From NCBI GenBank assembly GCA_021300195.1, contig JAJTIE010000001.1:1-64000 (forward strand): DNA of 64,000 nucleotides, written 5' to 3'. Below are positions 1 to 64,000 of the stretch, piece after piece. Source of the DNA: Bacteroidota bacterium. GTDB lineage: Bacteria; Bacteroidota; Bacteroidia; J057; JAJTIE01. Position 1 is the stretch's first letter. Every line of letters starts with the position of its first letter. A program made the position numbers and the translations under genes. Under the pieces are notes generated by a model, which was given only the letters and a program-made list of their open reading frames with translations, made no database searches and was not told the DNA's origin.

Positions 1-1790
1 GCAGGCTGCAGGCCAAAGCCTATGATGACACAGTACACGGCGGCCTTGCCCCGTGCCTCATTCGTCCACTTGAAAGTGCGGTGGGCGAAGTGGATCTTCA
101 CGCCCATTTTCAGCAGGTATTGCCACAGGATGCCTACCTGCTCGCCCTGGGTAATGGAGTTGGTAGACACCAGGGCCACCCGTATGTCGGTGCCCTGTAT
201 GTACTGGGCCGCCTTGGCATACCAGGCGCTCACAAAGTCGAGTGTACCGGCCCCCTTTACACCGGGCAGTGCAGCCAGCAGGCCCTCTCGCTGCTTGGGT
301 TCCATCAGCTTGCTGCCTACAAAGGGCGGGTTGCCCATCATGTAGCTCAGGGCTTTGGGGGCTATGTGTTTTTTCCAGTCCAGCGCCAGCGCATCTCCGT
401 GGTGGATGTGCGGGCTGTGGCGCAGGGGCAGGCGGCGGTAGTAGTGGCCAAAGGTTTCGCTCAGCAGCAGGTTCATCTGGTGGTCTACCATCCACATGGC
501 CACCTCGGCTATGCGGGCGGCAAACTCTTCGATCTCGATGCCATAAAACTGGCTGACGTAGAGCTGGCTGAGGTCGGCCACGTCCAGGGTGCGCTGCACG
601 TTGAAGCGTCCGCCCCCGCGCACCTGGCTCACCCATTTGTAGCGGGCCTTTATCACCTCTATCTCCAGCATGCGCAGCTCGCGGTAGGCCATGATAAGGA
701 AGTTGCCACAGCCGCAGGCGGGGTCCAGAAAGTTTAGCCCGGCCAGCTTTTGATGAAAGCTTACCACCTGCCGGGCATTGTTCTTTACCCGTTCAAACTC
801 CGCCCGAAGGTCATCCATAAAGAGGCTATTGATCACCTTCAGGATATTTTTCTCGCTGGTGTAGTGGGCTCCCAGGCTTCGGCGCTCCCTGGGGTTCATC
901 ACACTCTGGAAAAGGGAGCCAAAGATGGCGGGCGATATTTTGCTCCAGTCGAAGTAGCAACAGGCCAGCAGGGCCTGGCGCCCGGCCCGCTCAAAGATGG
1001 GCGGGCGCAGGGTGGCGCTGAAGAGGTCGCCGTTTACGTACGGAAACTGGCCCAGGTCCTGGTCTACCGTTTTTTGCCGCCTGCCCTCCGGGCTGTCCAG
1101 TATGTTAAACACCTCGTTGATCACCGAGCCCAGGTTCCGGCCATCCTCCTGGCTGTAGTTTTCTATGTAGTAGGTAAAGCTGTCCTTGGGAAAAATGCCG
1201 GTATCGTCGGCAAACAGGCAGAAGAGTAGCCGCACCATAAAAAGCTCCAGCTCCTTGTCCACATAGCCTTGTTTTTCCAGCTCGTCGTGCAGGCGGCCCA
1301 GCAGCTCGGCGGCCTGCAGGTTGGCCGGGTCTTCGTCGCGCAGCTTCACCCGCGTATAGCCTGCCATGAAGCCGAAGAGGTGCAGGTGGCTTAGCAGCTC
1401 GCCGAAGGCAAAATCCGTGTTTGTTTGCTCCTCCACATCGTATAGCCGGAAGTGCTCAAAGTCGGACACCAGCACGTAGCGGGGCAGCTGGCTATCCTTT
1501 AGCCCCGCAAAGTAGGAGAGGCTCTGGTCGTAGGCCTTGTCCAGGCTTTTGCCTCGGCTTTTGTGCTCTACCAGCAGCACCCCTTCCCAAAAAAGGTCGA
1601 TAAACCCATAGTTGCCGTCTGCCTTCTTTACCGGTGCCTCAAAGGCGGCCAGGGCACGGCGCTTCTGGCCAAATACATCGAAGAAGTCGTCCCAAAAGCT
1701 TTTTGCCTCGGCTTCTTCGCGGCTTTCATCTCGCCACTTGTGTATAAACTGTGTGGCACGGCTTCGTATTTCGTTCCAGCTTAACGACAT
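1..1790 (-). CDS. MmeI-like type IIL restriction-modification enzyme (C-terminus outside window)
   Basis: This gene encodes a single-chain enzyme that would both cut DNA and methylate adenine. It starts at ATG 1790 and runs off the left edge, so 596 codons are visible. A PD-(D/E)XK nuclease signature lies at D65, E75 and K77, with the exact D-X9-EXK spacing I recall for MmeI. A helical spacer follows. The methyltransferase core then shows motif I LDPACGCGNFL (from L355) and motif IV NPPF (N487-F490), the N6-adenine type. The target-recognition region should lie beyond the window. Base composition matches the host genes, so the gene is not obviously a recent arrival. It sits beside the initiator tRNA gene. 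BREX PglX proteins share the methylase fold, but the N-terminal nuclease motif argues for a type IIL enzyme. Whether it is intact cannot be judged because the 3' end is missing. Confidence 0.85.
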   Translation of the reverse strand, partial: MSLSWNEIRSRATQFIHKWRDESREEAEAKSFWDDFFDVFGQKRRALAAFEAPVKKADGNYGFIDLFWEGVLLVEHKSRGKSLDKAYDQSLSYFAGLKDSQLPRYVLVSDFEHFRLYDVEEQTNTDFAFGELLSHLHLFGFMAGYTRVKLRDEDPANLQAAELLGRLHDELEKQGYVDKELELFMVRLLFCLFADDTGIFPKDSFTYYIENYSQEDGRNLGSVINEVFNILDSPEGRRQKTVDQDLGQFPYVNGDLFSATLRPPIFERAGRQALLACCYFDWSKISPAIFGSLFQSVMNPRERRSLGAHYTSEKNILKVINSLFMDDLRAEFERVKNNARQVVSFHQKLAGLNFLDPACGCGNFLIMAYRELRMLEIEVIKARYKWVSQVRGGGRFNVQRTLDVADLSQLYVSQFYGIEIEEFAARIAEVAMWMVDHQMNLLLSETFGHYYRRLPLRHSPHIHHGDALALDWKKHIAPKALSYMMGNPPFVGSKLMEPKQREGLLAALPGVKGAGTLDFVSAWYAKAAQYIQGTDIRVALVSTNSITQGEQVGILWQYLLKMGVKIHFAHRTFKWTNEARGKAAVYCVIIGFGLQP

Positions 1791-1947
1791 ATCTGTTTCT
1801 TATTAGGCGCTTGTGTCTGTCTATCAGATTTGGCTGTGGGCATGCGTACGGCTTGCCTGGCTATCCGGCATCAATATAGGCAGTGCGGGCCGGAAAAGCA
1901 TAGCAGCGCGGCACCCCGCCCGGGCAGTGGGATGTGTCTTTCTGGCG

Positions 1948-1978
1948 AAAAAAAAGCCCGAGCTGTGGGCCCGGGCTT
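1948..1978 (-). terminator. Rho-independent terminator of tRNA-fMet
   Basis: The inverted repeat AAGCCCG/CGGGCTT is followed, in the minus direction, by a run of eight T (A8 on the plus strand at 1948-1955). It lies just 3' of the initiator tRNA gene. Confidence 0.75.
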
Positions 1979-2009
1979 CTGCTTTGTTCAGCTGACACGA
2001 TTCTTACCG

Positions 2010-2081
<72 letters not shown>

Positions 2082-2090
2082 ATAGGGATG

Positions 2091-2120
2091 CAAAGGTAGT
2101 GAATATTTTTGTAAAAGCAA
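2091..2120 (-). promoter_or_regulatory. Promoter of tRNA-fMet
   Basis: On the minus strand, TTG (2118-2120), a 19-nt spacer and TACCTTTG (2091-2098) match the Bacteroidota sigma-ABfr consensus TTG/TAnnTTTG. The -7 box ends 9 nt before the tRNA. Confidence 0.75.
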
Positions 2121-2155
2121 GCGCTGATGGGCCGGTTTCGGATTTTTGCCCAATT

Positions 2156-2587
2156 CTAGTGGATCACCACCTGGTTTATCTTATCGCCGGCCTTTACCAG
2201 GTCTATAAGCTCCAGTCCGTCTGTCACACGGCCAAAGCAGGTGTGGTTTCGGTCCAGGTGGCTGGTGTTCTGGCGGCTGTGGCAGATGAAGAACTGGCTA
2301 CCGCCGGTGTTTCGGCCAGCATGTGCCATGCTTAGCACGCCACGGTCGTGGTACTGCAGCTTGCCGTCCAGCTCGCAGTCTATCTGGTAGCCCGGCCCGC
2401 CGGTACCATCGCCACGCGGGCATCCGCCCTGGATCACAAAGTTGGGGATCACCCGGTGGAAGGTGAGGCCGTTGTAGAAGCCCGCCTGGGCGAGCTTCAC
2501 AAAGTTTTGTACCGTTTTGGGCGCATCTTCGTCGTAGAACTCGATGTGCATCACGCCATGGTCCGTGTGTATTTCTCCTTTGGTCAT
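2156..2587 (-). CDS. Cytoplasmic cyclophilin-type peptidyl-prolyl isomerase
   Basis: A 143-residue single-domain cyclophilin that catalyses cis-trans isomerisation of X-Pro bonds. The core motifs [13 protein letters not shown] and GGSQFFI are intact, and the length is normal for bacterial PpiB-type enzymes. The frame is open further upstream to 2704, but that extension has no family similarity and overlaps the preceding gene. ATG 2587 (MTKGEIHT) gives the standard N-terminus. There is no signal peptide, so it should act in the cytoplasm, unlike the exported cyclophilin at 21823-22725. It follows the superoxide dismutase gene by 94 bp on the same strand. Confidence 0.93.
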
Positions 2588-2681
2588 GGGTGCAATATAG
2601 CACAGGGGCCGTATGTGCCGCAAGCCTGTGCGCGCCAGCCCACAGCCCAGGCTGGCGGAGGCATGCGCCAGGGGTGCTGCC

Positions 2682-3410
2682 CTAGGCCAGCCGGCTAGCC
2701 ACAAACTGCCAGTTTACCAATTTGCCAAAGGCGGTAATGTAGTCGGTTCGCAGGTTTTGGTACTTCAGGTAGTAGGCATGCTCCCACACGTCCAGCGCCA
2801 GCAGGGGGGTGCCCCGCACGGGCATGTGGTTCATCAGCGGGTTATCCTGGTTCATGCTGTCCGTTATGGCCAGCTGTCCACTGGGCTGCTGCACCAGCCA
2901 GGCCCAGCCGCTGCCAAAGTGTGTGCCTGCTGCAGCATCAAATGCCTCCTGAAAGCGTGCCCAGCTGCCAAAGTCTCGCACCACGGCTTGCTGCAGGGGC
3001 TCGGGTATGGCGTGGTCTTCGGCCCTGGGGCTCATGCATTGCCAGTATAGGCTGTGGTTCCAGGCTCCGCCACCGTTGTTGCGCACATTCATCCGCAGGG
3101 CCTCGGGCAGTGCATCCAGCTGGCTCAGGGTTTCCTCCAGGCTTTTCTCTGCCCAGGGGGTTCCGGCCAGTGCATCATTCAGCTTGCGCACATAGCCCGC
3201 GTGGTGCCGGCTGTAGTGTATCTCCATGGTGCGGGCATCTATGTAGGGCTCCAGCGCACCGTAGGCGTAGCCCAGTGCCGGCTGCAGGTAGGTGCCCCCT
3301 GTGGCCGCCTCTGTGTGGGGCCAGGCCTGGCTGTGGGCCAGCAGCCTGCCCCCCAGCAGCGCTGCCGCCCCTGCCAGGGTTGTTTTCTGCAAGAATTCTC
3401 GTCTCTTCAT
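2682..3410 (-). CDS. Tat-exported Fe/Mn superoxide dismutase
   Basis: This enzyme converts superoxide to hydrogen peroxide and oxygen. The 242-residue protein begins with a twin-arginine signal (RREFLQK at residues 3-9, then a hydrophobic stretch to about residue 25), so it is probably exported folded with its metal. The mature part has the four expected ligands: H65 (in EIHYSRHH), H119 (in [10 protein letters not shown]), D207 and H211 (in [13 protein letters not shown]). Iron and manganese forms cannot be told apart by eye. Most superoxide dismutases of this family are cytoplasmic, so the Tat leader is notable. The cyclophilin gene follows. Confidence 0.93.
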
Positions 3411-3551
3411 GTAGTATCGGGCTTAATGCAGTTTCCGGTTGGCACCGGGCCGTGGCGGAATAATTAAAGTGAAAACAGGCCTACAATCTATCGATTTTTT
3501 TAGTAGACTTAACCCGTATTTCGGCTACACAGTTTTGACCCTAACCTACCG

Positions 3552-4409
3552 ATGACCATGAAGTTTGACAACATTGCCATACCTGTAGACTTTTCGGAGT
3601 CTAGCCTGAACGCCTTTAAGTACGCCTGCGACTTGGCCCGCAGGCATGGCAGCCGGGTGCACCTGGTGCATGTGTACGAGCGCAGCTACTACAGCGTGGC
3701 CGGTAGTGCCGGTGGCATTACCTACGCCATAGACGCTACCGAGAATGACCACATGCGTACCCACATCACGCACCAGATGAAGGAGCTGACACAGCGGCCC
3801 GAGGCGAAAGGCATCCACTTCTATAGCAAGCTGATAGCCGACATACCCGTGTGGCGGTTCTACGAGGAGCTGGAGGGCACGCAGATAGACCTGATTGTGA
3901 TGGGTACGCGGGGCGTAACCGGCCTGCTGCATGGTGGCCTGGTGGGCACCAATACCGAGCGAGTAATTCGCCACTCGCACATACCGGTGCTGAGTGTGCC
4001 GGAGGGGGCGGGCTTTACGGATACGAAGGTGATCCTTTTTGCCACCGACTTCAAGGATCCGCTGGATGATGTGTACCCAAAGGTGGTAGACCTGGCCCGC
4101 CTGAAGGGCGCTGCCATCAAGATTGGGGTTATCAATACGCAGAACAATTTTTCTACCAGCCGCAAGGCCTACGAGGCCTATGAGGAACTGAAGGGGAAAT
4201 ACCCCTATGAGCGGGTGGAGCTGGTGGTGCACAACGACCACAGCGTAGAAGAGGGCATACAGGACCTGGTGCACCTGGTGAATGCCGACCTGCTGGCCAT
4301 GCTCACCCATGGGCGCACCGGCATAGGCCACCTGCTGAAAGGTAGCATAGCCGAGGACCTGAGCAGCACCCTGGCTACCCCGCTGTTTACCCTACGCCTA
4401 GGCAACTAG
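3552..4409 (+). CDS. Tandem-domain universal stress protein (UspA family)
   Basis: Two Usp domains are fused head to tail, roughly residues 1-145 and 150-285. Each ends with the expected nucleotide-binding loop: GTRGVTGLLHGGLVGTNTERV in the first and THGRTGIGHLLKGSIAED in the second. The family binds ATP or similar ligands and supports survival under stress; the exact role of this member is unknown. ATG 3552 is taken as start, though ATG 3558 (MKFDNIAIPVDFS) fits the family equally well. The gene stands alone, divergent from superoxide dismutase, and is followed by a perfect palindromic terminator. Confidence 0.92.
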   Translation: MTMKFDNIAIPVDFSESSLNAFKYACDLARRHGSRVHLVHVYERSYYSVAGSAGGITYAIDATENDHMRTHITHQMKELTQRPEAKGIHFYSKLIADIPVWRFYEELEGTQIDLIVMGTRGVTGLLHGGLVGTNTERVIRHSHIPVLSVPEGAGFTDTKVILFATDFKDPLDDVYPKVVDLARLKGAAIKIGVINTQNNFSTSRKAYEAYEELKGKYPYERVELVVHNDHSVEEGIQDLVHLVNADLLAMLTHGRTGIGHLLKGSIAEDLSSTLATPLFTLRLGN

Positions 4410-4456
4410 TACCCCGGGCTGGGCTACCCCCCCATGCCCCCGAAGCTACCCGCCGC

Positions 4457-4484
4457 AAAAGCCCGACCAGCTGGTCGGGCTTTT
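4457..4484 (+). terminator. Terminator of the Usp gene, perfect 28-bp palindrome
   Basis: A 14-bp arm (AAAAGCCCGACCAG) is followed directly by its perfect inverted copy ending in TTTT. A run of A on one side and T on the other could allow termination from both directions. It lies 47 bp after the Usp stop codon. Confidence 0.8.
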
Positions 4485-4622
4485 GCCTGTCTGTAGGTTT
4501 AGACTCCCTCTGGGGCCGCCACAGTTTCTGGGCGTAGCAGGTATGTGGTGGTACGCCCTTTCGCCTTCCCGGCTTTGCGAGCCCCCGGGCAAGGCCGCCC
4601 CAAAAATTTCTTTCGGCATAGA

Positions 4623-4653
4623 TTTGTGTGTTGTAAGATTTGCATTAAATTTG
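4623..4653 (+). promoter_or_regulatory. Promoter of tRNA-Glu
   Basis: TTTG (4623-4626), a 19-nt spacer and TAAATTTG (4646-4653) match the Bacteroidota promoter consensus. The tRNA begins 12 nt downstream. Confidence 0.75.
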
Positions 4654-4664
4654 TCCTCCCATTT

Positions 4665-4742
4665 GGCGCGTTCGTCTAGCCAGGTCCAGGACACCTCTCT
4701 TTCACAGAGGCGACACGGGTTCGAATCCCGTACGCGCTACCA
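4665..4742 (+). tRNA. tRNA-Glu (TTC)
   Basis: The anticodon stem-loop CCTCT-CTTTCAC-AGAGG gives anticodon TTC. The acceptor stem pairs GGCGCGT with ACGCGCT (one G-T pair at the top), the discriminator is A4739, and CCA is encoded at 4740-4742. The gene has its own promoter and terminator. Confidence 0.95.
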
Positions 4743-4747
4743 GCCAA

Positions 4748-4770
4748 AGCCGACTATCAGTCGGCTTTTT
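4748..4770 (+). terminator. Terminator of tRNA-Glu
   Basis: The hairpin AGCCGACT/AGTCGGCT has a 3-nt loop and ends in a T tract (4766-4770), directly after the tRNA. Confidence 0.85.
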
Positions 4771-4979
4771 GCGTTACAGGAGTACCACTCGGCAGCACCC
4801 GGCACTACCCACAGTCCATCTTTTCCCTGAGTGCCCAGGCACCGCTCGGGCACCGGCGCAGCGCATTTATACCTGCATAACCATAGCGCGCCGCGAATTT
4901 CTTAACCAAATGGCCTTGATTCCGCCCGCGCCTATGCTTATAATTGGCGATAAACTTATGTTCAATGTTAATTGAAAAA

Positions 4980-7198
4980 ATGGACTTCGATGCTATTGTA
5001 ATAGGCGGTGGGCTTGGAGGGTTAACCGCCGGTGCCACGCTCAGCAAGCTGGGAAAAAAAGTACTGCTACTCGAGCAGCACTACATACCGGGTGGCTGCG
5101 CCACCACCTTCAAGCGGCGGGACTACCTGATGGAAGTAGCCCTGCACGAGATAGATGGCCCGCACGAACAGGACTTCAAGCGACATGCCTTTGACCTGCT
5201 GGGGGTAACCCAGCAGGTACAATTTGTACCCGTCCCGGAGTTTTACCGCATTAAGACAGAGGGTTTGGACTTTGTGGTGCCACACGGCAGGGATGCCTAT
5301 ATCCAGGCACTCAGCAGGGCCTACCCAGAGGAGGCAAAAGGTATAGAAGACTTTGTGGGCTTTATACTGGCCGTGCAGAAGGAGCTCTACCGAATGCCCC
5401 AGGGCTGGAAGGCCAAGCTCTTGTTGCCGCTGTTCCCACTGCTGTACCCGCATGTGCTGAGGGCATCTCGCCACACCCTGGGTAGCTGGCTAGATCAGCA
5501 TATACGGAACGAAGAACTCAAAGTGATCTTGGCTGCAAACCTGGGATACTATCATGATGATGCCTATTCGCTCTCGCTCATCTATTTCTGCGCAGCCCAA
5601 TCCGGCTACATAGCGGGGGGCGGCTACTACATTAAGGGGGGGTCGCAGCGGCTTTCTGATTATCTGGCTAGTGTGATAGCGGAAAACGGCGGCCAGGTGC
5701 TACTGGGCAAGCGCGTTACACACATCCTCACCGAACGGGGTAGGGCAACAGGCGTAGAGTACGAGGATGCCCACAATAAGTGCCTGCCTGCCGTGCAGGT
5801 GCATGCACCTATCACCATAGCCAATGCGGCCCCCCCACTGGTGAAGCAGATGCTACCCCCTGCCCTGGCGGCCAAACTGGGCAAAAAAATAGACCATCGC
5901 GCCATAGCCAGCAGCATTACCTGCCTGTATATAGGGTTCAATAAAGACCTGAAGAAGGACCTGGGCAATCAGAACTATGCTACCTTCTTGTTTCACCCAA
6001 GTGCCAGGAACATGAAAGCATTTCTGGCGTCTCTGCAGGGCGATGACTGGGAGACAAAGCCACTCGACTTTATGGACTATAGCCAGCTGGATTCAGACCT
6101 GTGCCCACCGGGCAAGTCCTTTGTTACTATGGGCTCACTAGACTACATGTGCAACTGGGAGGGGCTGGACGAGCAGGCCTATGCCTTGAAGAAGGCGAAG
6201 GTAACCCAGATTATACTAAAACGACTGGAGCAGCACTTCCCCGGTGTGGTGCAGCACATAGAGCACTACGAGCTGGCCACACCCCGTACCCTGGCACGCT
6301 ACACAGCCAACCCACAGGGCACTGCCTATGGGTATGCGCAGCTGAACGAGCAGTCGGGACTGAAGGGGTTTGAACACAGATCGCCCATCCCTGGCTTGTA
6401 TTTTGCCTCGGCCTGGACAAACCCCGGTTCGGGCTTTACGGGTGTAATAGCTGGTGGGTATGACTGCGCTATTGAGGTGAACCGCAAGCTAAAGCACAGC
6501 CAGGCTAAGGGACAGCTCCTGGCCGACGAACGGGTAGTGCCCCTACTAGCGCGTAAAGAAATAGCCGAAGGAACCTTTGAACTGGTTTTTCCCAAACCCA
6601 AGGGCTTTCAGCATCGGCCTGGCCAGTATGCCATTCTGGCGCTAAACAAGCCACAGTATACCGAGCTGGATATGGAGCACAGGCCGCTCACCATTGCCTC
6701 GCACCCCGACGAGACCCACCTACGTTTTGCCATGCGCATGAGCAGCAGCAGCTTTAAGCGTAGTTGCCTGGCCATGCAGCCCGGAGATACGGTTACCCTC
6801 TATGGACCAACAGGAGACTTCCGTATACTACCCACCGGAAGGCCTGTTGTTTTCCTTACCGCAGGTATTGGCATCACCCCCGTTATGCCCCTGCTACACG
6901 AGCTGGAAAAAAAAAGTTTGACAAGAAGATTCATCTCTTCTATACCAACTATACAGAAAGCAAGACGACCTACCACCAAGAGCTGAAGGCCATCACGTAC
7001 GACCGTTTCCACTATCACCCCATTTTTTCAGATACGGAGGGTATGATGACCCTGAACACGCTGCAGCAGCAGTTGGGCGATCTACAGGCCTACGACTATT
7101 ATCTGATCGGCACCTCCAGCTTTATGAAGGGCATGAACGACCTGATGGCAGCCGCCCGTGTGCCAGCGGAACAGATAGTTGTAGAACACTTTGGGTAA
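4980..7198 (+). CDS. CrtISO/phytoene-desaturase-like flavoprotein fused to a ferredoxin-reductase module; -1 frameshift at an A9 tract
   Basis: The first part (residues 1 to about 515) is an FAD-dependent desaturase/isomerase of the CrtI, carotenoid isomerase and retinol saturase superfamily. It has the dinucleotide loop IGGGLGGLTAG at the N-terminus, then LLEQHYIPGGCA, and a C-terminal FAD motif GSGFTGVIAGGYDCA. From about residue 520 a ferredoxin-NAD(P) reductase-like region follows, with a flavin motif HRPLTIAS and the start of its NAD(P) domain (TAGIGITPVMPLLHELE). The zero frame then stops at 6986. A -1 shift at nine A (6907-6915) continues into IHLFYTNYTES and GTSSFMKGMNDLM, which completes the NAD(P) domain and stops at 7198, giving about 740 residues. 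ATG 4980 (MDFDAIVIGGG) is chosen; ATG 4965 is possible. The substrate is unknown. The shift may be real slippage, a mutation or a homopolymer error. Confidence 0.8.
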
Positions 7199-7207
7199 GC
7201 GGCGCTC

Positions 7208-8101
7208 CTAGTTTTTCTGTAGGCTACGCAGCTGTTCAAAGAGTTTGCGCTCCTGGGCACTCAGCCTTTGTGGCAGGGCTATCCCCAGGTGTAGGTACAG
7301 GTCTCCGTACTGTCCGGGCTGTTCATACACAGGCATGCCCTTTTGCTTTAGCCGCAGCACCCCGCCAGGCTGGGTACCTTCCTTCAGGTTTAGCTTTACC
7401 TTTCCCCCCAGGGTATCCAGCACGTAGGGGCCGCCCAGCACCGCATCGTACAGGGGTAGGGCTACCTCGCGGTGCAGGTTATTTCCATCCCGCTCATACA
7501 GGGGGTGGGGTACTACCTGTATGTTCAGCAGCAGGTCTCCGCGGCTTCCGTCTGGGCGCTTGCGGCCCCTGCCCCTTACTTTCAGGCCTTTACCATCGCT
7601 CAGCCCGGGCTTCAGGTTCAGGCTGAAGTGCTCCTCGCCCAGTCCTACCGTTTTGGTACCGCCCCGGTAGGCATCCTCCAGGCTGATGCTGAGCGTAGCC
7701 CGCAGGTCGCCCTGCCGGCCCTGCTGCCGTGCCCCTGCCTCGGCCCCAAAGCCCCCGCCGAAGAAGGTGCGAAAGAAGTCGCTAAACCCGCTGCCAAAGC
7801 CCTCGTGGGTATGCGCAAAGCCGCCATCCTGCGGTTCCCACTGCTGCTGTTGCCGTGGGCCACCGCCCTGCCCATACTGTTTCCAGTTGCTCCCCAGTTT
7901 GTCATACTGCTGGCGGCTCTCGGGGTTGCTCAGCACCTCATAGGCCTCGCTCACCTCCTTGAACTTCTGCTCGGCACCCGCATCATTCGGGTTCGTATCG
8001 GGGTGGTACTGGCGCGCCAGCTGCCGGTAGGCTTTCTTTATATCGTCTGCCGTGGCACCCTTGCCCACCCCCAGTATTTTATAGTAGTCGCGGTATTCCA
8101 T
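7208..8101 (-). CDS. CbpA-type DnaJ-domain chaperone
   Basis: A 297-residue co-chaperone that would stimulate DnaK ATPase. The J domain (residues 1-70) carries the HPD motif at 33-35 and the usual DYYKILGV start. A G/Q/F-rich linker (about 75-135) follows, then the two beta-sandwich substrate-binding domains typical of DnaJ C-terminal regions. The cysteine-rich zinc finger of true DnaJ is absent, which makes this the CbpA/DjlA-like short class. The gene converges on the flavoprotein gene with only 9 bp between stops. The next gene, on the other strand, is an HtrA protease, so two protein-quality genes diverge here. Confidence 0.93.
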
Positions 8102-8361
8102 GTTTCTTGTCCCCTATTCTTGCTTCCCCCATCTGCCTGGTGCAGTGGCTGTTAGTTAGCCCTGCAAAAATCATTCTAAACCCAGGTAGACGCATGTGGC
8201 ACCTGGCCTGCTGTCATTCTGGCGTAATAGTTAAGAGTTGTTAAGCCATCCAGACAGATTGATACATTGGCACGAAATTCGTCGTTACAGCATGCGGAGG
8301 TATGGCATGGCCGTGCCCCCGGATTTAAACTGAAACGATAATTAAAAATAGGAAGCAACCC

Positions 8362-9846
8362 ATGAAACAACTGATCCAACGCAGAAACCTGATTAGCCTG
8401 GGCGCAGGTGCCTTGGGCGGTCTGCTTATGCTGGCCCTGTACAGCTGGGCCTTTGGCCCCGGTTCTCCCCGAACGATTAGCGAAATGCAGCTGGCTGCCC
8501 AGCTGCAAAACGTGGCCGACATGCCCAGTGCACCCACCAACTTCAAGGCGGCATCGGCCCTGGCCATGCCCGCTGTGGTGCACATTAAGAGCACCGCTGG
8601 CCAAGAGCCCGGCGCCAGGGGCCCCGAGGGGTCGCAGCGCATGCCGGAGGGCATGGAGGAATTTCATCGTTTCTTTGGCATGCCCGATATGCCCCAGGGC
8701 CCCCGCATGGGCACCGGTAGTGGGGTGATACTGACCGAGGACGGGTATATTGTGACCAACAACCACGTGATAGCCGATGCAGACAAGGTGGAAGTAACCC
8801 TGTTTGACAACCAAACCTTCCCGGCCCGGGTTATTGGCACCGACCCCAGCACCGACCTGGCCCTGCTGAAGATAGATGCCCAGGCACTCACCTTTCTGCC
8901 ATTTGGCGACAGTGATGCCCTGGAGGTGGGCGAGTGGGTGCTGGCCGTGGGCAACCCCTTCAACCTGACCAGCACCGTAACAGCCGGCATTGTGAGCGCC
9001 AAGGGCCGCAACCTGGGTATTGTGGAGGACAAATACCGCATCGAGAGCTTTATACAAACCGATGCTGCCGTGAACCCCGGAAACAGCGGGGGGGCACTGG
9101 TAACCACCGAGGGTAAGCTGGTAGGCATCAATACCGCCATAGCTACGCGCACGGGTTCCTACAGCGGCTACAGCTTTGCCGTACCGGTTACCATCGTGCG
9201 GAAGGTGGTAGACGACCTGATGCAGTACGGAACCGTGCAGCGCGCATTCCTGGGTGTGCAGATACGCGACGTGGATGCAGCACTGGCCCAGGCCGAGGAC
9301 CTGGCAAGCACCCGGGGAGTCTATGTACAGGAGGTGAATGATGGCAGCGCCGCCGATGCCGCCGGGATAAAGGCCGGTGATGTAGTGATTGCCGTAGACG
9401 GACACCCCATAAAGACCAGCAGCGAGCTACAGGAAACCATTGGCCGGCACCGCCCGGGAGACAAGGTAGGCCTGAAGCTGATGCGCGGAAAGACGGAGAA
9501 AGACCTGACGGTTATCCTGAAAAACCAGAGCGGCACCACCCAGCTGGTAAAGAAGGAAGCAACCAAGGGGCTGCAGTGGCTAGGGGCCGACTTTGCCCCC
9601 CTGGACGGCGACGATAAAAAACGGCTGGGCCTGGACCATGGTGTAAGGGTGCAGAAACTAACTGCCGGAAAGCTGCGCTACAAGGGCATCCGCGAGGGTT
9701 TTGTGATCACCGAGGTGAACCGCAGGCCGGTGCATACGGCAGACGACATACAGCAGCAGCTACAGGGCCTGGAGGCCGGCGCACTGGTAACTATAGAGGG
9801 ATACTACACCAAGGGAGAAAAAGAGGTGTACAGCTTCTATTTCTAA
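8362..9846 (+). CDS. degP: HtrA/DegP-family periplasmic serine protease
   Basis: A 494-residue Do-type protease and chaperone for misfolded envelope proteins. An N-terminal hydrophobic segment (about residues 9-28) acts as an anchor or signal. The trypsin-like domain has the full triad: H135 (in TNNHV), D165 (in TDLALLKI) and S242 (in GNSGG). Two PDZ domains follow, about residues 285-375 and 410-490, the second more divergent. Architecture and length match DegP/DegQ. A 260-bp divergent intergenic region separates it from the J-domain gene. A strong terminator follows at 9875-9915. Confidence 0.94.
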   Translation: MKQLIQRRNLISLGAGALGGLLMLALYSWAFGPGSPRTISEMQLAAQLQNVADMPSAPTNFKAASALAMPAVVHIKSTAGQEPGARGPEGSQRMPEGMEEFHRFFGMPDMPQGPRMGTGSGVILTEDGYIVTNNHVIADADKVEVTLFDNQTFPARVIGTDPSTDLALLKIDAQALTFLPFGDSDALEVGEWVLAVGNPFNLTSTVTAGIVSAKGRNLGIVEDKYRIESFIQTDAAVNPGNSGGALVTTEGKLVGINTAIATRTGSYSGYSFAVPVTIVRKVVDDLMQYGTVQRAFLGVQIRDVDAALAQAEDLASTRGVYVQEVNDGSAADAAGIKAGDVVIAVDGHPIKTSSELQETIGRHRPGDKVGLKLMRGKTEKDLTVILKNQSGTTQLVKKEATKGLQWLGADFAPLDGDDKKRLGLDHGVRVQKLTAGKLRYKGIREGFVITEVNRRPVHTADDIQQQLQGLEAGALVTIEGYYTKGEKEVYSFYF

Positions 9847-9874
9847 TAGCCCTCAGTAGGTAGTGCAGAGAATG

Positions 9875-9915
9875 AGCCGCAAGCCATCTTGACCGATGCG
9901 TTTGCGGCTTTTTTT
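9875..9915 (+). terminator. Terminator after degP
   Basis: The stem AGCCGCAA (9875-9882) / TTGCGGCT (9902-9909) has a 19-nt loop and is followed by a T7 run. It lies 29 bp after the protease stop. Confidence 0.75.
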
Positions 9916-10097
9916 GTCTACGTCCCGGTTTCTGACAAAAATCATGGTTTGGGGCGGCAGCACCTCCCATCTTTCGGACGTGGCTGCCAGGTGTGCCATT
10001 GGGCCGCTTCGCCAGTCTTTCGGGTGTCTCTTTTGGGTAGTAGGCACTCAGTCAGGTATTGTGTTGAGCACGGAGTGAGCAACTCCGTGCTTTTTTT
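9916..10097 (+). ncRNA. Possible small structured RNA between two terminators (unidentified)
   Basis: About 150 bp lie between the degP terminator and a second strong terminator at 10068-10097. No convincing protein frame fills it. Several short pairings are visible, for example GGCAGC near 9957 with GCTGCC near 9986, and the repeated string TCTTTCGG. No consensus promoter could be found at its 5' edge. I do not recognise a known RNA family (not the SRP RNA core, not TPP). It may equally be the leader of the downstream permease gene carrying an attenuator. Confidence 0.25.
10068..10097 (+). terminator. Terminator or attenuator upstream of the TSUP permease gene
   Basis: The stem GCACGGAG (10068-10075) / CTCCGTGC (10083-10090) has a 7-nt loop and ends in T7. 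It lies 28 bp before the ATG of the next gene, so it either ends a small transcript or acts as an attenuator. Confidence 0.75.
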
Positions 10098-10125
10098 CTG
10101 CATCTTGTGGATCTATCCGCTACGT

Positions 10126-10866
10126 ATGCATACGGTGCTCTTGCTACTGCTGGCCTTGGTTTCCGAGGTGCTGGGCACCCTGGCGGGTTTTGGCAGCAGT
10201 ACTTTTTTTGTGCCACTGGCCCATTATCTGGTCGATTTTCAGACTGTGCTGGCCATCACAGCCGTGCTGCATGTGTTTAGCAACGCTGCCAAGCTGCTGC
10301 TGTTTCGCAAGGATGCCAACTGGCGGCTGGCCCTACTGTTTGTAGGGCCGGGCCTGCTGCTGGTGGTGCTTGGTGCCTGGCTAAGCCAGTACCTGGATGT
10401 TTCGCTCTTCGAGCTTCTGCTGGGTGTACTGCTGGCTAGCTATGCGGGTGCGCAGCTGCTGGGCATTGGCTCCAGCTACAGGCTGCAGCCCCGCACAGGC
10501 ACAGCCCTGGTGGCGGGGGGCATTGCCGGCTTTGTTACGGGCCTGCTGGGCACTGGCGGGGCCATACGTGCTGCAGGTTTGCTCGCTTTTCCGCTAAACA
10601 AGGCAACCTTTGTTGCCACCAGTGCGCTGGCCGATTTTTTTACCGACAGTGGGCGGGCCGTTGTGTACCTGTACCAGGGCTACCTGCGCCCCGAGTTCTA
10701 TGTGCTGGTGCCGCTGCTCCTGGTTATTGGTATAGTGGGCAGCTGGCTGGGGCGCATTCTGCTTCGGCGTGTGCCCGAGGCGCGTTTTCGCATCTGGGTA
10801 CGCCTGCTGCTGCTGGGCATTGGCCTCTCCATGGTTGTTCGCAGTGTGCTAGGCTGGCTGGGCTAG
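10126..10866 (+). CDS. TauE/SafE (TSUP) family membrane permease
   Basis: A 246-residue protein made almost wholly of hydrophobic segments (about seven to eight), in the two-repeat style of the TSUP family, which exports sulfite, sulfoacetate and similar anions. The glycine-rich stretch in the first repeat (EVLGTLAGFGSS) and its counterpart in the second (FVTGLLGTGGAIRAAGLL) match the family. The open frame extends back to 9889 but would run through two terminators; ATG 10126 (MHTVLLLLLALVSEV) is the sensible start. Substrate is not predictable. It converges with the CAP-domain gene, 13 bp apart. Confidence 0.88.
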   Translation: MHTVLLLLLALVSEVLGTLAGFGSSTFFVPLAHYLVDFQTVLAITAVLHVFSNAAKLLLFRKDANWRLALLFVGPGLLLVVLGAWLSQYLDVSLFELLLGVLLASYAGAQLLGIGSSYRLQPRTGTALVAGGIAGFVTGLLGTGGAIRAAGLLAFPLNKATFVATSALADFFTDSGRAVVYLYQGYLRPEFYVLVPLLLVIGIVGSWLGRILLRRVPEARFRIWVRLLLLGIGLSMVVRSVLGWLG

Positions 10867-10879
10867 CACAGCACCCAGG

Positions 10880-11677
10880 CTACTGCCCAGGTGGGGGCAC
10901 GGCCTGTAGCAGCAGGCCGCCCGAGGTCATCTCCCTGCCCATACCAATCAGGAAACTGTAGCGGCCAGGGCCATAGCTACAGCGAAAGCCGATCCGAAAA
11001 TACTGATCGTACCAGCTGGGGGTCAGGTTTGCCACACCCACATACTTTGCCTGCCTGCCCGGCCGTGGATACGGGTACAGCAGGGCTACCCTAAGCATAT
11101 TGCGCGGAGCCGAAGACAGATAGCGGTAGATAAGGCTGAGGCTATCGCCCACCAGTACCGTGTCTGGTGGCAGGCTGGTTACCAGCTCGGCCAGCAGGGC
11201 CCCGTAGGCCACCGTTACATACACCCCGTCCAGATAGGGCTCCACACCCAGGCCGATGTAGTTGTGGCCAGGGTCTGTCATGTTCTTCCGGTGTTTGCCT
11301 TTTTCGGTCCAGGCCGCCATTACCTTCTGGCACACAGGCGCTGCTCTGCTTCCGTACTCAAAGGCAATGGCCATCCCCACGCTGCCCACTATCTCGGGGT
11401 AGTCGTAGTCCTTTCGCTGCTGGGGGTCTTCGCCGTTTTGGTCTATCAGGCCGAAAAAACGGTACTCGCGCATATTTGCACTATGGCTGCGCGCCAGCTC
11501 ATCCAGCAGCGGGTGCCGCTCCAGTGGGGCCACGCCGGCAGCAGTGCGGCGTGCATTGATCTGGCCTAGCAGTAGGGTAGCCAGCGAGTCGGCAGCCAGC
11601 TCCTGTGCCCGCACACCCGCCGGTAGGCCCAGGGCTAGGCACAGCAGGAATAAATAGGTGCGAGAAGGCAGGCTCAT
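10880..11677 (-). CDS. Exported CAP-domain (SCP/PR-1) protein
   Basis: A 265-residue exported protein. Residues 1-25 form a signal peptide (hydrophobic core then GVRAQ). The CAP domain follows, with the conserved histidine in the LARSHSANM helix, the MAAWTEKGKHRKNMTDP region and GHNYIGLGV. The C-terminal 100 residues are beta-rich and unrecognised. Bacterial CAP proteins are poorly understood; some bind lipids or glycans. The frame extends upstream to a GTG at 11806 without a signal peptide, so ATG 11677 is preferred. Confidence 0.85.
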   Translation of the reverse strand: MSLPSRTYLFLLCLALGLPAGVRAQELAADSLATLLLGQINARRTAAGVAPLERHPLLDELARSHSANMREYRFFGLIDQNGEDPQQRKDYDYPEIVGSVGMAIAFEYGSRAAPVCQKVMAAWTEKGKHRKNMTDPGHNYIGLGVEPYLDGVYVTVAYGALLAELVTSLPPDTVLVGDSLSLIYRYLSSAPRNMLRVALLYPYPRPGRQAKYVGVANLTPSWYDQYFRIGFRCSYGPGRYSFLIGMGREMTSGGLLLQAVPPPGQ

Positions 11678-12014
11678 CCGGGTGCCAAAAATACCACTTT
11701 GCCCGTATATCAGTTTCAGGGTATTCTCTGCTCGGGTTTCCATCCATGGTGGCACATTCGTGAGGCAGGCCCGACCATAAAGACCTGCCTCTGCTACTAT
11801 ACCCACCTACAAGTGCTACCGACAGAACATTCCTGCCAGCCTGTATGTCTCCTCCTGTGTACCGATTGCCCAAGACAACTGTCTGAATCGAAAACCCTAT
11901 TGGGGCTGCTATTGGGCCCGTACAGAGAGCCAGGAAACATTTCTTCTTTCTTCTTCAAATCTGGCACAGACTTTGCTAGTTTCAACCCATTCACTAATCC
12001 ATTTTTTTCTTTAC

Positions 12015-12392
12015 ATGAAAAAACTATTTTTTGTTTTTGCCCTGCTGCTAGGCAGCCTGGGCTACGCGCAGGCCCAGAACGGAGTTGTGTACGAGTATGT
12101 ACAGATGTCTACCGTAGAATCAGTAGTGCCTGGGGGTCTGGGCCGCAGCCGCCTCATCACCACCACCACGGAGGGCCAGCTGCAGGAGAAGGAGCTGGAA
12201 AACTTCTTCAGTCTTACGGGTATCAACTTCAAGAACATCCGGAACAACGACAACGTGATAGCCAATCGTATCAACGAGCTGAGCGTTGAGGGTTGGGAGC
12301 TATACCAGATAACCAGTGGCACCTACTCTGCCGAAAATAGCACGGGCCTCTTTATTACTCGCTACCTGTTTCGCCGCCCGGTGAAGAAGTAA
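12015..12392 (+). CDS. Small exported protein of unknown function, DUF4177-like
   Basis: A 125-residue protein with a clear signal peptide (MKKLFFVFALLLGSLGYAQA). The mature part ends in INELSVEGWELYQITSG, then a hydrophobic strand (GLFITRYLFRRP). That arrangement resembles DUF4177-type small alpha/beta proteins, in which a short helix precedes EGWEL. Earlier in-frame starts would spoil the signal peptide. The gene stands alone and is followed by a strong terminator. Function is unknown. Confidence 0.75.
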   Translation: MKKLFFVFALLLGSLGYAQAQNGVVYEYVQMSTVESVVPGGLGRSRLITTTTEGQLQEKELENFFSLTGINFKNIRNNDNVIANRINELSVEGWELYQITSGTYSAENSTGLFITRYLFRRPVKK

Positions 12393-12408
12393 GCATACCA
12401 CACAGACG

Positions 12409-12433
12409 AAAAGGGGCCTTGGCCCCTTTTTTT
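12409..12433 (+). terminator. Terminator after the small exported protein gene
   Basis: AAAAGGGGCC, a TT loop, then GGCCCC and T7: a textbook intrinsic terminator 17 bp after the stop codon. Confidence 0.88.
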
Positions 12434-12662
12434 GTGCGGCAGCTGTGCGAAAAGCAAACCGTGCAAGAGTTGTCCTGCTGTTTTCCTGAATAAACAAAAG
12501 CTGGATGGATAGATTTTGTGTGAACTAGGCTGGATAGAGGGACAGGAAATCACCGGTCTCTATCGCCCAAACAAGGTAAGCCTGAACTACTGATCTGGAT
12601 CACACATTAAACCTTCCTCCCCTCCATCGTCTAAGAGCAAGAAATAATGGGAAAGGTTCCAC

Positions 12663-14900
12663 ATGAATTCCTATCAGGTTAACTGTTTTATATTCACTAT
12701 TCTCGGTGCTCTGCTGTTTTCCAATGGACTAGGACAAAATGCACGACAAATTTCGGGATTTGTTTTGACCGAAACGGGTTCGCCGGTTTATAATGCAAAA
12801 GTGCTGAATGGAGGTACACATGTGCATACGGGTCGGCAGGGAGAATTTGTTTTGACCGGCGTATTAACAGGAGATAGCCTAATCGTAGAGCACCTGTATT
12901 ACAAGAACAAGATTTACGTAGTACTAGCAGAAGACTCGATCATATACATACAACTATCCCAAACTGAATTGATACTAGAAAATATTGAAGTGGAGGCAAA
13001 TCTGGATGCATTGAATAATATGAGCCAGGTTGACTTGAACAACTTTCCGGTGAACTCATCTCAAGACCTACTGAGACTGGTGCCGGGTCTTACTACTGGC
13101 CAGCATGCCGGAGGCGGAAAGGCAGAGCAGATTTTTCTACGCGGTTTTGACGTAGATCACGGTACAGATGTGGCTATATCAACAGACGGATTGCCGGTGA
13201 ACATGGTGTCGCATGCGCATGGCCAGGGCTATGCAGATCTGCATTTCCTGATACCCGAAACAGTGGAAAAGCTAGACTGGGGAAAGGGTCCATACGAGGC
13301 GAGCAAAGGAGATTTTGCAACAGCTGGATATGTAAACTTTTCTACACGCAGGCAGCTAGATAGCTCGCTTATACGTGCAGAAGCGGGGATGTTTGGCCAC
13401 CGGCGTATACTGGCAATGCTAAAGCTGGCAGATAGGAAGGAGGTACAGTCATACCTGGCTACAGAATACCAGGAAGCAGATGGACCCTTCGAGAGCTCGC
13501 AAAACCTGAATCGTATAAATGGATTTGGCAAAATAACCTTTACCCCCTCTCATACAGATCTGATCGGCCTAACGGCTTCCCACTTCTTTAGCAGTTGGGA
13601 TGCCTCGGGCCAGATTCCCCAGCGGGCAATAGATAGTGGTACTATCTCCAGATTTGGCGCAATAGACGATACAGAGGGCGGAATAACCCAGAGATCCCAA
13701 ATAAGCGTTGACCACGACAAGTGGCTATCTGATCACAGCAGAATTTCAAACAAGTTATTTTACACGCACTATAATTTCTTGTTATATTCAAACTTCACAT
13801 TTTATCTGAATGATCCGGTAAATGGTGACCAAATAAGACAAAGGGAGCAAAGAAATATGATTGGAATGCAGAGTGTTTATCAGCATGATCTTAAACTACT
13901 TGGTTTCTCCGTACACACCGAACTGGGGCTGTATCTCAGGCATGACAACGTGAATAACACCGAACTTTCACGTACAAAAAATAGAGATACCACCCTTAGC
14001 AGAATCCAGTATGGAGACATTCGGCAGACTAATTATGCTAGCTATTTTAGTACTAAGCTAACAAGGGGGTGCTGGGTTGTGAGTCCGGCTATACGTGTGG
14101 ATTACCTGGACTTCCTCTACAGGAATGCGCTTGAGCCTACCTATAATCCGAAAAGTAACACAGCAGCCTTGCTGAGCCCTAAGCTGAGCATACTATACTC
14201 TCCCGCTCGGCAGGTTCAGTTATTTTTGAAAGCCGGTAAAGGTTTCCACTCAAACAGTGCTCAAGTGGCTACACAGCAGGATGCAAAGAAGACACTTCCT
14301 GCTGCATACAGTGCGGACCTTGGTTATATCTGGAAGCCTGGTCGCAATCTATTCGTGAGCATGGCGTATTGGCATCTATTTCTTGAGCAAGAATTTGTAT
14401 ACGTAGGAGACGAAGGAATAGTGGAGCCCGCAGGAAAGACTGAACGGCAGGGTGCAGAGTTAGACCTACGTTACCAACCGCTAAGGTGGTTGATTGCCAA
14501 CCTGGATGCCACATATACCTTTGCCCGACTAACGGAAGCTACCACCGGAGAGGACAGAATTCCGCTTGCACCCACATTCACGCTCACCGGAAGTTTGAGT
14601 GCTCGTATGCGCTCTGGTATGTATGCCAGTATAAGGATGCGGAACCTGGCGGATAGACCTGCAAATGAAAAAAACTCGGTGGTGGCCAGGGGCTATACCA
14701 TTTTTGGCCTCTCCGGAGGCTACCAGGCTGCAAGACTGGGCCTAGAGCTGCAAATTGAAAACCTCTTCGACGTAGACTGGAATGAGACCCAGTTTTCAAC
14801 ACTTACTCGCCTAAAGGATGAGACAGAGCCCGTGGAGGAGATTCATTTTACCCCAGGCACGCCCCTTTCAGTTAGGGCGCAGTTGACCTATCGATTTTAG
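12663..14900 (+). CDS. TonB-dependent outer-membrane receptor with CarboxypepD_reg-like N-terminus
   Basis: A 745-residue outer-membrane transporter. A signal peptide (residues 1-25) precedes a carboxypeptidase-regulatory-like domain (about 30-110), a plug (about 125-240, with FLRGFDVDHGTDV and LPVNMVSHAHGQGYADLHF) and a 22-strand-type barrel ending in the usual aromatic residue (TYRF). The plug is histidine-rich (DVDHGTD, VSHAHGQGYADLH), which would suit a metal or metal-complex ligand; that is inference. No SusD partner or ABC genes are adjacent. The gene looks less G+C-rich and has less biased codon use than its neighbours, so it may have been acquired. The 270 bp upstream hold no recognisable riboswitch. 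Confidence 0.9.
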   Translation: MNSYQVNCFIFTILGALLFSNGLGQNARQISGFVLTETGSPVYNAKVLNGGTHVHTGRQGEFVLTGVLTGDSLIVEHLYYKNKIYVVLAEDSIIYIQLSQTELILENIEVEANLDALNNMSQVDLNNFPVNSSQDLLRLVPGLTTGQHAGGGKAEQIFLRGFDVDHGTDVAISTDGLPVNMVSHAHGQGYADLHFLIPETVEKLDWGKGPYEASKGDFATAGYVNFSTRRQLDSSLIRAEAGMFGHRRILAMLKLADRKEVQSYLATEYQEADGPFESSQNLNRINGFGKITFTPSHTDLIGLTASHFFSSWDASGQIPQRAIDSGTISRFGAIDDTEGGITQRSQISVDHDKWLSDHSRISNKLFYTHYNFLLYSNFTFYLNDPVNGDQIRQREQRNMIGMQSVYQHDLKLLGFSVHTELGLYLRHDNVNNTELSRTKNRDTTLSRIQYGDIRQTNYASYFSTKLTRGCWVVSPAIRVDYLDFLYRNALEPTYNPKSNTAALLSPKLSILYSPARQVQLFLKAGKGFHSNSAQVATQQDAKKTLPAAYSADLGYIWKPGRNLFVSMAYWHLFLEQEFVYVGDEGIVEPAGKTERQGAELDLRYQPLRWLIANLDATYTFARLTEATTGEDRIPLAPTFTLTGSLSARMRSGMYASIRMRNLADRPANEKNSVVARGYTIFGLSGGYQAARLGLELQIENLFDVDWNETQFSTLTRLKDETEPVEEIHFTPGTPLSVRAQLTYRF

Positions 14901-14946
14901 CAGATGAAGAACGTTCTATTGGTATTGCGCAATAGCCAGTAGAAGA

Positions 14947-15609
14947 CTAAGCTCTTTCACTTAGTGGATTAAAAAATGAGTCTACTCTTCGCTGAAACTG
15001 TGCCGGATGACCATACCAAAGTTCGTATTCCGCCTCTACGGTTTGGGTAAGCAGGCTGGCTGCACCCAGCACGGTCTGGGGGGCCAGCTGTAGCCGGGGT
15101 AGCAGGGTGCAGCCAGCACCTACAAAGGTGGCCTCGCCCAGCTGGCATTCGGCACCTATGTAGCTTAGCCCCCCCACCTGCACCCCCGCTGCCAGTACAC
15201 AGTCGTGCTCCACTACAGCATTCGGGTGGATGAGGCAGGCATCCCCGCACCGCACACGGCTGTGCACTACTGCCCCGGGCAGTACCACGCAGCCTGCCTG
15301 CAGCCGGGCACTGGCTGCCACCTGCGCCCGGGGATGCACCAGAGCCGGAAACTGGCAGCCCGCTGTAGCCAGGCGGCGCATGAGGGCCAGCCGGGTGGTA
15401 TTGTGCCCAATGCCCAGTACCACCTCGGGTGCTTCTGCGCTTTGCAGGGCATCTTCCTCGCTTAGCACGGGTGTCTTGTCCACCCGCCCGCCCCACAGGC
15501 TGGCATCGGCATCTACAAAGAAATACACACGCTGGGGCCACAGCAGCCGCGCCGCTTCCAGCAGCACGCGCCCGTGCTGGCCCGCCCCGTATAGGTACAG
15601 CGGTTTCAT
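14947..15609 (-). CDS. NeuD/PglD-family sugar O/N-acyltransferase
   Basis: A 220-residue enzyme of the sialic-acid O-acetyltransferase NeuD or bacillosamine PglD type, which transfers acetyl from acetyl-CoA to a sugar. The N-terminal Rossmann-like domain starts LYLYGAGQHGRVLLEAA. The C-terminal half is a left-handed beta-helix of hexapeptide repeats (HPRAQVAASARLQAG through VGAGCTLLPRLQL) containing the catalytic-type histidine region HPNAVVEHDC. The frame is open to 15678, but ATG 15609 (MKPLYLYGAGQHG) gives the family N-terminus. It follows pgk by 70 bp; no surface-sugar cluster is next to it. Confidence 0.85.
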   Translation of the reverse strand: MKPLYLYGAGQHGRVLLEAARLLWPQRVYFFVDADASLWGGRVDKTPVLSEEDALQSAEAPEVVLGIGHNTTRLALMRRLATAGCQFPALVHPRAQVAASARLQAGCVVLPGAVVHSRVRCGDACLIHPNAVVEHDCVLAAGVQVGGLSYIGAECQLGEATFVGAGCTLLPRLQLAPQTVLGAASLLTQTVEAEYELWYGHPAQFQRRVDSFFNPLSERA

Positions 15610-15679
15610 GTGGCAATGGTGGGCTGAAGTACGGCCCTTCTGCGGCCCTGTGCGTAGGACCTGTGCCTGGCTGCGCACA

Positions 15680-16867
15680 TCAGGCGTTCAGGGCTGCTAC
15701 ACCGGGCAGTATTTTTCCCTCCAGGTACTCCAGCAGTGCCCCCCCGCCTGTGCTCACATAGCTTACGGCATCCTCCTTGCCCGCCTGGGCAATGGCCGCC
15801 GCACTGTCTCCGCCGCCCACAATAGTGTATGCGCCCTTTTGGGTAGCTACCGCCAGGGCATCGGCTACTGCGAGGGTGCCCTGGGCAAAGGGCTCCAGCT
15901 CAAATACCCCCATGGGGCCATTCCACAGTACCAGCCTGGCCTGCTCTATGGCTGCCCGATAGGCAGCTATGCTCTCCGGGCCGATATCCAGGCCCATCCA
16001 GCCGTCGGGTATGGCCTCGTTGCTCACCACCCGGTGATTTGCCTCTGCGGCAAAGCGGTCTGCCACCACGCTATCCGTAGGCAGCAGCAGTTTTACCCCC
16101 CTGGCCTTGGCTTTTTCCAGTACCTGCCGTGCCACCTCCAGTTTATCTTCTTCTACCAGGCTGCTGCCTATGGCTTTGCCCTGTGCCTTCAGGAAGGTAT
16201 AGGTCATCCCCCCGCCTATGATGAGGGTATCTACCCGCTCCAGCAGCTGGTCTATCACCAGTATCTTGTCGCTCACCTTGGCTCCGCCCATGATGGCTAC
16301 GTAGGGGTGCTGCACCTGGTTCAGTACGCGCTCGGCATTGGCTACTTCGCTAGCCAGTAGGTCGCCTGCGTATTTTTCTTCAAAAAATTCGGCTACAATG
16401 GCCGTGCTGGCGTGTGCACGGTGGGCCGTACCAAAGGCATCGTTTACATACACGTCTCCGTGCCGTGCCAGCTGGGCTGCAAAGTTGCGGTCGCCCTTGG
16501 TCTCCTCGGGGTGGAAGCGCAGGTTTTCCAGCAGCAGCACCTGGCCCTGCTGCAGGCTGCGGCTAAAGGCCTCGGCCTCGGGGCCTATGCAGTTTGGGGC
16601 AAACAGGATTTCGCGCCACAGCAGGGTGCCCAGGTGGGCCAGCAGGTGCCGGAGGCTGTATTTTTCTTCCGGTCCGTTTTTGGGCCTGCCCAGGTGGCTC
16701 ATCAGCACCAGGCTGCCCCCCTCCTGCAGGATGTGCTGCAGGGTGGGCAGGCTAGCGCGGATGCGTTTGTCATCGGTTATTTCGTACTGGCTGTTCAGGG
16801 GCACATTGAAGTCTACGCGTACCAGTGCCCGTTTGCCTTGCCAGCTGGTTTGGTGGATCGATTTCAT
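15680..16867 (-). CDS. pgk: Phosphoglycerate kinase
   Basis: Converts 1,3-bisphosphoglycerate and ADP to 3-phosphoglycerate and ATP in glycolysis. At 395 residues it has the normal length. The N-terminal RVDFNVPLN substrate-binding motif, SHLGRP, the GGAKVSDKI region and the C-terminal nucleotide-binding GGGDSAAA motif are all present. It lies downstream of gap on the same strand, the common pairing, but a strong hairpin terminator sits between them, so its expression may depend on read-through or its own promoter. Confidence 0.97.
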
Positions 16868-16901
16868 GAAAGTAGGGGGTAGGGGGAGAATGGGTCTACA
16901 T

Positions 16902-16927
16902 AAAAAAAGGGCGGAGTATCCGCCCTT
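16902..16927 (-). terminator. Terminator between gap and pgk
   Basis: Read on the minus strand, the stem GGGCGGA/TCCGCCC with a 3-nt loop is followed by T7 (A7 on the plus strand, 16902-16908). It lies 19 bp after the gap stop and 35 bp before the pgk start. Confidence 0.8.
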
Positions 16928-16945
16928 GTGTTTCGCACTGCAGGT

Positions 16946-17971
<1,026 letters not shown>

Positions 17972-18008
17972 TTAAAAAAGATAGGGTTTGCTAAATCGAA
18001 ATTAGCTG

Positions 18009-18016
18009 CAAAGGTA
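18009..18016 (-). promoter_or_regulatory. -7 box of the gap promoter
   Basis: TACCTTTG on the minus strand matches the TAnnTTTG consensus exactly and is placed about 45 nt before the gap start codon. No clear TTG is seen at the -33 position. Confidence 0.5.
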
Positions 18017-18077
18017 CGAAATATCCCAGGCTGGTGCCAGCTTTTTTGCCGTGTACGGCGGTGTGTGCGGCGGCGGG

Positions 18078-18203
18078 CTAGCTCCGCTCGGGGTGCAAGC
18101 GGCGGTATAGGGCAATGGTTTCCTTCAGGGCGGCTATCTCGGCATAGCGGGCGGCCAGCAGCTGCTCGTATAGGGCCTGATTGTACGGGCTTTGCTGTTG
18201 CAA
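18078..18203 (-). pseudogene. Truncated 3' end of an unidentified gene beside the reverse transcriptase gene
   Basis: Immediately 3' of the reverse transcriptase gene, one frame encodes 41 residues (LQQQSPYNQALYEQ to LHPERS, stop 18078) with the G+C-rich codon use of the host. It forms a strongly amphipathic helix of the kind found at the C-terminus of coiled-coil or dimeric regulatory proteins. The frame is closed upstream by TGA at 18204-18206 and has no ATG. I interpret it as the tail of a resident gene whose front part was lost when the A+T-rich reverse transcriptase segment arrived. A short TTG-started protein is the alternative. The original function cannot be read from so little sequence. 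Confidence 0.45.
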
Positions 18204-18221
18204 TCACTTTAGACATGATCA

Positions 18222-19832
18222 CTAGTTGTACTGTGAAAATACTTCTACTTCGTCGGACGATACTTTTTTACCTAATTTATTTTTCTTTTTTTGATCAATG
18301 AAAGATAGATTCTTTTTTATGTTGCTTGAGATATCTTCCTTCACCCAATCAAAATTCCAGATTTCAATTTCATCTTCATTCACCTTTTTTGTAAGCATTT
18401 CACTCCAAATTATATCCTTATTCTGAAGGCAAATCCGTTGCAGCCAAAGCTCAAGAATCCCTGAATTCTGTATCGTCCTCAATTTTTCAATTATCTTAGA
18501 CTTTAGTGCTTCTTTTTTTCCTTCATCGCGCTCCATTTCTAATAGATGACTCAATATAGCACAGCCAATCGAATATATATTAGAGTTTCTGGTCATAATA
18601 GAAACAAGAATTGAGCAAAGTTTTTCCATATCGCTTAATTTAAATATATCGACTTTTCGCATCCTAATTTTTTTCTCACCTATTTCATTTATCTGTGCAT
18701 CCAAACTTAATCGTCGCTTTCTTCTGATATCTTTGTATACTTGGCTTAGTACTCTCGCTATTGTTCCAGCATTTGTATGTGTCAGGCTAAACTCATGCAA
18801 GGAAATAAGTTTTCGAAATATTGTGTTACTTTCTTTTTCATATACCATCCAGTCCTTCTTATCCTGTTTGAGTGAACTGGATATTATATTATTCGAAATA
18901 TAGGTTTTTTCTTTGTTTAACTTCATTCCAAGTTCCATAAGAATTTTCGAAAGACTCCTCATTATCATTTCAAGATCTGAAGAATTTTGGGCAAAAACTC
19001 TGTAATCATCCCGGTGCCTAAGAATTCTGAAATTGAGCACAGGTCCCTGAGACAGCTCCTTTTTCAGCTCCTTTTCTAGCAGACTATCCGCATATGCCAG
19101 TACCATCTCGGCAATAAAATCCATAAGAACGCTACCCTGAGGGATACCATTGGTTTGTCCGTGCTGCATCCCTTGGATAGTTTTATCTATCTCATCGCCG
19201 ACCAGAGACTCTTTCACTGTTCCGTTTTTATTCTCCTTTGCCGTCTCCTTGTCATGTAGTGCCCAGGCGATAGTGTGCGTATAGATAGAACCGTAGCAAT
19301 CGACGATATCTGTGTGTAGTACATATTCATAATTAAGAGCCAAGCTAAGAGATTTTTGCTCGTTTCTTTCTACCCACTCTGATATACTAGCTCCTTTTAA
19401 TGTTTCGCTTTTTTTATCGATCTTAATAGGACAAACAGGCATACTGGTACATTCTATTTGATCTATTTTTAGATCTTCAAATCTTTTTAAAATCAATTTC
19501 CAGTTATCTTTTTCTGTTATTATTCTTACCAGTAATATATACAATACTGGATTTATTAATTGAAGAGGTCTCCAGGCATATTTCCCGTCTTTGTTGTGAT
19601 ATATAACATGATTCACTTTTTCAAACTTACTTGGCAAAATACCTTTTTTCAATAATAAGTCCTTCAATTTGCGTTTGTCTATAATTTCATAAATACTAGA
19701 AATAAACCCTTCGAAATCAAAATAGGGCGGTAATTTCTCGGAAAAATAGGCATCCCCGCTGAGGAAAAAATCTCTCGCCTCATCATGCGTTAGCTCCAGT
19801 ATGCTTTTCCTTAGTACTTTTTCTTTGCCCAT
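18222..19832 (-). CDS. UG/Abi-type reverse transcriptase, probable defence-associated RT
   Basis: A 536-residue protein with reverse-transcriptase palm motifs: YAWRPLQLINPVLY (residues 85-98); motif A HTDIVDCYGSIY with catalytic D175; motif B NGIPQGSVLMDF (228-239); motif C with H273-R-D275-D276 in place of YxDD; motif D LGMKLNKEKT (301-310). The last 200 residues are predicted helical, with no maturase X domain, endonuclease or integrase, which fits the Unknown Group/Abi branch (DRT systems, AbiA, AbiK) rather than group II introns. From memory it most resembles the Drt3a/UG3 or Drt4/UG15 style, but no second RT is present. The gene is strikingly A+T-rich against its surroundings. Only 55 bp separate it from the upstream M23 stop, leaving no room for a long 5' ncRNA. 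Role in phage defence is inferred from family knowledge. Confidence 0.82.
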   Translation of the reverse strand: MGKEKVLRKSILELTHDEARDFFLSGDAYFSEKLPPYFDFEGFISSIYEIIDKRKLKDLLLKKGILPSKFEKVNHVIYHNKDGKYAWRPLQLINPVLYILLVRIITEKDNWKLILKRFEDLKIDQIECTSMPVCPIKIDKKSETLKGASISEWVERNEQKSLSLALNYEYVLHTDIVDCYGSIYTHTIAWALHDKETAKENKNGTVKESLVGDEIDKTIQGMQHGQTNGIPQGSVLMDFIAEMVLAYADSLLEKELKKELSQGPVLNFRILRHRDDYRVFAQNSSDLEMIMRSLSKILMELGMKLNKEKTYISNNIISSSLKQDKKDWMVYEKESNTIFRKLISLHEFSLTHTNAGTIARVLSQVYKDIRRKRRLSLDAQINEIGEKKIRMRKVDIFKLSDMEKLCSILVSIMTRNSNIYSIGCAILSHLLEMERDEGKKEALKSKIIEKLRTIQNSGILELWLQRICLQNKDIIWSEMLTKKVNEDEIEIWNFDWVKEDISSNIKKNLSFIDQKKKNKLGKKVSSDEVEVFSQYN

Positions 19833-19887
19833 ATCGGCAATTTATTATAGTTATTTCTTTCCTAGCCTGCCACTGTGTTGGCCTTTT

Positions 19888-21810
19888 CTATGGCGCTTCC
19901 AGGTGCAGGTTCTGGCTGTGTTCGGCCGCATTTCCGGCTCTATCCTGGCAGCGGATGCGTAGCTGGTGTGGGCCGGCTGCCAGGCCTGCCGGCAGCCAGC
20001 ATACCAGCATTTTGGTGTAGGGGTAGTACTCGGCGGGCATCCACTGGCCATCCAGCTCTACCCGCACACGGGCGGGGTCTATGCCAGTGTCGGCATCGGC
20101 CAGGGTGTAGCGCAGGGGCTGGCCGGCCTGCAGGGTGTCGGTCTGGCTGTCGGCCAGTAGGGTGGGTGCCAGGGTGTCGGCTTCCAGGGTGCAGTAGGTG
20201 CCCAGCGTAAGGCTGCTGGCGCTGCGGCCCGCACTCAGGTAGTCGGCCCGGGTGGGGCTGGTGCGCTCGCCCAGGCAGGGGCCACTGGCGTGCTGCAGGC
20301 TCATCTGCCGGAAGAGGGCGGTGCCTGGCGGCCCCAGCTGCAGCAGGGGCGCATGGGCACTGCCCAGGCCCAGGCTGTCGGGCAGCAGCTCGGCAGTCAG
20401 GTAGTGTGGCTCGGCCACCGCCCCGGCGGGTATCTGCAGCCGGTAGCCCAGGGTGTCCAGGCTCAGGGCCCTGCGTGCATCCACGTAGCCCACCAGGGGC
20501 AGGGCCAGTGCCTGGGGCCAGGCAGGGTGGCTGGCCTGCACCGGCCAGCGGCCCCCGTGCAGGGGCAGCACCCACACGGCCCGGCCGGGATGCTGGTAGC
20601 TGGGTGCCAGGCTGCTGGTTTGCCCATCGGAGTAGCGGAGGGCCAGGCCCTCGCCCGCTGGCAGCAGCGGCCCATCCAGCACTAGGGTGCTGCCCGCCAG
20701 CTGCCACTGTGGTGGCTGCCCCGCGTGGGGGTGCGCAGCATCCACATAGCGGGGTGCCTCGGCCTGCCAGCGCACGGCCTGGGTGTAGGTGGCCGCATTG
20801 CCGTGGTAGTCAGTGAGCAGCAGGCGCAGCCGGTGCACCGCCGTATCGGCCCGGAATAGCACCCCCTCGTTTACCAGGCCGGTATAGATGGGTGCGCCAT
20901 TGCCCGCCACCCGGTAGGCCCGCTGCATCCAGCTGCCCGTGGCCATTTTCTCGGCAAAACTACAGTGCCGGTGCACATACAGCATGTCCGAAAAAGCCAT
21001 GCGGTCCATCCGGTAGGCATATACCAGGCTATCATCCAGGTACAGCTGCGTTTGGTAGTGGCCGTTCACGTTGGCCGTGCCGGTCAGTTTGTCCCAGGCC
21101 ACGTACTCCAGGCCCACGGTGCCCAGCAGCAGCAGGGTGTCTGTGTGGTAGTAGTACTGTTCCGACCGCAGGGGGGTGCGTTCCAGGCAGCCATACTGGC
21201 CGTTCACCCGGCTGTGTGGGCCCAGGCACTGCCACCGCAGGCGGTGCAGGGTGGGCGGCAGTTCGTCGGCCAGGCTATCGCGAAAGTATCGGAGGGGGTT
21301 CAGGATGTGCCCCTCGGCATCGCGCACCTCAAAGTGTAGGTGTGGCCCTCCGCTGTCGCCGGTGTTACCGCTCTGGGCAATGATCTCTCCTGCCAGCACG
21401 GTCAGTTCCCCTTTGGGGGGAAACAGGTCCTGCTCGAAGCGGCGAGACCGCTGCTGGGCTGTGCGCAGGTATGCCTCCAGCTGTGGGGCAAAGCGCTGCA
21501 GGTGGCCATACACGGTGGTTTGCCCATTGGGGTGGGTTATGAAGAGGGCACGCCCGTAGCCGGTGTGGCTGGCGCGTATGCGGCTGATGTAGCCCGTGGC
21601 GGCAGCCACCACATCCAGGCCAGTTTTGCCATAGGTGCCAATGTCTAGCCCGGGGTGGAAGTGTGCCCAGCGCATCTCGCCAAAGGTGCCGGTTATGCCC
21701 GGGCTATCCGGTATCGGCCAGCGGTATTGCGCCTTCAGTATGCCGGTGGCACCCACCAGGCAGCCTAGCACCCAGCCTAGCACACCCGGCAGTATACCCC
21801 ATGTACCCAT
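19888..21810 (-). CDS. Exported M23-family metallopeptidase
   Basis: A 640-residue envelope protein with an N-terminal hydrophobic signal segment (about residues 5-28). The LytM/M23 domain comes early (about 40-170), with zinc ligands H52 and D56 (HPGLD) and the HxH pair H157/H159 (GPHLHFEV); H103 (YGHL) is also conserved. Such enzymes cut peptidoglycan cross-links. The remaining 470 residues are beta-rich and probably form immunoglobulin-like or accessory folds. This long form with an N-terminal catalytic domain is common in Bacteroidota. It is tightly linked to the cyclophilin upstream (12 bp gap). Confidence 0.9.
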   Translation of the reverse strand: MGTWGILPGVLGWVLGCLVGATGILKAQYRWPIPDSPGITGTFGEMRWAHFHPGLDIGTYGKTGLDVVAAATGYISRIRASHTGYGRALFITHPNGQTTVYGHLQRFAPQLEAYLRTAQQRSRRFEQDLFPPKGELTVLAGEIIAQSGNTGDSGGPHLHFEVRDAEGHILNPLRYFRDSLADELPPTLHRLRWQCLGPHSRVNGQYGCLERTPLRSEQYYYHTDTLLLLGTVGLEYVAWDKLTGTANVNGHYQTQLYLDDSLVYAYRMDRMAFSDMLYVHRHCSFAEKMATGSWMQRAYRVAGNGAPIYTGLVNEGVLFRADTAVHRLRLLLTDYHGNAATYTQAVRWQAEAPRYVDAAHPHAGQPPQWQLAGSTLVLDGPLLPAGEGLALRYSDGQTSSLAPSYQHPGRAVWVLPLHGGRWPVQASHPAWPQALALPLVGYVDARRALSLDTLGYRLQIPAGAVAEPHYLTAELLPDSLGLGSAHAPLLQLGPPGTALFRQMSLQHASGPCLGERTSPTRADYLSAGRSASSLTLGTYCTLEADTLAPTLLADSQTDTLQAGQPLRYTLADADTGIDPARVRVELDGQWMPAEYYPYTKMLVCWLPAGLAAGPHQLRIRCQDRAGNAAEHSQNLHLEAP

Positions 21811-21822
21811 GTGCCCGGTGGC

Positions 21823-22725
21823 TTATTCGGGCTTCTGGAAGTTGGGGTAGGTTTTTTCGAACTGCTTATCCTTGTAGCTGCGGATCTCCACCTGCATGCG
21901 GATGTTCTTTTCGGGCCGATCTCCGGTGCCTGTGGGCTGGCGGGTAACCCAGTCTACCACCTCCATGCCGCGTATCACCTGGCCAAACACGGTGTACTGT
22001 CCGTCCAGGTGCGGGGCACCGCCTATGGTTTTGTAGTGCTCCAGTACCGCTTGCGGTGCGTTTGGCTGGCCAAACAGGCTGTCGTACTCGGCCAGAAACC
22101 GTTGGTTGATCTGCTGGCTGAGGGCAATGGCAGAGTCTCGGTCAGTTTGGCTCAGCGTGGCCCAGTCTATTTCCTGCACCCACTGGTTTTCGGGTTTTGC
22201 AATCCATTCGCCGGTAAAATAGGCCTGATATTTGCGCATGCGGTACTGTTCGGTATACTGTTCCAGCTCTTCGTCGCCCAGGGTTTTACCCTGCACAAGG
22301 TAAAACTGGCTGCCCGAGCTACGCATCTCCGGGTTGTCGGGTCCGCCCCGGCGGGCAGCGGCCAGTGCCCCCCGATAGTGTGGGTGCTTGTCCCGTATCT
22401 CGGCCTGGATGGTGTAGTCTGGCCCCCCAAGGCCATCATTCATGTCATCGCTGTCCTTGCTATTTGGGTCGCCCCCCTGCACCATGAAACCTGGAATGAC
22501 GCGGTGAAAGGTGGTGCTGTCATAAAAGCCTTCCTTGGCCAGTTTCAAAAAGTTTTCGCGGTGCAGCGGCGTATCTTCATACAGCCAGAGGTGTACCTCT
22601 GCAGGCTTGGCCGCGCCGGTATCCACCAGTAGCACGGGTACCTCTATCATGGGTGCTTCCTTCTTGGCCTGAGCAAAGGCCTGGCCGAACAGGCAGGCCA
22701 GGGCGATGAGTAACATACGGTTCAT
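21823..22725 (-). CDS. Exported cyclophilin-type peptidyl-prolyl isomerase with an internal insertion
   Basis: A 300-residue periplasmic isomerase. The signal peptide ends near GQAFAQA. Cyclophilin motifs are FHRVIPGFMVQGGDP and SSGSQFYLVQG. Between the latter and the final strands (DGQYTVFGQVIRGMEVVD) lies an extra helical segment of about 75 residues. ATG 22725 is used; the frame continues to 22806 inside the AddB-like gene but without a signal peptide. It starts 1 bp after the AddB-like stop and ends 12 bp before the M23 gene, so the three are probably co-transcribed. Confidence 0.92.
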   Translation of the reverse strand: MNRMLLIALACLFGQAFAQAKKEAPMIEVPVLLVDTGAAKPAEVHLWLYEDTPLHRENFLKLAKEGFYDSTTFHRVIPGFMVQGGDPNSKDSDDMNDGLGGPDYTIQAEIRDKHPHYRGALAAARRGGPDNPEMRSSGSQFYLVQGKTLGDEELEQYTEQYRMRKYQAYFTGEWIAKPENQWVQEIDWATLSQTDRDSAIALSQQINQRFLAEYDSLFGQPNAPQAVLEHYKTIGGAPHLDGQYTVFGQVIRGMEVVDWVTRQPTGTGDRPEKNIRMQVEIRSYKDKQFEKTYPNFQKPE

Positions 22726-22726
22726 G

Positions 22727-25453
22727 CTACGAAGATACAGAATCTCGCTGGCAGATCCCCACATAGTCGCAGTACGTGCAGGTGCCTTTATCCGGGGTTT
22801 GCGCATAGGGTTCGCTCAGCATCTTTTCCAGCAGCCGGGCCAGGTATTCGTTTAGTAGCCTGTGGTCCAGCTCATTCATTTCCAGGGTCTGTATTTCGGG
22901 CAGGCGGGCCTTTAGCTTGTAGAAGCCCACTTCAGGCAGCTGGCCCCCTCCGTGCTGGCTGGCATACAGCCAGGCGTATACCAGCCCCTGCAGGGCCTGT
23001 TTGCCCAGGGCGGCCCCTGGCTCCAGCTCGGCTACCTTTAGTACGAAAGCCTTTTTTTCATCCAGCTTGCCGGTTTTGTAGTCCAGTATGTGCACGCGTC
23101 CAGCTTGCTCTTCCACGCGGTCGGCTGTGCCATACAGGCGTATCGTGGCATCCTCGCCCAGGCGGATGCGTGCGTTCAGGCTCTGCTCCAGGTCTATTAG
23201 CCGGAAAGGGGCCCGCTGTTCATCCTGCTGCAGCACGGCCCGCACCAGGTGCCGGATGATGCCAATATCCAGGCTCAGCTTGCCATGGGCGGTTTCGGCA
23301 TCGGGCTGCACCTGCAGGCATGCCTGTTTCAGGGCGCTATCCAGGGTGGGCTCCTGTGCCATAGCGGCCAGTTGCTCCGCAGTTACATACTGGCCCTGCC
23401 AGGGGGCGTACAGCAGCTCCAGCGCCTTGTGCAGCACCAGACCAAAGACGCGCTGGTCCGGATCTTCGTCCACCGCTTCGGCTGGCTTCAGCCCATACAG
23501 GTAGCGGAAGGCAAACTGTAACGAGCAGGCCTGGTACTGATTGAGGGCTGTGGGCGATAGGGTGGGCAGGGCTTCCTCGTCATTTGCTACGCTACGCGTA
23601 AGCCGTGCCAGCCGCCAGCTGCGTTCGGGGTTCAGCACGATGGGCTGCGGCTGCAGTCCGGTGGCACCCAGGTGGGGCCGTAGGCTATGTAGCTGCACCT
23701 GGGGGTTCTGGCTGCGCCACTCCAGGCGCACCTGTGCCAGGTAGCGACTCGCAGTTATGCCCTCGGCTTCATTTTCGGTATAAAACAGATGGATGCGCCG
23801 CGCCTGGGCCAGTAGTCGCCAGAACACATAGCTATACTGCCCCTCCAGGTCCTCGGGTGTGTGCATCCCCAGCCGGGTGCGTACGCTGGGGCTTAGCAGG
23901 TTGTCTGGCCTTGGGCTGGGGGGTAGGCTACCCTCCTGCACGGATAGCATAAATACCTCCTCAAAGTCCATGGCTCTGGTTTCCAGTAGCCCAATTACCT
24001 GCAGGCCCTTGCCCGCTGTGGGTGCAAAGGCCAGCCTATCCTGGCCCAGCAGGTGGATAAAGAGGTCTCCGAGGCTCTTGGCATCCAGGGGTTGGCCTGT
24101 GGCCAGCTGTTTCAGCTGCCCGGCCCGTAGCTGCGCCTGCGCCAGGTAGGCGTGGTCGTAGCTGGCAGATTGGGGCAAGAGGCTGTTCAGCAGGCCCAGT
24201 AGTTCCGGGGTGTGGCTCAGCCAGTCGGCTGCTGTATCGATGGGCCGTAGCAGGCTGGCGAGCAGTGGGTGCTGGGTGCGTGGCCAGCTGTAGATGCGGT
24301 TGTACTGCTGGGTGTTGTTCACCAGGCTCTGGCTCTCCTTGCCTGCCAGCAGCTGCAGCAGGGGGTGCCGCAGCAGCTGTAGCAGGGGGCTGTGGTAAAA
24401 GCCCTCCGGCTTCCTACCCTGGTGCAGCTGCTGCCAGCTGTGCAGCAGGGCATGCAGGCTACAGGCCCTGGCTGGGTAGCCCATAGATACGTTTACTGCG
24501 GGCAGCACGGCCGGCAGGGCCTCCAGCAGGGTGGGTAGTAGGGTTTCGTCTGGCAGCACCACCGCCCATTTGCTCAGCGTATCGGCCCAGGTGGTGGGCT
24601 GCTGCTGCTGCAGGCTTTGCACCCGCCGGTGCAGCTCGGCCCCCAGGGCATACACCTGCCCCAGGTCTGTAGCGCAGGCCTGCTGCTGCACCCCGTAGGG
24701 GGCTTCTGCCAGCCTGCGGCCTACGGGCAGGGCCGAGTGGGCCAAGGCGGGTGCCATTGCCTGTACGCTGCGGTACAGGTGCCCGGCACTGTGGTGGGTA
24801 GGCTGTAGGTAGTAGGCATCCAGCTCCCAAAAAATGCGTAGCTGTGCACGGCTAGCCAGATGCATCAGAATGTTCCGCTCGGCCTTGCCCAGGCGGTCGG
24901 GGGCTACCAGCCACACCGGCTGCGTGGGCAGGTAGTGCGCAGGCCGCTCGGCCACCTGGCGCAGCACCTGGCCTTTGTCCAGCCGCTGCTGCTGGGCCAG
25001 CAGGGCCTTGTAGCGCGTGTAGATGTGGGCTGTCCGGGCCAGCGTGTCCAGGTGCAGTTGCTCAAAGTGCTTTAGTGGGCCAGCGTGGTCCTGTGCAAGT
25101 TCTGCATCGGGTAGCAGCTCGGCCACCCCTGCTATTTCGTTTAGCGAGCCATCTACCTCTTCGTACAGCTGCTGCAGCAGGGCGGCCTCTGGCCTGAATA
25201 GCGAAAAAGGCACTGGCCGGTTGGCAGCCTCCCAGATGAGCAGCTGGCAGGCTAGGGGATCTGCTACCGGCAGTTCCACGCAGCCCTCTAGCCAGCCATG
25301 CAGGGTATCTATGCCCGGCAGCCAGCTACAGCCCGCCTGCACTAGCCCGCGCTGTAGCGTAAGCACGGCCCGCCGGGTGGGCAGCAGGATCTGCAGTTGG
25401 TCTACTTCGGCCACGGGTAGCGCGGCCAGCTGTTGCATCAGGGCATCTAGCAT
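22727..25453 (-). CDS. AddB-like helicase/nuclease subunit (PD-(D/E)XK, iron-sulfur staple)
   Basis: A 908-residue protein resembling the B subunit of AddAB recombination nucleases. The first part has a degenerate UvrD-like helicase fold (LLPTRRAVLTLQRGL at the start, LETRAMDFEEVFMLSV in the middle). The C-terminal third carries a RecB-type nuclease (TADRVEEQAGRVHILDYKTGK) framed by cysteines in YQACSLQF and C892, C895 and C901 (GTCTYCDYVGIC), the four-cysteine pattern of a 4Fe-4S staple. It would process double-strand ends. The AddA partner is not in the window. No complete Walker A motif is seen, as in other Bacteroidota AddB-like proteins. Confidence 0.85.
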   Translation of the reverse strand: MLDALMQQLAALPVAEVDQLQILLPTRRAVLTLQRGLVQAGCSWLPGIDTLHGWLEGCVELPVADPLACQLLIWEAANRPVPFSLFRPEAALLQQLYEEVDGSLNEIAGVAELLPDAELAQDHAGPLKHFEQLHLDTLARTAHIYTRYKALLAQQQRLDKGQVLRQVAERPAHYLPTQPVWLVAPDRLGKAERNILMHLASRAQLRIFWELDAYYLQPTHHSAGHLYRSVQAMAPALAHSALPVGRRLAEAPYGVQQQACATDLGQVYALGAELHRRVQSLQQQQPTTWADTLSKWAVVLPDETLLPTLLEALPAVLPAVNVSMGYPARACSLHALLHSWQQLHQGRKPEGFYHSPLLQLLRHPLLQLLAGKESQSLVNNTQQYNRIYSWPRTQHPLLASLLRPIDTAADWLSHTPELLGLLNSLLPQSASYDHAYLAQAQLRAGQLKQLATGQPLDAKSLGDLFIHLLGQDRLAFAPTAGKGLQVIGLLETRAMDFEEVFMLSVQEGSLPPSPRPDNLLSPSVRTRLGMHTPEDLEGQYSYVFWRLLAQARRIHLFYTENEAEGITASRYLAQVRLEWRSQNPQVQLHSLRPHLGATGLQPQPIVLNPERSWRLARLTRSVANDEEALPTLSPTALNQYQACSLQFAFRYLYGLKPAEAVDEDPDQRVFGLVLHKALELLYAPWQGQYVTAEQLAAMAQEPTLDSALKQACLQVQPDAETAHGKLSLDIGIIRHLVRAVLQQDEQRAPFRLIDLEQSLNARIRLGEDATIRLYGTADRVEEQAGRVHILDYKTGKLDEKKAFVLKVAELEPGAALGKQALQGLVYAWLYASQHGGGQLPEVGFYKLKARLPEIQTLEMNELDHRLLNEYLARLLEKMLSEPYAQTPDKGTCTYCDYVGICQRDSVSS

Positions 25454-25579
25454 GCCTAAAGGTATGGTTTAGTCAGGCTATTGAGCAAGCTCCTGTTTGC
25501 CGACCTGCACCCCGCGCACAGGTGCCCTGTATGCCGGGCAAGCACGTGCGCGTGCGGACGGGGGAAAGCCTCGGAAGCG

Positions 25580-27754
25580 TTACCGGGCATTTGCGGGGCA
25601 GTGCTGCTGCAGGTAGCGATACATATACTGGTACAGGTGCCGCCTGTCTGGCCCCCCCACATGGTGGCCATGCCCGGGGTATACCATGTAGTCTACATTC
25701 GTAGCCCCGGCCGAAATACAGGTTTGCAGAAAGCTGAGTGTGTGCTGCCACACCACCACATCGTCTGCCGTGCCGTGTATCAGCAGCAGCGGATCCTGTA
25801 GCCCGGTGGCCGATACCAGGTTGCTCGCGGCTTCGTAGCCCTTGGGGTTGGCTTCGGGTGTATCCATGTACCGCTCGGTGTACATAATCTCGTAGTACTT
25901 CCAGTCTATAACCGGTGCGCCCGCTATGCCACAGGCAAATACCCCTGGGTGCCGGGTAAGCATGCGGGTGGTCATGTAGCCCCCATAGCTCCAGCCATGC
26001 ACGGCTATCCGGCTGCTGTCTACATAGCTCAGCCCTTTCAGGAATTTCACCCCGGCCAGCTGGTCGTCTACCTCCGTTTGGCCTAGCCGGCGGAAGGTGG
26101 CCTGCTCAAAGTTCAGCCCTCGGTACTGGCTGCCCCGGCCGTCTACCGTAAACACTATGTACCCCTGCTGGGCCAGGAAATAGAGGTAGTAGTTAAAACC
26201 TGCGAGCCAGCTATTCTGCACCAGCTGCACATGCGGCCCGTTGTATACATACACCAGCACCGGGTAGCGCTGGTTTCGGTCAAAGCCGGCGGGTAGCAGG
26301 ATCTTCGCATTTAGCTGGGTGCCATCCGGGGCCTCCACGTCTAGCAGCGATACCTCGCAGGGTGCAAAGTTGGCCAGTGGGTTCTTTGCCTCCTTCAGGC
26401 TTTTCAGCTGCCTACCCTGCAGGCTTAGTAGCTGCTGCTGTAGGGGCATCTCCGGGCCGGAATAGGTATCGAGCAGGAACTGCCCGCTGGGGCTTAGCTG
26501 TCCGCTGTGTACACCTGCTTTACTTGTTATAGACTGTGGCTGCCTGTTTGTACTCTCTGCCTGTGGCCGTCCTTTCAGGGGCAGGTAGTGTAGCTGCCTA
26601 TCCATCCCCCGGTTGGCGGTGCAGGTGTACACCAGGGTTTCGCCCCCGTTGGCAAAGCCCAGGAATTCGGTTACTTCATAGCTACCCTCCGTCAGCTGGT
26701 TCAGCAGCTTGCCCTCGGTGGTGTATAGATACAGGTGCTGCCAGCCATCGCGCTCGCTAAACCAGAGGAAGCGGGTAGGATCATTGGGGAAGAAGATGGG
26801 CCCGTGCTCGGGCTCCACATATTTGGCATCGCGCTCCTCCAGCAGCACCCGCAGCCGCTGTCCGCTTCGGGCATCGTACTGCACCAGCTGCAGGTGGTTT
26901 TGGTCTCGGTTCAGCTCGGCTATGTACACATAGCGTTCTTCCGGGTCCCAGCTTATGTTGGTCAGGTAGGTGTCTTTGGGGTCGGGTGTTTGCAGATACA
27001 CGGTCTGTCCACTTTTTAGGGCATATACGCCCACAGTCACCAGCTGGGTAGCCTGCCCGGCCATGGGGTATTTGAATGGCTTGTTTAAGGCCGGTGTTTG
27101 GGTAATGTCTATCATCGGCATGTCGCTCACGGGCCGCTCGTCCATGCGGTAGAAGGCCAGGAGGCTGCCCCTGGGGCTCCAGAAGGTGCCCTTGGTGATG
27201 CCAAACTCCTGCCGGTGCGCGGCCCTGCCGTAGCTTACCCCTTCCAGCTGGTTTTGCGTCAGGTTTCGTGCCTGTCCGGCTTCCTGTATGTACAGGTCTG
27301 CCCCATCCACATAGGCGTAGGCCAGGGTCTGTGGGTGCAGGTCGGGCTGCTCAGCTGCCGGCACGGTATTTACGAAACGAAGTGCCTGGGTGGTCAGGTC
27401 GTATACCCATAGTGTGTCCTGGAAGCTGAACTGGAGCCGCTGGGCATCCAGCCAGCTCAGCACAGGCAGGTTTGGCATGGCCTTCCCCTTGCGGGCCGCG
27501 TTTAGCTGGGCCAGGCTGAGTGTGCCAGCGGGTTTGCCCGGCACGGCCTTGTCGGTTGCCATATACCACAGCAGGCTGTCTCCCTGCTGGTAGCTATAGG
27601 CATCTGTATCCGCCCGCCAGCCCAGCTGCGATAGGCCCCGGGGATACAGCTGGGGGTTGAATATGTCCGGCAGCTGCATGCGGTTGGACTGGGCGGGTAG
27701 TATGCCGGGCAGGAGCATACAAAGTGTGCAAACTAGGCAAACGGATTGTCTCAT
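25580..27754 (-). CDS. Exported S9B-family dipeptidyl peptidase IV
   Basis: Removes N-terminal X-Pro dipeptides. The 724-residue protein starts with a signal peptide (MRQSVCLVCTLCMLLPGILPAQ). The N-terminal beta-propeller region (about 50-470) contains the FYRMDERPVSDMP stretch, with DER as the substrate amino-end anchor. The alpha/beta hydrolase domain has the nucleophile in GWSYGGYM and later acid and histidine regions around LLIHGTADDVVVWQH and GHGHHV. In Bacteroidota this enzyme serves peptide catabolism. It begins 59 bp after mnmA and may be transcribed with it. Confidence 0.93.
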   Translation of the reverse strand: MRQSVCLVCTLCMLLPGILPAQSNRMQLPDIFNPQLYPRGLSQLGWRADTDAYSYQQGDSLLWYMATDKAVPGKPAGTLSLAQLNAARKGKAMPNLPVLSWLDAQRLQFSFQDTLWVYDLTTQALRFVNTVPAAEQPDLHPQTLAYAYVDGADLYIQEAGQARNLTQNQLEGVSYGRAAHRQEFGITKGTFWSPRGSLLAFYRMDERPVSDMPMIDITQTPALNKPFKYPMAGQATQLVTVGVYALKSGQTVYLQTPDPKDTYLTNISWDPEERYVYIAELNRDQNHLQLVQYDARSGQRLRVLLEERDAKYVEPEHGPIFFPNDPTRFLWFSERDGWQHLYLYTTEGKLLNQLTEGSYEVTEFLGFANGGETLVYTCTANRGMDRQLHYLPLKGRPQAESTNRQPQSITSKAGVHSGQLSPSGQFLLDTYSGPEMPLQQQLLSLQGRQLKSLKEAKNPLANFAPCEVSLLDVEAPDGTQLNAKILLPAGFDRNQRYPVLVYVYNGPHVQLVQNSWLAGFNYYLYFLAQQGYIVFTVDGRGSQYRGLNFEQATFRRLGQTEVDDQLAGVKFLKGLSYVDSSRIAVHGWSYGGYMTTRMLTRHPGVFACGIAGAPVIDWKYYEIMYTERYMDTPEANPKGYEAASNLVSATGLQDPLLLIHGTADDVVVWQHTLSFLQTCISAGATNVDYMVYPGHGHHVGGPDRRHLYQYMYRYLQQHCPANAR

Positions 27755-27813
27755 GGCGAATGGTCTTCTGGTCCACAAGATACAACCTCTGTGCCAATCT
27801 CCACCCCCGGCGG

Positions 27814-28953
27814 CTACTGCTGCACATACTGCCCTAGGTGGGGGCGGGCTACCCGCGTGCTGTTTTCAATCCAGCCGCCGCCCACCACCTCGTCCCACTG
27901 GTCTCCGGCATAGAATACGGCACTCTGGCCGGGGGTAATAGCCTTTACGGGTTCCTCAAAGACGACACGGGCGGTATCCGGCGTAGCACCCGGATAGAGT
28001 GTGGCTGCGGCACCGGGGTCGTTGTAGCGGATCTTGGTGCGGGTGGCCAGGCCCTCTGCCGGAATCTCGGCCAGCTTAACCAGGTTGAGCCGCCGCACAG
28101 TCAGGCTATGGTCCAGCAGGTCTTCTTCCTTCCCTACCACCACGGTATTGCTGTCTGGCTCTATGCGCACCACGTAGTAGGGTTCGCCCAGGGCAGGCAG
28201 GCCCTTGCGCTGCCCCACCGTGTAGAAGGGGTAGCCCATGTGGGTGCCCATCGGCTTACCATCTACCCGCACCAGCGGGCCGCCCTCCAGCCTGGCGAGC
28301 TCGGGCTCTCGCCGCCGAAGGAAGCCCCGGTAGTCATTGTCGGGGATAAAGCAGATTTCGTAGCTATCGGGCTTGCTGGCCAGGGCCGCATAGCCCCAGT
28401 CGGCGGCCATTTGGCGTATTTTGGTCTTTTCGTATCCCCCTACGGGGAACAGGGTGCGCCGCAGAACAGCCTGGCCGAGGCCCCAGAGCACATAGCTCTG
28501 GTCTTTGGCAGCATCTACGCCCTTGTGGATTACTATACGGCCGTCTATCTCCTTCAGCTGTGCGTAGTGGCCGGTGGCTATGTAGTGGCACCCCAGTTTA
28601 TCGGCCCGCCGCAGCAGGGCTTCCCACTTTATATGGGTATTGCATAGCACACAGGGGTTTGGGGTTCGCCCAGCTATGTATTCGTCTACAAAGTTCTGGA
28701 TGACCGAGTCGCCAAACTCCTCGCGGATGTCTATGATGTAGTGCGGAAAACCCAGATCCACAGCCAGCTGCCGCGCATCATTTATGCTATCCAGGCTACA
28801 GCAGCCGGTTTCTTTTTTGTTTCCCCCGCTCTGGGCATAGTCCCAGGTTTTCATGGTGATGCCGATCACCTCATAGCCGGCGTGGTGTAGCAGGGCAGCG
28901 GTTACGCTGCTGTCTATGCCCCCGCTCATGGCTACCAGTACTCTCCCTTTCAT
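27814..28953 (-). CDS. mnmA: tRNA-specific 2-thiouridylase MnmA
   Basis: Makes 2-thiouridine at position 34 of tRNA-Glu, -Lys and -Gln. The 379-residue protein has the PP-loop SGGIDSS (10-16), the first active cysteine in NPCVLCN and the second in YEICFIPDNDYRGFL. The region INDARQLAVDLGFPHY is standard. It follows a consensus promoter about 100 bp upstream. A substrate tRNA, tRNA-Glu(TTC), is also encoded in this window at 4665. Confidence 0.96.
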   Translation of the reverse strand: MKGRVLVAMSGGIDSSVTAALLHHAGYEVIGITMKTWDYAQSGGNKKETGCCSLDSINDARQLAVDLGFPHYIIDIREEFGDSVIQNFVDEYIAGRTPNPCVLCNTHIKWEALLRRADKLGCHYIATGHYAQLKEIDGRIVIHKGVDAAKDQSYVLWGLGQAVLRRTLFPVGGYEKTKIRQMAADWGYAALASKPDSYEICFIPDNDYRGFLRRREPELARLEGGPLVRVDGKPMGTHMGYPFYTVGQRKGLPALGEPYYVVRIEPDSNTVVVGKEEDLLDHSLTVRRLNLVKLAEIPAEGLATRTKIRYNDPGAAATLYPGATPDTARVVFEEPVKAITPGQSAVFYAGDQWDEVVGGGWIENSTRVARPHLGQYVQQ

Positions 28954-29054
28954 GTAGCTCTCTTGCCTCTGTTATACGCGCATTATACGCGTTTGTAATG
29001 GGGCTTCTGCCCCTGCCTCGTTCCGTTTCGTGTATCTCTACGCGTAATTATACA

Positions 29055-29085
29055 CAAAGGTAGGCAGGATGGTGCCCTTGCGCAA
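29055..29085 (-). promoter_or_regulatory. Promoter of mnmA
   Basis: On the minus strand, TTG (29083-29085), a 20-nt spacer and TACCTTTG (29055-29062) fit the Bacteroidota consensus exactly. The implied leader is about 95 nt and contains two TATACGCG copies (28973-28980 and 28984-28991). Confidence 0.7.
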
Positions 29086-29117
29086 CGCAGGGCCGCAGGC
29101 CCACCCCTCCTATCCCG

Positions 29118-30044
29118 CTAGGCTTTGCCCGCTGTGCCTGGCCCAGGCACCTGGTTTGCCATGATGAGGGTGCTACGGATCTGCTCTGTCAGGTCTCCCA
29201 GGCCACCGGGCGTGCTGGGTATCATGATGGTGGTGTTGTTGCTGTGCTCGGCCACGGCCTGCAGGGTGTCAAAGTACTGGGTCATCAGCACCAGGGTCAT
29301 GATCTCTTGGGCGTTGCTGCCCTTTATGGTAGCCTCAAACTCCTGTATGCTCTGCTGCAGGCCCTCTATGATGGCCATTCGCTGGTCTGCCACCCCTTTT
29401 CCCTGCAGGGCCTTGCTCTCGGCATCGGCCTGGGCGGCCTTCACTTTCAGGATCTTGTCGGCCTCGCCTTTCTCATTGGCGGCTATGCGCAGGCGGGTAG
29501 CCGCATTTATCTCGTTCATGGCCTGCTTCACCTTATCGTCCGGATTGATGTCCGTAACCAGGGCATACAGGATGCGGTAGCCAAAGTCGTTCATGGTTTC
29601 TTCCAGTTCTGCCTTCACGGCGGTGGCTATCTCGTCTTTTTTGCCAAAAACGTCGTCCAGCGGCATCTCGGGTACACGGGCACGCACTACGTCGAATACA
29701 TAGCTCGTTACCTGGTCGTGCACATTGCTCAGGCGGTAGTAGGCATCATACACACGCTCGGGCATCACCAGGTACTGCACGCTCACCTGTATGGTTACAA
29801 ACACATCGTCCCGGGTTTTGGTCTCCACCGTTACTTCCAGCTGCATTACCCGCATGGACATGCGGGCTACTACGCGGTCTATCAGCGGGAGCTTCAGGTT
29901 TAGCCCTGGCCGCCCTATCGCCCGGAAGCGTCCGAAGCGCTCCACGATGGCTACCGTCTGCTGCGTAACGATGTAGAAGCTGCCAAAAACAACAATAAGG
30001 CCCAGAAGAGCCAGCAGTGCGTATACAACAATTTGTTCGATCAT
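29118..30044 (-). CDS. SPFH/band-7 membrane protein (stomatin/QmcA type)
   Basis: A 308-residue membrane scaffold with one N-terminal transmembrane segment (about residues 7-27) followed by the SPFH domain (VAIVERFGRFRAIGRPGLNLKLP and similar) and a long coiled-coil tail rich in Ala, Glu and Lys. The family forms ring or cage assemblies at the inner membrane and often associates with proteases. No NfeD partner is adjacent. A TAATTTTG -7 box lies about 30 bp upstream. Confidence 0.92.
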   Translation of the reverse strand: MIEQIVVYALLALLGLIVVFGSFYIVTQQTVAIVERFGRFRAIGRPGLNLKLPLIDRVVARMSMRVMQLEVTVETKTRDDVFVTIQVSVQYLVMPERVYDAYYRLSNVHDQVTSYVFDVVRARVPEMPLDDVFGKKDEIATAVKAELEETMNDFGYRILYALVTDINPDDKVKQAMNEINAATRLRIAANEKGEADKILKVKAAQADAESKALQGKGVADQRMAIIEGLQQSIQEFEATIKGSNAQEIMTLVLMTQYFDTLQAVAEHSNNTTIMIPSTPGGLGDLTEQIRSTLIMANQVPGPGTAGKA

Positions 30045-30072
30045 AGGTATGGCTTATAAAATTTTTATTAGT

Positions 30073-30080
30073 CAAAATTA
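30073..30080 (-). promoter_or_regulatory. -7 box upstream of the SPFH gene
   Basis: TAATTTTG on the minus strand fits TAnnTTTG and lies 28 bp before the start codon in a very A+T-rich stretch. The -33 element is weak. Confidence 0.4.
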
Positions 30081-30204
30081 ATTAATTATTTGGTACGAAA
30101 TTTGGAGCACCGTACGGGCCGTGGGGGAAGTGTACGCTCTCTCGCTGGGCCGATCGAATAAGAAAACCATCTCGTCTCCATATATTTAGCCATATTTTGT
30201 CTTC

Positions 30205-31275
30205 ATGGATATTCAGCATCTAGAGTTATTCGGCTTCTTCAATGTGATGGTCTTTACCCTGCTTATGCTGGATTTGTTTGTTTTCCATCGTAAGAGTCAT
30301 GTTGTTTCCGTGCGCGAGGCCCTTATTTGGACCGCTTTCTGGATCGTGCTGTCTCTGGGGCTCTACGTACTTATTTATTTCTACTACGGAGACTGGGTGG
30401 CACTGGAGCCGGGGCGTACCAGCCAGGATGCAGCCCATGAGTTTTTGGCTGCCTACCTGATAGAGAAATCGCTGAGCGTAGACAATCTCTTCATCTTCCT
30501 CATCATTTTCTCCCGTTTTCGCCTCCCAACTGCCTATCAGCACAAGGTGCTGTTCTGGGGCATTATGGGCGCTATTATCATGCGGGTGGCCTTCATCTTT
30601 GCCGGTGTGGAGCTCATCCACCGCTTTGAGTGGCTGATGTATATCTTCGGCGGTTTTTTGATCTACACGGGCTTCAAGCTGCTGAAGGAGAGCGAGCCCG
30701 AGATAGATCTGGAGAAAAACCCCTTTCTGCAGCTGGCGCGGCGCATTATGCCCCTCACTACAGAGTATTCCGGCGGTCGTTTCTTTGCCCGCTACAATGG
30801 GGTGCGCCACGCCACACCCATGTTTCTCGTTCTTATCCTGGTAGAGAGCACCGACCTGCTTTTTGCCCTGGACTCCATTCCTGCCGTACTGGGCATGTCA
30901 AATGACTTTTTGATCATCTACAGCTCCAATATTATGGCCATACTGGGGCTTCGGAGCCTCTATTTTGCCCTGGCTGGCATTATGCGCTATTTCCGTTACC
31001 TGAACATCGGACTTTCTGTCATCCTGATATTCATTGGCCTCAAGATGATATTGGCCATGGACTTTTTGATAGAACGGGGCTTTGGGTACAAGATCGACAC
31101 CCATTATTCCCTTCTGGTTGTGGGTAGTATCCTGGCGGTGGCTATTCTGGCCAGCGTACTGAATCCGCTCAAAAAGGACGAAGAGGGCTCTCTGCTGCCC
31201 GAGCCCCTGCCCGAGCAGGACCCGGACGCAGAGCCGCTGCCAAAGCCTTCGGAGTCTGCCCAGGTTAAGAACTAG
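30205..31275 (+). CDS. TerC/Alx-family integral membrane protein
   Basis: A 356-residue polytopic protein with about nine hydrophobic segments. It has the family motifs EKSLSVDNLFIF and VESTDLLFALDSIPA, each with acidic residues inside the membrane; these are thought to form a metal site. Relatives (Alx, TerC) export manganese and help metal loading of exported proteins. The C-terminal 35 residues are an acidic, proline-rich tail (EPLPEQDPDAEPLPKPSES). I looked for a yybP-ykoY manganese riboswitch in the 160 bp upstream and did not see one. Confidence 0.92.
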   Translation: MDIQHLELFGFFNVMVFTLLMLDLFVFHRKSHVVSVREALIWTAFWIVLSLGLYVLIYFYYGDWVALEPGRTSQDAAHEFLAAYLIEKSLSVDNLFIFLIIFSRFRLPTAYQHKVLFWGIMGAIIMRVAFIFAGVELIHRFEWLMYIFGGFLIYTGFKLLKESEPEIDLEKNPFLQLARRIMPLTTEYSGGRFFARYNGVRHATPMFLVLILVESTDLLFALDSIPAVLGMSNDFLIIYSSNIMAILGLRSLYFALAGIMRYFRYLNIGLSVILIFIGLKMILAMDFLIERGFGYKIDTHYSLLVVGSILAVAILASVLNPLKKDEEGSLLPEPLPEQDPDAEPLPKPSESAQVKN

Positions 31276-31585
31276 CGGGTGCCGGGCCCTGCACGGTGCC
31301 GGGTTTCTCTCCCCCTCTGCTTACGGTTGCTGGTTGTGGCTGGCTGTTTTATCCGGCTTGTGGCGCTGCCTGCTTTGGCGGTGCGGGTGGCTCCGGACGA
31401 TCAACGCGGCCCCGCTGTGCCCAAATTCTGCCGGCTAAAAATGCAGGACTAAACCAACAACGTAGGGCCGAGCAGGCCTAAATCCGCTTGGCCCTACGCT
31501 TTTTGGCGTAACATTGGGCTACACACGAGCCCGTTCTTCGGGCCGAATGCCCGATTTCCCCCCTGTGTTCTCATCCAGCATCTGC
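31276..31585. other. 310-bp intergenic region between convergent genes
   Basis: This region lies between the TerC stop and the S8 protease stop. Apart from the terminator at 31461-31504, no gene, repeat or conserved site could be seen. Confidence 0.7.
31461..31504 (+). terminator. Terminator between convergent TerC and S8 protease genes
   Basis: The 9-bp stem CGTAGGGCC (31461-31469) / GGCCCTACG (31490-31498) has a 20-nt loop and is followed by CTTTTT. The orientation of the T run suits the TerC transcript. Confidence 0.65.
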
Positions 31586-34500
31586 CTACTGCACCACCAG
31601 CCGGGCCTGCTCCTGTATGCCCGATTGACGCACCACTACCTGATACACCCCTGCGGCCACCTGCCCCGGCAGCTGGATCTCGTGGTGTGTGGCAGGGGCT
31701 AGTACCTGCTGGTAGGCTACCCGCCCCAGCGCGTCTACCAGTAGCATGGTAGCCTCGGCACCGGGCAGCGGGGGCTGTATGAAGAAGCTACGCTGCTGCG
31801 TAGGGTTGGGATACAGCTGCAGGCTGCGTGCCCCTGTGGCATTGGTTCGGCTTGTCGTCTTGCTCAGTACTACACGCACCGTGGTGTCGCGCATAGCGGT
31901 GCAGGTGCCATTGCCTACGGTTACGGCTACGGTGTAGCTGCCCGGCCTTGAGAACGCGTAGCTGCCACTCCTGCCCGAGAAGCCAAAGCCATTGCCAAAG
32001 CTCCAGGTACGGCTCAGCGAGGGGTCTGCCCCTTCGGAGAAGTTGAGCACAGCTCCATCGGCCATGCTAAGCAGGGTGTCATTCAGTGTAATGCTGGGCT
32101 GTGGCGTGGGCAATACGGTTACCTGTATTTCCTTTTCTACCACACACCCGGCTGCGTCGTGGGCCTGAACCCGGTAGATGCCCGATGTGTGAAACACTTG
32201 GGTATTCCCCTCGGGCAGCGTACCCGGGCTCCAGGTGTGGCGGGTGGCACCGGGCGTGTTCATTTGCACGGTCACAGTTTCGCAGCCTGTGGGGTTTTGT
32301 GGCACCACTACCGTCAGCGCGTTCTGCTTGAACAGGCAGCCGTATCGGAAGAGGGCTGTATCGGCCAGGTCCTGCAGCTCGGCCAGGCTACAGGCCGATA
32401 TGAGGGCATAGGCCAGCTCTATGCTGTCGTTGGCAAAGACTGTGGTGGGCCCTACCCCCAAAAACTGATATACATCCACACCCTGCCGGCTGGCCTGGCT
32501 GGTACCACTGCTGATGGCGGCAAACTTGTCTGCCATATTGAAGGAAAAGGTGCTCACGTCTACCGTGCGGGCCTGTACCGGGTAGTCATCTGTTAGCAGC
32601 ACCATGCCCATGTAGGCATTACAGCCTTCGCGCTGGCCAATGTTGTCCACCCCCCAGCTGTACAGCAGGCGCCTGCCCGCGTCGTAGCCGGCAGTGTCTT
32701 GCAGGGCGTTGCTGTTAAAGTCCCAGTCGGCAGCCAGGGCAGCATACACATTGCTGATACTGAATACCTTGGGGTTCTTTATCACGTAGCGGTAGAGCAC
32801 CATCCGGCCAAACACCTCTTCGTCAAAGCCATAGGCGTAGTGCGATACCTGGAATTCCTTCGGGTTTGTAGGTAGCCGGCTGTCATTCCACTGCGTCCGG
32901 ATCTCTACGTCCGAGCGTAGCGGGTTCAGCACCGGCAGGGGGTTGCCCGCCGCCACAAAGTGGCTATCGGTTTTCCCGCCGGTTATGCGCAGGTTGTTCG
33001 CCAGTTCCGTAGGGCCGGTGCCTAGCAGGAAGCCACCTTCCCACAGGTAGTCCGAAAAATCCTCGTATTGCCATCCCCGTCCCAGCCATTGATTCGGGCT
33101 GTAAGGGTTTTGCCCCCATTTTCCGTCCACCCCCACAGAGGTGGAAACGTTGCGCGAGGCAACGGTTTGGAAAACCTCATTGATCCGGAGGGTAACCAGC
33201 TCGAAATCGGTATAAAACCCGTCCTGATACGTGATGCGGAAGGTAACCGAATGATTGCGGGGCGTGTTGGCCGCTGCTGTGAAGGCGAAGGTTCCGTTTG
33301 GACTTACCTTTTCGGCCAGCGCGGCAAAGGCCCCGGCAGTGTAGCTGGTGCTTTGGGCGCTTACGTAGGGGTCGGTGGTGGTTATCTGTATGGTGGCATT
33401 ACTTGCCGGGTCCAGAAAGTTCTTGAAGGTGGCCCGTATCTCAAAAGCCTCGCCGGGCTGTATATAGTTGTCGTTTCCATCCCGAAACGCGTGCTGGATA
33501 AGGCGAATGCTGGGCGAGCTCAGGGTTAGGGCTTTCAGGAAATTTACCCTTCCTTTTCCCATTTTGTTTGCATAGGCGGGGTTGGTGTTCAGGGCATATA
33601 CATCATCGCTCGTAACCCGCACCCGCTCCAGGGCTTGCAGGGCGGTGTATGTGGGAAACCGGGCGCGCACCAGGCCCACCAGGCCGGCTGCCACAGGTGC
33701 CGAAAAGGAGGTGAACTGGCCGCCGCCCCCCCCGTAGCCATTGTTGAAGCCCGCTGTGGTGGTACCCCCGGGGGCACTCACATCCACACGTGGGCCGTAC
33801 GCATTGGTCAGCACGTCCGAATTATCGGTGGAGGTAACAGAGAGCACGTTCTCGTACGAAGCCGGATAGGTAACCTGCTCCGTTATGCTGTTTCCGGCAG
33901 CTGCTACCAGGGCGCAGTCTTCGTTGAAGGTGGCAAAGTTCACCACGTCCTGGGTATTCTGGCTATAAGCACGGGATCCATAAGACATGTTGATGACATG
34001 TGCCCCATGGGTAGCGGCATAGAAGATGCCGTCGGTAGTGAAATACAGCCCCCCTCCGTTGTAGTCGTGCATGTGCTTGGTGGGCAAAAATTTGCAGTTG
34101 AAGCCTGCACCCGCCATGCCGATGCCGTTGTCTGTCTTTGCGGCTGCAATACTGGTAGTGGCGGTGCCATGGTTTACTACTGGCGACAGCGTGCTACCGG
34201 CAGGCGGTGTGGGGTTCACCCGTGTGTTGTTGTCGGGCAAAATGGTAATGAACGCACCCGGTACGGCCCTTGCATCGGTACCCACAAAGTCCCATCCGGC
34301 GTAGTTGTCTATGTAGCCATCGTTATCATCATCTGTCCCATTTATGGGGTCCAGGCTGTTGCGCTTCAGCGATCCGTTCAGGTCCTCGTGGTCCCAGTTA
34401 CAGCTTGCATCCACTACGCCGATCACAATGTTTGTGTCGCCCCGGGCCAGGTCCCACGCCTGCGTGGCCTGCACCACATTCAGCCATGCCTGCCCGCTAG

Positions 34501-34936
34501 ACCCCACCAGTGGGTCGTTTGGCACATAGGCCAGGGGGTAGCTTATGTATTCCGGCTCTGCGTAGGCAAGGACCCCCAGCTTGGTCAGCTGTTGGCAGAT
34601 CCGCAGCACATCAGCCTGCTCGTCAAAGTAGATGTTGTAGGTAAGCGTCAGGTCTACCAGCCGGGGGTTCCGCTTCAGCTGGATATCGCTAATCGCTGGT
34701 GCCCTCGGATACTTTTTCTCCACCCGTACTACGCCCAGCTTTTGAAATGCAAGCTGAACGGCAGGGAGCGAAATGTCATTCAGGGCGCAATGGCTCCGGT
34801 GTTCGGGCCTAACCTTCAGCACTGCCATGCCGGGTATCCACCCAGGCTGCTGGTCGGGCTGCTGCGCCCGGGATATAGAAGTGTACGACCCGATGATCCA
34901 GAGCAAGGAAATGTATAGGCAGGTATTGATTCGCAT
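31586..34936 (-). CDS. Large secreted subtilisin-like (S8) protease with PKD-like and T9SS sorting domains
   Basis: A 1116-residue extracellular serine protease. A signal peptide (residues 1-25) and a propeptide-like region lead to the S8 domain with catalytic D176 (GVVDASCNWDHEDL), H256 (VNHGTATTSIAA) and S410 in FTSFSAP, where the usual Gly before Thr-Ser is Phe. D202-D204 (TDDDNDGYIDN) looks like a calcium site. Long beta-rich regions follow, then a PKD-like module (about 960-1035: RTWSFGNGFG, PGSYTVAVTVGNGTC). The last 75 residues are a type A type-IX-secretion sorting domain (LQLYPNPTQQRSFFIQ). It would be carried through the outer membrane by the type IX system, whose own genes are not in the window. 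Confidence 0.92.
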   Translation of the reverse strand: MRINTCLYISLLWIIGSYTSISRAQQPDQQPGWIPGMAVLKVRPEHRSHCALNDISLPAVQLAFQKLGVVRVEKKYPRAPAISDIQLKRNPRLVDLTLTYNIYFDEQADVLRICQQLTKLGVLAYAEPEYISYPLAYVPNDPLVGSSGQAWLNVVQATQAWDLARGDTNIVIGVVDASCNWDHEDLNGSLKRNSLDPINGTDDDNDGYIDNYAGWDFVGTDARAVPGAFITILPDNNTRVNPTPPAGSTLSPVVNHGTATTSIAAAKTDNGIGMAGAGFNCKFLPTKHMHDYNGGGLYFTTDGIFYAATHGAHVINMSYGSRAYSQNTQDVVNFATFNEDCALVAAAGNSITEQVTYPASYENVLSVTSTDNSDVLTNAYGPRVDVSAPGGTTTAGFNNGYGGGGGQFTSFSAPVAAGLVGLVRARFPTYTALQALERVRVTSDDVYALNTNPAYANKMGKGRVNFLKALTLSSPSIRLIQHAFRDGNDNYIQPGEAFEIRATFKNFLDPASNATIQITTTDPYVSAQSTSYTAGAFAALAEKVSPNGTFAFTAAANTPRNHSVTFRITYQDGFYTDFELVTLRINEVFQTVASRNVSTSVGVDGKWGQNPYSPNQWLGRGWQYEDFSDYLWEGGFLLGTGPTELANNLRITGGKTDSHFVAAGNPLPVLNPLRSDVEIRTQWNDSRLPTNPKEFQVSHYAYGFDEEVFGRMVLYRYVIKNPKVFSISNVYAALAADWDFNSNALQDTAGYDAGRRLLYSWGVDNIGQREGCNAYMGMVLLTDDYPVQARTVDVSTFSFNMADKFAAISSGTSQASRQGVDVYQFLGVGPTTVFANDSIELAYALISACSLAELQDLADTALFRYGCLFKQNALTVVVPQNPTGCETVTVQMNTPGATRHTWSPGTLPEGNTQVFHTSGIYRVQAHDAAGCVVEKEIQVTVLPTPQPSITLNDTLLSMADGAVLNFSEGADPSLSRTWSFGNGFGFSGRSGSYAFSRPGSYTVAVTVGNGTCTAMRDTTVRVVLSKTTSRTNATGARSLQLYPNPTQQRSFFIQPPLPGAEATMLLVDALGRVAYQQVLAPATHHEIQLPGQVAAGVYQVVVRQSGIQEQARLVVQ

Positions 34937-35137
34937 GCAGATTCAGCTTCTTAATTCCTTTTGTAAAACCCTTTAACGCTATTCAGCACAAAAATGCACC
35001 ACTTTCCGCTTTATTTTGCAGCAGAACGGGCTTTCACTCGGTATGGTACGGATGAAAGGCCCGGCAGTTCCGGATTTCGGTACAAAAGACTCCCGGAATT
35101 TGAACGGAATAGGTAGCACATTGTTAAGGTACCGGCT

Positions 35138-36211
35138 ATGAAGATAAGAAAATATCTCACCCCCATTGCCCTCATGGCACTTTTCCTGGTGCTACTCGTG
35201 CCCCGGCTGTGGGATAGCCGACAGGCAGACAAGGGCGCTGCCGGAGCCAAGGGTGCTGCCGGAGCCCCCCCGCTGCAGGTAGAGGTAATACAGACCCGCT
35301 ACGACACCCTGACGGACCAGCTGACGGTGAGCGGCAGCCTGCTGGCAGACGAGGGGGTGGCCCTTAGTACCGAGACGGCAGGCCGGGTAGTGGGCATCTA
35401 CTTTGCCGAGGACAGCTATGTACAGCAGGGGCAGCTGCTGGTAAAGCTGAACGACCAGGACCTGCTGGCCCAGCAGGCCAAGGCCGAGCAGCAGCTAAAG
35501 CTGGCCAAGACCACCCAGCAGCGCATAGCTGACCTGCTGAAGAAGCAGGCCGTGAGCCAGGAGGAGTACGACCAGGCTGTAACCGAAGTGGCCGTGCGCG
35601 AGAGCGAACTGCTACTACTGCAGGCCCAGCTAGATAAACTGCACATACGCGCCCCATTCTCGGGCCGCATAGGCCTGCGGCGCATAAGCCCCGGCGCATA
35701 CGTAAGCCCCGGCACCAATATGGCCAACCTGCAGCGCACCCACCCCATGAAGCTGGAGTTTGAGCTACCCGAGAAATATGGCCCCCGCATTCATACAGGT
35801 CGCAGCGTGCGCTTTGCCACGCCCGGCCAGCCCGGCCAGCATACCGCACGTATATACGCGCTGGAGCCAGGCATAGACCCCGAAACCCGCAGCATCCGCG
35901 CACGCGCACAGGTGCCCAACCCGCAGGGGCTGCTAAAGCCCGGCGCCTTTGCCGATGTGCTGCTGCCACTCGAGACCCTGGAGAACGCCATTATGGTGCC
36001 CACCGAGGCCGTGGTGCCCGGTAGCACCGGAGACCTGGTGTGGCTGGTGCAGGGCGACAGCCTGCAGCCCCAGCCTGTGGTAACCGGTGTGCGCACCGGC
36101 GCCCGTGTGCAGATCGTGAAAGGCCTGAAGCCCGGTATGCAGGTGCTGGTGAGCGGCATACTGCAGGCCCGCCCCGGTGCCCGTGTACAGGCCAAAGTAG
36201 TGAAACGATGA
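35138..36211 (+). CDS. RND efflux periplasmic adaptor (membrane fusion protein)
   Basis: A 357-residue adaptor linking an inner-membrane RND pump to an outer-membrane channel. An N-terminal hydrophobic anchor (about 7-24) is followed by an Ala/Gly-rich linker, a lipoyl half-motif (GRVVGIYFAEDSYVQQGQLL), an alpha-hairpin (about 110-165), the second lipoyl half (IRAPFSGRIGLRRISPGAYV) and beta-barrel and membrane-proximal domains. It overlaps the pump gene by 4 bp (ATGA), so the two are translationally coupled. It is the first gene of a three-gene operon. Confidence 0.95.
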   Translation: MKIRKYLTPIALMALFLVLLVPRLWDSRQADKGAAGAKGAAGAPPLQVEVIQTRYDTLTDQLTVSGSLLADEGVALSTETAGRVVGIYFAEDSYVQQGQLLVKLNDQDLLAQQAKAEQQLKLAKTTQQRIADLLKKQAVSQEEYDQAVTEVAVRESELLLLQAQLDKLHIRAPFSGRIGLRRISPGAYVSPGTNMANLQRTHPMKLEFELPEKYGPRIHTGRSVRFATPGQPGQHTARIYALEPGIDPETRSIRARAQVPNPQGLLKPGAFADVLLPLETLENAIMVPTEAVVPGSTGDLVWLVQGDSLQPQPVVTGVRTGARVQIVKGLKPGMQVLVSGILQARPGARVQAKVVKR

Positions 36212-39200
36212 ACCTGAGCGAACTGTGCATCCGCCGGCCCGTATTTACGCTGGTAATCAACCTGCTGGTGGTGCTGCTGGGTGTCATCGGCCTGTTCTTT
36301 CTGGGCATACGTGAGTTTCCTACTACAGACCGGCCCGTTATCTCCGTAACCACCAACTACACCGGCGCCAACGCCCAGGTGATAGAGAGCCAGATAACCG
36401 AACCCCTGGAGGAATACATAAGTGGCATAGATGGCATCCGCCAGATCAGCTCCATCAGCCGCGAGGAGCGCAGCACCATCAGCGTAGAGTTTGAGCTGGG
36501 GGTAGACCTGAATGATGCGGCGAACAATGTGATCGAGAAAGTAACCCGGTCGCTCCGCCAGCTGCCACCCGATGCCGACCCGCCTATTGTGGCCAAGGAG
36601 GATGACAACAACAGCCCCATCATCTTCCTGAACGTACAGAGCAGCCAGCGCACCCCCATGGAGCTGACTGAGGTGGCCGACCGGATTTTCAAACAGCAGG
36701 TACAGACCATCCGGGGCGTAAGCCTGGTACCCATCTGGGGCAGCCAGCTGTACAGCATGCGCCTGTGGCTAGACCGCGAGCGCATGGCTGCCCAGGGCAT
36801 TACCCCCCGAGATGTGCAGCAGGCCGTAGCAAGAGAGAATGTAGAGCTGCCCGGGGGCCGTGTGGAAGGCAATAGCACCGAACTTACGGTGCGTACCCTG
36901 GGCCGGCTGGAGACCGTAGAAGCATTTAACGACCTGCCTATCCGCCAGGTAGGCCAGCGCACCATCCGCCTGAGAGACATTGGCCGTGCCGCCCTGGATG
37001 CCGAGAACCAGCGCACCCGCCTGAAGCGAGACGGTATACAGATGGTGGGTGTAGCCCTGTACCCACAGCCCGGGGCAAACCACCTGGAGATCGCCAACGA
37101 GTTTTACAACCGGCTGAACCGGGTACGCAAGGACCTACCCGCAGATATTCAGATCGGCATTGGCTTCGACACCACCCGCTTCATAGCCCAGGCCATAGAT
37201 GAGGTAACCGAGACACTATTTGTGGCCTTTGCGCTCGTTACCCTCATCATCTTCCTCTTTCTGCGCGACTGGCGCACCACGCTCATACCCGTGCTGGCTA
37301 TTCCCATCTCGCTGGTGGGCAGCTTCTTTGTTATGTATCTGATGGGCTTTTCCATCAACATCCTCACGCTGCTTTCCCTGGTGCTAGCCATCGGCATTGT
37401 GGTAGATGATGCCATTGTGATGATGGAAAACATCTATAGCCGCATAGAGCGGGGCGAGCCGACGCAGGCGGCTGCCATAGCCGGTAGCCGCGAGGTGTTT
37501 TTTGCCATTATTGCCACCACCATTTCGCTGGTGGTGGTCTTTCTGCCCGTGCTTTTCCTACAGGGCTTGGTGGGCAGGCTGTTTTTCGAGTTTGGCGTGG
37601 TGCTGGCCGTTACGGTACTGATATCCGGCTTTGTGTCCCTCACCCTTACGCCCATGGCGAGTAGCCGGCTGCTACGCCCGCTGGCGCAGCACAACTGGCT
37701 GTACCGAAAGACAGAGCCCCTGTTTATACAGCTGAACGAAGGCTACGGCCGCTGGCTAGAGGCCGTGCTGGCCCGCCCCTGGCTGTCGCCCGTGCTGCTG
37801 GCTGCCTCCCTAGCGCTCTTCCTGCTGCTGGGTAGCCAGCTGAAAAGCGAGCTGGCCCCCATGGAAGACCGTAGCCGCGTGCTGGTAAATGTACAAGGCC
37901 CCGAGGGTGCCACCTATGAGTATATGGACCGGTATATGGATGCGCTGATAGACGAAATCCGCCGGCAGGTGCCGCCGGGTGTGCGCGATGCCACCATCTC
38001 GGTTACCTCTCCCGCCTTTGGGGCAAACAGCTCGGCCAACTCGGGATTCATGTTTGTAAACCTGCTGGACCCCGCCCGGCGCAGGCCAGGCACTACACAA
38101 GCCGAGGTGGCCGACAGGCTTAGCCAGGCCCTGCAGCCCTTTACCGGTGCCCGTACCACCGTTATCCAGCAGCAGACCTTTGGCGGCAGGTTTGGCGCGC
38201 CGGTAGAGTATGTGCTCAAGGCACCTAGTAACGAGGCCCTGCGGGCCGCGCTCGACCCCTTTCTGCAGCGTGCCCGCCGCAGCCCCCACTTCGCCTTTGT
38301 GGATGTAAACCTGAAGCTGAACAAACCCGAACTGACCATTACGCCCGACCGCCAGCGTGCCCGAGACCTGGACGTGAGCGTGAGAGACATAGGCGAGGCC
38401 CTGCAGCTGGGCCTGAGTGGCAGCCGGTACGGCTTCTTTCAGAAAAATGGCAAGCAGTACCAGGTGATTGGCCAGCTACAGCGGACTGACCGCGACGACC
38501 CCGCCGACATCCGAAGCCTGTATGTGGCAAACGCCGCAGGCAAGCTCGTTCAGCTGGACAACGTGGTAACCACCCAGGAGAGTGCCACCACCCCCTCTCG
38601 CTTTCGCTACGAGCGCTACCCATCGGCCACCTTCAGCGCCAACCCCGCACCCGGCTACACACTGGGCGAGGCACTGGCCGAGATGGACCGAATAGCGGCA
38701 GAGGTGCTGCCCGAAAACTTCCAGACCAGCCTGAGCGGCACCTCCAGAGATTTTCAGGACAGCAACAACAACCTGCTACTCAGCTTTGTGCTGGCCCTGG
38801 TGCTGGTATACCTGGTGCTGGCAGCCCAGTTTGAAAGCTGGCGCGACCCGGTCATTATTCTGCTGAATGTTGCCACCGCCCTTATGGGGGCCGTCCTCAG
38901 CCTGTGGTACTTCCACCAGACGCTGAATATCTTCAGCCAGATCGGTATCATCATGCTCATCGGGCTGGTAACCAAGAATGGCATCCTGATCGTTGAGTTT
39001 GCCAACCAGCGCCGGCGAGATGGCCACTCGCGCCTGGATGCCGTGCGCGAGGCTGCTGTGGCGCGTTTTCGCCCCATTCTCATGACCTCGCTCTGCACGG
39101 CCCTGGGCTTCCTGCCCATCGCCCTGGCCCTGGGTGCCGGGGCCGAGAGCCGCATCGGTATGGGCATAGCCGTAGTGGGGGGGGTCAGCATTAGCAGCTT

Positions 39201-39471
39201 CCTTTCCCTCTTCCTGGTTCCGGGCATGTACCTGCTGCTCAGCCGTGGCCAGCGGCCACCTGCCACCGTGGCCATGGCCCCAGGCCTGCCCGATGTGTGG
39301 CCAGAAACACGAGAAACTGCAACCACCCCGCCAGCCGATGAACAGGCTCCCGGGAAGAAAAAGAAAAGGAAGCCCAAAAAACAGGACAAGCCGAAGAAAG
39401 AGAAGCAAAAATCCGAAAAGGCAAAAAAAGGAAAGCAGAAGGATGACGACAGTCCGCGAAAAGAGAAGTAG
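36208..39471 (+). CDS. RND multidrug efflux permease (AcrB/MexF-like) with lysine-rich C-terminal tail
   Basis: A 1087-residue proton-driven exporter of the hydrophobe/amphiphile efflux class. Typical features are the start LCIRRPVFTLVINLLVVLLG, the paired aspartates in transmembrane helix 4 (LAIGIVVDDAIVMMENIY), twelve transmembrane segments in two repeats, and IMLIGLVTKNGILIVEFANQ in the second half. The start at 36208 overlaps the adaptor stop; an upstream extension of the frame lies inside the adaptor gene. The last 45 or so residues are almost entirely Lys, Glu, Asp, Arg, Gln and Pro (APGKKKKRKPKKQDKPK and onward), an unusual cytoplasmic tail. The TolC-like gene begins within its last 29 bp. 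Confidence 0.95.
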   Translation: MNLSELCIRRPVFTLVINLLVVLLGVIGLFFLGIREFPTTDRPVISVTTNYTGANAQVIESQITEPLEEYISGIDGIRQISSISREERSTISVEFELGVDLNDAANNVIEKVTRSLRQLPPDADPPIVAKEDDNNSPIIFLNVQSSQRTPMELTEVADRIFKQQVQTIRGVSLVPIWGSQLYSMRLWLDRERMAAQGITPRDVQQAVARENVELPGGRVEGNSTELTVRTLGRLETVEAFNDLPIRQVGQRTIRLRDIGRAALDAENQRTRLKRDGIQMVGVALYPQPGANHLEIANEFYNRLNRVRKDLPADIQIGIGFDTTRFIAQAIDEVTETLFVAFALVTLIIFLFLRDWRTTLIPVLAIPISLVGSFFVMYLMGFSINILTLLSLVLAIGIVVDDAIVMMENIYSRIERGEPTQAAAIAGSREVFFAIIATTISLVVVFLPVLFLQGLVGRLFFEFGVVLAVTVLISGFVSLTLTPMASSRLLRPLAQHNWLYRKTEPLFIQLNEGYGRWLEAVLARPWLSPVLLAASLALFLLLGSQLKSELAPMEDRSRVLVNVQGPEGATYEYMDRYMDALIDEIRRQVPPGVRDATISVTSPAFGANSSANSGFMFVNLLDPARRRPGTTQAEVADRLSQALQPFTGARTTVIQQQTFGGRFGAPVEYVLKAPSNEALRAALDPFLQRARRSPHFAFVDVNLKLNKPELTITPDRQRARDLDVSVRDIGEALQLGLSGSRYGFFQKNGKQYQVIGQLQRTDRDDPADIRSLYVANAAGKLVQLDNVVTTQESATTPSRFRYERYPSATFSANPAPGYTLGEALAEMDRIAAEVLPENFQTSLSGTSRDFQDSNNNLLLSFVLALVLVYLVLAAQFESWRDPVIILLNVATALMGAVLSLWYFHQTLNIFSQIGIIMLIGLVTKNGILIVEFANQRRRDGHSRLDAVREAAVARFRPILMTSLCTALGFLPIALALGAGAESRIGMGIAVVGGVSISSFLSLFLVPGMYLLLSRGQRPPATVAMAPGLPDVWPETRETATTPPADEQAPGKKKKRKPKKQDKPKKEKQKSEKAKKGKQKDDDSPRKEK

Positions 39472-40795
39472 CCATGGGCATAGGGCCCTGCTCATCCTGC
39501 TGGGGTGCAGCCTTGCCCTGGGGCTACATGCCCAGCAGCCGCTGGCGCTGGGCCAGCTGTGGCAGCTGGCACGCAGCCAGAATATAGGCCTGAAAATAGC
39601 CGGGCTGGAGCGTGCACGCATTGCCCTGCTTACCAGCCCGGCCTTTGCAGGCCTGGAGCCCGAGGTGAACCTGGAGGCATTTACGCGCAACGCGGTTAAC
39701 TACACCAAACTAGGCCTCGCCAACGGACAGACCATTGAAAACAATGGGGCCAATGCCACCAGCTACGGCGCCAGCCTGAACCTGGACTGGACGCTCTATA
39801 GCTTTGGTGCCAACCGCCAGCTATTCGCCCGCCAGCAGCTACAGCTACGCAGCAGCCAGCTGGGCTATACCCGCCGGGAGAACGACCTGGCATCGGAGGT
39901 GGCTACGGCTTACTACCAGCTGGTGCAGGCCCGGCAGGCCCAGGCTATACTGGATAGCAACCTGGCAGTGGGCAGCCTGCGGGCGGCGCTGAGCCAGGCG
40001 CAGTATGAAAGCGGCCGAACCGGAAAGTCGGACTGGCTGCAGGCACAGGTAGACCTAAACAGCATACGCGCAGCCCAAACACGCCAGCAGCTGGCCGTGG
40101 CACAGGCCCAGCTGGCCCTGGCACAGCTGCTGGGCGAGCGCAATAGCCTGGAGATACTACCCCTGAGCCCCCTGCAGCCCGATACCACCCTGCTGCTGCA
40201 GCGCCTGATGGAGCTGGCTACCAGCCAGAACCCCAACCTGCTGCTGGCCGAGAATGACCGCCAGATCAGCATCCGCGCACTGAACGAGGCACGCGCCCGC
40301 CGCCTGCCCGAGCTGCAGCTGAACCTGGGCCCGGGCTACCTGAACAGTAGCAACCCCGCCAGCTTCGTTACCGAAAACCGAAACATAGCCCTGAACTATG
40401 GCCTGACTGCCAGCGTAACCCTGTGGGACGGACGCAACCTGCAGCGCCAGATGAAGGCTGCCGAGGTGGCGGCAGACATCCAGCAGCTGAGCCTGGGCGA
40501 GCAGCAAATAGCCGTAGAGAGCCAGCTGTGGCAGGCCTGGGCGGGCTATACGCGTGGCCTGGACCAATGGGAAATAACCCGCAGCAACATCCGCCTGGCT
40601 GCAGAGAACCTGGATATTGCCCTGGAACGATACCGACTGGGCCGGGCCAGCCAGCTGGACCTGCGCACGGCCCAGATCAGCGTACTGCAGGCTGCCAATG
40701 AGGAACTGATGGCCCGCTACACCCTGAAGCTGTATGAAATACGGATGAAGACCCTGGCCGGAACCCTGGCAGCCGAGCTGGAGAATCTGCCCTGA
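39443..40795 (+). CDS. TolC-like outer-membrane efflux channel
   Basis: A 450-residue outer-membrane factor completing the efflux system. A signal peptide (LLILLGCSLALGLHAQ) is followed by two outer-membrane-efflux repeats of long heptad-rich helices and short strands; SLNLDWTLYSFGANR and ASVTLWDGRNLQRQMKAAE mark equivalent positions in the two halves. ATG 39443 (MTTVREKRSS) is chosen because it places a basic stretch directly before the signal peptide; earlier in-frame ATGs lie deep within the pump gene. The 29-bp overlap with the pump gene implies coupled translation. Confidence 0.92.
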   Translation: MTTVREKRSSHGHRALLILLGCSLALGLHAQQPLALGQLWQLARSQNIGLKIAGLERARIALLTSPAFAGLEPEVNLEAFTRNAVNYTKLGLANGQTIENNGANATSYGASLNLDWTLYSFGANRQLFARQQLQLRSSQLGYTRRENDLASEVATAYYQLVQARQAQAILDSNLAVGSLRAALSQAQYESGRTGKSDWLQAQVDLNSIRAAQTRQQLAVAQAQLALAQLLGERNSLEILPLSPLQPDTTLLLQRLMELATSQNPNLLLAENDRQISIRALNEARARRLPELQLNLGPGYLNSSNPASFVTENRNIALNYGLTASVTLWDGRNLQRQMKAAEVAADIQQLSLGEQQIAVESQLWQAWAGYTRGLDQWEITRSNIRLAAENLDIALERYRLGRASQLDLRTAQISVLQAANEELMARYTLKLYEIRMKTLAGTLAAELENLP

Positions 40796-40865
40796 ACTAC
40801 GCGCCTACCCGGCAAACGGTATTTTTTTACTTAGTTTGAGGATATTTTGACAAAGCCCCCTAGCC

Positions 40866-42173
40866 ATGAGTGAAGCGCCCGAAGCCCACACCCGAAAAGT
40901 ACAGGTCAGCATGATGGCCTACAACCTGATAGGCAGCGAGATACTCGCCATATCCAAGGAGGTAAAAGCCCTGCAGGCTGCGGGCAAGCATATTCTGAAC
41001 TTTACGGTAGGCGACTTTCAGGCAGGGGAATTCCGCATCCCCGACCCCCTGACGGATCTGATTATTCAACACTACAAGGCGGGCCATACCAATTATCCGC
41101 CCAGCACAGGCGAGGCTAGCCTGCGCCAGGCCGTAGCCCGCTTTGTAAACCATGAGCTGGGACTGGAGTATACCCAAGACCATGTGCTGATAACAGGCGG
41201 CAGCCGCCCCGCCATCTTTGGCCTATACACCACCCTGCTAGACCCCGGCGATATAGTGGTGTATGGCGTGCCCAGCTGGAACAACAATCACTATTGCCAC
41301 ATAACCGGTGCAGTGCCCCGGCAGGTAGATACACAGCGGAGAAACAACTTCCTGCTCACGGCCGAAGAGCTGGCACCGTACATAGAGGAGGTGGTGCTGG
41401 TGGCCCTCAATACCCCCAGCAACCCAACGGGCACCCTGTACACGGCCACCCAGCTGGCCGACATCTGCGACCTGATTCTGGCCGAGAATGAGCAGCGCGA
41501 GCGGCGTGGGGCCAAGCCCGTATACGTCATGTTTGACCAGATGTACTACCTGATGGCCTATGGCAACCACCGCCATGTGCATCCCCTGGGCCTGCGGCCC
41601 GAGATGGCACCCTATACCATCTACATAGACGGGATAAGTAAGTACCTGGCTGCCACGGGCGTGCGCGTAGGCTGGGCCATTGGCCCGGTTAATATCATCC
41701 AGAAAATGAGCAGCCTGCTGGGCCACATGGGTGCATGGGCACCCCGGCCTGAGCAGCTAGCCGTGGGCACCTTTCTGGAGATGGAGGACAGCCTGCGCGG
41801 CTATATCCGGCAGCTGAACGCCAAGGTGAGTGCCCGACTGAATAAAATACACCAGGCTTTTCAGGCCTGGAAGCTGGCAGGCCTGCCGGTAGACAGTGTG
41901 GAGCCTATGGGAGGCCTGTACCTGAGCGTGCTATTCAACATAAAGGGATACAGGCAGCCCGATGGTGCCGTTATAAAAAATGCAGAGATGATGCGCGCCT
42001 ACCTGCTGCACCAGGCAGATACCGCCGTGGTGCCCTTCGAGGCCTTCGGAGACCGGAAAAGCGAGGGCTGGTGCCGCCTCTCGGTCGGGGGCCTATCTGA
42101 TGCGGACATAGACGAGGCCCTGAAGCGCCTGCCCAAGGCCCTGGAGCAGCTAAGCTGGACCGGCAACCGATAG
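40866..42173 (+). CDS. Class I/II PLP-dependent aminotransferase
   Basis: A 435-residue fold-type I aminotransferase resembling aspartate-aminotransferase subgroup I gamma. The PLP-binding lysine is K259 in DGISKYLAATGVRVGW. Other landmarks are VGD at 48-50, the Y-type ring-stacking region near VPSWNNN, N186 in NTPSNPTGT, and D224/Y227 (FDQMYY). A C-terminal arginine for the substrate carboxylate is in WCRLSVGG. Substrate specificity cannot be deduced. It follows the efflux operon by 70 bp but appears functionally unrelated. Confidence 0.9.
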   Translation: MSEAPEAHTRKVQVSMMAYNLIGSEILAISKEVKALQAAGKHILNFTVGDFQAGEFRIPDPLTDLIIQHYKAGHTNYPPSTGEASLRQAVARFVNHELGLEYTQDHVLITGGSRPAIFGLYTTLLDPGDIVVYGVPSWNNNHYCHITGAVPRQVDTQRRNNFLLTAEELAPYIEEVVLVALNTPSNPTGTLYTATQLADICDLILAENEQRERRGAKPVYVMFDQMYYLMAYGNHRHVHPLGLRPEMAPYTIYIDGISKYLAATGVRVGWAIGPVNIIQKMSSLLGHMGAWAPRPEQLAVGTFLEMEDSLRGYIRQLNAKVSARLNKIHQAFQAWKLAGLPVDSVEPMGGLYLSVLFNIKGYRQPDGAVIKNAEMMRAYLLHQADTAVVPFEAFGDRKSEGWCRLSVGGLSDADIDEALKRLPKALEQLSWTGNR

Positions 42174-42187
42174 TACAACGGAGTATA

Positions 42188-42301
42188 CAAGGCAGAGGCC
42201 CCCAACCGAGACCGAACGGACCCGAAGAACCCGCCTCCGGTAACAAAATGCGGCGGGATGGAATCTTGAAGAGCGAAATCCCGTTGCAAGGCAGAGGCCC
42301 C
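42188..42301. repeat. Pair of 15-bp direct repeats 99 bp apart
   Basis: CAAGGCAGAGGCCCC occurs at 42188-42202 and again at 42287-42301, in the gap between the aminotransferase and the first Gpx gene. The intervening bases contain CGGGAT and ATCCCG arms that could pair. No transposase or integrase remnant is seen between the copies. Confidence 0.55.
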
Positions 42302-42315
42302 TACCGAACCCCCGT

Positions 42316-42810
42316 ATGCGAAAAACCCTGCATGACTACACCGCCCACCTGATAACGGGCACCCCTGTTCCGCTGGATCAGTACAGGGGCAAGGTGCTGC
42401 TGCTGGTAAACACGGCCAGCCACTGCGGCCTTGCCCCGCAGCTGAAGGAGCTGGAGCAACTGCACCAGCGCTATAAGGACCAGGCCTTTGAGGTGCTGGG
42501 CTTCCCCAGTGGCGACTTCAAAAACCAGGAGCTGGGCACCGATACCGAGATCGGTACCTACTGCCAGCGTAATTATGGGGTTAGCTTCCCGATGTTCGCC
42601 AAAGGCCATGTGCGTGGCCCGCAGGCGCAGCCCGTGTTTCAGTTCCTCACCAGCCGGGCACTGAACGGACGAAATGGCTTCCGCCCGTTCTGGAATTTTA
42701 CAAAATACCTGATAGATAAGCAGGGCCGCCTACAGCGGGTATACCTACCCTTTGTAAAGCCCACCAGTCAAAGAATTACCCGTCAAATCGATCAATTACT
42801 CCGACCATGA
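42316..42810 (+). CDS. Glutathione-peroxidase-like thiol peroxidase, cytoplasmic
   Basis: A 164-residue peroxidase of the Gpx/BtuE fold that reduces hydroperoxides, in bacteria usually with thioredoxin. The peroxidatic residue is cysteine, C37 in NTASHCGLAPQ. The family glutamine/tryptophan positions are recognisable (LGFPSGDF; FWNFTKYLID). There is no signal peptide. The stop overlaps the start of the second Gpx gene by 4 bp, so the pair is translated together in two cell compartments. Confidence 0.93.
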   Translation: MRKTLHDYTAHLITGTPVPLDQYRGKVLLLVNTASHCGLAPQLKELEQLHQRYKDQAFEVLGFPSGDFKNQELGTDTEIGTYCQRNYGVSFPMFAKGHVRGPQAQPVFQFLTSRALNGRNGFRPFWNFTKYLIDKQGRLQRVYLPFVKPTSQRITRQIDQLLRP

Positions 42811-43385
42811 AACTACTCGCATCCCTACTAGCCCTCTGCCTGGTGGCAGCCGGCTGCAGCTCGCAGCCAGGCCCGAGCCACACTACCGCAGATCAGCCCC
42901 AGGCCGCTCAGTCGGCAACCAGCTTTTACGACTTCAGCATGACTACCCTGGATGGCAAAGAACAGCCGCTAAGCGCCTATAAGGGCAAGGTGGTGATTGT
43001 GGTAAACGTGGCCAGCAAGTGTGGCTATACCCCCCAGTATGCCGACCTGGAGCGCTTCTACACCCAAAACAAGGATAAGGGTGTGGTGGTGCTGGGTTTC
43101 CCGGCCAATAACTTCATGGGCCAGGAGCCGGGTACGGACGAAGAGATAGCGAGCTTTTGCCAGAAAAACTATGGCGTTACCTTCCCCATGTTTAGCAAGA
43201 TTAGTGTGAAGGGCAAGGATATCCACCCCCTGTATGCCTATCTGACCGAGGCCGTGGGTGCGTCTATCAGCTGGAACTTCAACAAGATCCTGATCGACAA
43301 AAATGGCAAGCCTGTGGCGCACTTCAAGAGTGGCGTAAAGCCCGGCGATCCCGAATTTGATGAGGCGGTGGCCAAGCTGCTGTAG
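42807..43385 (+). CDS. Glutathione-peroxidase-like lipoprotein
   Basis: A 192-residue Gpx-family protein with a lipoprotein signal (lipobox LVAAGC, lipidated C17) followed by a Ser/Gln-rich linker, so it should sit on a membrane facing the periplasm or exterior. The active cysteine is C72 in NVASKCGYTPQ, and LGFPANNFMGQEPG and ISWNFNKILIDKNG complete the fold. Together with the cytoplasmic paralogue upstream it gives peroxide defence in two compartments. Confidence 0.94.
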   Translation: MKLLASLLALCLVAAGCSSQPGPSHTTADQPQAAQSATSFYDFSMTTLDGKEQPLSAYKGKVVIVVNVASKCGYTPQYADLERFYTQNKDKGVVVLGFPANNFMGQEPGTDEEIASFCQKNYGVTFPMFSKISVKGKDIHPLYAYLTEAVGASISWNFNKILIDKNGKPVAHFKSGVKPGDPEFDEAVAKLL

Positions 43386-43467
43386 TGCCAAATTCCTAAC
43401 CCCGCACACTGGCGGTTCATTAGGCAGCTAGTGCTTGATAAATTCTGTTTCTGTAAATAACCCACCT

Positions 43468-43495
43468 CTGCCTACCTGCTGGGCCAAGTAGGCAG
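43468..43495. terminator. Hairpin between convergent genes, possible terminator
   Basis: CTGCCTAC (43468-43475) can pair with GTAGGCAG (43488-43495) across a 12-nt loop. There is no T tract on either side, so the role is uncertain. Confidence 0.3.
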
Positions 43496-43536
43496 GTCGG
43501 GTATCTGCTCCTGTGTGGGCGTGGGCTTATTCCTCC

Positions 43537-44616
43537 CTAGGCGGTTGTTTTTGCCTGCTCGTAGCTGTCGGCTACCTCCAGCAGCAGGTCTGCATATTGG
43601 TACAGGTCGTCCAGGGTGGTTAGCTCTTTACGTATTTCCTTTCGGTCTGCATCCAGCACAGCCAGGTACTTTTTGCCCCCGTTCAGGTACAGGCGGCACA
43701 GGGTCTTGCGGTTGTTGTCGTCTAGCAGAATGGTAAAGTACGTTTGCGCATCCCGGTGGGCAATGCGATTCACGTTCAGCTTTTGACGAAGAATACTTTT
43801 TACGATTACAAAGGCTTCCAGCTCCTCTTCGGTGGTTACAATCTTATTCCTGGTTTCCTCCTTTTCTACTGCCAGCGCCAGTGCCTCTGCTTTATCAGCC
43901 TCATCCTCCTTGCTCAGCGCGGTCTTTAGGCGCTCGGTTACCGTATCGCTCAGGTACTGCTGCACGGAGCGCTTCACCAGCTTGGAAAACTGCTCCAGCA
44001 CTTTGGCGGTTATGGTCTTGGGATACACTTGTCGGGTAAGCAAACGTACAAAGTCATCGGAGGGGTTAGCGAATTCCTGGTTCAGCAGGGCCTTCAGCTC
44101 GCTGGTATACTTCAGGTCGCTGGCGGTGCTGGTAATGCTTTCTACGTCGAAACTGGCCTTATGAAATTTGCGCAGCTCCTCTACCTGATTATCTTTTATC
44201 TCCAGAATATTGAACTCCAGAAAGGGCTTTTCGTCCATCTTGTTTGGCTCCACCAGATCGGAATAGAAACGATAGAGCAGGCCATTGGAAAGAATGGCAA
44301 AGCGTGCCTTGGAAACATGAAAATAGCGTAGCAGTTGGCCATCGTGTATATCCAGGTTTTGGGCTATGTGCTTGCACTCTACCAGGATGATGGGTTGGCC
44401 ATCCTTTAAGACGGCGTAGTCTATTTTCTCCCCCTTTTTGGTACCTATATCGGCCACATACTCGGGCACAATCTCCTGCGGGTTAAATACATCGTAGCCA
44501 AGTACTTGCAGGAATGGCATGATGAGCGCATTCTTGGTCGCCTCCTCGGTGGCTACCTGGTCTTTCAGTGTTTTGGCACGCTCGCTGAGTGTTTTGATTT
44601 GGTCTTTAAACTCCAT
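43537..44616 (-). CDS. Stand-alone HsdR N-terminal-type nuclease-domain protein
   Basis: A 359-residue protein whose first 130 residues match the N-terminal nuclease domain of type I restriction HsdR subunits. The PD-(D/E)XK core is visible as D66 (KIDYAVL), E80 and K82 (ILVECKHI). The rest is helical and charged, ending in a region LCRLYLNGGKKYLAVLD that is shared with other lone proteins of this type. There is no helicase motor and no HsdM or HsdS gene nearby. Function is unknown; a DNA-end or phage-related nuclease is plausible. ATG 44616 (MEFKDQIKTLSE) is chosen over an upstream extension because a TAATTTTG box lies between them. Base composition is moderately A+T-richer than the neighbours. 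Confidence 0.8.
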   Translation of the reverse strand: MEFKDQIKTLSERAKTLKDQVATEEATKNALIMPFLQVLGYDVFNPQEIVPEYVADIGTKKGEKIDYAVLKDGQPIILVECKHIAQNLDIHDGQLLRYFHVSKARFAILSNGLLYRFYSDLVEPNKMDEKPFLEFNILEIKDNQVEELRKFHKASFDVESITSTASDLKYTSELKALLNQEFANPSDDFVRLLTRQVYPKTITAKVLEQFSKLVKRSVQQYLSDTVTERLKTALSKEDEADKAEALALAVEKEETRNKIVTTEEELEAFVIVKSILRQKLNVNRIAHRDAQTYFTILLDDNNRKTLCRLYLNGGKKYLAVLDADRKEIRKELTTLDDLYQYADLLLEVADSYEQAKTTA

Positions 44617-44630
44617 GGTCAGTTTTTTTT

Positions 44631-44638
44631 CAAAATTA
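44631..44638 (-). promoter_or_regulatory. -7 box of the HsdR_N-type gene
   Basis: TAATTTTG on the minus strand fits TAnnTTTG and lies 14 bp before ATG 44616, which supports that start. No clear -33 element is seen. Confidence 0.35.
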
Positions 44639-44748
44639 ATCTTTTTTTTGAGCCATACGGTGGCTAGGGAGGGACTCCTGACTGGGGACAGTATAGGCAA
44701 GAAAAGGCGACCCGTGCTTGGGGAGATGGGCGAAATACCGTCTGTGCC

Positions 44749-46287
44749 CTAGGCAGCCCAGCCCTCTCGGTCCAGGTTTCGGTATTGGATGGCCTCGGCC
44801 ACGTGCTCGGGCAGTATGTCGGCACTGTCGGCCAGGTCGGCTATGGTGCGCGATACCTTCAGGATGCGGTCGTAGGCGCGGGCACTGAGCTGGAGGCGCG
44901 TCATGGCTGCCTTCAGAAGTGTCTCGCTGGCTTTGCTGATGCGGCATAGGCTACGCACCATTTGGGTGCTCATCTGCGCGTTGGCATACAGCTGGGGCTG
45001 GTCGGCAAAGCGGGCCTGCTGGCGCTCTCGGGCTGCCATTACCCGCTGGCGTACCTGGCTGCTGGGCTCTGCCGGGCGGTTTTCGGCCAGCTCGTCAAAG
45101 GGTACAGGCGTTACCTCTATGTGCAGGTCTATCCTGTCTAGCAGCGGGCCGCTCACGCGGCTCAGATACTTCTGCACCGCCCCCGGGGGGCACAGGCACT
45201 CTTTATCCGGGTGGTTGTAGTAGCCGCAGGGGCAGGGGTTCATGCTGGCTATCAGCATAAAGCTGGCGGGGTATTCCACGCTGAACTTGGCCCGGCTGAT
45301 GGTGATGTTTCGCTCCTCCAGGGGCTGGCGCAGCACCTCCAGCACTGTGCGCTTGAATTCGGGCAGCTCATCCAGGAAGAGCACGCCATGGTGTGCCAGG
45401 CTGATCTCGCCCGGCTGGGGGTGGTTTCCCCCGCCCACCAGGGCCACGTCGCTCACGGTATGGTGGGGGCTGCGGAAAGGGCGGGTGGCAATGAGGCCCA
45501 TGTGCCCGCCCATGTGGCCCGCCACGCTGTGGATTTTGGTGGTCTCCAGGGCCTCTTGCAGCGTGAGGGGCGGCAGTATGGTGGGCAGGCGCTTGGCCAG
45601 CATGGTCTTGCCGGCACCCGGGGGGCCTATCATAATGGCGTTGTGCCCGCCGGCAGCTGCTACCTCCAGGGCCCGTTTTACATGCTCCTGGCCGCGCACG
45701 TCCGAGAAATCCTGGGCATAGTCTGTGCTAGCGGCCTGAAAAATCTCGCGTGTGTCTATGTGCAGGGGCATCAGCAGTTCTTTGCCATTCAGGTAGTCTA
45801 CGGCCTCTATCAGGTTGGTGAGGGGCAGCACATTCAGCTGGTTTACAATGGCCGCTTCGCGGGCATTCTCGGTAGGCAGCAGGAAGCCCTCAAAGCCCTC
45901 TTTCCGGGCCTGTATGGCTATGGGCAGGCAGCCCTTTACCGGCTTTATGCCGCCATCCAGGCTTAGTTCTCCCATTACCACAAAGTGGCCCAGGCGGTCG
46001 GCATCCACCTGGCCACTAGCCGCCAGGATGGCGAGGGCCAGGGGTAGGTCGTAGGCAGCACCTTCCTTGCGCACGTCGGCCGGTGCCATGTTGATCACCA
46101 GCTTGCCCCGGGGGTAGTCATAGCCGCTGTTCTTGATGGCAGCCTCTACACGCTCGCGGGCTTCCTTCACGGCATTGTCTGGCAGGCCCACCAGGGCAAA
46201 GCCGTGCATACCCCCCAGGTTCACCTCTATGGTGATGGTGAGGGCATCCACGCCACTTACTGCGCTCGCAAAGGCTTTTACCAGCAT
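44749..46287 (-). CDS. comM: YifB/ComM-family AAA+ ATPase
   Basis: A 512-residue magnesium-chelatase-like ATPase. In naturally transformable bacteria ComM promotes branch migration during uptake-dependent recombination. The N-terminal Lon-like domain (about 1-170, FALVGLPDNAVKEARERV) is followed by the AAA+ core with Walker A IGPPGAGKTMLAKRLP, Walker B VLFLDELPEF, and a C-terminal helical domain (LSARAYDRILKVSRTIADL). A cysteine cluster NPCPCGYYNHPDKECLCP lies before the sensor region, as usual for the family. Length is normal. Confidence 0.95.
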   Translation of the reverse strand: MLVKAFASAVSGVDALTITIEVNLGGMHGFALVGLPDNAVKEARERVEAAIKNSGYDYPRGKLVINMAPADVRKEGAAYDLPLALAILAASGQVDADRLGHFVVMGELSLDGGIKPVKGCLPIAIQARKEGFEGFLLPTENAREAAIVNQLNVLPLTNLIEAVDYLNGKELLMPLHIDTREIFQAASTDYAQDFSDVRGQEHVKRALEVAAAGGHNAIMIGPPGAGKTMLAKRLPTILPPLTLQEALETTKIHSVAGHMGGHMGLIATRPFRSPHHTVSDVALVGGGNHPQPGEISLAHHGVLFLDELPEFKRTVLEVLRQPLEERNITISRAKFSVEYPASFMLIASMNPCPCGYYNHPDKECLCPPGAVQKYLSRVSGPLLDRIDLHIEVTPVPFDELAENRPAEPSSQVRQRVMAARERQQARFADQPQLYANAQMSTQMVRSLCRISKASETLLKAAMTRLQLSARAYDRILKVSRTIADLADSADILPEHVAEAIQYRNLDREGWAA

Positions 46288-46399
46288 GCTGCAAATTACG
46301 CTATCTGCACCCGTGCGGCAAGGTTGAGGGGGCGAAAAGCGGGGAGCATCCTGCTGCCCATCCTGGCAATGGGTGTGAGACTGTGCCCGTGTGCGCCAG

Positions 46400-47956
46400 C
46401 TAGGCGGTTAGCAGCTGGGCCTGCAGCTCTATCTTTCGGTCCAGGGCCTGCTGCAGCATGTCGGTAGCCTCGCGTGCGTGGCGTATCTCCAGCTCCACAT
46501 CCTGTGGCGAGTAGACGGTGATGGATAGCTTGCTGGGGCTAAGGCGTAGCTCCAGCCGCTGCACCAGGCCCCGGTGTGCGCGGTCCAGGTTTACGGCCAG
46601 GCGCAGCATGCCACCCAGTACCATTACCTTTTGCTTGTCCTCCTTGTACAGCAGGTTGTAGTGCATGTGCTCGTAGCTGGGTATGCTCCTGCGGTGGTAG
46701 CGCACCATGTTTGCCATCAGCAGCAGCTCATCGCTGCTGAAGCCTGGCAGCTTGCTGTTCATAATGATGTATTGGCCGTGCTTGTGGTGGCCGCTCCGAT
46801 CTACAAAGTGCCCAATATCATGCAGCAGGGCGGCGTAGTGCAGCAGTTCTCGCTCTTCGGTGCTGTAGTGGTGCAGGCCCGCCAGTTGGTCAAACAGCTG
46901 CAGGGCCAGCTGGCTGGTCTGCCGGGCGTGTGCGGCATCGTATTTGTATTTCTCTGCCAGGGCCTCCACTGCGCTGCTGCGCACATTCATCTGCTGGGGG
47001 TCCTGCACCTGCTGGCTGGTGCGCTCGGCTATAAAGTTGAAGAGGATGCCCTCCTTCAGGGCAAAGGTGCTTACCGTAATGGTCTCTATACCCAGGCTCT
47101 GCACCACGTGCTGCACCAGCAGGCTGCCCATGTTGATCATCTCTACGCGCACAGGGTCCATGCCGGGCAGTGCTAGCCGGGCAGTACGGTCTAGCCGGAT
47201 CATATCCTGGTGGAGGCGCAAAAAGTCGGGCACCGAAAATTGGTAGGCATTCACCATATCAGCCATCAGCCTATTGCCCGACTGGTGGGCAATGACGGTG
47301 CCCAGGGTTTCGAAGGTGCCGCTGCTGCCAATCAGCTGCTTGATGCCAAAGCTGCGAACTTCCTGCATCAGCGGGTCCAGCTGCTCTGCCAGGTAGGTTT
47401 CGGCCTGTATGATGTCCTGGCGCGTCATGGGGTCCTGTGGCTGTAGGTGCTCCAGCAGGCGGGCCCCGCCCAGGTTCAGGCTGCGTATCAGCTTGGGGTA
47501 GCGTCGGTCTCCCACCACAAACTCTACCGAGCCGCCGCCTATGTCCATAAACAGGTAGTCCGTGCGCGGGCTTAGGTGCAGGCCGTGCCGCACACCGTCA
47601 TAGATCAGTACAGCCTCCTCATAGCCATTAATTACGCGGATTTGTATGCCGGTTTTTGCCTGCACCTCGGCCATAAACTGCGGCCCATTCTCGGCAGAGC
47701 GCAGGGCACTGGTGGCATTAGCCAGCACATGGGTTACGTGTCGACTCTTCAGGATCTTGCGAAAGTTCTGCATCGTCCGTATGCCCCGCGCATAGGGAGT
47801 GGGGGCAATAAAGCCTTTGCTGATGCCTCCTTCGCCCAGCTTTACGCTTTCCTTGTACTTCTCCAGTATCCGGTAGGTGTGCCCTGTCAGCTCAATCACC
47901 AGCAGGTGAAAGGTGTTGGTTCCCAGGTCTATGATGGCGATGTTTTCGGGCTGCAT
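46400..47956 (-). CDS. Ppx/GppA-family exopolyphosphatase with HD domain
   Basis: A 518-residue phosphatase of the sugar-kinase/ASKHA fold that degrades polyphosphate or pppGpp. The first 300 residues show the phosphate loops IAIIDLGTNTFHLLVIE and YLFMDIGGGSVEFVV. The C-terminal part carries an HD-type domain (YAALLHDIGHFVDRSGHHKHG). Length and architecture match longer Ppx/GppA proteins. Substrate preference cannot be told from sequence. It is divergent from the heme-binding protein gene. Confidence 0.93.
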   Translation of the reverse strand: MQPENIAIIDLGTNTFHLLVIELTGHTYRILEKYKESVKLGEGGISKGFIAPTPYARGIRTMQNFRKILKSRHVTHVLANATSALRSAENGPQFMAEVQAKTGIQIRVINGYEEAVLIYDGVRHGLHLSPRTDYLFMDIGGGSVEFVVGDRRYPKLIRSLNLGGARLLEHLQPQDPMTRQDIIQAETYLAEQLDPLMQEVRSFGIKQLIGSSGTFETLGTVIAHQSGNRLMADMVNAYQFSVPDFLRLHQDMIRLDRTARLALPGMDPVRVEMINMGSLLVQHVVQSLGIETITVSTFALKEGILFNFIAERTSQQVQDPQQMNVRSSAVEALAEKYKYDAAHARQTSQLALQLFDQLAGLHHYSTEERELLHYAALLHDIGHFVDRSGHHKHGQYIIMNSKLPGFSSDELLLMANMVRYHRRSIPSYEHMHYNLLYKEDKQKVMVLGGMLRLAVNLDRAHRGLVQRLELRLSPSKLSITVYSPQDVELEIRHAREATDMLQQALDRKIELQAQLLTA

Positions 47957-48142
47957 ACCAGGCAGCTAAGGTACAAAAATGTGCCCCCCCGGGCCATGTG
48001 CTTTTGCGCTTTTGTTCCGGGCGATGCCGCAGGGTGGCCCTGCCTGGGGGTGCGAGCGCAACGATACGGAAATGTGCTGCCAGGGGTGTACATCCCGCTA
48101 CAAAAGGGTAGCGGCTGGGGCAGCCTACCACACGATCTTTTT

Positions 48143-48150
48143 TACCTTTG
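48143..48150 (+). promoter_or_regulatory. -7 box of the heme-binding lipoprotein gene
   Basis: TACCTTTG matches TAnnTTTG exactly and lies 23 bp before ATG 48174, which supports that start over an upstream in-frame extension. Confidence 0.5.
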
Positions 48151-48173
48151 CGCACGCATTCCCCATCTTGTAT

Positions 48174-49076
48174 ATGACACCTAGCCGGAACCTATGCTGT
48201 GCCCTGCTGCTGCCCGCCCTGACCCTGCTGGGCTGTGCCCGGCTGGTAAAGGACTGCGACCCGGACAGGGCCGCCGCCGATAGCCTGCGGATTGTGGCCG
48301 TACACCCCACCCTGGTGCAGATGATCTATGCCCTGGGGGCCGAAGACAAGCTGGTGGGGCGAGACCAAAGCAGCACCTGGCCCGAGGCCGCCAGGCGCAT
48401 CCCCAGCGTAAAGTACATGCGCGCCCTGAGTGATGAGGGCATACTGAGCCTGAACCCCACCCTGCTGCTGCTAACGCCTGAAAATGGCCCTGCACCCGTG
48501 ATAAACAAGCTGCAGCACGCCTGCCTGAAGGTGGAGGTGCTGGACAATAAAATGGATAGAAAGGCCCTGCTGGCCAAGATGCGCACGCTGGGTGGCCTCA
48601 TTGGCAAGCCGACGGAGGCCGACTCGCTGATACGAAGCCTGCAGGCCGAGTATGCCGAACTGGACAGCCTGAAGGGCGCCTGTACGCAGATCCCCCAGGT
48701 GCTCAGCTTCCACAGCCGCGCACGGGGTGGTAGCCTGTTCATTAACGGCACGGGCACGGCGGTGCAGTTCCTGCTAGACGAAACCCAGGCCCGCCCTGCA
48801 CTGGTGGTAGAAGGGGTGAAGGAGATAGGCAAGGAGAGCCTGCTGGCTGCCAGCCCAGACTACCTGCTGATAGACCGAGAGACCGAGCAATACCTGGGGG
48901 GAATAGCCGGCATACGAGCCCATCCGCTGCTGAAGAATAGCCCCGCAGCCCAGAAAGGCCAGGTGGTGGTCATTGAGCGCGTACACCTTTTCGGCCCCAA
49001 TGCCGAGACAGGCCGCTTTCTGAAGCAGCTGATCCACCAGCTGCACCCAGAGCTGCAGGCAGGTGCACGGCCCTAG
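48174..49076 (+). CDS. HmuT-like periplasmic heme-binding lipoprotein
   Basis: A 300-residue class III substrate-binding protein of the heme/cobalamin/siderophore ABC group. It starts with a lipoprotein signal (LTLLGCA, lipidated C21). Next come the fold markers SLRIVAVHPTLVQMIYALGAEDKLVGRDQ, SLNPTLLLL and the long connecting helix. Specificity for heme is inferred from similarity in these segments to HmuT. The permease and ATPase genes are absent from the window; a heme-handling gene (HmuS) occurs 7 kb away. ATG 48174 is chosen because of the adjacent promoter and lipobox. Confidence 0.8.
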   Translation: MTPSRNLCCALLLPALTLLGCARLVKDCDPDRAAADSLRIVAVHPTLVQMIYALGAEDKLVGRDQSSTWPEAARRIPSVKYMRALSDEGILSLNPTLLLLTPENGPAPVINKLQHACLKVEVLDNKMDRKALLAKMRTLGGLIGKPTEADSLIRSLQAEYAELDSLKGACTQIPQVLSFHSRARGGSLFINGTGTAVQFLLDETQARPALVVEGVKEIGKESLLAASPDYLLIDRETEQYLGGIAGIRAHPLLKNSPAAQKGQVVVIERVHLFGPNAETGRFLKQLIHQLHPELQAGARP

Positions 49077-49136
49077 CCTTGTTGTGGGTTCTGTGCTGTG
49101 TGTGCCCCGCGCACAGTGCCAGGCCGTGTCCTGCCT

Positions 49137-50303
49137 TCATTCGTACAGACCCAGCAGGCTCGGCAGGCTCCGAACAAAGAGGGGCTTTTGGTCGACATTA
49201 TACTGTAGCTGCGTTATCGTCATTTCTGCCCAGGTAAACAGCCCCTCAGGTAGCTGCCAGCTCAGGGTGGCCCGTGCGGGTACCCTCAGCCCGTCTGCTT
49301 GTTGCACCCCCTCCAGGTCTATCTGCCATAGGCGTTTGGTCCACTTTCCCTGCTCTTCGTAGTAGCGGGGCCCTGTTATGCGGCAAAGCTCATTTTGGGC
49401 ATTGAAGATGAAGTCGGCATGGCATTCCTCAGCGCCCTGGGTCATATACACCCGGGCTGTGCTGTCATTCAGCTGTTCCCAGCGCAGGTAGGGCTGCAGG
49501 GCCTCGGTAGGGTAAAAGGCCATTTCGGCCAAGTAGCGCAGCTGGCTGCCCTGGTCTATGTAGGGGCCACGGGCATCTGCCACCGGGAGCAGGCCCAGCA
49601 GGCGGATGTACATGTGGCCTTTCGCCTGGGTGTAGTAGTCTCTACCCAGCAGCTGTACCCCAGGCAGCATCTGCACCCGTGCGTTCCATAGGAAGGAGGG
49701 TACGCTGGTAGTAGTGAGCTGCCGTGCTTCGTACGGCATCCAGCTGGCATCAGGTTTCAGGCGCATGCGTCCCCGCTGCACCAGGTATGCGCTGCGTACC
49801 CTGGGGTGGCCAGTCACACCGGCGGCATTCAGCCAGTGCTGCACACAGGGCGGCAGGGTGGCCAGTTCTGCCGCAGATACCGTAGCAAGAGCCTGCTCTT
49901 GGTGCTTGTGTAGCAGGTGGTATGCATACTGCTCTGTTTCTCTTTCCATCCGGGCCTCGCCCAGTCCGGCAGCTACGGGTAGCAGCAGTAGCACGTTGGC
50001 CAGTGTGCCCCATTTGGCCTCGGGCCAGTAGGCTAGCACCAGCAGCTGGCTCAGCACTATGCCCACCGCTGCCAGCCAGGGCCACGTCCGCGTATCGGCC
50101 AGCAGCAGGGCAGCCCCAAGTAGCAGCAGGCTGGCTGCCAGGCCCCAGGCCATGCCCTGCACCCAGTCGGGCAGCCAGCCCATGGGCCACAGGCTGCGGC
50201 CTGTGAGCTGGGGTATACGGGCCCAGCCCCAGCAGCGGGCGGCTCCCAGCAGGTGTATCAGCCCATGCAGGGCCAGTAGTAGGAGTAGAAGTATCTTTGC
50301 CAT
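49137..50303 (-). CDS. DUF6544-like membrane protein of unknown function
   Basis: A 388-residue protein with about four N-terminal hydrophobic segments (residues 1-125) and a globular C-terminal part. The latter has LATLPPCVQHWLNAAGV, RSAYLVQRGRMRLKPDASWMPYEA, VADARGPYIDQGSQLRYLAEM and FYPTEALQPYLRWEQL, which I recognise as the DUF6544 pattern. No catalytic residues are known to me. ATG 50303 (MAKILLLLLL) is preferred over 50336. It converges on the heme-binding lipoprotein gene. Confidence 0.75.
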   Translation of the reverse strand: MAKILLLLLLALHGLIHLLGAARCWGWARIPQLTGRSLWPMGWLPDWVQGMAWGLAASLLLLGAALLLADTRTWPWLAAVGIVLSQLLVLAYWPEAKWGTLANVLLLLPVAAGLGEARMERETEQYAYHLLHKHQEQALATVSAAELATLPPCVQHWLNAAGVTGHPRVRSAYLVQRGRMRLKPDASWMPYEARQLTTTSVPSFLWNARVQMLPGVQLLGRDYYTQAKGHMYIRLLGLLPVADARGPYIDQGSQLRYLAEMAFYPTEALQPYLRWEQLNDSTARVYMTQGAEECHADFIFNAQNELCRITGPRYYEEQGKWTKRLWQIDLEGVQQADGLRVPARATLSWQLPEGLFTWAEMTITQLQYNVDQKPLFVRSLPSLLGLYE

Positions 50304-50598
50304 AGCGAAGGTGGAAAAAGGTGGTGCCCGGCACAACAGGGGCCTAGCCCGGCCCCCACTGCCTGTGGGACACGGATAGAAAAATTGCTAAAAAAATGAC
50401 TACGCAGCCCAATAACAGTACACAGCGGAGGCGGGCCCACTTTGCATACGTCCCAGTTCTCCGCGTGTATAGTAGCTACACGGCCTTTCATACTTCGGAA
50501 TTTACGCATGAAAGACATACACCCTGCTGATGCAAATGGCCGAAGAAGCGAGACCGCCCGGCCCTACCCACCGGATGCCTGGCGGTAGAGCCGTAGCC
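50304..50598. other. 295-bp intergenic region upstream of the DUF6544-like gene
   Basis: The region lies between the DUF6544-like start and the Maf stop. Frames here are short and match nothing recognisable. No consensus promoter, hairpin with T run or repeat was seen. Confidence 0.6.
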
Positions 50599-51165
50599 TT
50601 ATCTGTACTGCTGTAGTGCCTCTACCAGCTGGCACACTGGCAGGCCCATCACGTTGTAGTAGTCTCCCTCTATACGCCGTATGCCCCGCAGGCCTATCGT
50701 GTCTTGAATGCCGTATGCGCCGGCCCGGTCCAGCGGAGGGCTTTGCGCCACATACTGGGTAATCTCCTCCAGCTCCAGGGGCCTAAAGTATACCCGTGTG
50801 TGGGCCGAGAATTCCGTTTGCCTACCCCGATACCGCAGATGCACACCCGTTACTACGGTGTGGCATTGCCCACTCAGGGCCAGCAGCATCTGTATGGCTT
50901 CTTCGGCACTGGTGGGCTTGTTTAGCACCTGCTGCCCTAGTATGACGGTGGTATCTGCCGTAATCACTAGCTCATCCTGGCTAAGCGGCTCCAGGGCTTC
51001 GGCTTTTAGCCGGGCCAGGTAGGCCGGAATCTCCGCCAGTGGCAGGTGGGGGGGCCATACCTCCTCCACGTCTTGCACCTGCACACGAAACCGGAAACCT
51101 GCCGCTGCCAGCAGCTGCTGGCGGCGGGGGCTTTTGGAACCCAGAATGAGGGGAGGGAGCTGCAT
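50599..51165 (-). CDS. maf: Maf-family nucleoside triphosphate pyrophosphatase
   Basis: A 188-residue house-cleaning enzyme that hydrolyses dTTP/UTP or modified nucleotides to the monophosphate. It shows LILGSKSPRRQQLLAAAGF at the N-terminus, ITADTTVILGQQVLNKP and a C-terminal AGAYGIQDTIGLRGIRRIEGDYYNVMGLP, all diagnostic. ATG 51165 gives the family N-terminus; the frame extends to 51330 inside the next gene. It lies 22 bp after the YdcF-like gene and is probably co-transcribed with it. Confidence 0.94.
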   Translation of the reverse strand: MQLPPLILGSKSPRRQQLLAAAGFRFRVQVQDVEEVWPPHLPLAEIPAYLARLKAEALEPLSQDELVITADTTVILGQQVLNKPTSAEEAIQMLLALSGQCHTVVTGVHLRYRGRQTEFSAHTRVYFRPLELEEITQYVAQSPPLDRAGAYGIQDTIGLRGIRRIEGDYYNVMGLPVCQLVEALQQYR

Positions 51166-51187
51166 AGTGGCAAGATACGCACAAAAG

Positions 51188-51862
51188 CTAGCGGGCCAGG
51201 CCATCGGGGTGGCCTGTGTAGGTAGGCCGTGTGCCCAGCAGGTGTACGTCCAGTAGCATCCGTACCCGTGCCAGATACTCACGGTAGCAGGTGCTGCGCT
51301 GCCAGTGGTCGGCGGGGTTTTGGGCAGCAAAGCCCCAGGTGTGCAGGCCGTGTGCGCGCCCTATGTACAGGGCCCGTGCCGCATGCCAGCCCTGGCTGAT
51401 GAAGAGCACCCGCCGGTGGCCAAACACTTGGTGGCTGCGCAGCACACTGTCCAGGGTGCGCAGGCCGGCCTTGTCCAGCACAATCGAGTCTGGCGGAACC
51501 CCGGCCTGCACCAGGGCCTTGCGCATGGCCCTGGGCTCGTTGTAGTAGCGGGTCTGGTTATCCCCGCTCACGAGTATCCGCCCAATCTTGCCAGCCCGGA
51601 AAAGCGCCGCTGCCGCCTGGATGCGGTACTGAAAGTAGGGATTGGGCTTGCCACTGCGTAGCAAGGGGGTTGTGCCTGGCAATAGGGCTATGCGGGTGTA
51701 GGGCACCTGTTCTATCTGCCGGTACAGGTACGGCTCGGCCTGTGCCTGCACCCAGTAGTAGCTGGCTAGCGCAAGGCCAAGCAGCAGGAGGCACAGCAAG
51801 CTGAGTAGGCGGAGAGCCCTACGCCAGCCACGTGGATAAGAGAGAATGGCCCGTACACGCAT
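51188..51862 (-). CDS. SanA/YdcF-family (DUF218) membrane protein
   Basis: A 224-residue inner-membrane protein: one N-terminal transmembrane segment (about 15-37) followed by the DUF218 domain with ALLPGTTPLLRSGKPN, YFQYRIQAAAALFRAGKIGRILVSGDN and RVLFISQGWHAARALYIG. SanA relatives affect envelope permeability, for example to vancomycin; the chemistry is unknown. A TATATTTG box lies only 7 bp before ATG 51862, implying a very short or absent 5' leader. Confidence 0.9.
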   Translation of the reverse strand: MRVRAILSYPRGWRRALRLLSLLCLLLLGLALASYYWVQAQAEPYLYRQIEQVPYTRIALLPGTTPLLRSGKPNPYFQYRIQAAAALFRAGKIGRILVSGDNQTRYYNEPRAMRKALVQAGVPPDSIVLDKAGLRTLDSVLRSHQVFGHRRVLFISQGWHAARALYIGRAHGLHTWGFAAQNPADHWQRSTCYREYLARVRMLLDVHLLGTRPTYTGHPDGLAR

Positions 51863-51869
51863 TGGTGGG

Positions 51870-51877
51870 CAAATATA
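51870..51877 (-). promoter_or_regulatory. -7 box directly upstream of the SanA/YdcF gene
   Basis: TATATTTG on the minus strand is an exact TAnnTTTG match, 7 bp before the start codon. The -33 element is not clear. If used, the transcript would be nearly leaderless. Confidence 0.4.
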
Positions 51878-51978
51878 GGGTATTTTGCATATACAGAAAG
51901 TTGCCCTCCACCGCTAGTCCCTTACCGGCTGCCCCACAGTCTGAGGGGGGGGGAGGGTGGCCAGTATGGGCCGGGGTA

Positions 51979-53028
51979 CTAGCTATCCAGCCACCGCCAG
52001 TTTTTGAGCAGGCGCACCTGCGGGAAGCGATAGCCAAAGTAAAGTTCGGTTTGCACCCGGCCGTGTGTAAGGTTTGCCCCATGCAGCCTGAAGGTGCTGG
52101 ATCGACCGGAGATGCTGAAGCCGGCAAACCAGCGCGGCCGGGCATAATTCAGCACGGTGCGCCACTCCAAGTTGTAGTACAGCCGCCCATATATATGGAC
52201 ATCCTCCCCGTCTTTTACCACACTACGCTGCAGGCCTGGCCCAAGCAGGGCCATCACGCCCAGGCTAAACCGATGCAAAACAAACGTATGCGCATAACCA
52301 GGGGAGACGCCAAGGCTGGATAGGTTAATGTTGGTGGCACTGTCCAGCTCGGGATAGGAGGGCCGGAGTGGGCCTGGAACAAGGCTGCTGTCTGACGTGA
52401 TGCCAAACACGTTGGCCTGCCCTTGTAGCAAAAAGCTGCCCGCCGATCGGGTTTGCACCTCGGTCTGGCCAAAGAGGGCACGGATGGTAAACCGCTTAGG
52501 ATTGAAGATGCGTGTATATCCAAAGCCAATCTGGGCCGTAAACATGTCGGGGCGCACCAGGGGGGGTAGTGCACGCTCGGGCTGATAAAAGCGGCCAGGG
52601 TCGGGCAGGTAGAAACCCTGTATGCCCGTAAACGTGAGTTCGCCAAGCCAGCGACGCGAGGTAAAGTCCAGGCTCAGGTCTAGTTTCCTGGTACGGCCAT
52701 ATTTTGCCGGCTCATAGGCACTATTGGGTAGCTTGTAGCTTATGCCAAAGCCCAGCCCATTGTAGCTACCGTGTAGCCCGATGGTGGCAAGCAGGTTGGG
52801 TTCGTATAAAAAGCTGGATGTGCCAGCTCTTCGCGACGCTATATTAATGGCATGCCCGTAGCCTTGCGTACGCGGCCTCAGGGTTAGGCCCCGGTAGTAG
52901 GGCTGTATGTAGGTGCTGTCGAAAGCGTTCCGTTTCGCCAGCCGGTCTTCTGCACTCAGCTCCACCCGCGTCTGTGCCAGCACGGGCAGGCACAGAAGGC
53001 ACGTCAGGGTTGTAAATAGCCAGTGCAT
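51979..53028 (-). CDS. Outer-membrane beta-barrel protein, DUF4421-like
   Basis: A 349-residue protein with a short signal peptide (LFTTLTCLLCLPVLAQ). It continues as alternating-residue amphipathic strands such as LLATIGLHGSYNGLGFGISYKLP and ARPRWFAGFSISGRS, the pattern of the DUF4421 family of Bacteroidota outer-membrane proteins. Function is unknown. Its ATG (53028) lies 1 nt from the 3' end of the tRNA-Thr gene, so the message must start by tRNA processing or be leaderless. No other plausible start precedes the signal peptide. Confidence 0.8.
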   Translation of the reverse strand: MHWLFTTLTCLLCLPVLAQTRVELSAEDRLAKRNAFDSTYIQPYYRGLTLRPRTQGYGHAINIASRRAGTSSFLYEPNLLATIGLHGSYNGLGFGISYKLPNSAYEPAKYGRTRKLDLSLDFTSRRWLGELTFTGIQGFYLPDPGRFYQPERALPPLVRPDMFTAQIGFGYTRIFNPKRFTIRALFGQTEVQTRSAGSFLLQGQANVFGITSDSSLVPGPLRPSYPELDSATNINLSSLGVSPGYAHTFVLHRFSLGVMALLGPGLQRSVVKDGEDVHIYGRLYYNLEWRTVLNYARPRWFAGFSISGRSSTFRLHGANLTHGRVQTELYFGYRFPQVRLLKNWRWLDS

Positions 53029-53029
53029 G

Positions 53030-53102
53030 AGCCACCTGCCGGACTCGAACCGGCGACCTATACTTTACGAAAGTACCACTCTACCAACTGAGCTAAGGTG
53101 GC
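53030..53102 (-). tRNA. tRNA-Thr (CGT)
   Basis: The acceptor stem GCCACCT/AGGTGGC, discriminator T, and anticodon loop TTTCGTA (anticodon CGT) form a complete cloverleaf. CCA is not encoded. The 3' end is followed after one nucleotide by the start codon of the DUF4421-like gene. Confidence 0.95.
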
Positions 53103-53115
53103 TGCTTGGAGGGGG

Positions 53116-53123
53116 CAAATATA
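53116..53123 (-). promoter_or_regulatory. -7 box of the tRNA-Thr promoter
   Basis: TATATTTG on the minus strand matches TAnnTTTG and lies 13 bp before the tRNA, between it and the RecQ stop codon. The -33 element is weak. Confidence 0.45.
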
Positions 53124-53132
53124 GCAGGATTC

Positions 53133-54833
53133 TTAGTCTGAATGGCACAGGTCGCACCGCCCACAGTTGGTTGTCAGTTCCTCGCCAAAGTAGGCCGATA
53201 TCTGCCGCTGGCGGCACAGGGTGGTATTGGCCGCATAGTCCAGCACGGCCTGCAGCCGCACCTCGGCCTGGTGCCGCCGGTGCGCGTATGCCTGCCAGGC
53301 GGGGTCGGTATCCACCAGGGGGGTGTAGGGCCGCAGGAAGCGCAGGCCCGGCCCCTGGGCACCAGGCAGGTAGTGTAGCACACCCAGTGCATCCAGCCGG
53401 ATCAGCAGGGTTTCGGTTTCAGCCTTGCTCTGTTCGCAGGCTTTGGCCAGGGCCTTTAGCTCCAGCGGCAGGGGCCGCTCAAACAGCTCGCCGCCCAGCA
53501 GGCGCAGCAGCCCGTCCAGCGTAGGCAGGTATTGTGGGTATTCCAGCTTCCACTGTGTCAGGCGGGTGGCAGCCATCCGAAACTGCACCTGGGGGTTAGG
53601 CCCCGCCTGCTCCTGGTAGGCCAGGTAGCCCTGCTGTGCCAGGGCCTGCAGGCCAGCGTGGCAGGCCAGCTGGGGCAGATCGGCCTGCAGGCTTATCAGC
53701 TCCCAGTCCAGCGGGTAGTCCCTTGCGGGGGCCTGCACATTGGATATCCGGTAGTGGGCGCACAGGGCCTCGTACAGGGCCTGCACCTGCTCAACGGGCG
53801 GATGCTGCATGTGCAGAAACTGCCACATACGTGCGGGCTCATCCGGGCCCAGTAGGGCAATGGCCCGGGCGGGCAGCTGGTCTCGGCCTGCGCGTCCGGC
53901 CTCCTGGTAGTAGCTCTCCAGCTCGGCGGGCAGCTGCCAGTGCACCACGGTGCGTACATCGGGCTTGTCTATCCCCATGCCAAAGGCCGTGGTGGCGCAC
54001 AGGATGGGCAGCTCGTTGCGCATCCAGGCCTGCTGTAGCTCGCTGCGCCGTGCTGCAGCCAGCCCGGCATGGTAGGCCTCGGCCCTGTAGCCCTGTGCCT
54101 GCAGGTAGCGGGCGGCCTGCTCGGCTCCCTTTCGGCTGCGCACATACACCAGGGCGCACTCGTCTGGCCGCAGTAGCGCCGGCAGGGCCTGGGCTTTGTG
54201 CTCGGTATACTGTAGGGCAAAGCTCAGGTTGGGGCGGGCAAAGCTCTGCAGGTGCACCCGGGGCTTGCGTAGCTGCAGCTGGCGGGCTATGTCTCGGCGC
54301 ACCTCGGCGGTGGCGGTGGCGGTCAGTGCCAGCACGGGTGCCTGCAGGTAGGGGCGTATCTGCTGCACCTTGCGGTAGGCGGGCCGGAAGTCGTAGCCCC
54401 ACTGGCTGATGCAGTGGGCCTCGTCTACGGCCAGCAGGCGGATGGGCAGCTGGGGCAGCAGCTGGCGCATCAGCTGGCTATCCAGCCGCTCCGGGCTCAT
54501 GTACAAGAACCGGTAGTGCCCACCCAGACAGTCGTTCAGCCGCGCCCAGGTTTCTTCCGGGCTTAGCTGGCTATTGATGGCGGTGGCGGGTATGCCGCGC
54601 CGTAGCAGGTCGGCTACCTGGTCTTCCATCAGGGCAATCAGGGGGCTGATAACCAGGGTAAGGCCCTCAAGCACCAGGCCACTTAGCTGGTAGGTCAGGC
54701 TCTTGCCGCCGCCGGTGGGCAGCACCGCCAGGGTATCCTGGCCCTGTAGCACGCTCAGGATAATCTCCTTTTGCAGGGGGCGGAAGTGGGGGTAGCCCCA
54801 GTACTGGTGCAGCAGCTGATCCAGGGCTTGCAT
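53133..54833 (-). CDS. recQ: RecQ-family ATP-dependent DNA helicase
   Basis: A 566-residue 3'-5' helicase for recombination and repair. Walker A is TGGGKS (40-45), Walker B VDEAH, with the RecQ aromatic loop following (WGYDFRPAYRKV), motif V TTAFGMGIDKPDVRTVVH and motif VI YYQEAGRAGRD. The C-terminal zinc site uses TTLCRQRQISAYFGE and NCGRCDLC. No HRDC domain follows, so it is the short RecQ form common in Bacteroidota; more than one recQ per genome is usual there. Confidence 0.94.
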   Translation of the reverse strand: MQALDQLLHQYWGYPHFRPLQKEIILSVLQGQDTLAVLPTGGGKSLTYQLSGLVLEGLTLVISPLIALMEDQVADLLRRGIPATAINSQLSPEETWARLNDCLGGHYRFLYMSPERLDSQLMRQLLPQLPIRLLAVDEAHCISQWGYDFRPAYRKVQQIRPYLQAPVLALTATATAEVRRDIARQLQLRKPRVHLQSFARPNLSFALQYTEHKAQALPALLRPDECALVYVRSRKGAEQAARYLQAQGYRAEAYHAGLAAARRSELQQAWMRNELPILCATTAFGMGIDKPDVRTVVHWQLPAELESYYQEAGRAGRDQLPARAIALLGPDEPARMWQFLHMQHPPVEQVQALYEALCAHYRISNVQAPARDYPLDWELISLQADLPQLACHAGLQALAQQGYLAYQEQAGPNPQVQFRMAATRLTQWKLEYPQYLPTLDGLLRLLGGELFERPLPLELKALAKACEQSKAETETLLIRLDALGVLHYLPGAQGPGLRFLRPYTPLVDTDPAWQAYAHRRHQAEVRLQAVLDYAANTTLCRQRQISAYFGEELTTNCGRCDLCHSD

Positions 54834-54842
54834 GGCAGCAAG

Positions 54843-56078
54843 TTACGTCCTGCGTGGGGGCAACGCCAGCATGCGCGCGTATTCTTCGCTGTATTTTTGG
54901 CAGCCTGCTTCCAGGCTATAGTATTGCACCGCATACTGCCGCAGGGTAGCTGCGCCTGCCCGCTCGGCCTCCAGCCGGGCTGCATAGGGGGCTATCTCAG
55001 CCGGGCTGAGCCCCAGGGGCATGGATACACCACTACCCGGGTGTGTGGCCAGTATCTGGTCTACATCGCCCACGCCGCTGGTGGAGAGTACCGGCAGGCC
55101 CATGGCCCAGTATTCACCCAGCTTGGTGGGGCTGCTGCCCAGGCTGCTGTACAGGGGGCGGTATACAAACAGGCCTACATCGGCAGCAGCCAGGTAGCGG
55201 TGCACCTGGTGGTAGCGCACGCTGGCCACGGTTACCGCCTGGTCTGGCAGGCCATAGGCACGATAGGCGGCCTGTGCCTCCTCGGCCGGAGTCTTGGTCA
55301 GCAGCAGCAGGTGCGCATCGGGCCGCTGCAGCCGGATGCCCTGAAAAATATCGAATACCTCGCGCACCGGATAGTTGCCACCCAGGCTGCCGCTGTTTAT
55401 CACCACATACTGCTCTGCCGATATGCCGTATTGTGCCCGTATGGCCAGCCTATCTGCCAGGGTGGGCGGCGGGAAGCTGCGAAAGTCTACACAGGTGGGC
55501 ACTACCAGGATGTCTTCGGGCAGGCGGTAGCCCAGCCGCACAATCTCGTCTCGGCCGGCGTAAGTGAGGCTTACGGTAAGGTCGCTTTTGCTGAAAAAGA
55601 GTCGCTCCTTCTGTTTGAAATAACGATACACGGGCCGGAAGAGGGGCGAACGCCAGGCCCCGGACTCCAGCCGCTGGTCGGGCCACCAGCCCCGCATGTC
55701 GAAGATGAACCGGGCTCCCCACTTCTTCTGGGCCCGCAGGCCTAGCAGTGCGGGCAGGTAGCTGCGGCAGTGCACCAGCTGAAAAGGGTGCTGCGCCCAC
55801 AGGCTACGGACCAGCTGCCAGCCCGCGCGCTGGTCTCTCAGGGTGCCCAGTATGGGTGGGCGGTTGTGGTAGGGCAGGGGGTGCCAGTGGATGCCAGTGC
55901 CCTCCAGCAGGCCTAGCACGTGCGCGCGCTCCTGCTCGTAGTACTCGGGCTTTTCGAAGCTGATGAGGTGGAACTGATAGCCGTATGTGGCCAATACGCG
56001 CAGATAAGCCAGCACCTGGCTCTGGCCCAGTGCCTCGGTCATGCCATCGGTGGAGATATAGAGGACGCGATTGGGCAT
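54843..56078 (-). CDS. GT4-like glycosyltransferase
   Basis: A 411-residue GT-B fold enzyme. The N-terminal domain begins VLYISTDGMTEALGQSQVLAYL; the C-terminal nucleotide-sugar site shows NSGSLGGNYPVREVFDIF, VGLFVYRPLYSSLGSSPTKLGEYWAMGLPVL. The SPTKLGEYWA segment is the E-containing donor motif. Substrate unknown; surface polysaccharide or glycan assembly is likely. It is 9 bp from recQ on the same strand but seems unrelated in function. Confidence 0.87.
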   Translation of the reverse strand: MPNRVLYISTDGMTEALGQSQVLAYLRVLATYGYQFHLISFEKPEYYEQERAHVLGLLEGTGIHWHPLPYHNRPPILGTLRDQRAGWQLVRSLWAQHPFQLVHCRSYLPALLGLRAQKKWGARFIFDMRGWWPDQRLESGAWRSPLFRPVYRYFKQKERLFFSKSDLTVSLTYAGRDEIVRLGYRLPEDILVVPTCVDFRSFPPPTLADRLAIRAQYGISAEQYVVINSGSLGGNYPVREVFDIFQGIRLQRPDAHLLLLTKTPAEEAQAAYRAYGLPDQAVTVASVRYHQVHRYLAAADVGLFVYRPLYSSLGSSPTKLGEYWAMGLPVLSTSGVGDVDQILATHPGSGVSMPLGLSPAEIAPYAARLEAERAGAATLRQYAVQYYSLEAGCQKYSEEYARMLALPPRRT

Positions 56079-56112
56079 GTTAAAATCCCTGAGGTTTAGC
56101 CGATTGTGGTAC

Positions 56113-57195
56113 TTAGTTTACGGGATTGGGGTAGGAAAAGGTGTGCTGCGTAGCCTGCTGCACCAGCCTACGCCACTCGGCCAGCTCGGCATGGCCGGGC
56201 TTTCGGGTGCCAAACATCTGCAGGATGAGCGCCTCTTGTGCGTCATACAGCTCGATAGAGGTTACCAGGCCGTCTTGGGTGGGCTTTAGCACCAGCCAAG
56301 CCTGGGCCACGAGGTCGGTGCGCAGGTGCAGGTTGAAGCCGGGGTCCATCACATTAAACCACCCCTCCATGGGCACAATGCGCCGGATGGGGCCGGTGTG
56401 GATGGCAATCACCCCGGGGTTTCCTACAAAGAACATAACCGGCACCGCCTGGTCTGCCGCCCCTGTAGCAGCCTGATAAAATCCCTCGGGGGTAATGGGG
56501 AAGGCAAAGCGACCCTGGGCGATCCGCAGGGCCTGCAGCCGGCCTACCCCGTGTGCCCTGAGCAGCTGGAAGAAGTCGTGCGTGTCTTGCAGCTGAGCCC
56601 AGCCTGCCAGCAGGGCTTCGGCTTCCACCTCGGCATCCGGGCGGGCGGGCACCGGCGGGGGTGCGGCAGCTGGCTGCAGGCTCCGCGCCTGCTGCGGGTG
56701 CCGAAATCGATCTACCAGTGCCTGCCAGGCAGCCTGGTGCTCGGGCTGGCGCGCATATACCTTGTGCAGGGCATTCCCCTGCGCGTCAAAGAACTGCAGG
56801 CTAGAGGTCATCTGCCCGTGTATGGGCAGCTGGCAGGCGTAGCCGTGGGCCCAGTGCTGCATAAAGAGCCGCAGGTCTATGTGTGGCCCTACCACCTGGC
56901 CCACCTGCCCCATGAAGCTGGGGGAGGCATAGGTGCCCACCTTTTCTATCACAGCGGCCTCATTCCGTGTCAGGGCCATTGCCTCGCCCAGGCCTGGCAG
57001 GGCAGCCACCACCTCTTTCCAGTCGGTAGCTAGCAGGCGCACAGCCTGCCCACCCACCTGGGTGGCCAGCAGCTGGGCCTCGCTTACCCCCAGCGTATCG
57101 GCAGCATCGCGTATGCGCAGGCGCGTATTTGCAGCTGCCAGCTGTTGCCAGGCGGCTGCCAGCTGGTTGGGGTCGGGGGATAGGGGGGTAGCCAT
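56113..57195 (-). CDS. hmuS: HmuS/HemS-like hemin-handling protein
   Basis: A 360-residue cytoplasmic protein built of two HemS/HmuS-type repeats (about 10-165 and 190-355). Each contains the expected heme-pocket segment: SLQFFDAQGNALHKVY in the first and TSIELYDAQEALILQMF in the second. IHTGPIRRIVPMEGWFNVMDPGFNLHL is diagnostic of the second repeat. The family carries or degrades imported heme. Neighbouring genes are unrelated (glycosyltransferase; RM cassette), so the heme genes here are dispersed. Confidence 0.92.
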   Translation of the reverse strand: MATPLSPDPNQLAAAWQQLAAANTRLRIRDAADTLGVSEAQLLATQVGGQAVRLLATDWKEVVAALPGLGEAMALTRNEAAVIEKVGTYASPSFMGQVGQVVGPHIDLRLFMQHWAHGYACQLPIHGQMTSSLQFFDAQGNALHKVYARQPEHQAAWQALVDRFRHPQQARSLQPAAAPPPVPARPDAEVEAEALLAGWAQLQDTHDFFQLLRAHGVGRLQALRIAQGRFAFPITPEGFYQAATGAADQAVPVMFFVGNPGVIAIHTGPIRRIVPMEGWFNVMDPGFNLHLRTDLVAQAWLVLKPTQDGLVTSIELYDAQEALILQMFGTRKPGHAELAEWRRLVQQATQHTFSYPNPVN

Positions 57196-57276
57196 ACACT
57201 AAGGAAATTATAGCTCAAAAGATGAATCTTGAAGAAGCATTAATTACTCAGAATTCTCTATACTGATTTTGGTCGG

Positions 57277-58107
57277 CTAGTTATTGATGGCGAATAGAAT
57301 TTTAAGCCAATCTATTTCGCTATCAAAATCAAGATCATATTTCTCCTGGAGCTCATATTTTAGTCGTTCCGGAGCATTCCGGACAATTTTTGCCACATCC
57401 TCATTAGAACTTAATACCTTTGACGAACCAACTTGGGTTCCCTCTAGTACCCACTCTTGGGTTCTTTCCTCACCCCCGTTTAGCCAAGACCAAAAATCCT
57501 TTCCTGCCAAAACCCGGACATAGTCTAGAACTACAAATTGTGATTGTTGCCTTGGATTTATACCCCTTAATATCTCATACTTGTTAGTAAGTGAGGATTC
57601 ATTTCCATAAAATACACCAACAACAATTTCTTTTCCATATAAATTAAAATCTCCTATCTGCTTGAAAGCACTATATAAGCTATGGGCAGATGCATCCTGT
57701 ATAGTCCAAGGTCCAGCCTTAACAGATAATAAACACCAGTCAGTATCAGAGTGGGGATTTACAATGTGATCAATCTCATTATAGGCAGAGCTATTCATTT
57801 TCCTTTTTCTCCTTTGAACAGAGTCAAGTTTTATAGTGCCAAAAACATTGGGTAATATTTTCTCATCAATGGTTTTTCCAAAACTAGTTGCATGTCCTGA
57901 AGCCATATGACTTATGAATAGGAAATTAGCTAAGTCGTCTAGATTTTTTAATTCATGGATATCCCTTAATGCAGACATCAGAAAGGGATTTATATTAAGA
58001 AAGGAACTGATTTCCTTCTCAAGCTTTCGAATTCTTCTTATCAACAAGGCTTCTATTTCAATGGCGACCTTGTTTACAACTTCTTCCTTGTTCTTCTTGG
58101 TATTCAT
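57277..58107 (-). CDS. Type II restriction endonuclease, EcoO109I-like
   Basis: A 276-residue protein that pairs with the upstream cytosine methylase. Features I recall for the EcoO109I/PmeII group are NINPFLMSALRDIH, SGHATSFGKTIDEKILPNVFG, EIDHIV (D113) and LLSVKAGPWTIQ (S128, K130), the PD-(D/E)XK core with Ser at the usual Glu position. It starts at ATG 58107, overlapping the methylase stop by 4 bp, the common methylase-first order. The DNA is A+T-rich and contrasts sharply with hmuS upstream and galE downstream, which suggests horizontal gain of the whole pair. Recognition site is not deducible. Confidence 0.82.
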   Translation of the reverse strand: MNTKKNKEEVVNKVAIEIEALLIRRIRKLEKEISSFLNINPFLMSALRDIHELKNLDDLANFLFISHMASGHATSFGKTIDEKILPNVFGTIKLDSVQRRKRKMNSSAYNEIDHIVNPHSDTDWCLLSVKAGPWTIQDASAHSLYSAFKQIGDFNLYGKEIVVGVFYGNESSLTNKYEILRGINPRQQSQFVVLDYVRVLAGKDFWSWLNGGEERTQEWVLEGTQVGSSKVLSSNEDVAKIVRNAPERLKYELQEKYDLDFDSEIDWLKILFAINN

Positions 58108-59276
58108 TTTATTGGTTGCTGAGAAGAAAGATAAGGGCTACCAGAATATACTTTACCAGCTTTGTAGTATTGCCTTGTCCTCACGTGCGGTCTTATATGA
58201 ATAATTTCGTGATTGTCCATTTTAGATCTAAGCTTGGTACTTTTGCTTATATTCTGAATTGCAATTCCAGCCATTTTTCCAAGTACAACTGGAACAGCAT
58301 TCCCGATTTGTCTATATTTCTCAGCAGGTGTCCCTATAAACTTCCAATGGCTTGGGAATGTTTGTATCGCGGAACACTCACCAACTGTTAATGCTCTAAT
58401 TTGCTTTGGATGGCACATGCTTGTACTGGCATGATTTGGCATAGTTACTATTGTAGGTGCTGGTGAATCCATTGATAAGCGTCTCCAATAAGCAGATCTT
58501 CCGCCCTTTAGATACCAAGATTTACCCATGGATTCCTTTTGAATATCAATTGGCATGCTGCGCCAATTGCCTCCCTCTGGAACATATGATAAGTATTTTT
58601 TTTTTCTTTCAGAAAAATCCATAATATCAGAGTCTGGATCCTTGAAATCTATTAAAACATCACCTAGATTTCTAAAATATTTTTGATTTTCATTTGGTTT
58701 GTCGCTATGCGTAGGAGATGGAAATTCGGCCTTTTTATTTAGCCTATTTCCTATCATTATAATTCTCTCTCGAATTTGAGGTGCTCCATAATTTACGGCA
58801 TTAACAAAGAATGTATCGACTACGTAACCGATTGATATTATCTTTTCAATTAACATATCATACAAAGATTTTTTGCCATTTTCTGTTTCAACTATCATAG
58901 AATGAAGTCCCCTTACATTTTCCATTATGAAATATTCAGGATTGATTTCTTCCACAATTCTTAGAAACTCAAAAACCAATTTCCCTCTTAAATCTTTAAT
59001 TCCCTTTCTTCTACCTATGATACTAAATGCTTGACACGGAGGCCCACCAACTACTATATTTATATTTGACCTATCAGATATTCCAATTTTAGAAAGAATA
59101 TAATTGCCTTTTAATGTTGAAATATCTTCTCTAATTACGGGCAAATCAGGTCGATTATTATTAATTGTTTTTACTGCTGAAGAATCAAGTTCTACGCAAC
59201 ACATAATCTCTATACCAGCTTGTTCTAGACCTAGATCTAGGCCCATGGCACCTGAAAAGAGTGAAATAGCTTTCAT
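58104..59276 (-). CDS. C5-cytosine DNA methyltransferase
   Basis: A 390-residue modification enzyme with all ordered motifs: I LFSGAMGLDLGL (6-17), IV GGPPCQAFS with catalytic C81, VI ENVRG (E119), VIII QIRERI (167-172), and X RQIGNAVPVVLGK (322-334). The target-recognition region lies about 185-300. It protects DNA from the endonuclease gene that overlaps its end. The gene is A+T-rich, has its own consensus promoter, and forms a two-gene restriction-modification operon. Confidence 0.95.
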   Translation of the reverse strand: MKAISLFSGAMGLDLGLEQAGIEIMCCVELDSSAVKTINNNRPDLPVIREDISTLKGNYILSKIGISDRSNINIVVGGPPCQAFSIIGRRKGIKDLRGKLVFEFLRIVEEINPEYFIMENVRGLHSMIVETENGKKSLYDMLIEKIISIGYVVDTFFVNAVNYGAPQIRERIIMIGNRLNKKAEFPSPTHSDKPNENQKYFRNLGDVLIDFKDPDSDIMDFSERKKKYLSYVPEGGNWRSMPIDIQKESMGKSWYLKGGRSAYWRRLSMDSPAPTIVTMPNHASTSMCHPKQIRALTVGECSAIQTFPSHWKFIGTPAEKYRQIGNAVPVVLGKMAGIAIQNISKSTKLRSKMDNHEIIHIRPHVRTRQYYKAGKVYSGSPYLSSQQPIK

Positions 59277-59314
59277 GGTTATGATTTTATAAAATTAAAA
59301 TCTGGCATGGAAAA

Positions 59315-59345
59315 CAAATTTAATAGCATAAAATAGAGTTGGCAA
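59315..59345 (-). promoter_or_regulatory. Promoter of the restriction-modification operon
   Basis: On the minus strand, TTG (59343-59345), a 20-nt spacer and TAAATTTG (59315-59322) match the Bacteroidota consensus and lie 38 bp before the methylase start. No controller-protein gene was found. Confidence 0.65.
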
Positions 59346-59455
59346 GGTATCAGCATCAATTTTCTGTCAAAAGAAGAAGTCTGGTTAAACTCCAGAAAAT
59401 ATCTCTTCCGAGCCCTTAATGGAGCAAGCTTGCGAGGGGTGATCAGCAAACGGGC

Positions 59456-60490
59456 CTAGCCGTGGGCATCCAGCTGCTGCTGCCAGGCCCAGGCATGGCG
59501 CAGGGCATCTGCCAGGCCATACCGGTGGCGCCACTGTAGCTGCTGTTGGGCTTTGCTTACATCGGCAAAGATGGCCGCTACATCTCCAGGCCTGCGCGTA
59601 CCCAGCCGGTGGGGTACGGCCAGGTTGTTCACCCTTTCGAATGTGCGGATGAGCTCCAGCACACTGGCACCCTGCCCGGTGCCAATGTTGAAGGTATAGG
59701 TGCCGACATCATGCTGCTGCAGGTGGCGCAGTGCGGCTACGTGGGCTTCGGCCAGGTCCACCACATGTATGTAGTCGCGTACGCAGCTGCCATCGGGCGT
59801 ATCATAGTCGGTGCCAAATACGGTAAGCGGAGGGCGCAGGCCTGCCACGGCCTGTGTAAGAAAGGGAACCAGGTTATTGGGCACATTCAGGGGTAGTTCT
59901 CCCAGCATGCCACTGGGGTGCGCCCCAATGGGGTTGAAATAGCGCAGGATGCTCACCCTTAGTTCCGGCAGCTCCAGGCGGGCATCTTTCAGCATCTGCT
60001 CGCACACCTGCTTGGTATAGCCATACACGGATGCGGCTGGCTTTATCGGGCTTTCTTCCGTTACGGGCAGCGCATCTGGCTGGCCATACACCGTGCAGCT
60101 GCTGCTGAATACCAGCTGCGTTATCTGTAACCTTCGGCACCAGCGCAGCACGGTGGTGCAGCTCTCCAGGTTGTTCTGGTAGTATTTTATGGGCTCCTGC
60201 ATGCTCTCGCCCACGGCCTTGTAGGCTGCAAAGTGGATGAGGCCATGGATGGGCCCCAGCTCTTGCAGTTCATTCAGCCCAGCCTCATAGTCCGTACAGT
60301 CCACATAGAAGAAAGTGGGGGTGTGCCCCATCAGGTGCGTAAGCCTGGAGATGACGCTGGGATCTCCGGTGCTGAAGTTGTCCAGGATAATCGGCTCATA
60401 GCCGGCCTCATTCAGGGCCAGCACCGTGTGGGAGCCAATATAGCCTGCCCCACCGGTTACAATCACCCTGGGCCTATCCGTGCGTGGCAT
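59456..60490 (-). CDS. galE: UDP-glucose 4-epimerase
   Basis: A 344-residue short-chain dehydrogenase/reductase that interconverts UDP-glucose and UDP-galactose. It has the NAD loop VTGGAGYIGSHT, the catalytic SSCTVYG region, the YGYTK pair (Tyr and Lys of YxxxK), and HRLGTRRPGDVAAIFADVSKA near the end. The start (60490) overlaps the folD stop by 17 bp, so translation is coupled although functions differ. Confidence 0.95.
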   Translation of the reverse strand: MPRTDRPRVIVTGGAGYIGSHTVLALNEAGYEPIILDNFSTGDPSVISRLTHLMGHTPTFFYVDCTDYEAGLNELQELGPIHGLIHFAAYKAVGESMQEPIKYYQNNLESCTTVLRWCRRLQITQLVFSSSCTVYGQPDALPVTEESPIKPAASVYGYTKQVCEQMLKDARLELPELRVSILRYFNPIGAHPSGMLGELPLNVPNNLVPFLTQAVAGLRPPLTVFGTDYDTPDGSCVRDYIHVVDLAEAHVAALRHLQQHDVGTYTFNIGTGQGASVLELIRTFERVNNLAVPHRLGTRRPGDVAAIFADVSKAQQQLQWRHRYGLADALRHAWAWQQQLDAHG

Positions 60491-61349
60491 GGTATACGTG
60501 GTAGGTGTTGAGCAGGAGCATGGCGCGTGTCATGGGTCCTACGCCGCCGGGTACTGGGGTAATGGCCTTTGCCTTGGGTGCCACCTGGTCGTACTGCACA
60601 TCCCCCACCAGGCGGAAGCCATTGGGGTGGCTGGCATCGGCCTTGCGGTGTATGCCTACGTCTATTACAACGGCTCCCTCCTTTACCATATCTGCCGATA
60701 TAAACTCCGGCTGGCCGGCGGCGGCTATCAGGATGTCGGCCTGGCGGGTATAGTGGCCCAGGTTTTGCGTATGGCTGTGGCAGAGGGTTACGGTACAGTT
60801 GCCCGGATTGCGGTTTCGGCTCATCAGCAGGGCCATGGGTGTGCCCACTATGTTGCTTCGGCCCACTACCACGCAGTGCTTGCCTTGCGTTTCTATCCCA
60901 TACCGCTGTAGCAGCTCTACTATCCCTGCCGGGGTGGCGGGCAGCAGGGCCTGCAGGCCCTTACTCATGCGGCCAATGTTTACCGGGTGGAAGCCATCCA
61001 CGTCTTTCTCGGGTGCAATAGCCTCTATAACAGCCACTTCGCTCAGGTGGGCGGGTAGGGGCAGCTGTACAATAAATCCGTCTATGCGGGCATCCTGGTT
61101 CAGCTCGGCTATAATGCCGAGCAGCTCGGCCTGGCTGATGGCGGCCTCCTTGTGGATGAGCGTGCTCTGGTAGCCCACCTGCTGGCAGTCTCGCACTTTG
61201 TGCGCCACATAGGTCTGGCTAGCGGGGTCTTCCCCGATCAAAACGGCCGCCAGATGCGGCGGACGCTTGCCCGCCTGCAAATGGCTTTGTACCTTTTCGG
61301 CCAGTTCTGCCAGGATGGCTTTACGTATCAAAGTTCCATTGAGGACCAT
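60474..61349 (-). CDS. folD: Bifunctional methylenetetrahydrofolate dehydrogenase/cyclohydrolase
   Basis: Interconverts 5,10-methylene-THF, 5,10-methenyl-THF and 10-formyl-THF. The 291-residue protein has the catalytic Y47/K51 pair (YVAHK), GFIVQLPLPAHL, PATPAGIVELL, the NADP site VVGRSNIVGTPMALLM and the end PVPGGVGPMTRAMLL. ATG 61349 gives the normal N-terminus; the open frame continues upstream into the intergenic region. A TATTTTTG box lies 4 bp before the ATG (61354-61361), hinting at a leaderless message. Confidence 0.96.
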   Translation of the reverse strand: MVLNGTLIRKAILAELAEKVQSHLQAGKRPPHLAAVLIGEDPASQTYVAHKVRDCQQVGYQSTLIHKEAAISQAELLGIIAELNQDARIDGFIVQLPLPAHLSEVAVIEAIAPEKDVDGFHPVNIGRMSKGLQALLPATPAGIVELLQRYGIETQGKHCVVVGRSNIVGTPMALLMSRNRNPGNCTVTLCHSHTQNLGHYTRQADILIAAAGQPEFISADMVKEGAVVIDVGIHRKADASHPNGFRLVGDVQYDQVAPKAKAITPVPGGVGPMTRAMLLLNTYHVYHATHG

Positions 61350-61390
61350 GGCACAAAAATAGGGGAATTCTTTCCCCCCTGACTGATGAG

Positions 61391-62578
61391 ATGAAACGAC
61401 CCGATCGAGCTGATTTTTTCCTTTACCTGGCCGTGGGGCTACTCGTAGCTTATCTGCTGGGCCTTGCACTGGGCTGGCCCGGCCTATGGGCTGCGCAGCA
61501 TGGAGACGAGGGCCACTACACCCGCAGCGCCCGCTACCTGGCTACGCAGCCCACAGCCGAGGGGCTGCGCACCTATCCCGAGATGAGCGGCCCCCTGCCA
61601 TTTGCCCTCTATGGGGTCTGGGGTTCTCTTTTTGGCTGGGAGCTGCCCACCCTCCGGCTGCTCAGCCTGCTCGTAGCCTGTGCCAGCGGCCTGCTGCTAT
61701 ACAGCCTGCTGCGCCGGCTGCATGCACCCGGGTGGCCAGCAGTGCTGGCACTGGCCTGGCTGCTGCTAAACCCCTATTGGGCAGGCCTCAGCCTGTATGT
61801 GTATACAGACATGCTGGCCGTGCTCTTTTTCCTGGGTTCCATCTATGCGCTGGTGGGCGGTTCGTTTTGGGGCTTTGTGGCCTGCGCCGCCGGCGCGGCC
61901 CTGTGCAGGCAGTACCTGGTGTTCTGGCCGGTGGGGGTAGCCCTATGGGCACTTATCGGCGGCTATCGCCAGTGGCCCTACGGGTGCTGGGCCCTGGGGG
62001 CAGGGCTTAGCCTGCTGCCCCTGGCGCTGCTCATGCTATGGTGGGGCGGCAGCGCACCCGATAGCCAGGTGCGCACCTTCTACCTACAGGAATCGTTGCG
62101 GTTTCATGCTTCTTTTTTCTGGCTCTATGTGGCCCTGCTGCCCCTGTGGCTGGCACCCTGGGCCCTGCCGCAGCTGCTGCGGGCGGGTAATGCCGGTGCC
62201 TGGATCCTGAGCCTGGCCCTGGCGCAGCTGTACTGGGTGGCACCCATAGGCCCCGGCACCGCGGCCCTTGCAAAAGGCGAGCAGCAGGTGGGCCTGCTAG
62301 ACCGGCTGCTGCTCCAGCTGCCCCCCACTGGCCGAGACATCATCTATGTAGCCCTGCTGGCCCTGGGCTTCCGCTGGCTGCTCATCCTGCTGGGCCGCAT
62401 ACGCCTGTGGGGCAAGCGACCCGATATGCGCAGCCTGCTGGTTATTGCCCAGCTTGTCTTCCTGGTGGGCATGTCTTTTTCCTACCTCTGCTGGGAAAAA
62501 TACCTGCTGCCAGTGGCCCTGCTGGGCCTACTCATGCTGCTGCACCGCCGTACGGATACACATGGCGTGGAAATGTAG
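61391..62578 (+). CDS. Polytopic membrane protein, GT-C glycosyltransferase-like
   Basis: A 395-residue protein with about ten hydrophobic segments. Right after the first one lies an acidic pair in a GDEGHYTRSARYLA context, the position and style of the catalytic Asp/Glu in the first loop of GT-C enzymes (ArnT, PMT and ALG10-like families), which transfer sugars from polyprenyl-phosphate donors. Substrate and pathway are not evident. The protein is smaller than most GT-C enzymes. It is divergent from folD. Confidence 0.65.
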   Translation: MKRPDRADFFLYLAVGLLVAYLLGLALGWPGLWAAQHGDEGHYTRSARYLATQPTAEGLRTYPEMSGPLPFALYGVWGSLFGWELPTLRLLSLLVACASGLLLYSLLRRLHAPGWPAVLALAWLLLNPYWAGLSLYVYTDMLAVLFFLGSIYALVGGSFWGFVACAAGAALCRQYLVFWPVGVALWALIGGYRQWPYGCWALGAGLSLLPLALLMLWWGGSAPDSQVRTFYLQESLRFHASFFWLYVALLPLWLAPWALPQLLRAGNAGAWILSLALAQLYWVAPIGPGTAALAKGEQQVGLLDRLLLQLPPTGRDIIYVALLALGFRWLLILLGRIRLWGKRPDMRSLLVIAQLVFLVGMSFSYLCWEKYLLPVALLGLLMLLHRRTDTHGVEM

Positions 62579-62630
62579 TGGCCGTATAGGTGCATAAAAA
62601 AGCAGGCATGCCCTATATTTAGAGGCCAGA

Positions 62631-62662
62631 TTGCAGGCTGGCAGCGAAAGCTGCTAACTTTG
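62631..62662 (+). promoter_or_regulatory. Promoter of the two-TM PAS-domain gene
   Basis: TTG (62631-62633), a 21-nt spacer and TAACTTTG (62655-62662) fit the Bacteroidota consensus. The implied leader before ATG 62711 is about 40 nt. Confidence 0.6.
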
Positions 62663-62710
62663 GGGCATTTTGCAAATTCTCGGGCTAGCGGCCTATATCT
62701 ACCTATATGT

Positions 62711-64000
62711 ATGAAGGTAAGTAGAAACATCCTACTCGTGCTGGTGCTCATGCCCATACTGGCTATTGGCATGGGGGCATGGTTCTTCCTGAAAAGCCAC
62801 GTGGCGCAGGAGGCACTACAGGCGGAGATAAAACAGGACCGGACCACCCTGGCGGATCTGCAGGCACTGCAGGCAGAGCTGAATAACCACATCGGCTACC
62901 TGCAGGTAGAGCTGCTGCAGCTACAGGTGCAGCAGCTGTATAGCAAGGATCAGGATAAGTGGGGCTTCTCTGGCAGCAACGACTTCAAGGCCAGTGCCCT
63001 GCCCAGCCCCAGCCGGGTACGCGCACTTTTTGACCCCGACCCCGACAGATTGGGCAACAACGACCGCATGGACGGCCTGAGTGCGGCCATTGGGCGTATG
63101 AACCGTGCCTATGCCGAGTTTAAACGGCATGTGCAGGCGGGCGACGACCTGCATGCCAAGGATGCCTATACCCGCAGTGTAGAGCAGCTGGAAAAGGCGC
63201 GTCCCTTTATCGACGGATTGATTCGCCTGAAGACAGCCCGCCTGCAGGAACGCCTGGACCAGGCCACAGCGCACACAGCCTCGTATCAGCAGCTGTTTTA
63301 CGCCCTGGTGGGCGGTATTATCCTGCTTGTCGTGCTCGCATTTATTGTGGTCTCGCGCAGCCTGCACCGCCCACTGAAGCAAATGCTGAGCCGCATGCAG
63401 CGCCGGCAAAAGCTGAAGGCCGTAAACAATGAGCTGGGACAGATAGCCAGCTACGTAAACAGGGTACAGGCCGAGCTGGATGCCACTGAGCTGGCAGTAA
63501 CCCAGGCGGCAGCTGGCCAGATCGAGTTTGCCATCCAGGAAGACCACCTGCAGCAGCGCCAGGTAACAGCCCTGCAGGAGCTGAAGGGCCAGTTTCGCCG
63601 CTTCGGTAGCGAGCTGCATGCCAAGGAGACCGAGCTGCGCCAGCAGCAGGAGCGCATACGCAAGCTGGAGGAGGGCATTGCCCAGGCCGAGGCCACCTAC
63701 GAGGCCCACCTGGCCGCCATCCAGAGCCAGATGGCTGTGCTGGAATACGACCCCAGTGGCAGCGTACACCGGGTGAACGACTACTTTGCCCAGCTAACCG
63801 GCGTAGACCCAGCCGAGGTGGTGGGCCGCAATGGCGATGGACCCTACAGCCCCCATGAGGGTAGCCTGGCACAGATGTGGAGCACCGTGAGCAACGGTGC
63901 CAGCTGGAAGGGCATTATAAAGCTGAAAAGTAAACAGCACCCCAACGGACTGATGCTGGCAGCCACCGCCACCCGCCTGAAACAGGCCGGGCCAGATAAC
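62711..64000 (+). CDS. Two-TM sensor protein with coiled coil and PAS domain (3' end outside window)
   Basis: 430 codons are visible and the frame is open at the right edge. Transmembrane segments at about 8-27 and 196-216 enclose a helical extracytoplasmic domain of about 165 residues with no recognised ligand motif. A long coiled coil (about 225-340, rich in Gln, Glu, Leu and Ala) leads to a PAS domain (about 341-430: VLEYDPSGSVHRVNDYFAQLTG). The layout is that of a sensor histidine kinase or a chemotaxis/GGDEF-type receptor; the output domain lies beyond the window. ATG 62711 (MKVSRNILLVLVLM) is preferred; it follows a consensus promoter. Confidence 0.8.
   Translation, partial: MKVSRNILLVLVLMPILAIGMGAWFFLKSHVAQEALQAEIKQDRTTLADLQALQAELNNHIGYLQVELLQLQVQQLYSKDQDKWGFSGSNDFKASALPSPSRVRALFDPDPDRLGNNDRMDGLSAAIGRMNRAYAEFKRHVQAGDDLHAKDAYTRSVEQLEKARPFIDGLIRLKTARLQERLDQATAHTASYQQLFYALVGGIILLVVLAFIVVSRSLHRPLKQMLSRMQRRQKLKAVNNELGQIASYVNRVQAELDATELAVTQAAAGQIEFAIQEDHLQQRQVTALQELKGQFRRFGSELHAKETELRQQQERIRKLEEGIAQAEATYEAHLAAIQSQMAVLEYDPSGSVHRVNDYFAQLTGVDPAEVVGRNGDGPYSPHEGSLAQMWSTVSNGASWKGIIKLKSKQHPNGLMLAATATRLKQAGPDN

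Follow-up and report, generated by a model that had tools for sequence, protein, structure and literature searches.

The reverse transcriptase (RT) gene on the minus strand of the window (the whole 64,000-nucleotide stretch analysed, contig JAJTIE010000001.1 of a Bacteroidota bacterium) was identified as a divergent member of the AbiP2 family, which is already known and structurally solved. Its product is most probably a stand-alone, horizontally acquired AbiP2 polymerase that carries out protein-primed, template-independent synthesis of single-stranded DNA (ssDNA) in abortive infection. The intact gene anticipated at this position was confirmed as a single minus-strand ORF, which in the ORF list has 536 codons, an ATG start and no internal stop. 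The features of the region are as follows, with rows referring to a 75-row family alignment:

18222–19832, minus strand: AbiP2-family polymerase gene, 536 aa, fingers/palm at about residues 1–320 and helical domain at about 320–536 (from the ORF, PADLOC, the AlphaFold model and the structural match to 7r08)
19722–19724, minus strand: codon of Tyr37, equivalent of the Abi-P2 priming Tyr61 by alignment to 7r08, Tyr in 75/75 rows
19308–19310, minus strand: codon of catalytic Asp175 (motif A), invariant in 75/75 rows
19005–19010, minus strand: codons of catalytic Asp275-Asp276 (motif C), invariant in 75/75 rows
19014–19016, minus strand: codon CAC of His273 at the position of the YxDD tyrosine (Abi-P2 Tyr282, AbiK Tyr245), Tyr in 74/74 other rows
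18636–18698, minus strand: 21-residue insert (residues 379–399) in the helical domain, peculiar to the window copy, with low model confidence at 381–400
19833–19887, minus strand: upstream spacer of 55 nt with a TATAAT-like hexamer, read from the sequence
18081–18203, minus strand: open stretch of 41 codons with some likeness to a Cro/C1-type regulator's C-terminal tail but no helix-turn-helix, a possible remnant 3′ of the RT gene

In a profile search against PADLOC, AbiP2 was the top match at 564 bits (E = 8e-170, residues 8–535), and the next profiles, Drt6 (170 bits), RT_UG14 and Drt4, reached 170 bits at most, which bears out the original prediction of a single-gene defence RT of the UG/Abi type. 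Comparison with PDB entries by phmmer matched the protein over its full length to Abi-P2 (7r08) at 1e-74 with 34% identity, all other entries being at 1e-18 or weaker; the 7r08 protein is encoded by the P2-EC30 record (GenBank:AM157365), with identity over the aligned part. Among the NCBIfam models, that for group II intron maturases gave 61 bits (cut-off 300), in agreement with the expected absence of maturase affinity, and Drt4 (119 bits, cut-off 450), Drt3b (105 bits, cut-off 350) and Drt5 (far below cut-off) were likewise not reached. DRT3, which consists of Drt3a, Drt3b and an ncRNA, was considered and rejected on this Drt3b score and on the RT being the sole RVT_1 gene detected in its genome. 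RVT_1 was also the one Pfam domain above cut-off in the protein, and the structural model was helical after residue 316, so that the description of a helical C-terminus free of maturase or endonuclease domains was upheld. The suggestion of an uncharacterised subtype was not, since for this family a crystal structure has been solved, the priming tyrosine has been mapped and a phenotype has been described, Abi-P2 being reported to protect against T5 (PMC9508834).

AlphaFold2, run as a monomer on an alignment of the window RT protein with 54 relatives, produced a model with a mean pLDDT of 91.5 and a pTM of 0.92. In a Foldseek search with this model, the six chains of 7r08 ranked first (1e-29 to 1e-27), followed by DRT4, DRT6, UG15, AbiK and AbiA. 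By VIA-align, the model superimposed on 7r08 with Z 36.4 and 2.4 Å over 464 residues, and on this overlay the helical C-terminus was equated with the Abi helical domain. This domain substitutes for the thumb in Abi-P2 and AbiK, where it grips the single-stranded product (PMC9508834). Comparison with known systems gave the following: 1) Abi-P2 of the Escherichia coli P2-like prophage P2-EC30 has in common with the window RT its family, length, fold, Asp triad, priming tyrosine and single-gene form, but it is a prophage gene whereas the window RT lies in a chromosomal island, and the two differ further in the 34% identity, in His273 for Tyr282 and in the 21-residue helical-domain insert; 2) DRT6 (9wy8) and DRT4/UG15 (9vdo, 9l9s) are likewise UG/Abi RTs encoded by one gene and built of the same two domains, and DRT4 is reported to make random ssDNA in the absence of a template (PMC13213688), but they belong to other PADLOC models and are more distant (DRT6 Z 24.1, DRT4/UG15 Z 22–23 with DRT4 at 22.5, 18–23% identity, where Abi-P2 has Z 36 and 34%); and 3) AbiK (7r06, 7r07) belongs to the same mechanism class as Abi-P2, namely protein-primed untemplated synthesis, but it is a hexamer with its priming Tyr44 elsewhere in the loop, and gave 15–17% identity and Z of about 20 with the window RT.

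The palm motifs proved complete as first described, comprising Asp175, the motif B NGIPQGS (residues 228–234) and Asp275/Asp276. Abi-P2 makes DNA with neither primer nor template added, and its synthesis is abolished by Y61F but not by Y46F (PMC9508834); the residue numbers of that study were taken as those of the aligned 7r08 chain because Tyr282 falls in RYRDDY. The priming Tyr61 thus corresponds to Tyr37 of the window RT, and the non-priming Tyr46 is aligned with Phe22. The window RT folds into RT fingers and palm, with the Abi helical domain where a thumb would be. By analogy with Abi-P2 and AbiK, it would probably assemble as a trimer, as Abi-P2 does; Tyr37 would receive the first dNTP, and the chain would then be extended to untemplated ssDNA by means of Asp175, Asp275 and Asp276. 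Least certain are the trigger, the target and the defence phenotype in vivo: phage infection may set off the synthesis, upon which phage growth would stop or the cell would die. For Abi-P2 and AbiK too, the trigger and the route from random DNA to phage arrest are uncertain (PMC9508834). With DRT4, a structural relative, a DNA-binding protein of the phage reportedly shields the random ssDNA, which becomes toxic as a result (PMC13213688), and a trigger of this kind may act on the window RT.

The original prediction had offered two modes of action, a protein-only synthesiser or an enzyme using a template located elsewhere. The former is the best reading, because the protein belongs to AbiP2 and the priming Tyr37 and Asp175, Asp275 and Asp276 are conserved, the chemistry itself being assigned by analogy. 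No support was obtained for the latter: those biochemically characterised proteins that are nearest to the window RT work without a template, and in several relatives the RT begins only a few nucleotides from the upstream gene, so that a 5′ ncRNA would not fit. DRT2, DRT3 and DRT9 among the UG/Abi RTs do use an ncRNA (PMC13213688), but it is extremely unlikely that the window RT is an RNA-templated defence RT of these or the retron type with its ncRNA encoded elsewhere: similarity to those families was much lower in both profiles and structure, the RT is the only one detected in its genome, Rfam, which does not cover every retron RNA, gave no match at the gathering threshold between 10000 and 30000 of the window, and only 55 nt lie upstream, with AbiP2 relatives even overlapping the preceding gene.

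Leave-one-out analysis of the alignment revealed that, among 40 columns invariant in the 74 other rows, the window RT differed at one only, His273, although the sample is biased, since it contains a few duplicates and short exact peptides (excluding residue 273) served to pick its genome-collection rows. AbiP2 loci from a whole-genome search, which are partly the same sequences, had RYRDDY wherever the motif was covered, and Y(R/V)DD was found conserved in the Abi lineage in a 2014 survey of bacterial RTs (PMC4244168). Since the YxDD tyrosine is a common trait rather than one defining AbiP2, His273 counts as a departure of the window copy. The substitution requires a single base change (TAC to CAC), and it could stem from an assembly error. 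The AbiK equivalent, Tyr245, is stacked against the growing DNA, and with Y245A the yield drops to small amounts of short products (PMC9508834). At 15 positions where at least 85% of the rows agree, the window RT departs from them; its changes at conserved sites other than His273 include P417S, P455Q and C481T, and several otherwise conserved prolines are missing. In a tree of AbiP2 relatives its end branch had a length of 1.45 (median 0.35), and it fell near the base without a fixed position. With His273, the long branch and the 15 departures, its activity may be reduced or altered.

These departures could mark a weakened or dying AbiP2 copy that still folds but, through His273 and the other odd residues, makes short products only and is heading for loss. 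The histidine unique among the 75 rows, the loss of long products in AbiK Y245A, the changes at other conserved sites and the position of the gene in a solo island adjoining a possible gene remnant would fit such decay, but we consider it unlikely, for the frame is full length, the catalytic and priming residues are intact, the model is confident, and histidine has a flat ring that may still stack. Divergence alone does not signify decay either, because at 90%-conserved columns the window RT departed 9 times, whereas phage Abi-P2 proteins, one of them known to be active, departed 13–15 times, a range that becomes 13–16 when the plasmid reference sequence is counted in with those of the P2-like phages. 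It is rather improbable that the resulting HRDD motif and the extra loop in the helical domain alter the DNA made, in length or base preference, as a natural separation-of-function form of AbiP2. More improbable still is a functionally distinct subtype in which His273 and the insert would affect how long the products are, which bases are preferred or how the protein oligomerises; residues neighbouring the active site can set the product sequence in Drt3b (PMC13213688), and the window RT, with its long branch and its own insert, is unplaced at the family base, but it is a single sequence lacking close relatives, and in its fold as a whole and in every other motif it agrees with Abi-P2. With an AbiP2 polymerase of the usual mode of action as the preferred reading, His273 is the single point of the window RT worth attention at the bench.

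The RT gene has a G+C content of 35% against about 60% in the surrounding genes, with 0.42/0.28/0.35 at the three codon positions, as compared with 0.65/0.43/0.75 in the GAPDH gene and 0.71/0.50/0.81 in the M23 peptidase gene. On the minus strand the order is cyclophilin-type isomerase, M23 peptidase, the 55-nt spacer, RT, GAPDH and PGK, and a PD-(D/E)XK nuclease protein is also encoded among the same-strand neighbours. Codon-position composition and neighbour annotation thus confirmed the picture of an A+T-rich gene amid housekeeping genes, and the 55 nt given for the upstream distance was exact, the spacer ending at the M23 gene. Neither a partner gene nor a neighbouring defence gene was present at the locus, consistent with the partnerless RT foreseen. 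Since composition shifts near 18204–18222 and again near 19833–19880, at both gene edges, the foreign DNA measures some 1.65 kb, with the RT as its sole gene. A promoter-like site was located at 19873–19844 in the spacer, but such sites were at chance level in the region (5 found, 5.3 expected).

The possible remnant at 18081–18203 resembled, weakly (E 0.28), a regulator with an HTH_3 domain (1e-14) encoded elsewhere in the same genome (L122, 1465–1848), which suggests that the insertion may have removed the front of a Cro/C1-type regulator gene. The ORF at 17953–18222 gave no match in Pfam and probably does not represent a real gene. No convincing flanking repeats of integration were found around the RT gene. 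In the only other genome from its family, a GTPase-like gene (387 aa) came after the M23 gene, with GAPDH on a separate contig; because the site is rearranged there, an empty site could not be demonstrated.

AbiP2 was detected in 9 of the 395 genomes of a phylum sample (E 1e-60), and intact relatives in 4 of the 395 of a class sample, the window genome being included both times; there was none in 21 other genomes of the same order. Its other occurrences were on P2-like prophages and plasmids, the latter from Enterococcus, Staphylococcus, Pediococcus and others. This sporadic distribution, together with the foreign composition, fits horizontal transfer of the window RT. The window RT adds to the family one of its more divergent members, chromosomal and outside prophages and plasmids. 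Closest by sequence were AbiP2 RTs of Bacteroidota, for example those from Parabacteroides (L017) and a Bacteroidetes MAG (L008), with 44% identity over the full length; as with the window RT, no type I restriction-modification (RM) gene was found beside them. Unlike the window RT, the Bacteroidota AbiP2 RTs all keep RYRDDY, and it was not grouped with them in the tree. It was also noticed that in phage pro147, a P2-like phage (L085, 1577–5566), an RT accompanied by an effector of the retron Ec48 type adjoins an Abi-P2 gene in divergent orientation.

A type I RM subunit was encoded within five ORFs of the AbiP2 RT in 22 of 78 relatives, and directly upstream in 14 (L020, L022, L024, L025, L026, L038, L039, L044, L053, L054, L059, L064, L070 and L072); the RM-linked relatives come from many phyla. 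The directly upstream gene is usually hsdS; among those of this set identified by Pfam, six were hsdS, one hsdM and two hsdR. In 12 of the 14, an ATG or GTG start of the RT was within five nt of the upstream stop, often as a 4-nt overlap, and in the family the RT often starts so close to the hsdS stop that no room is left for a 5′ ncRNA. The linkage was clustered on the tree yet required 13–14 changes, so it came and went. These results suggest that AbiP2 may serve as a back-up to restriction. No prior report of the linkage turned up among the full texts searched. The window RT itself stands alone, and the type I-like N6 methylase gene of its genome is unlinked, on another contig (C32). The family alignment and the coupling of hsdS to AbiP2 provide two handles, one on the YxDD tyrosine and product length, the other on a back-up role when type I restriction fails.

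Elsewhere in the window, a second A+T-rich island (57277–59276, minus strand) carries a type II RM pair with a 4-nt overlap, in which an EcoO109I-like endonuclease is paired with a C5 cytosine methyltransferase. A TonB-dependent receptor gene (12663–14900, plus strand) has a G+C content of 0.47, below that of its surroundings, and a weak N6-methylase match was located at 312–734 (minus strand) in a 599-residue open frame at the window edge.
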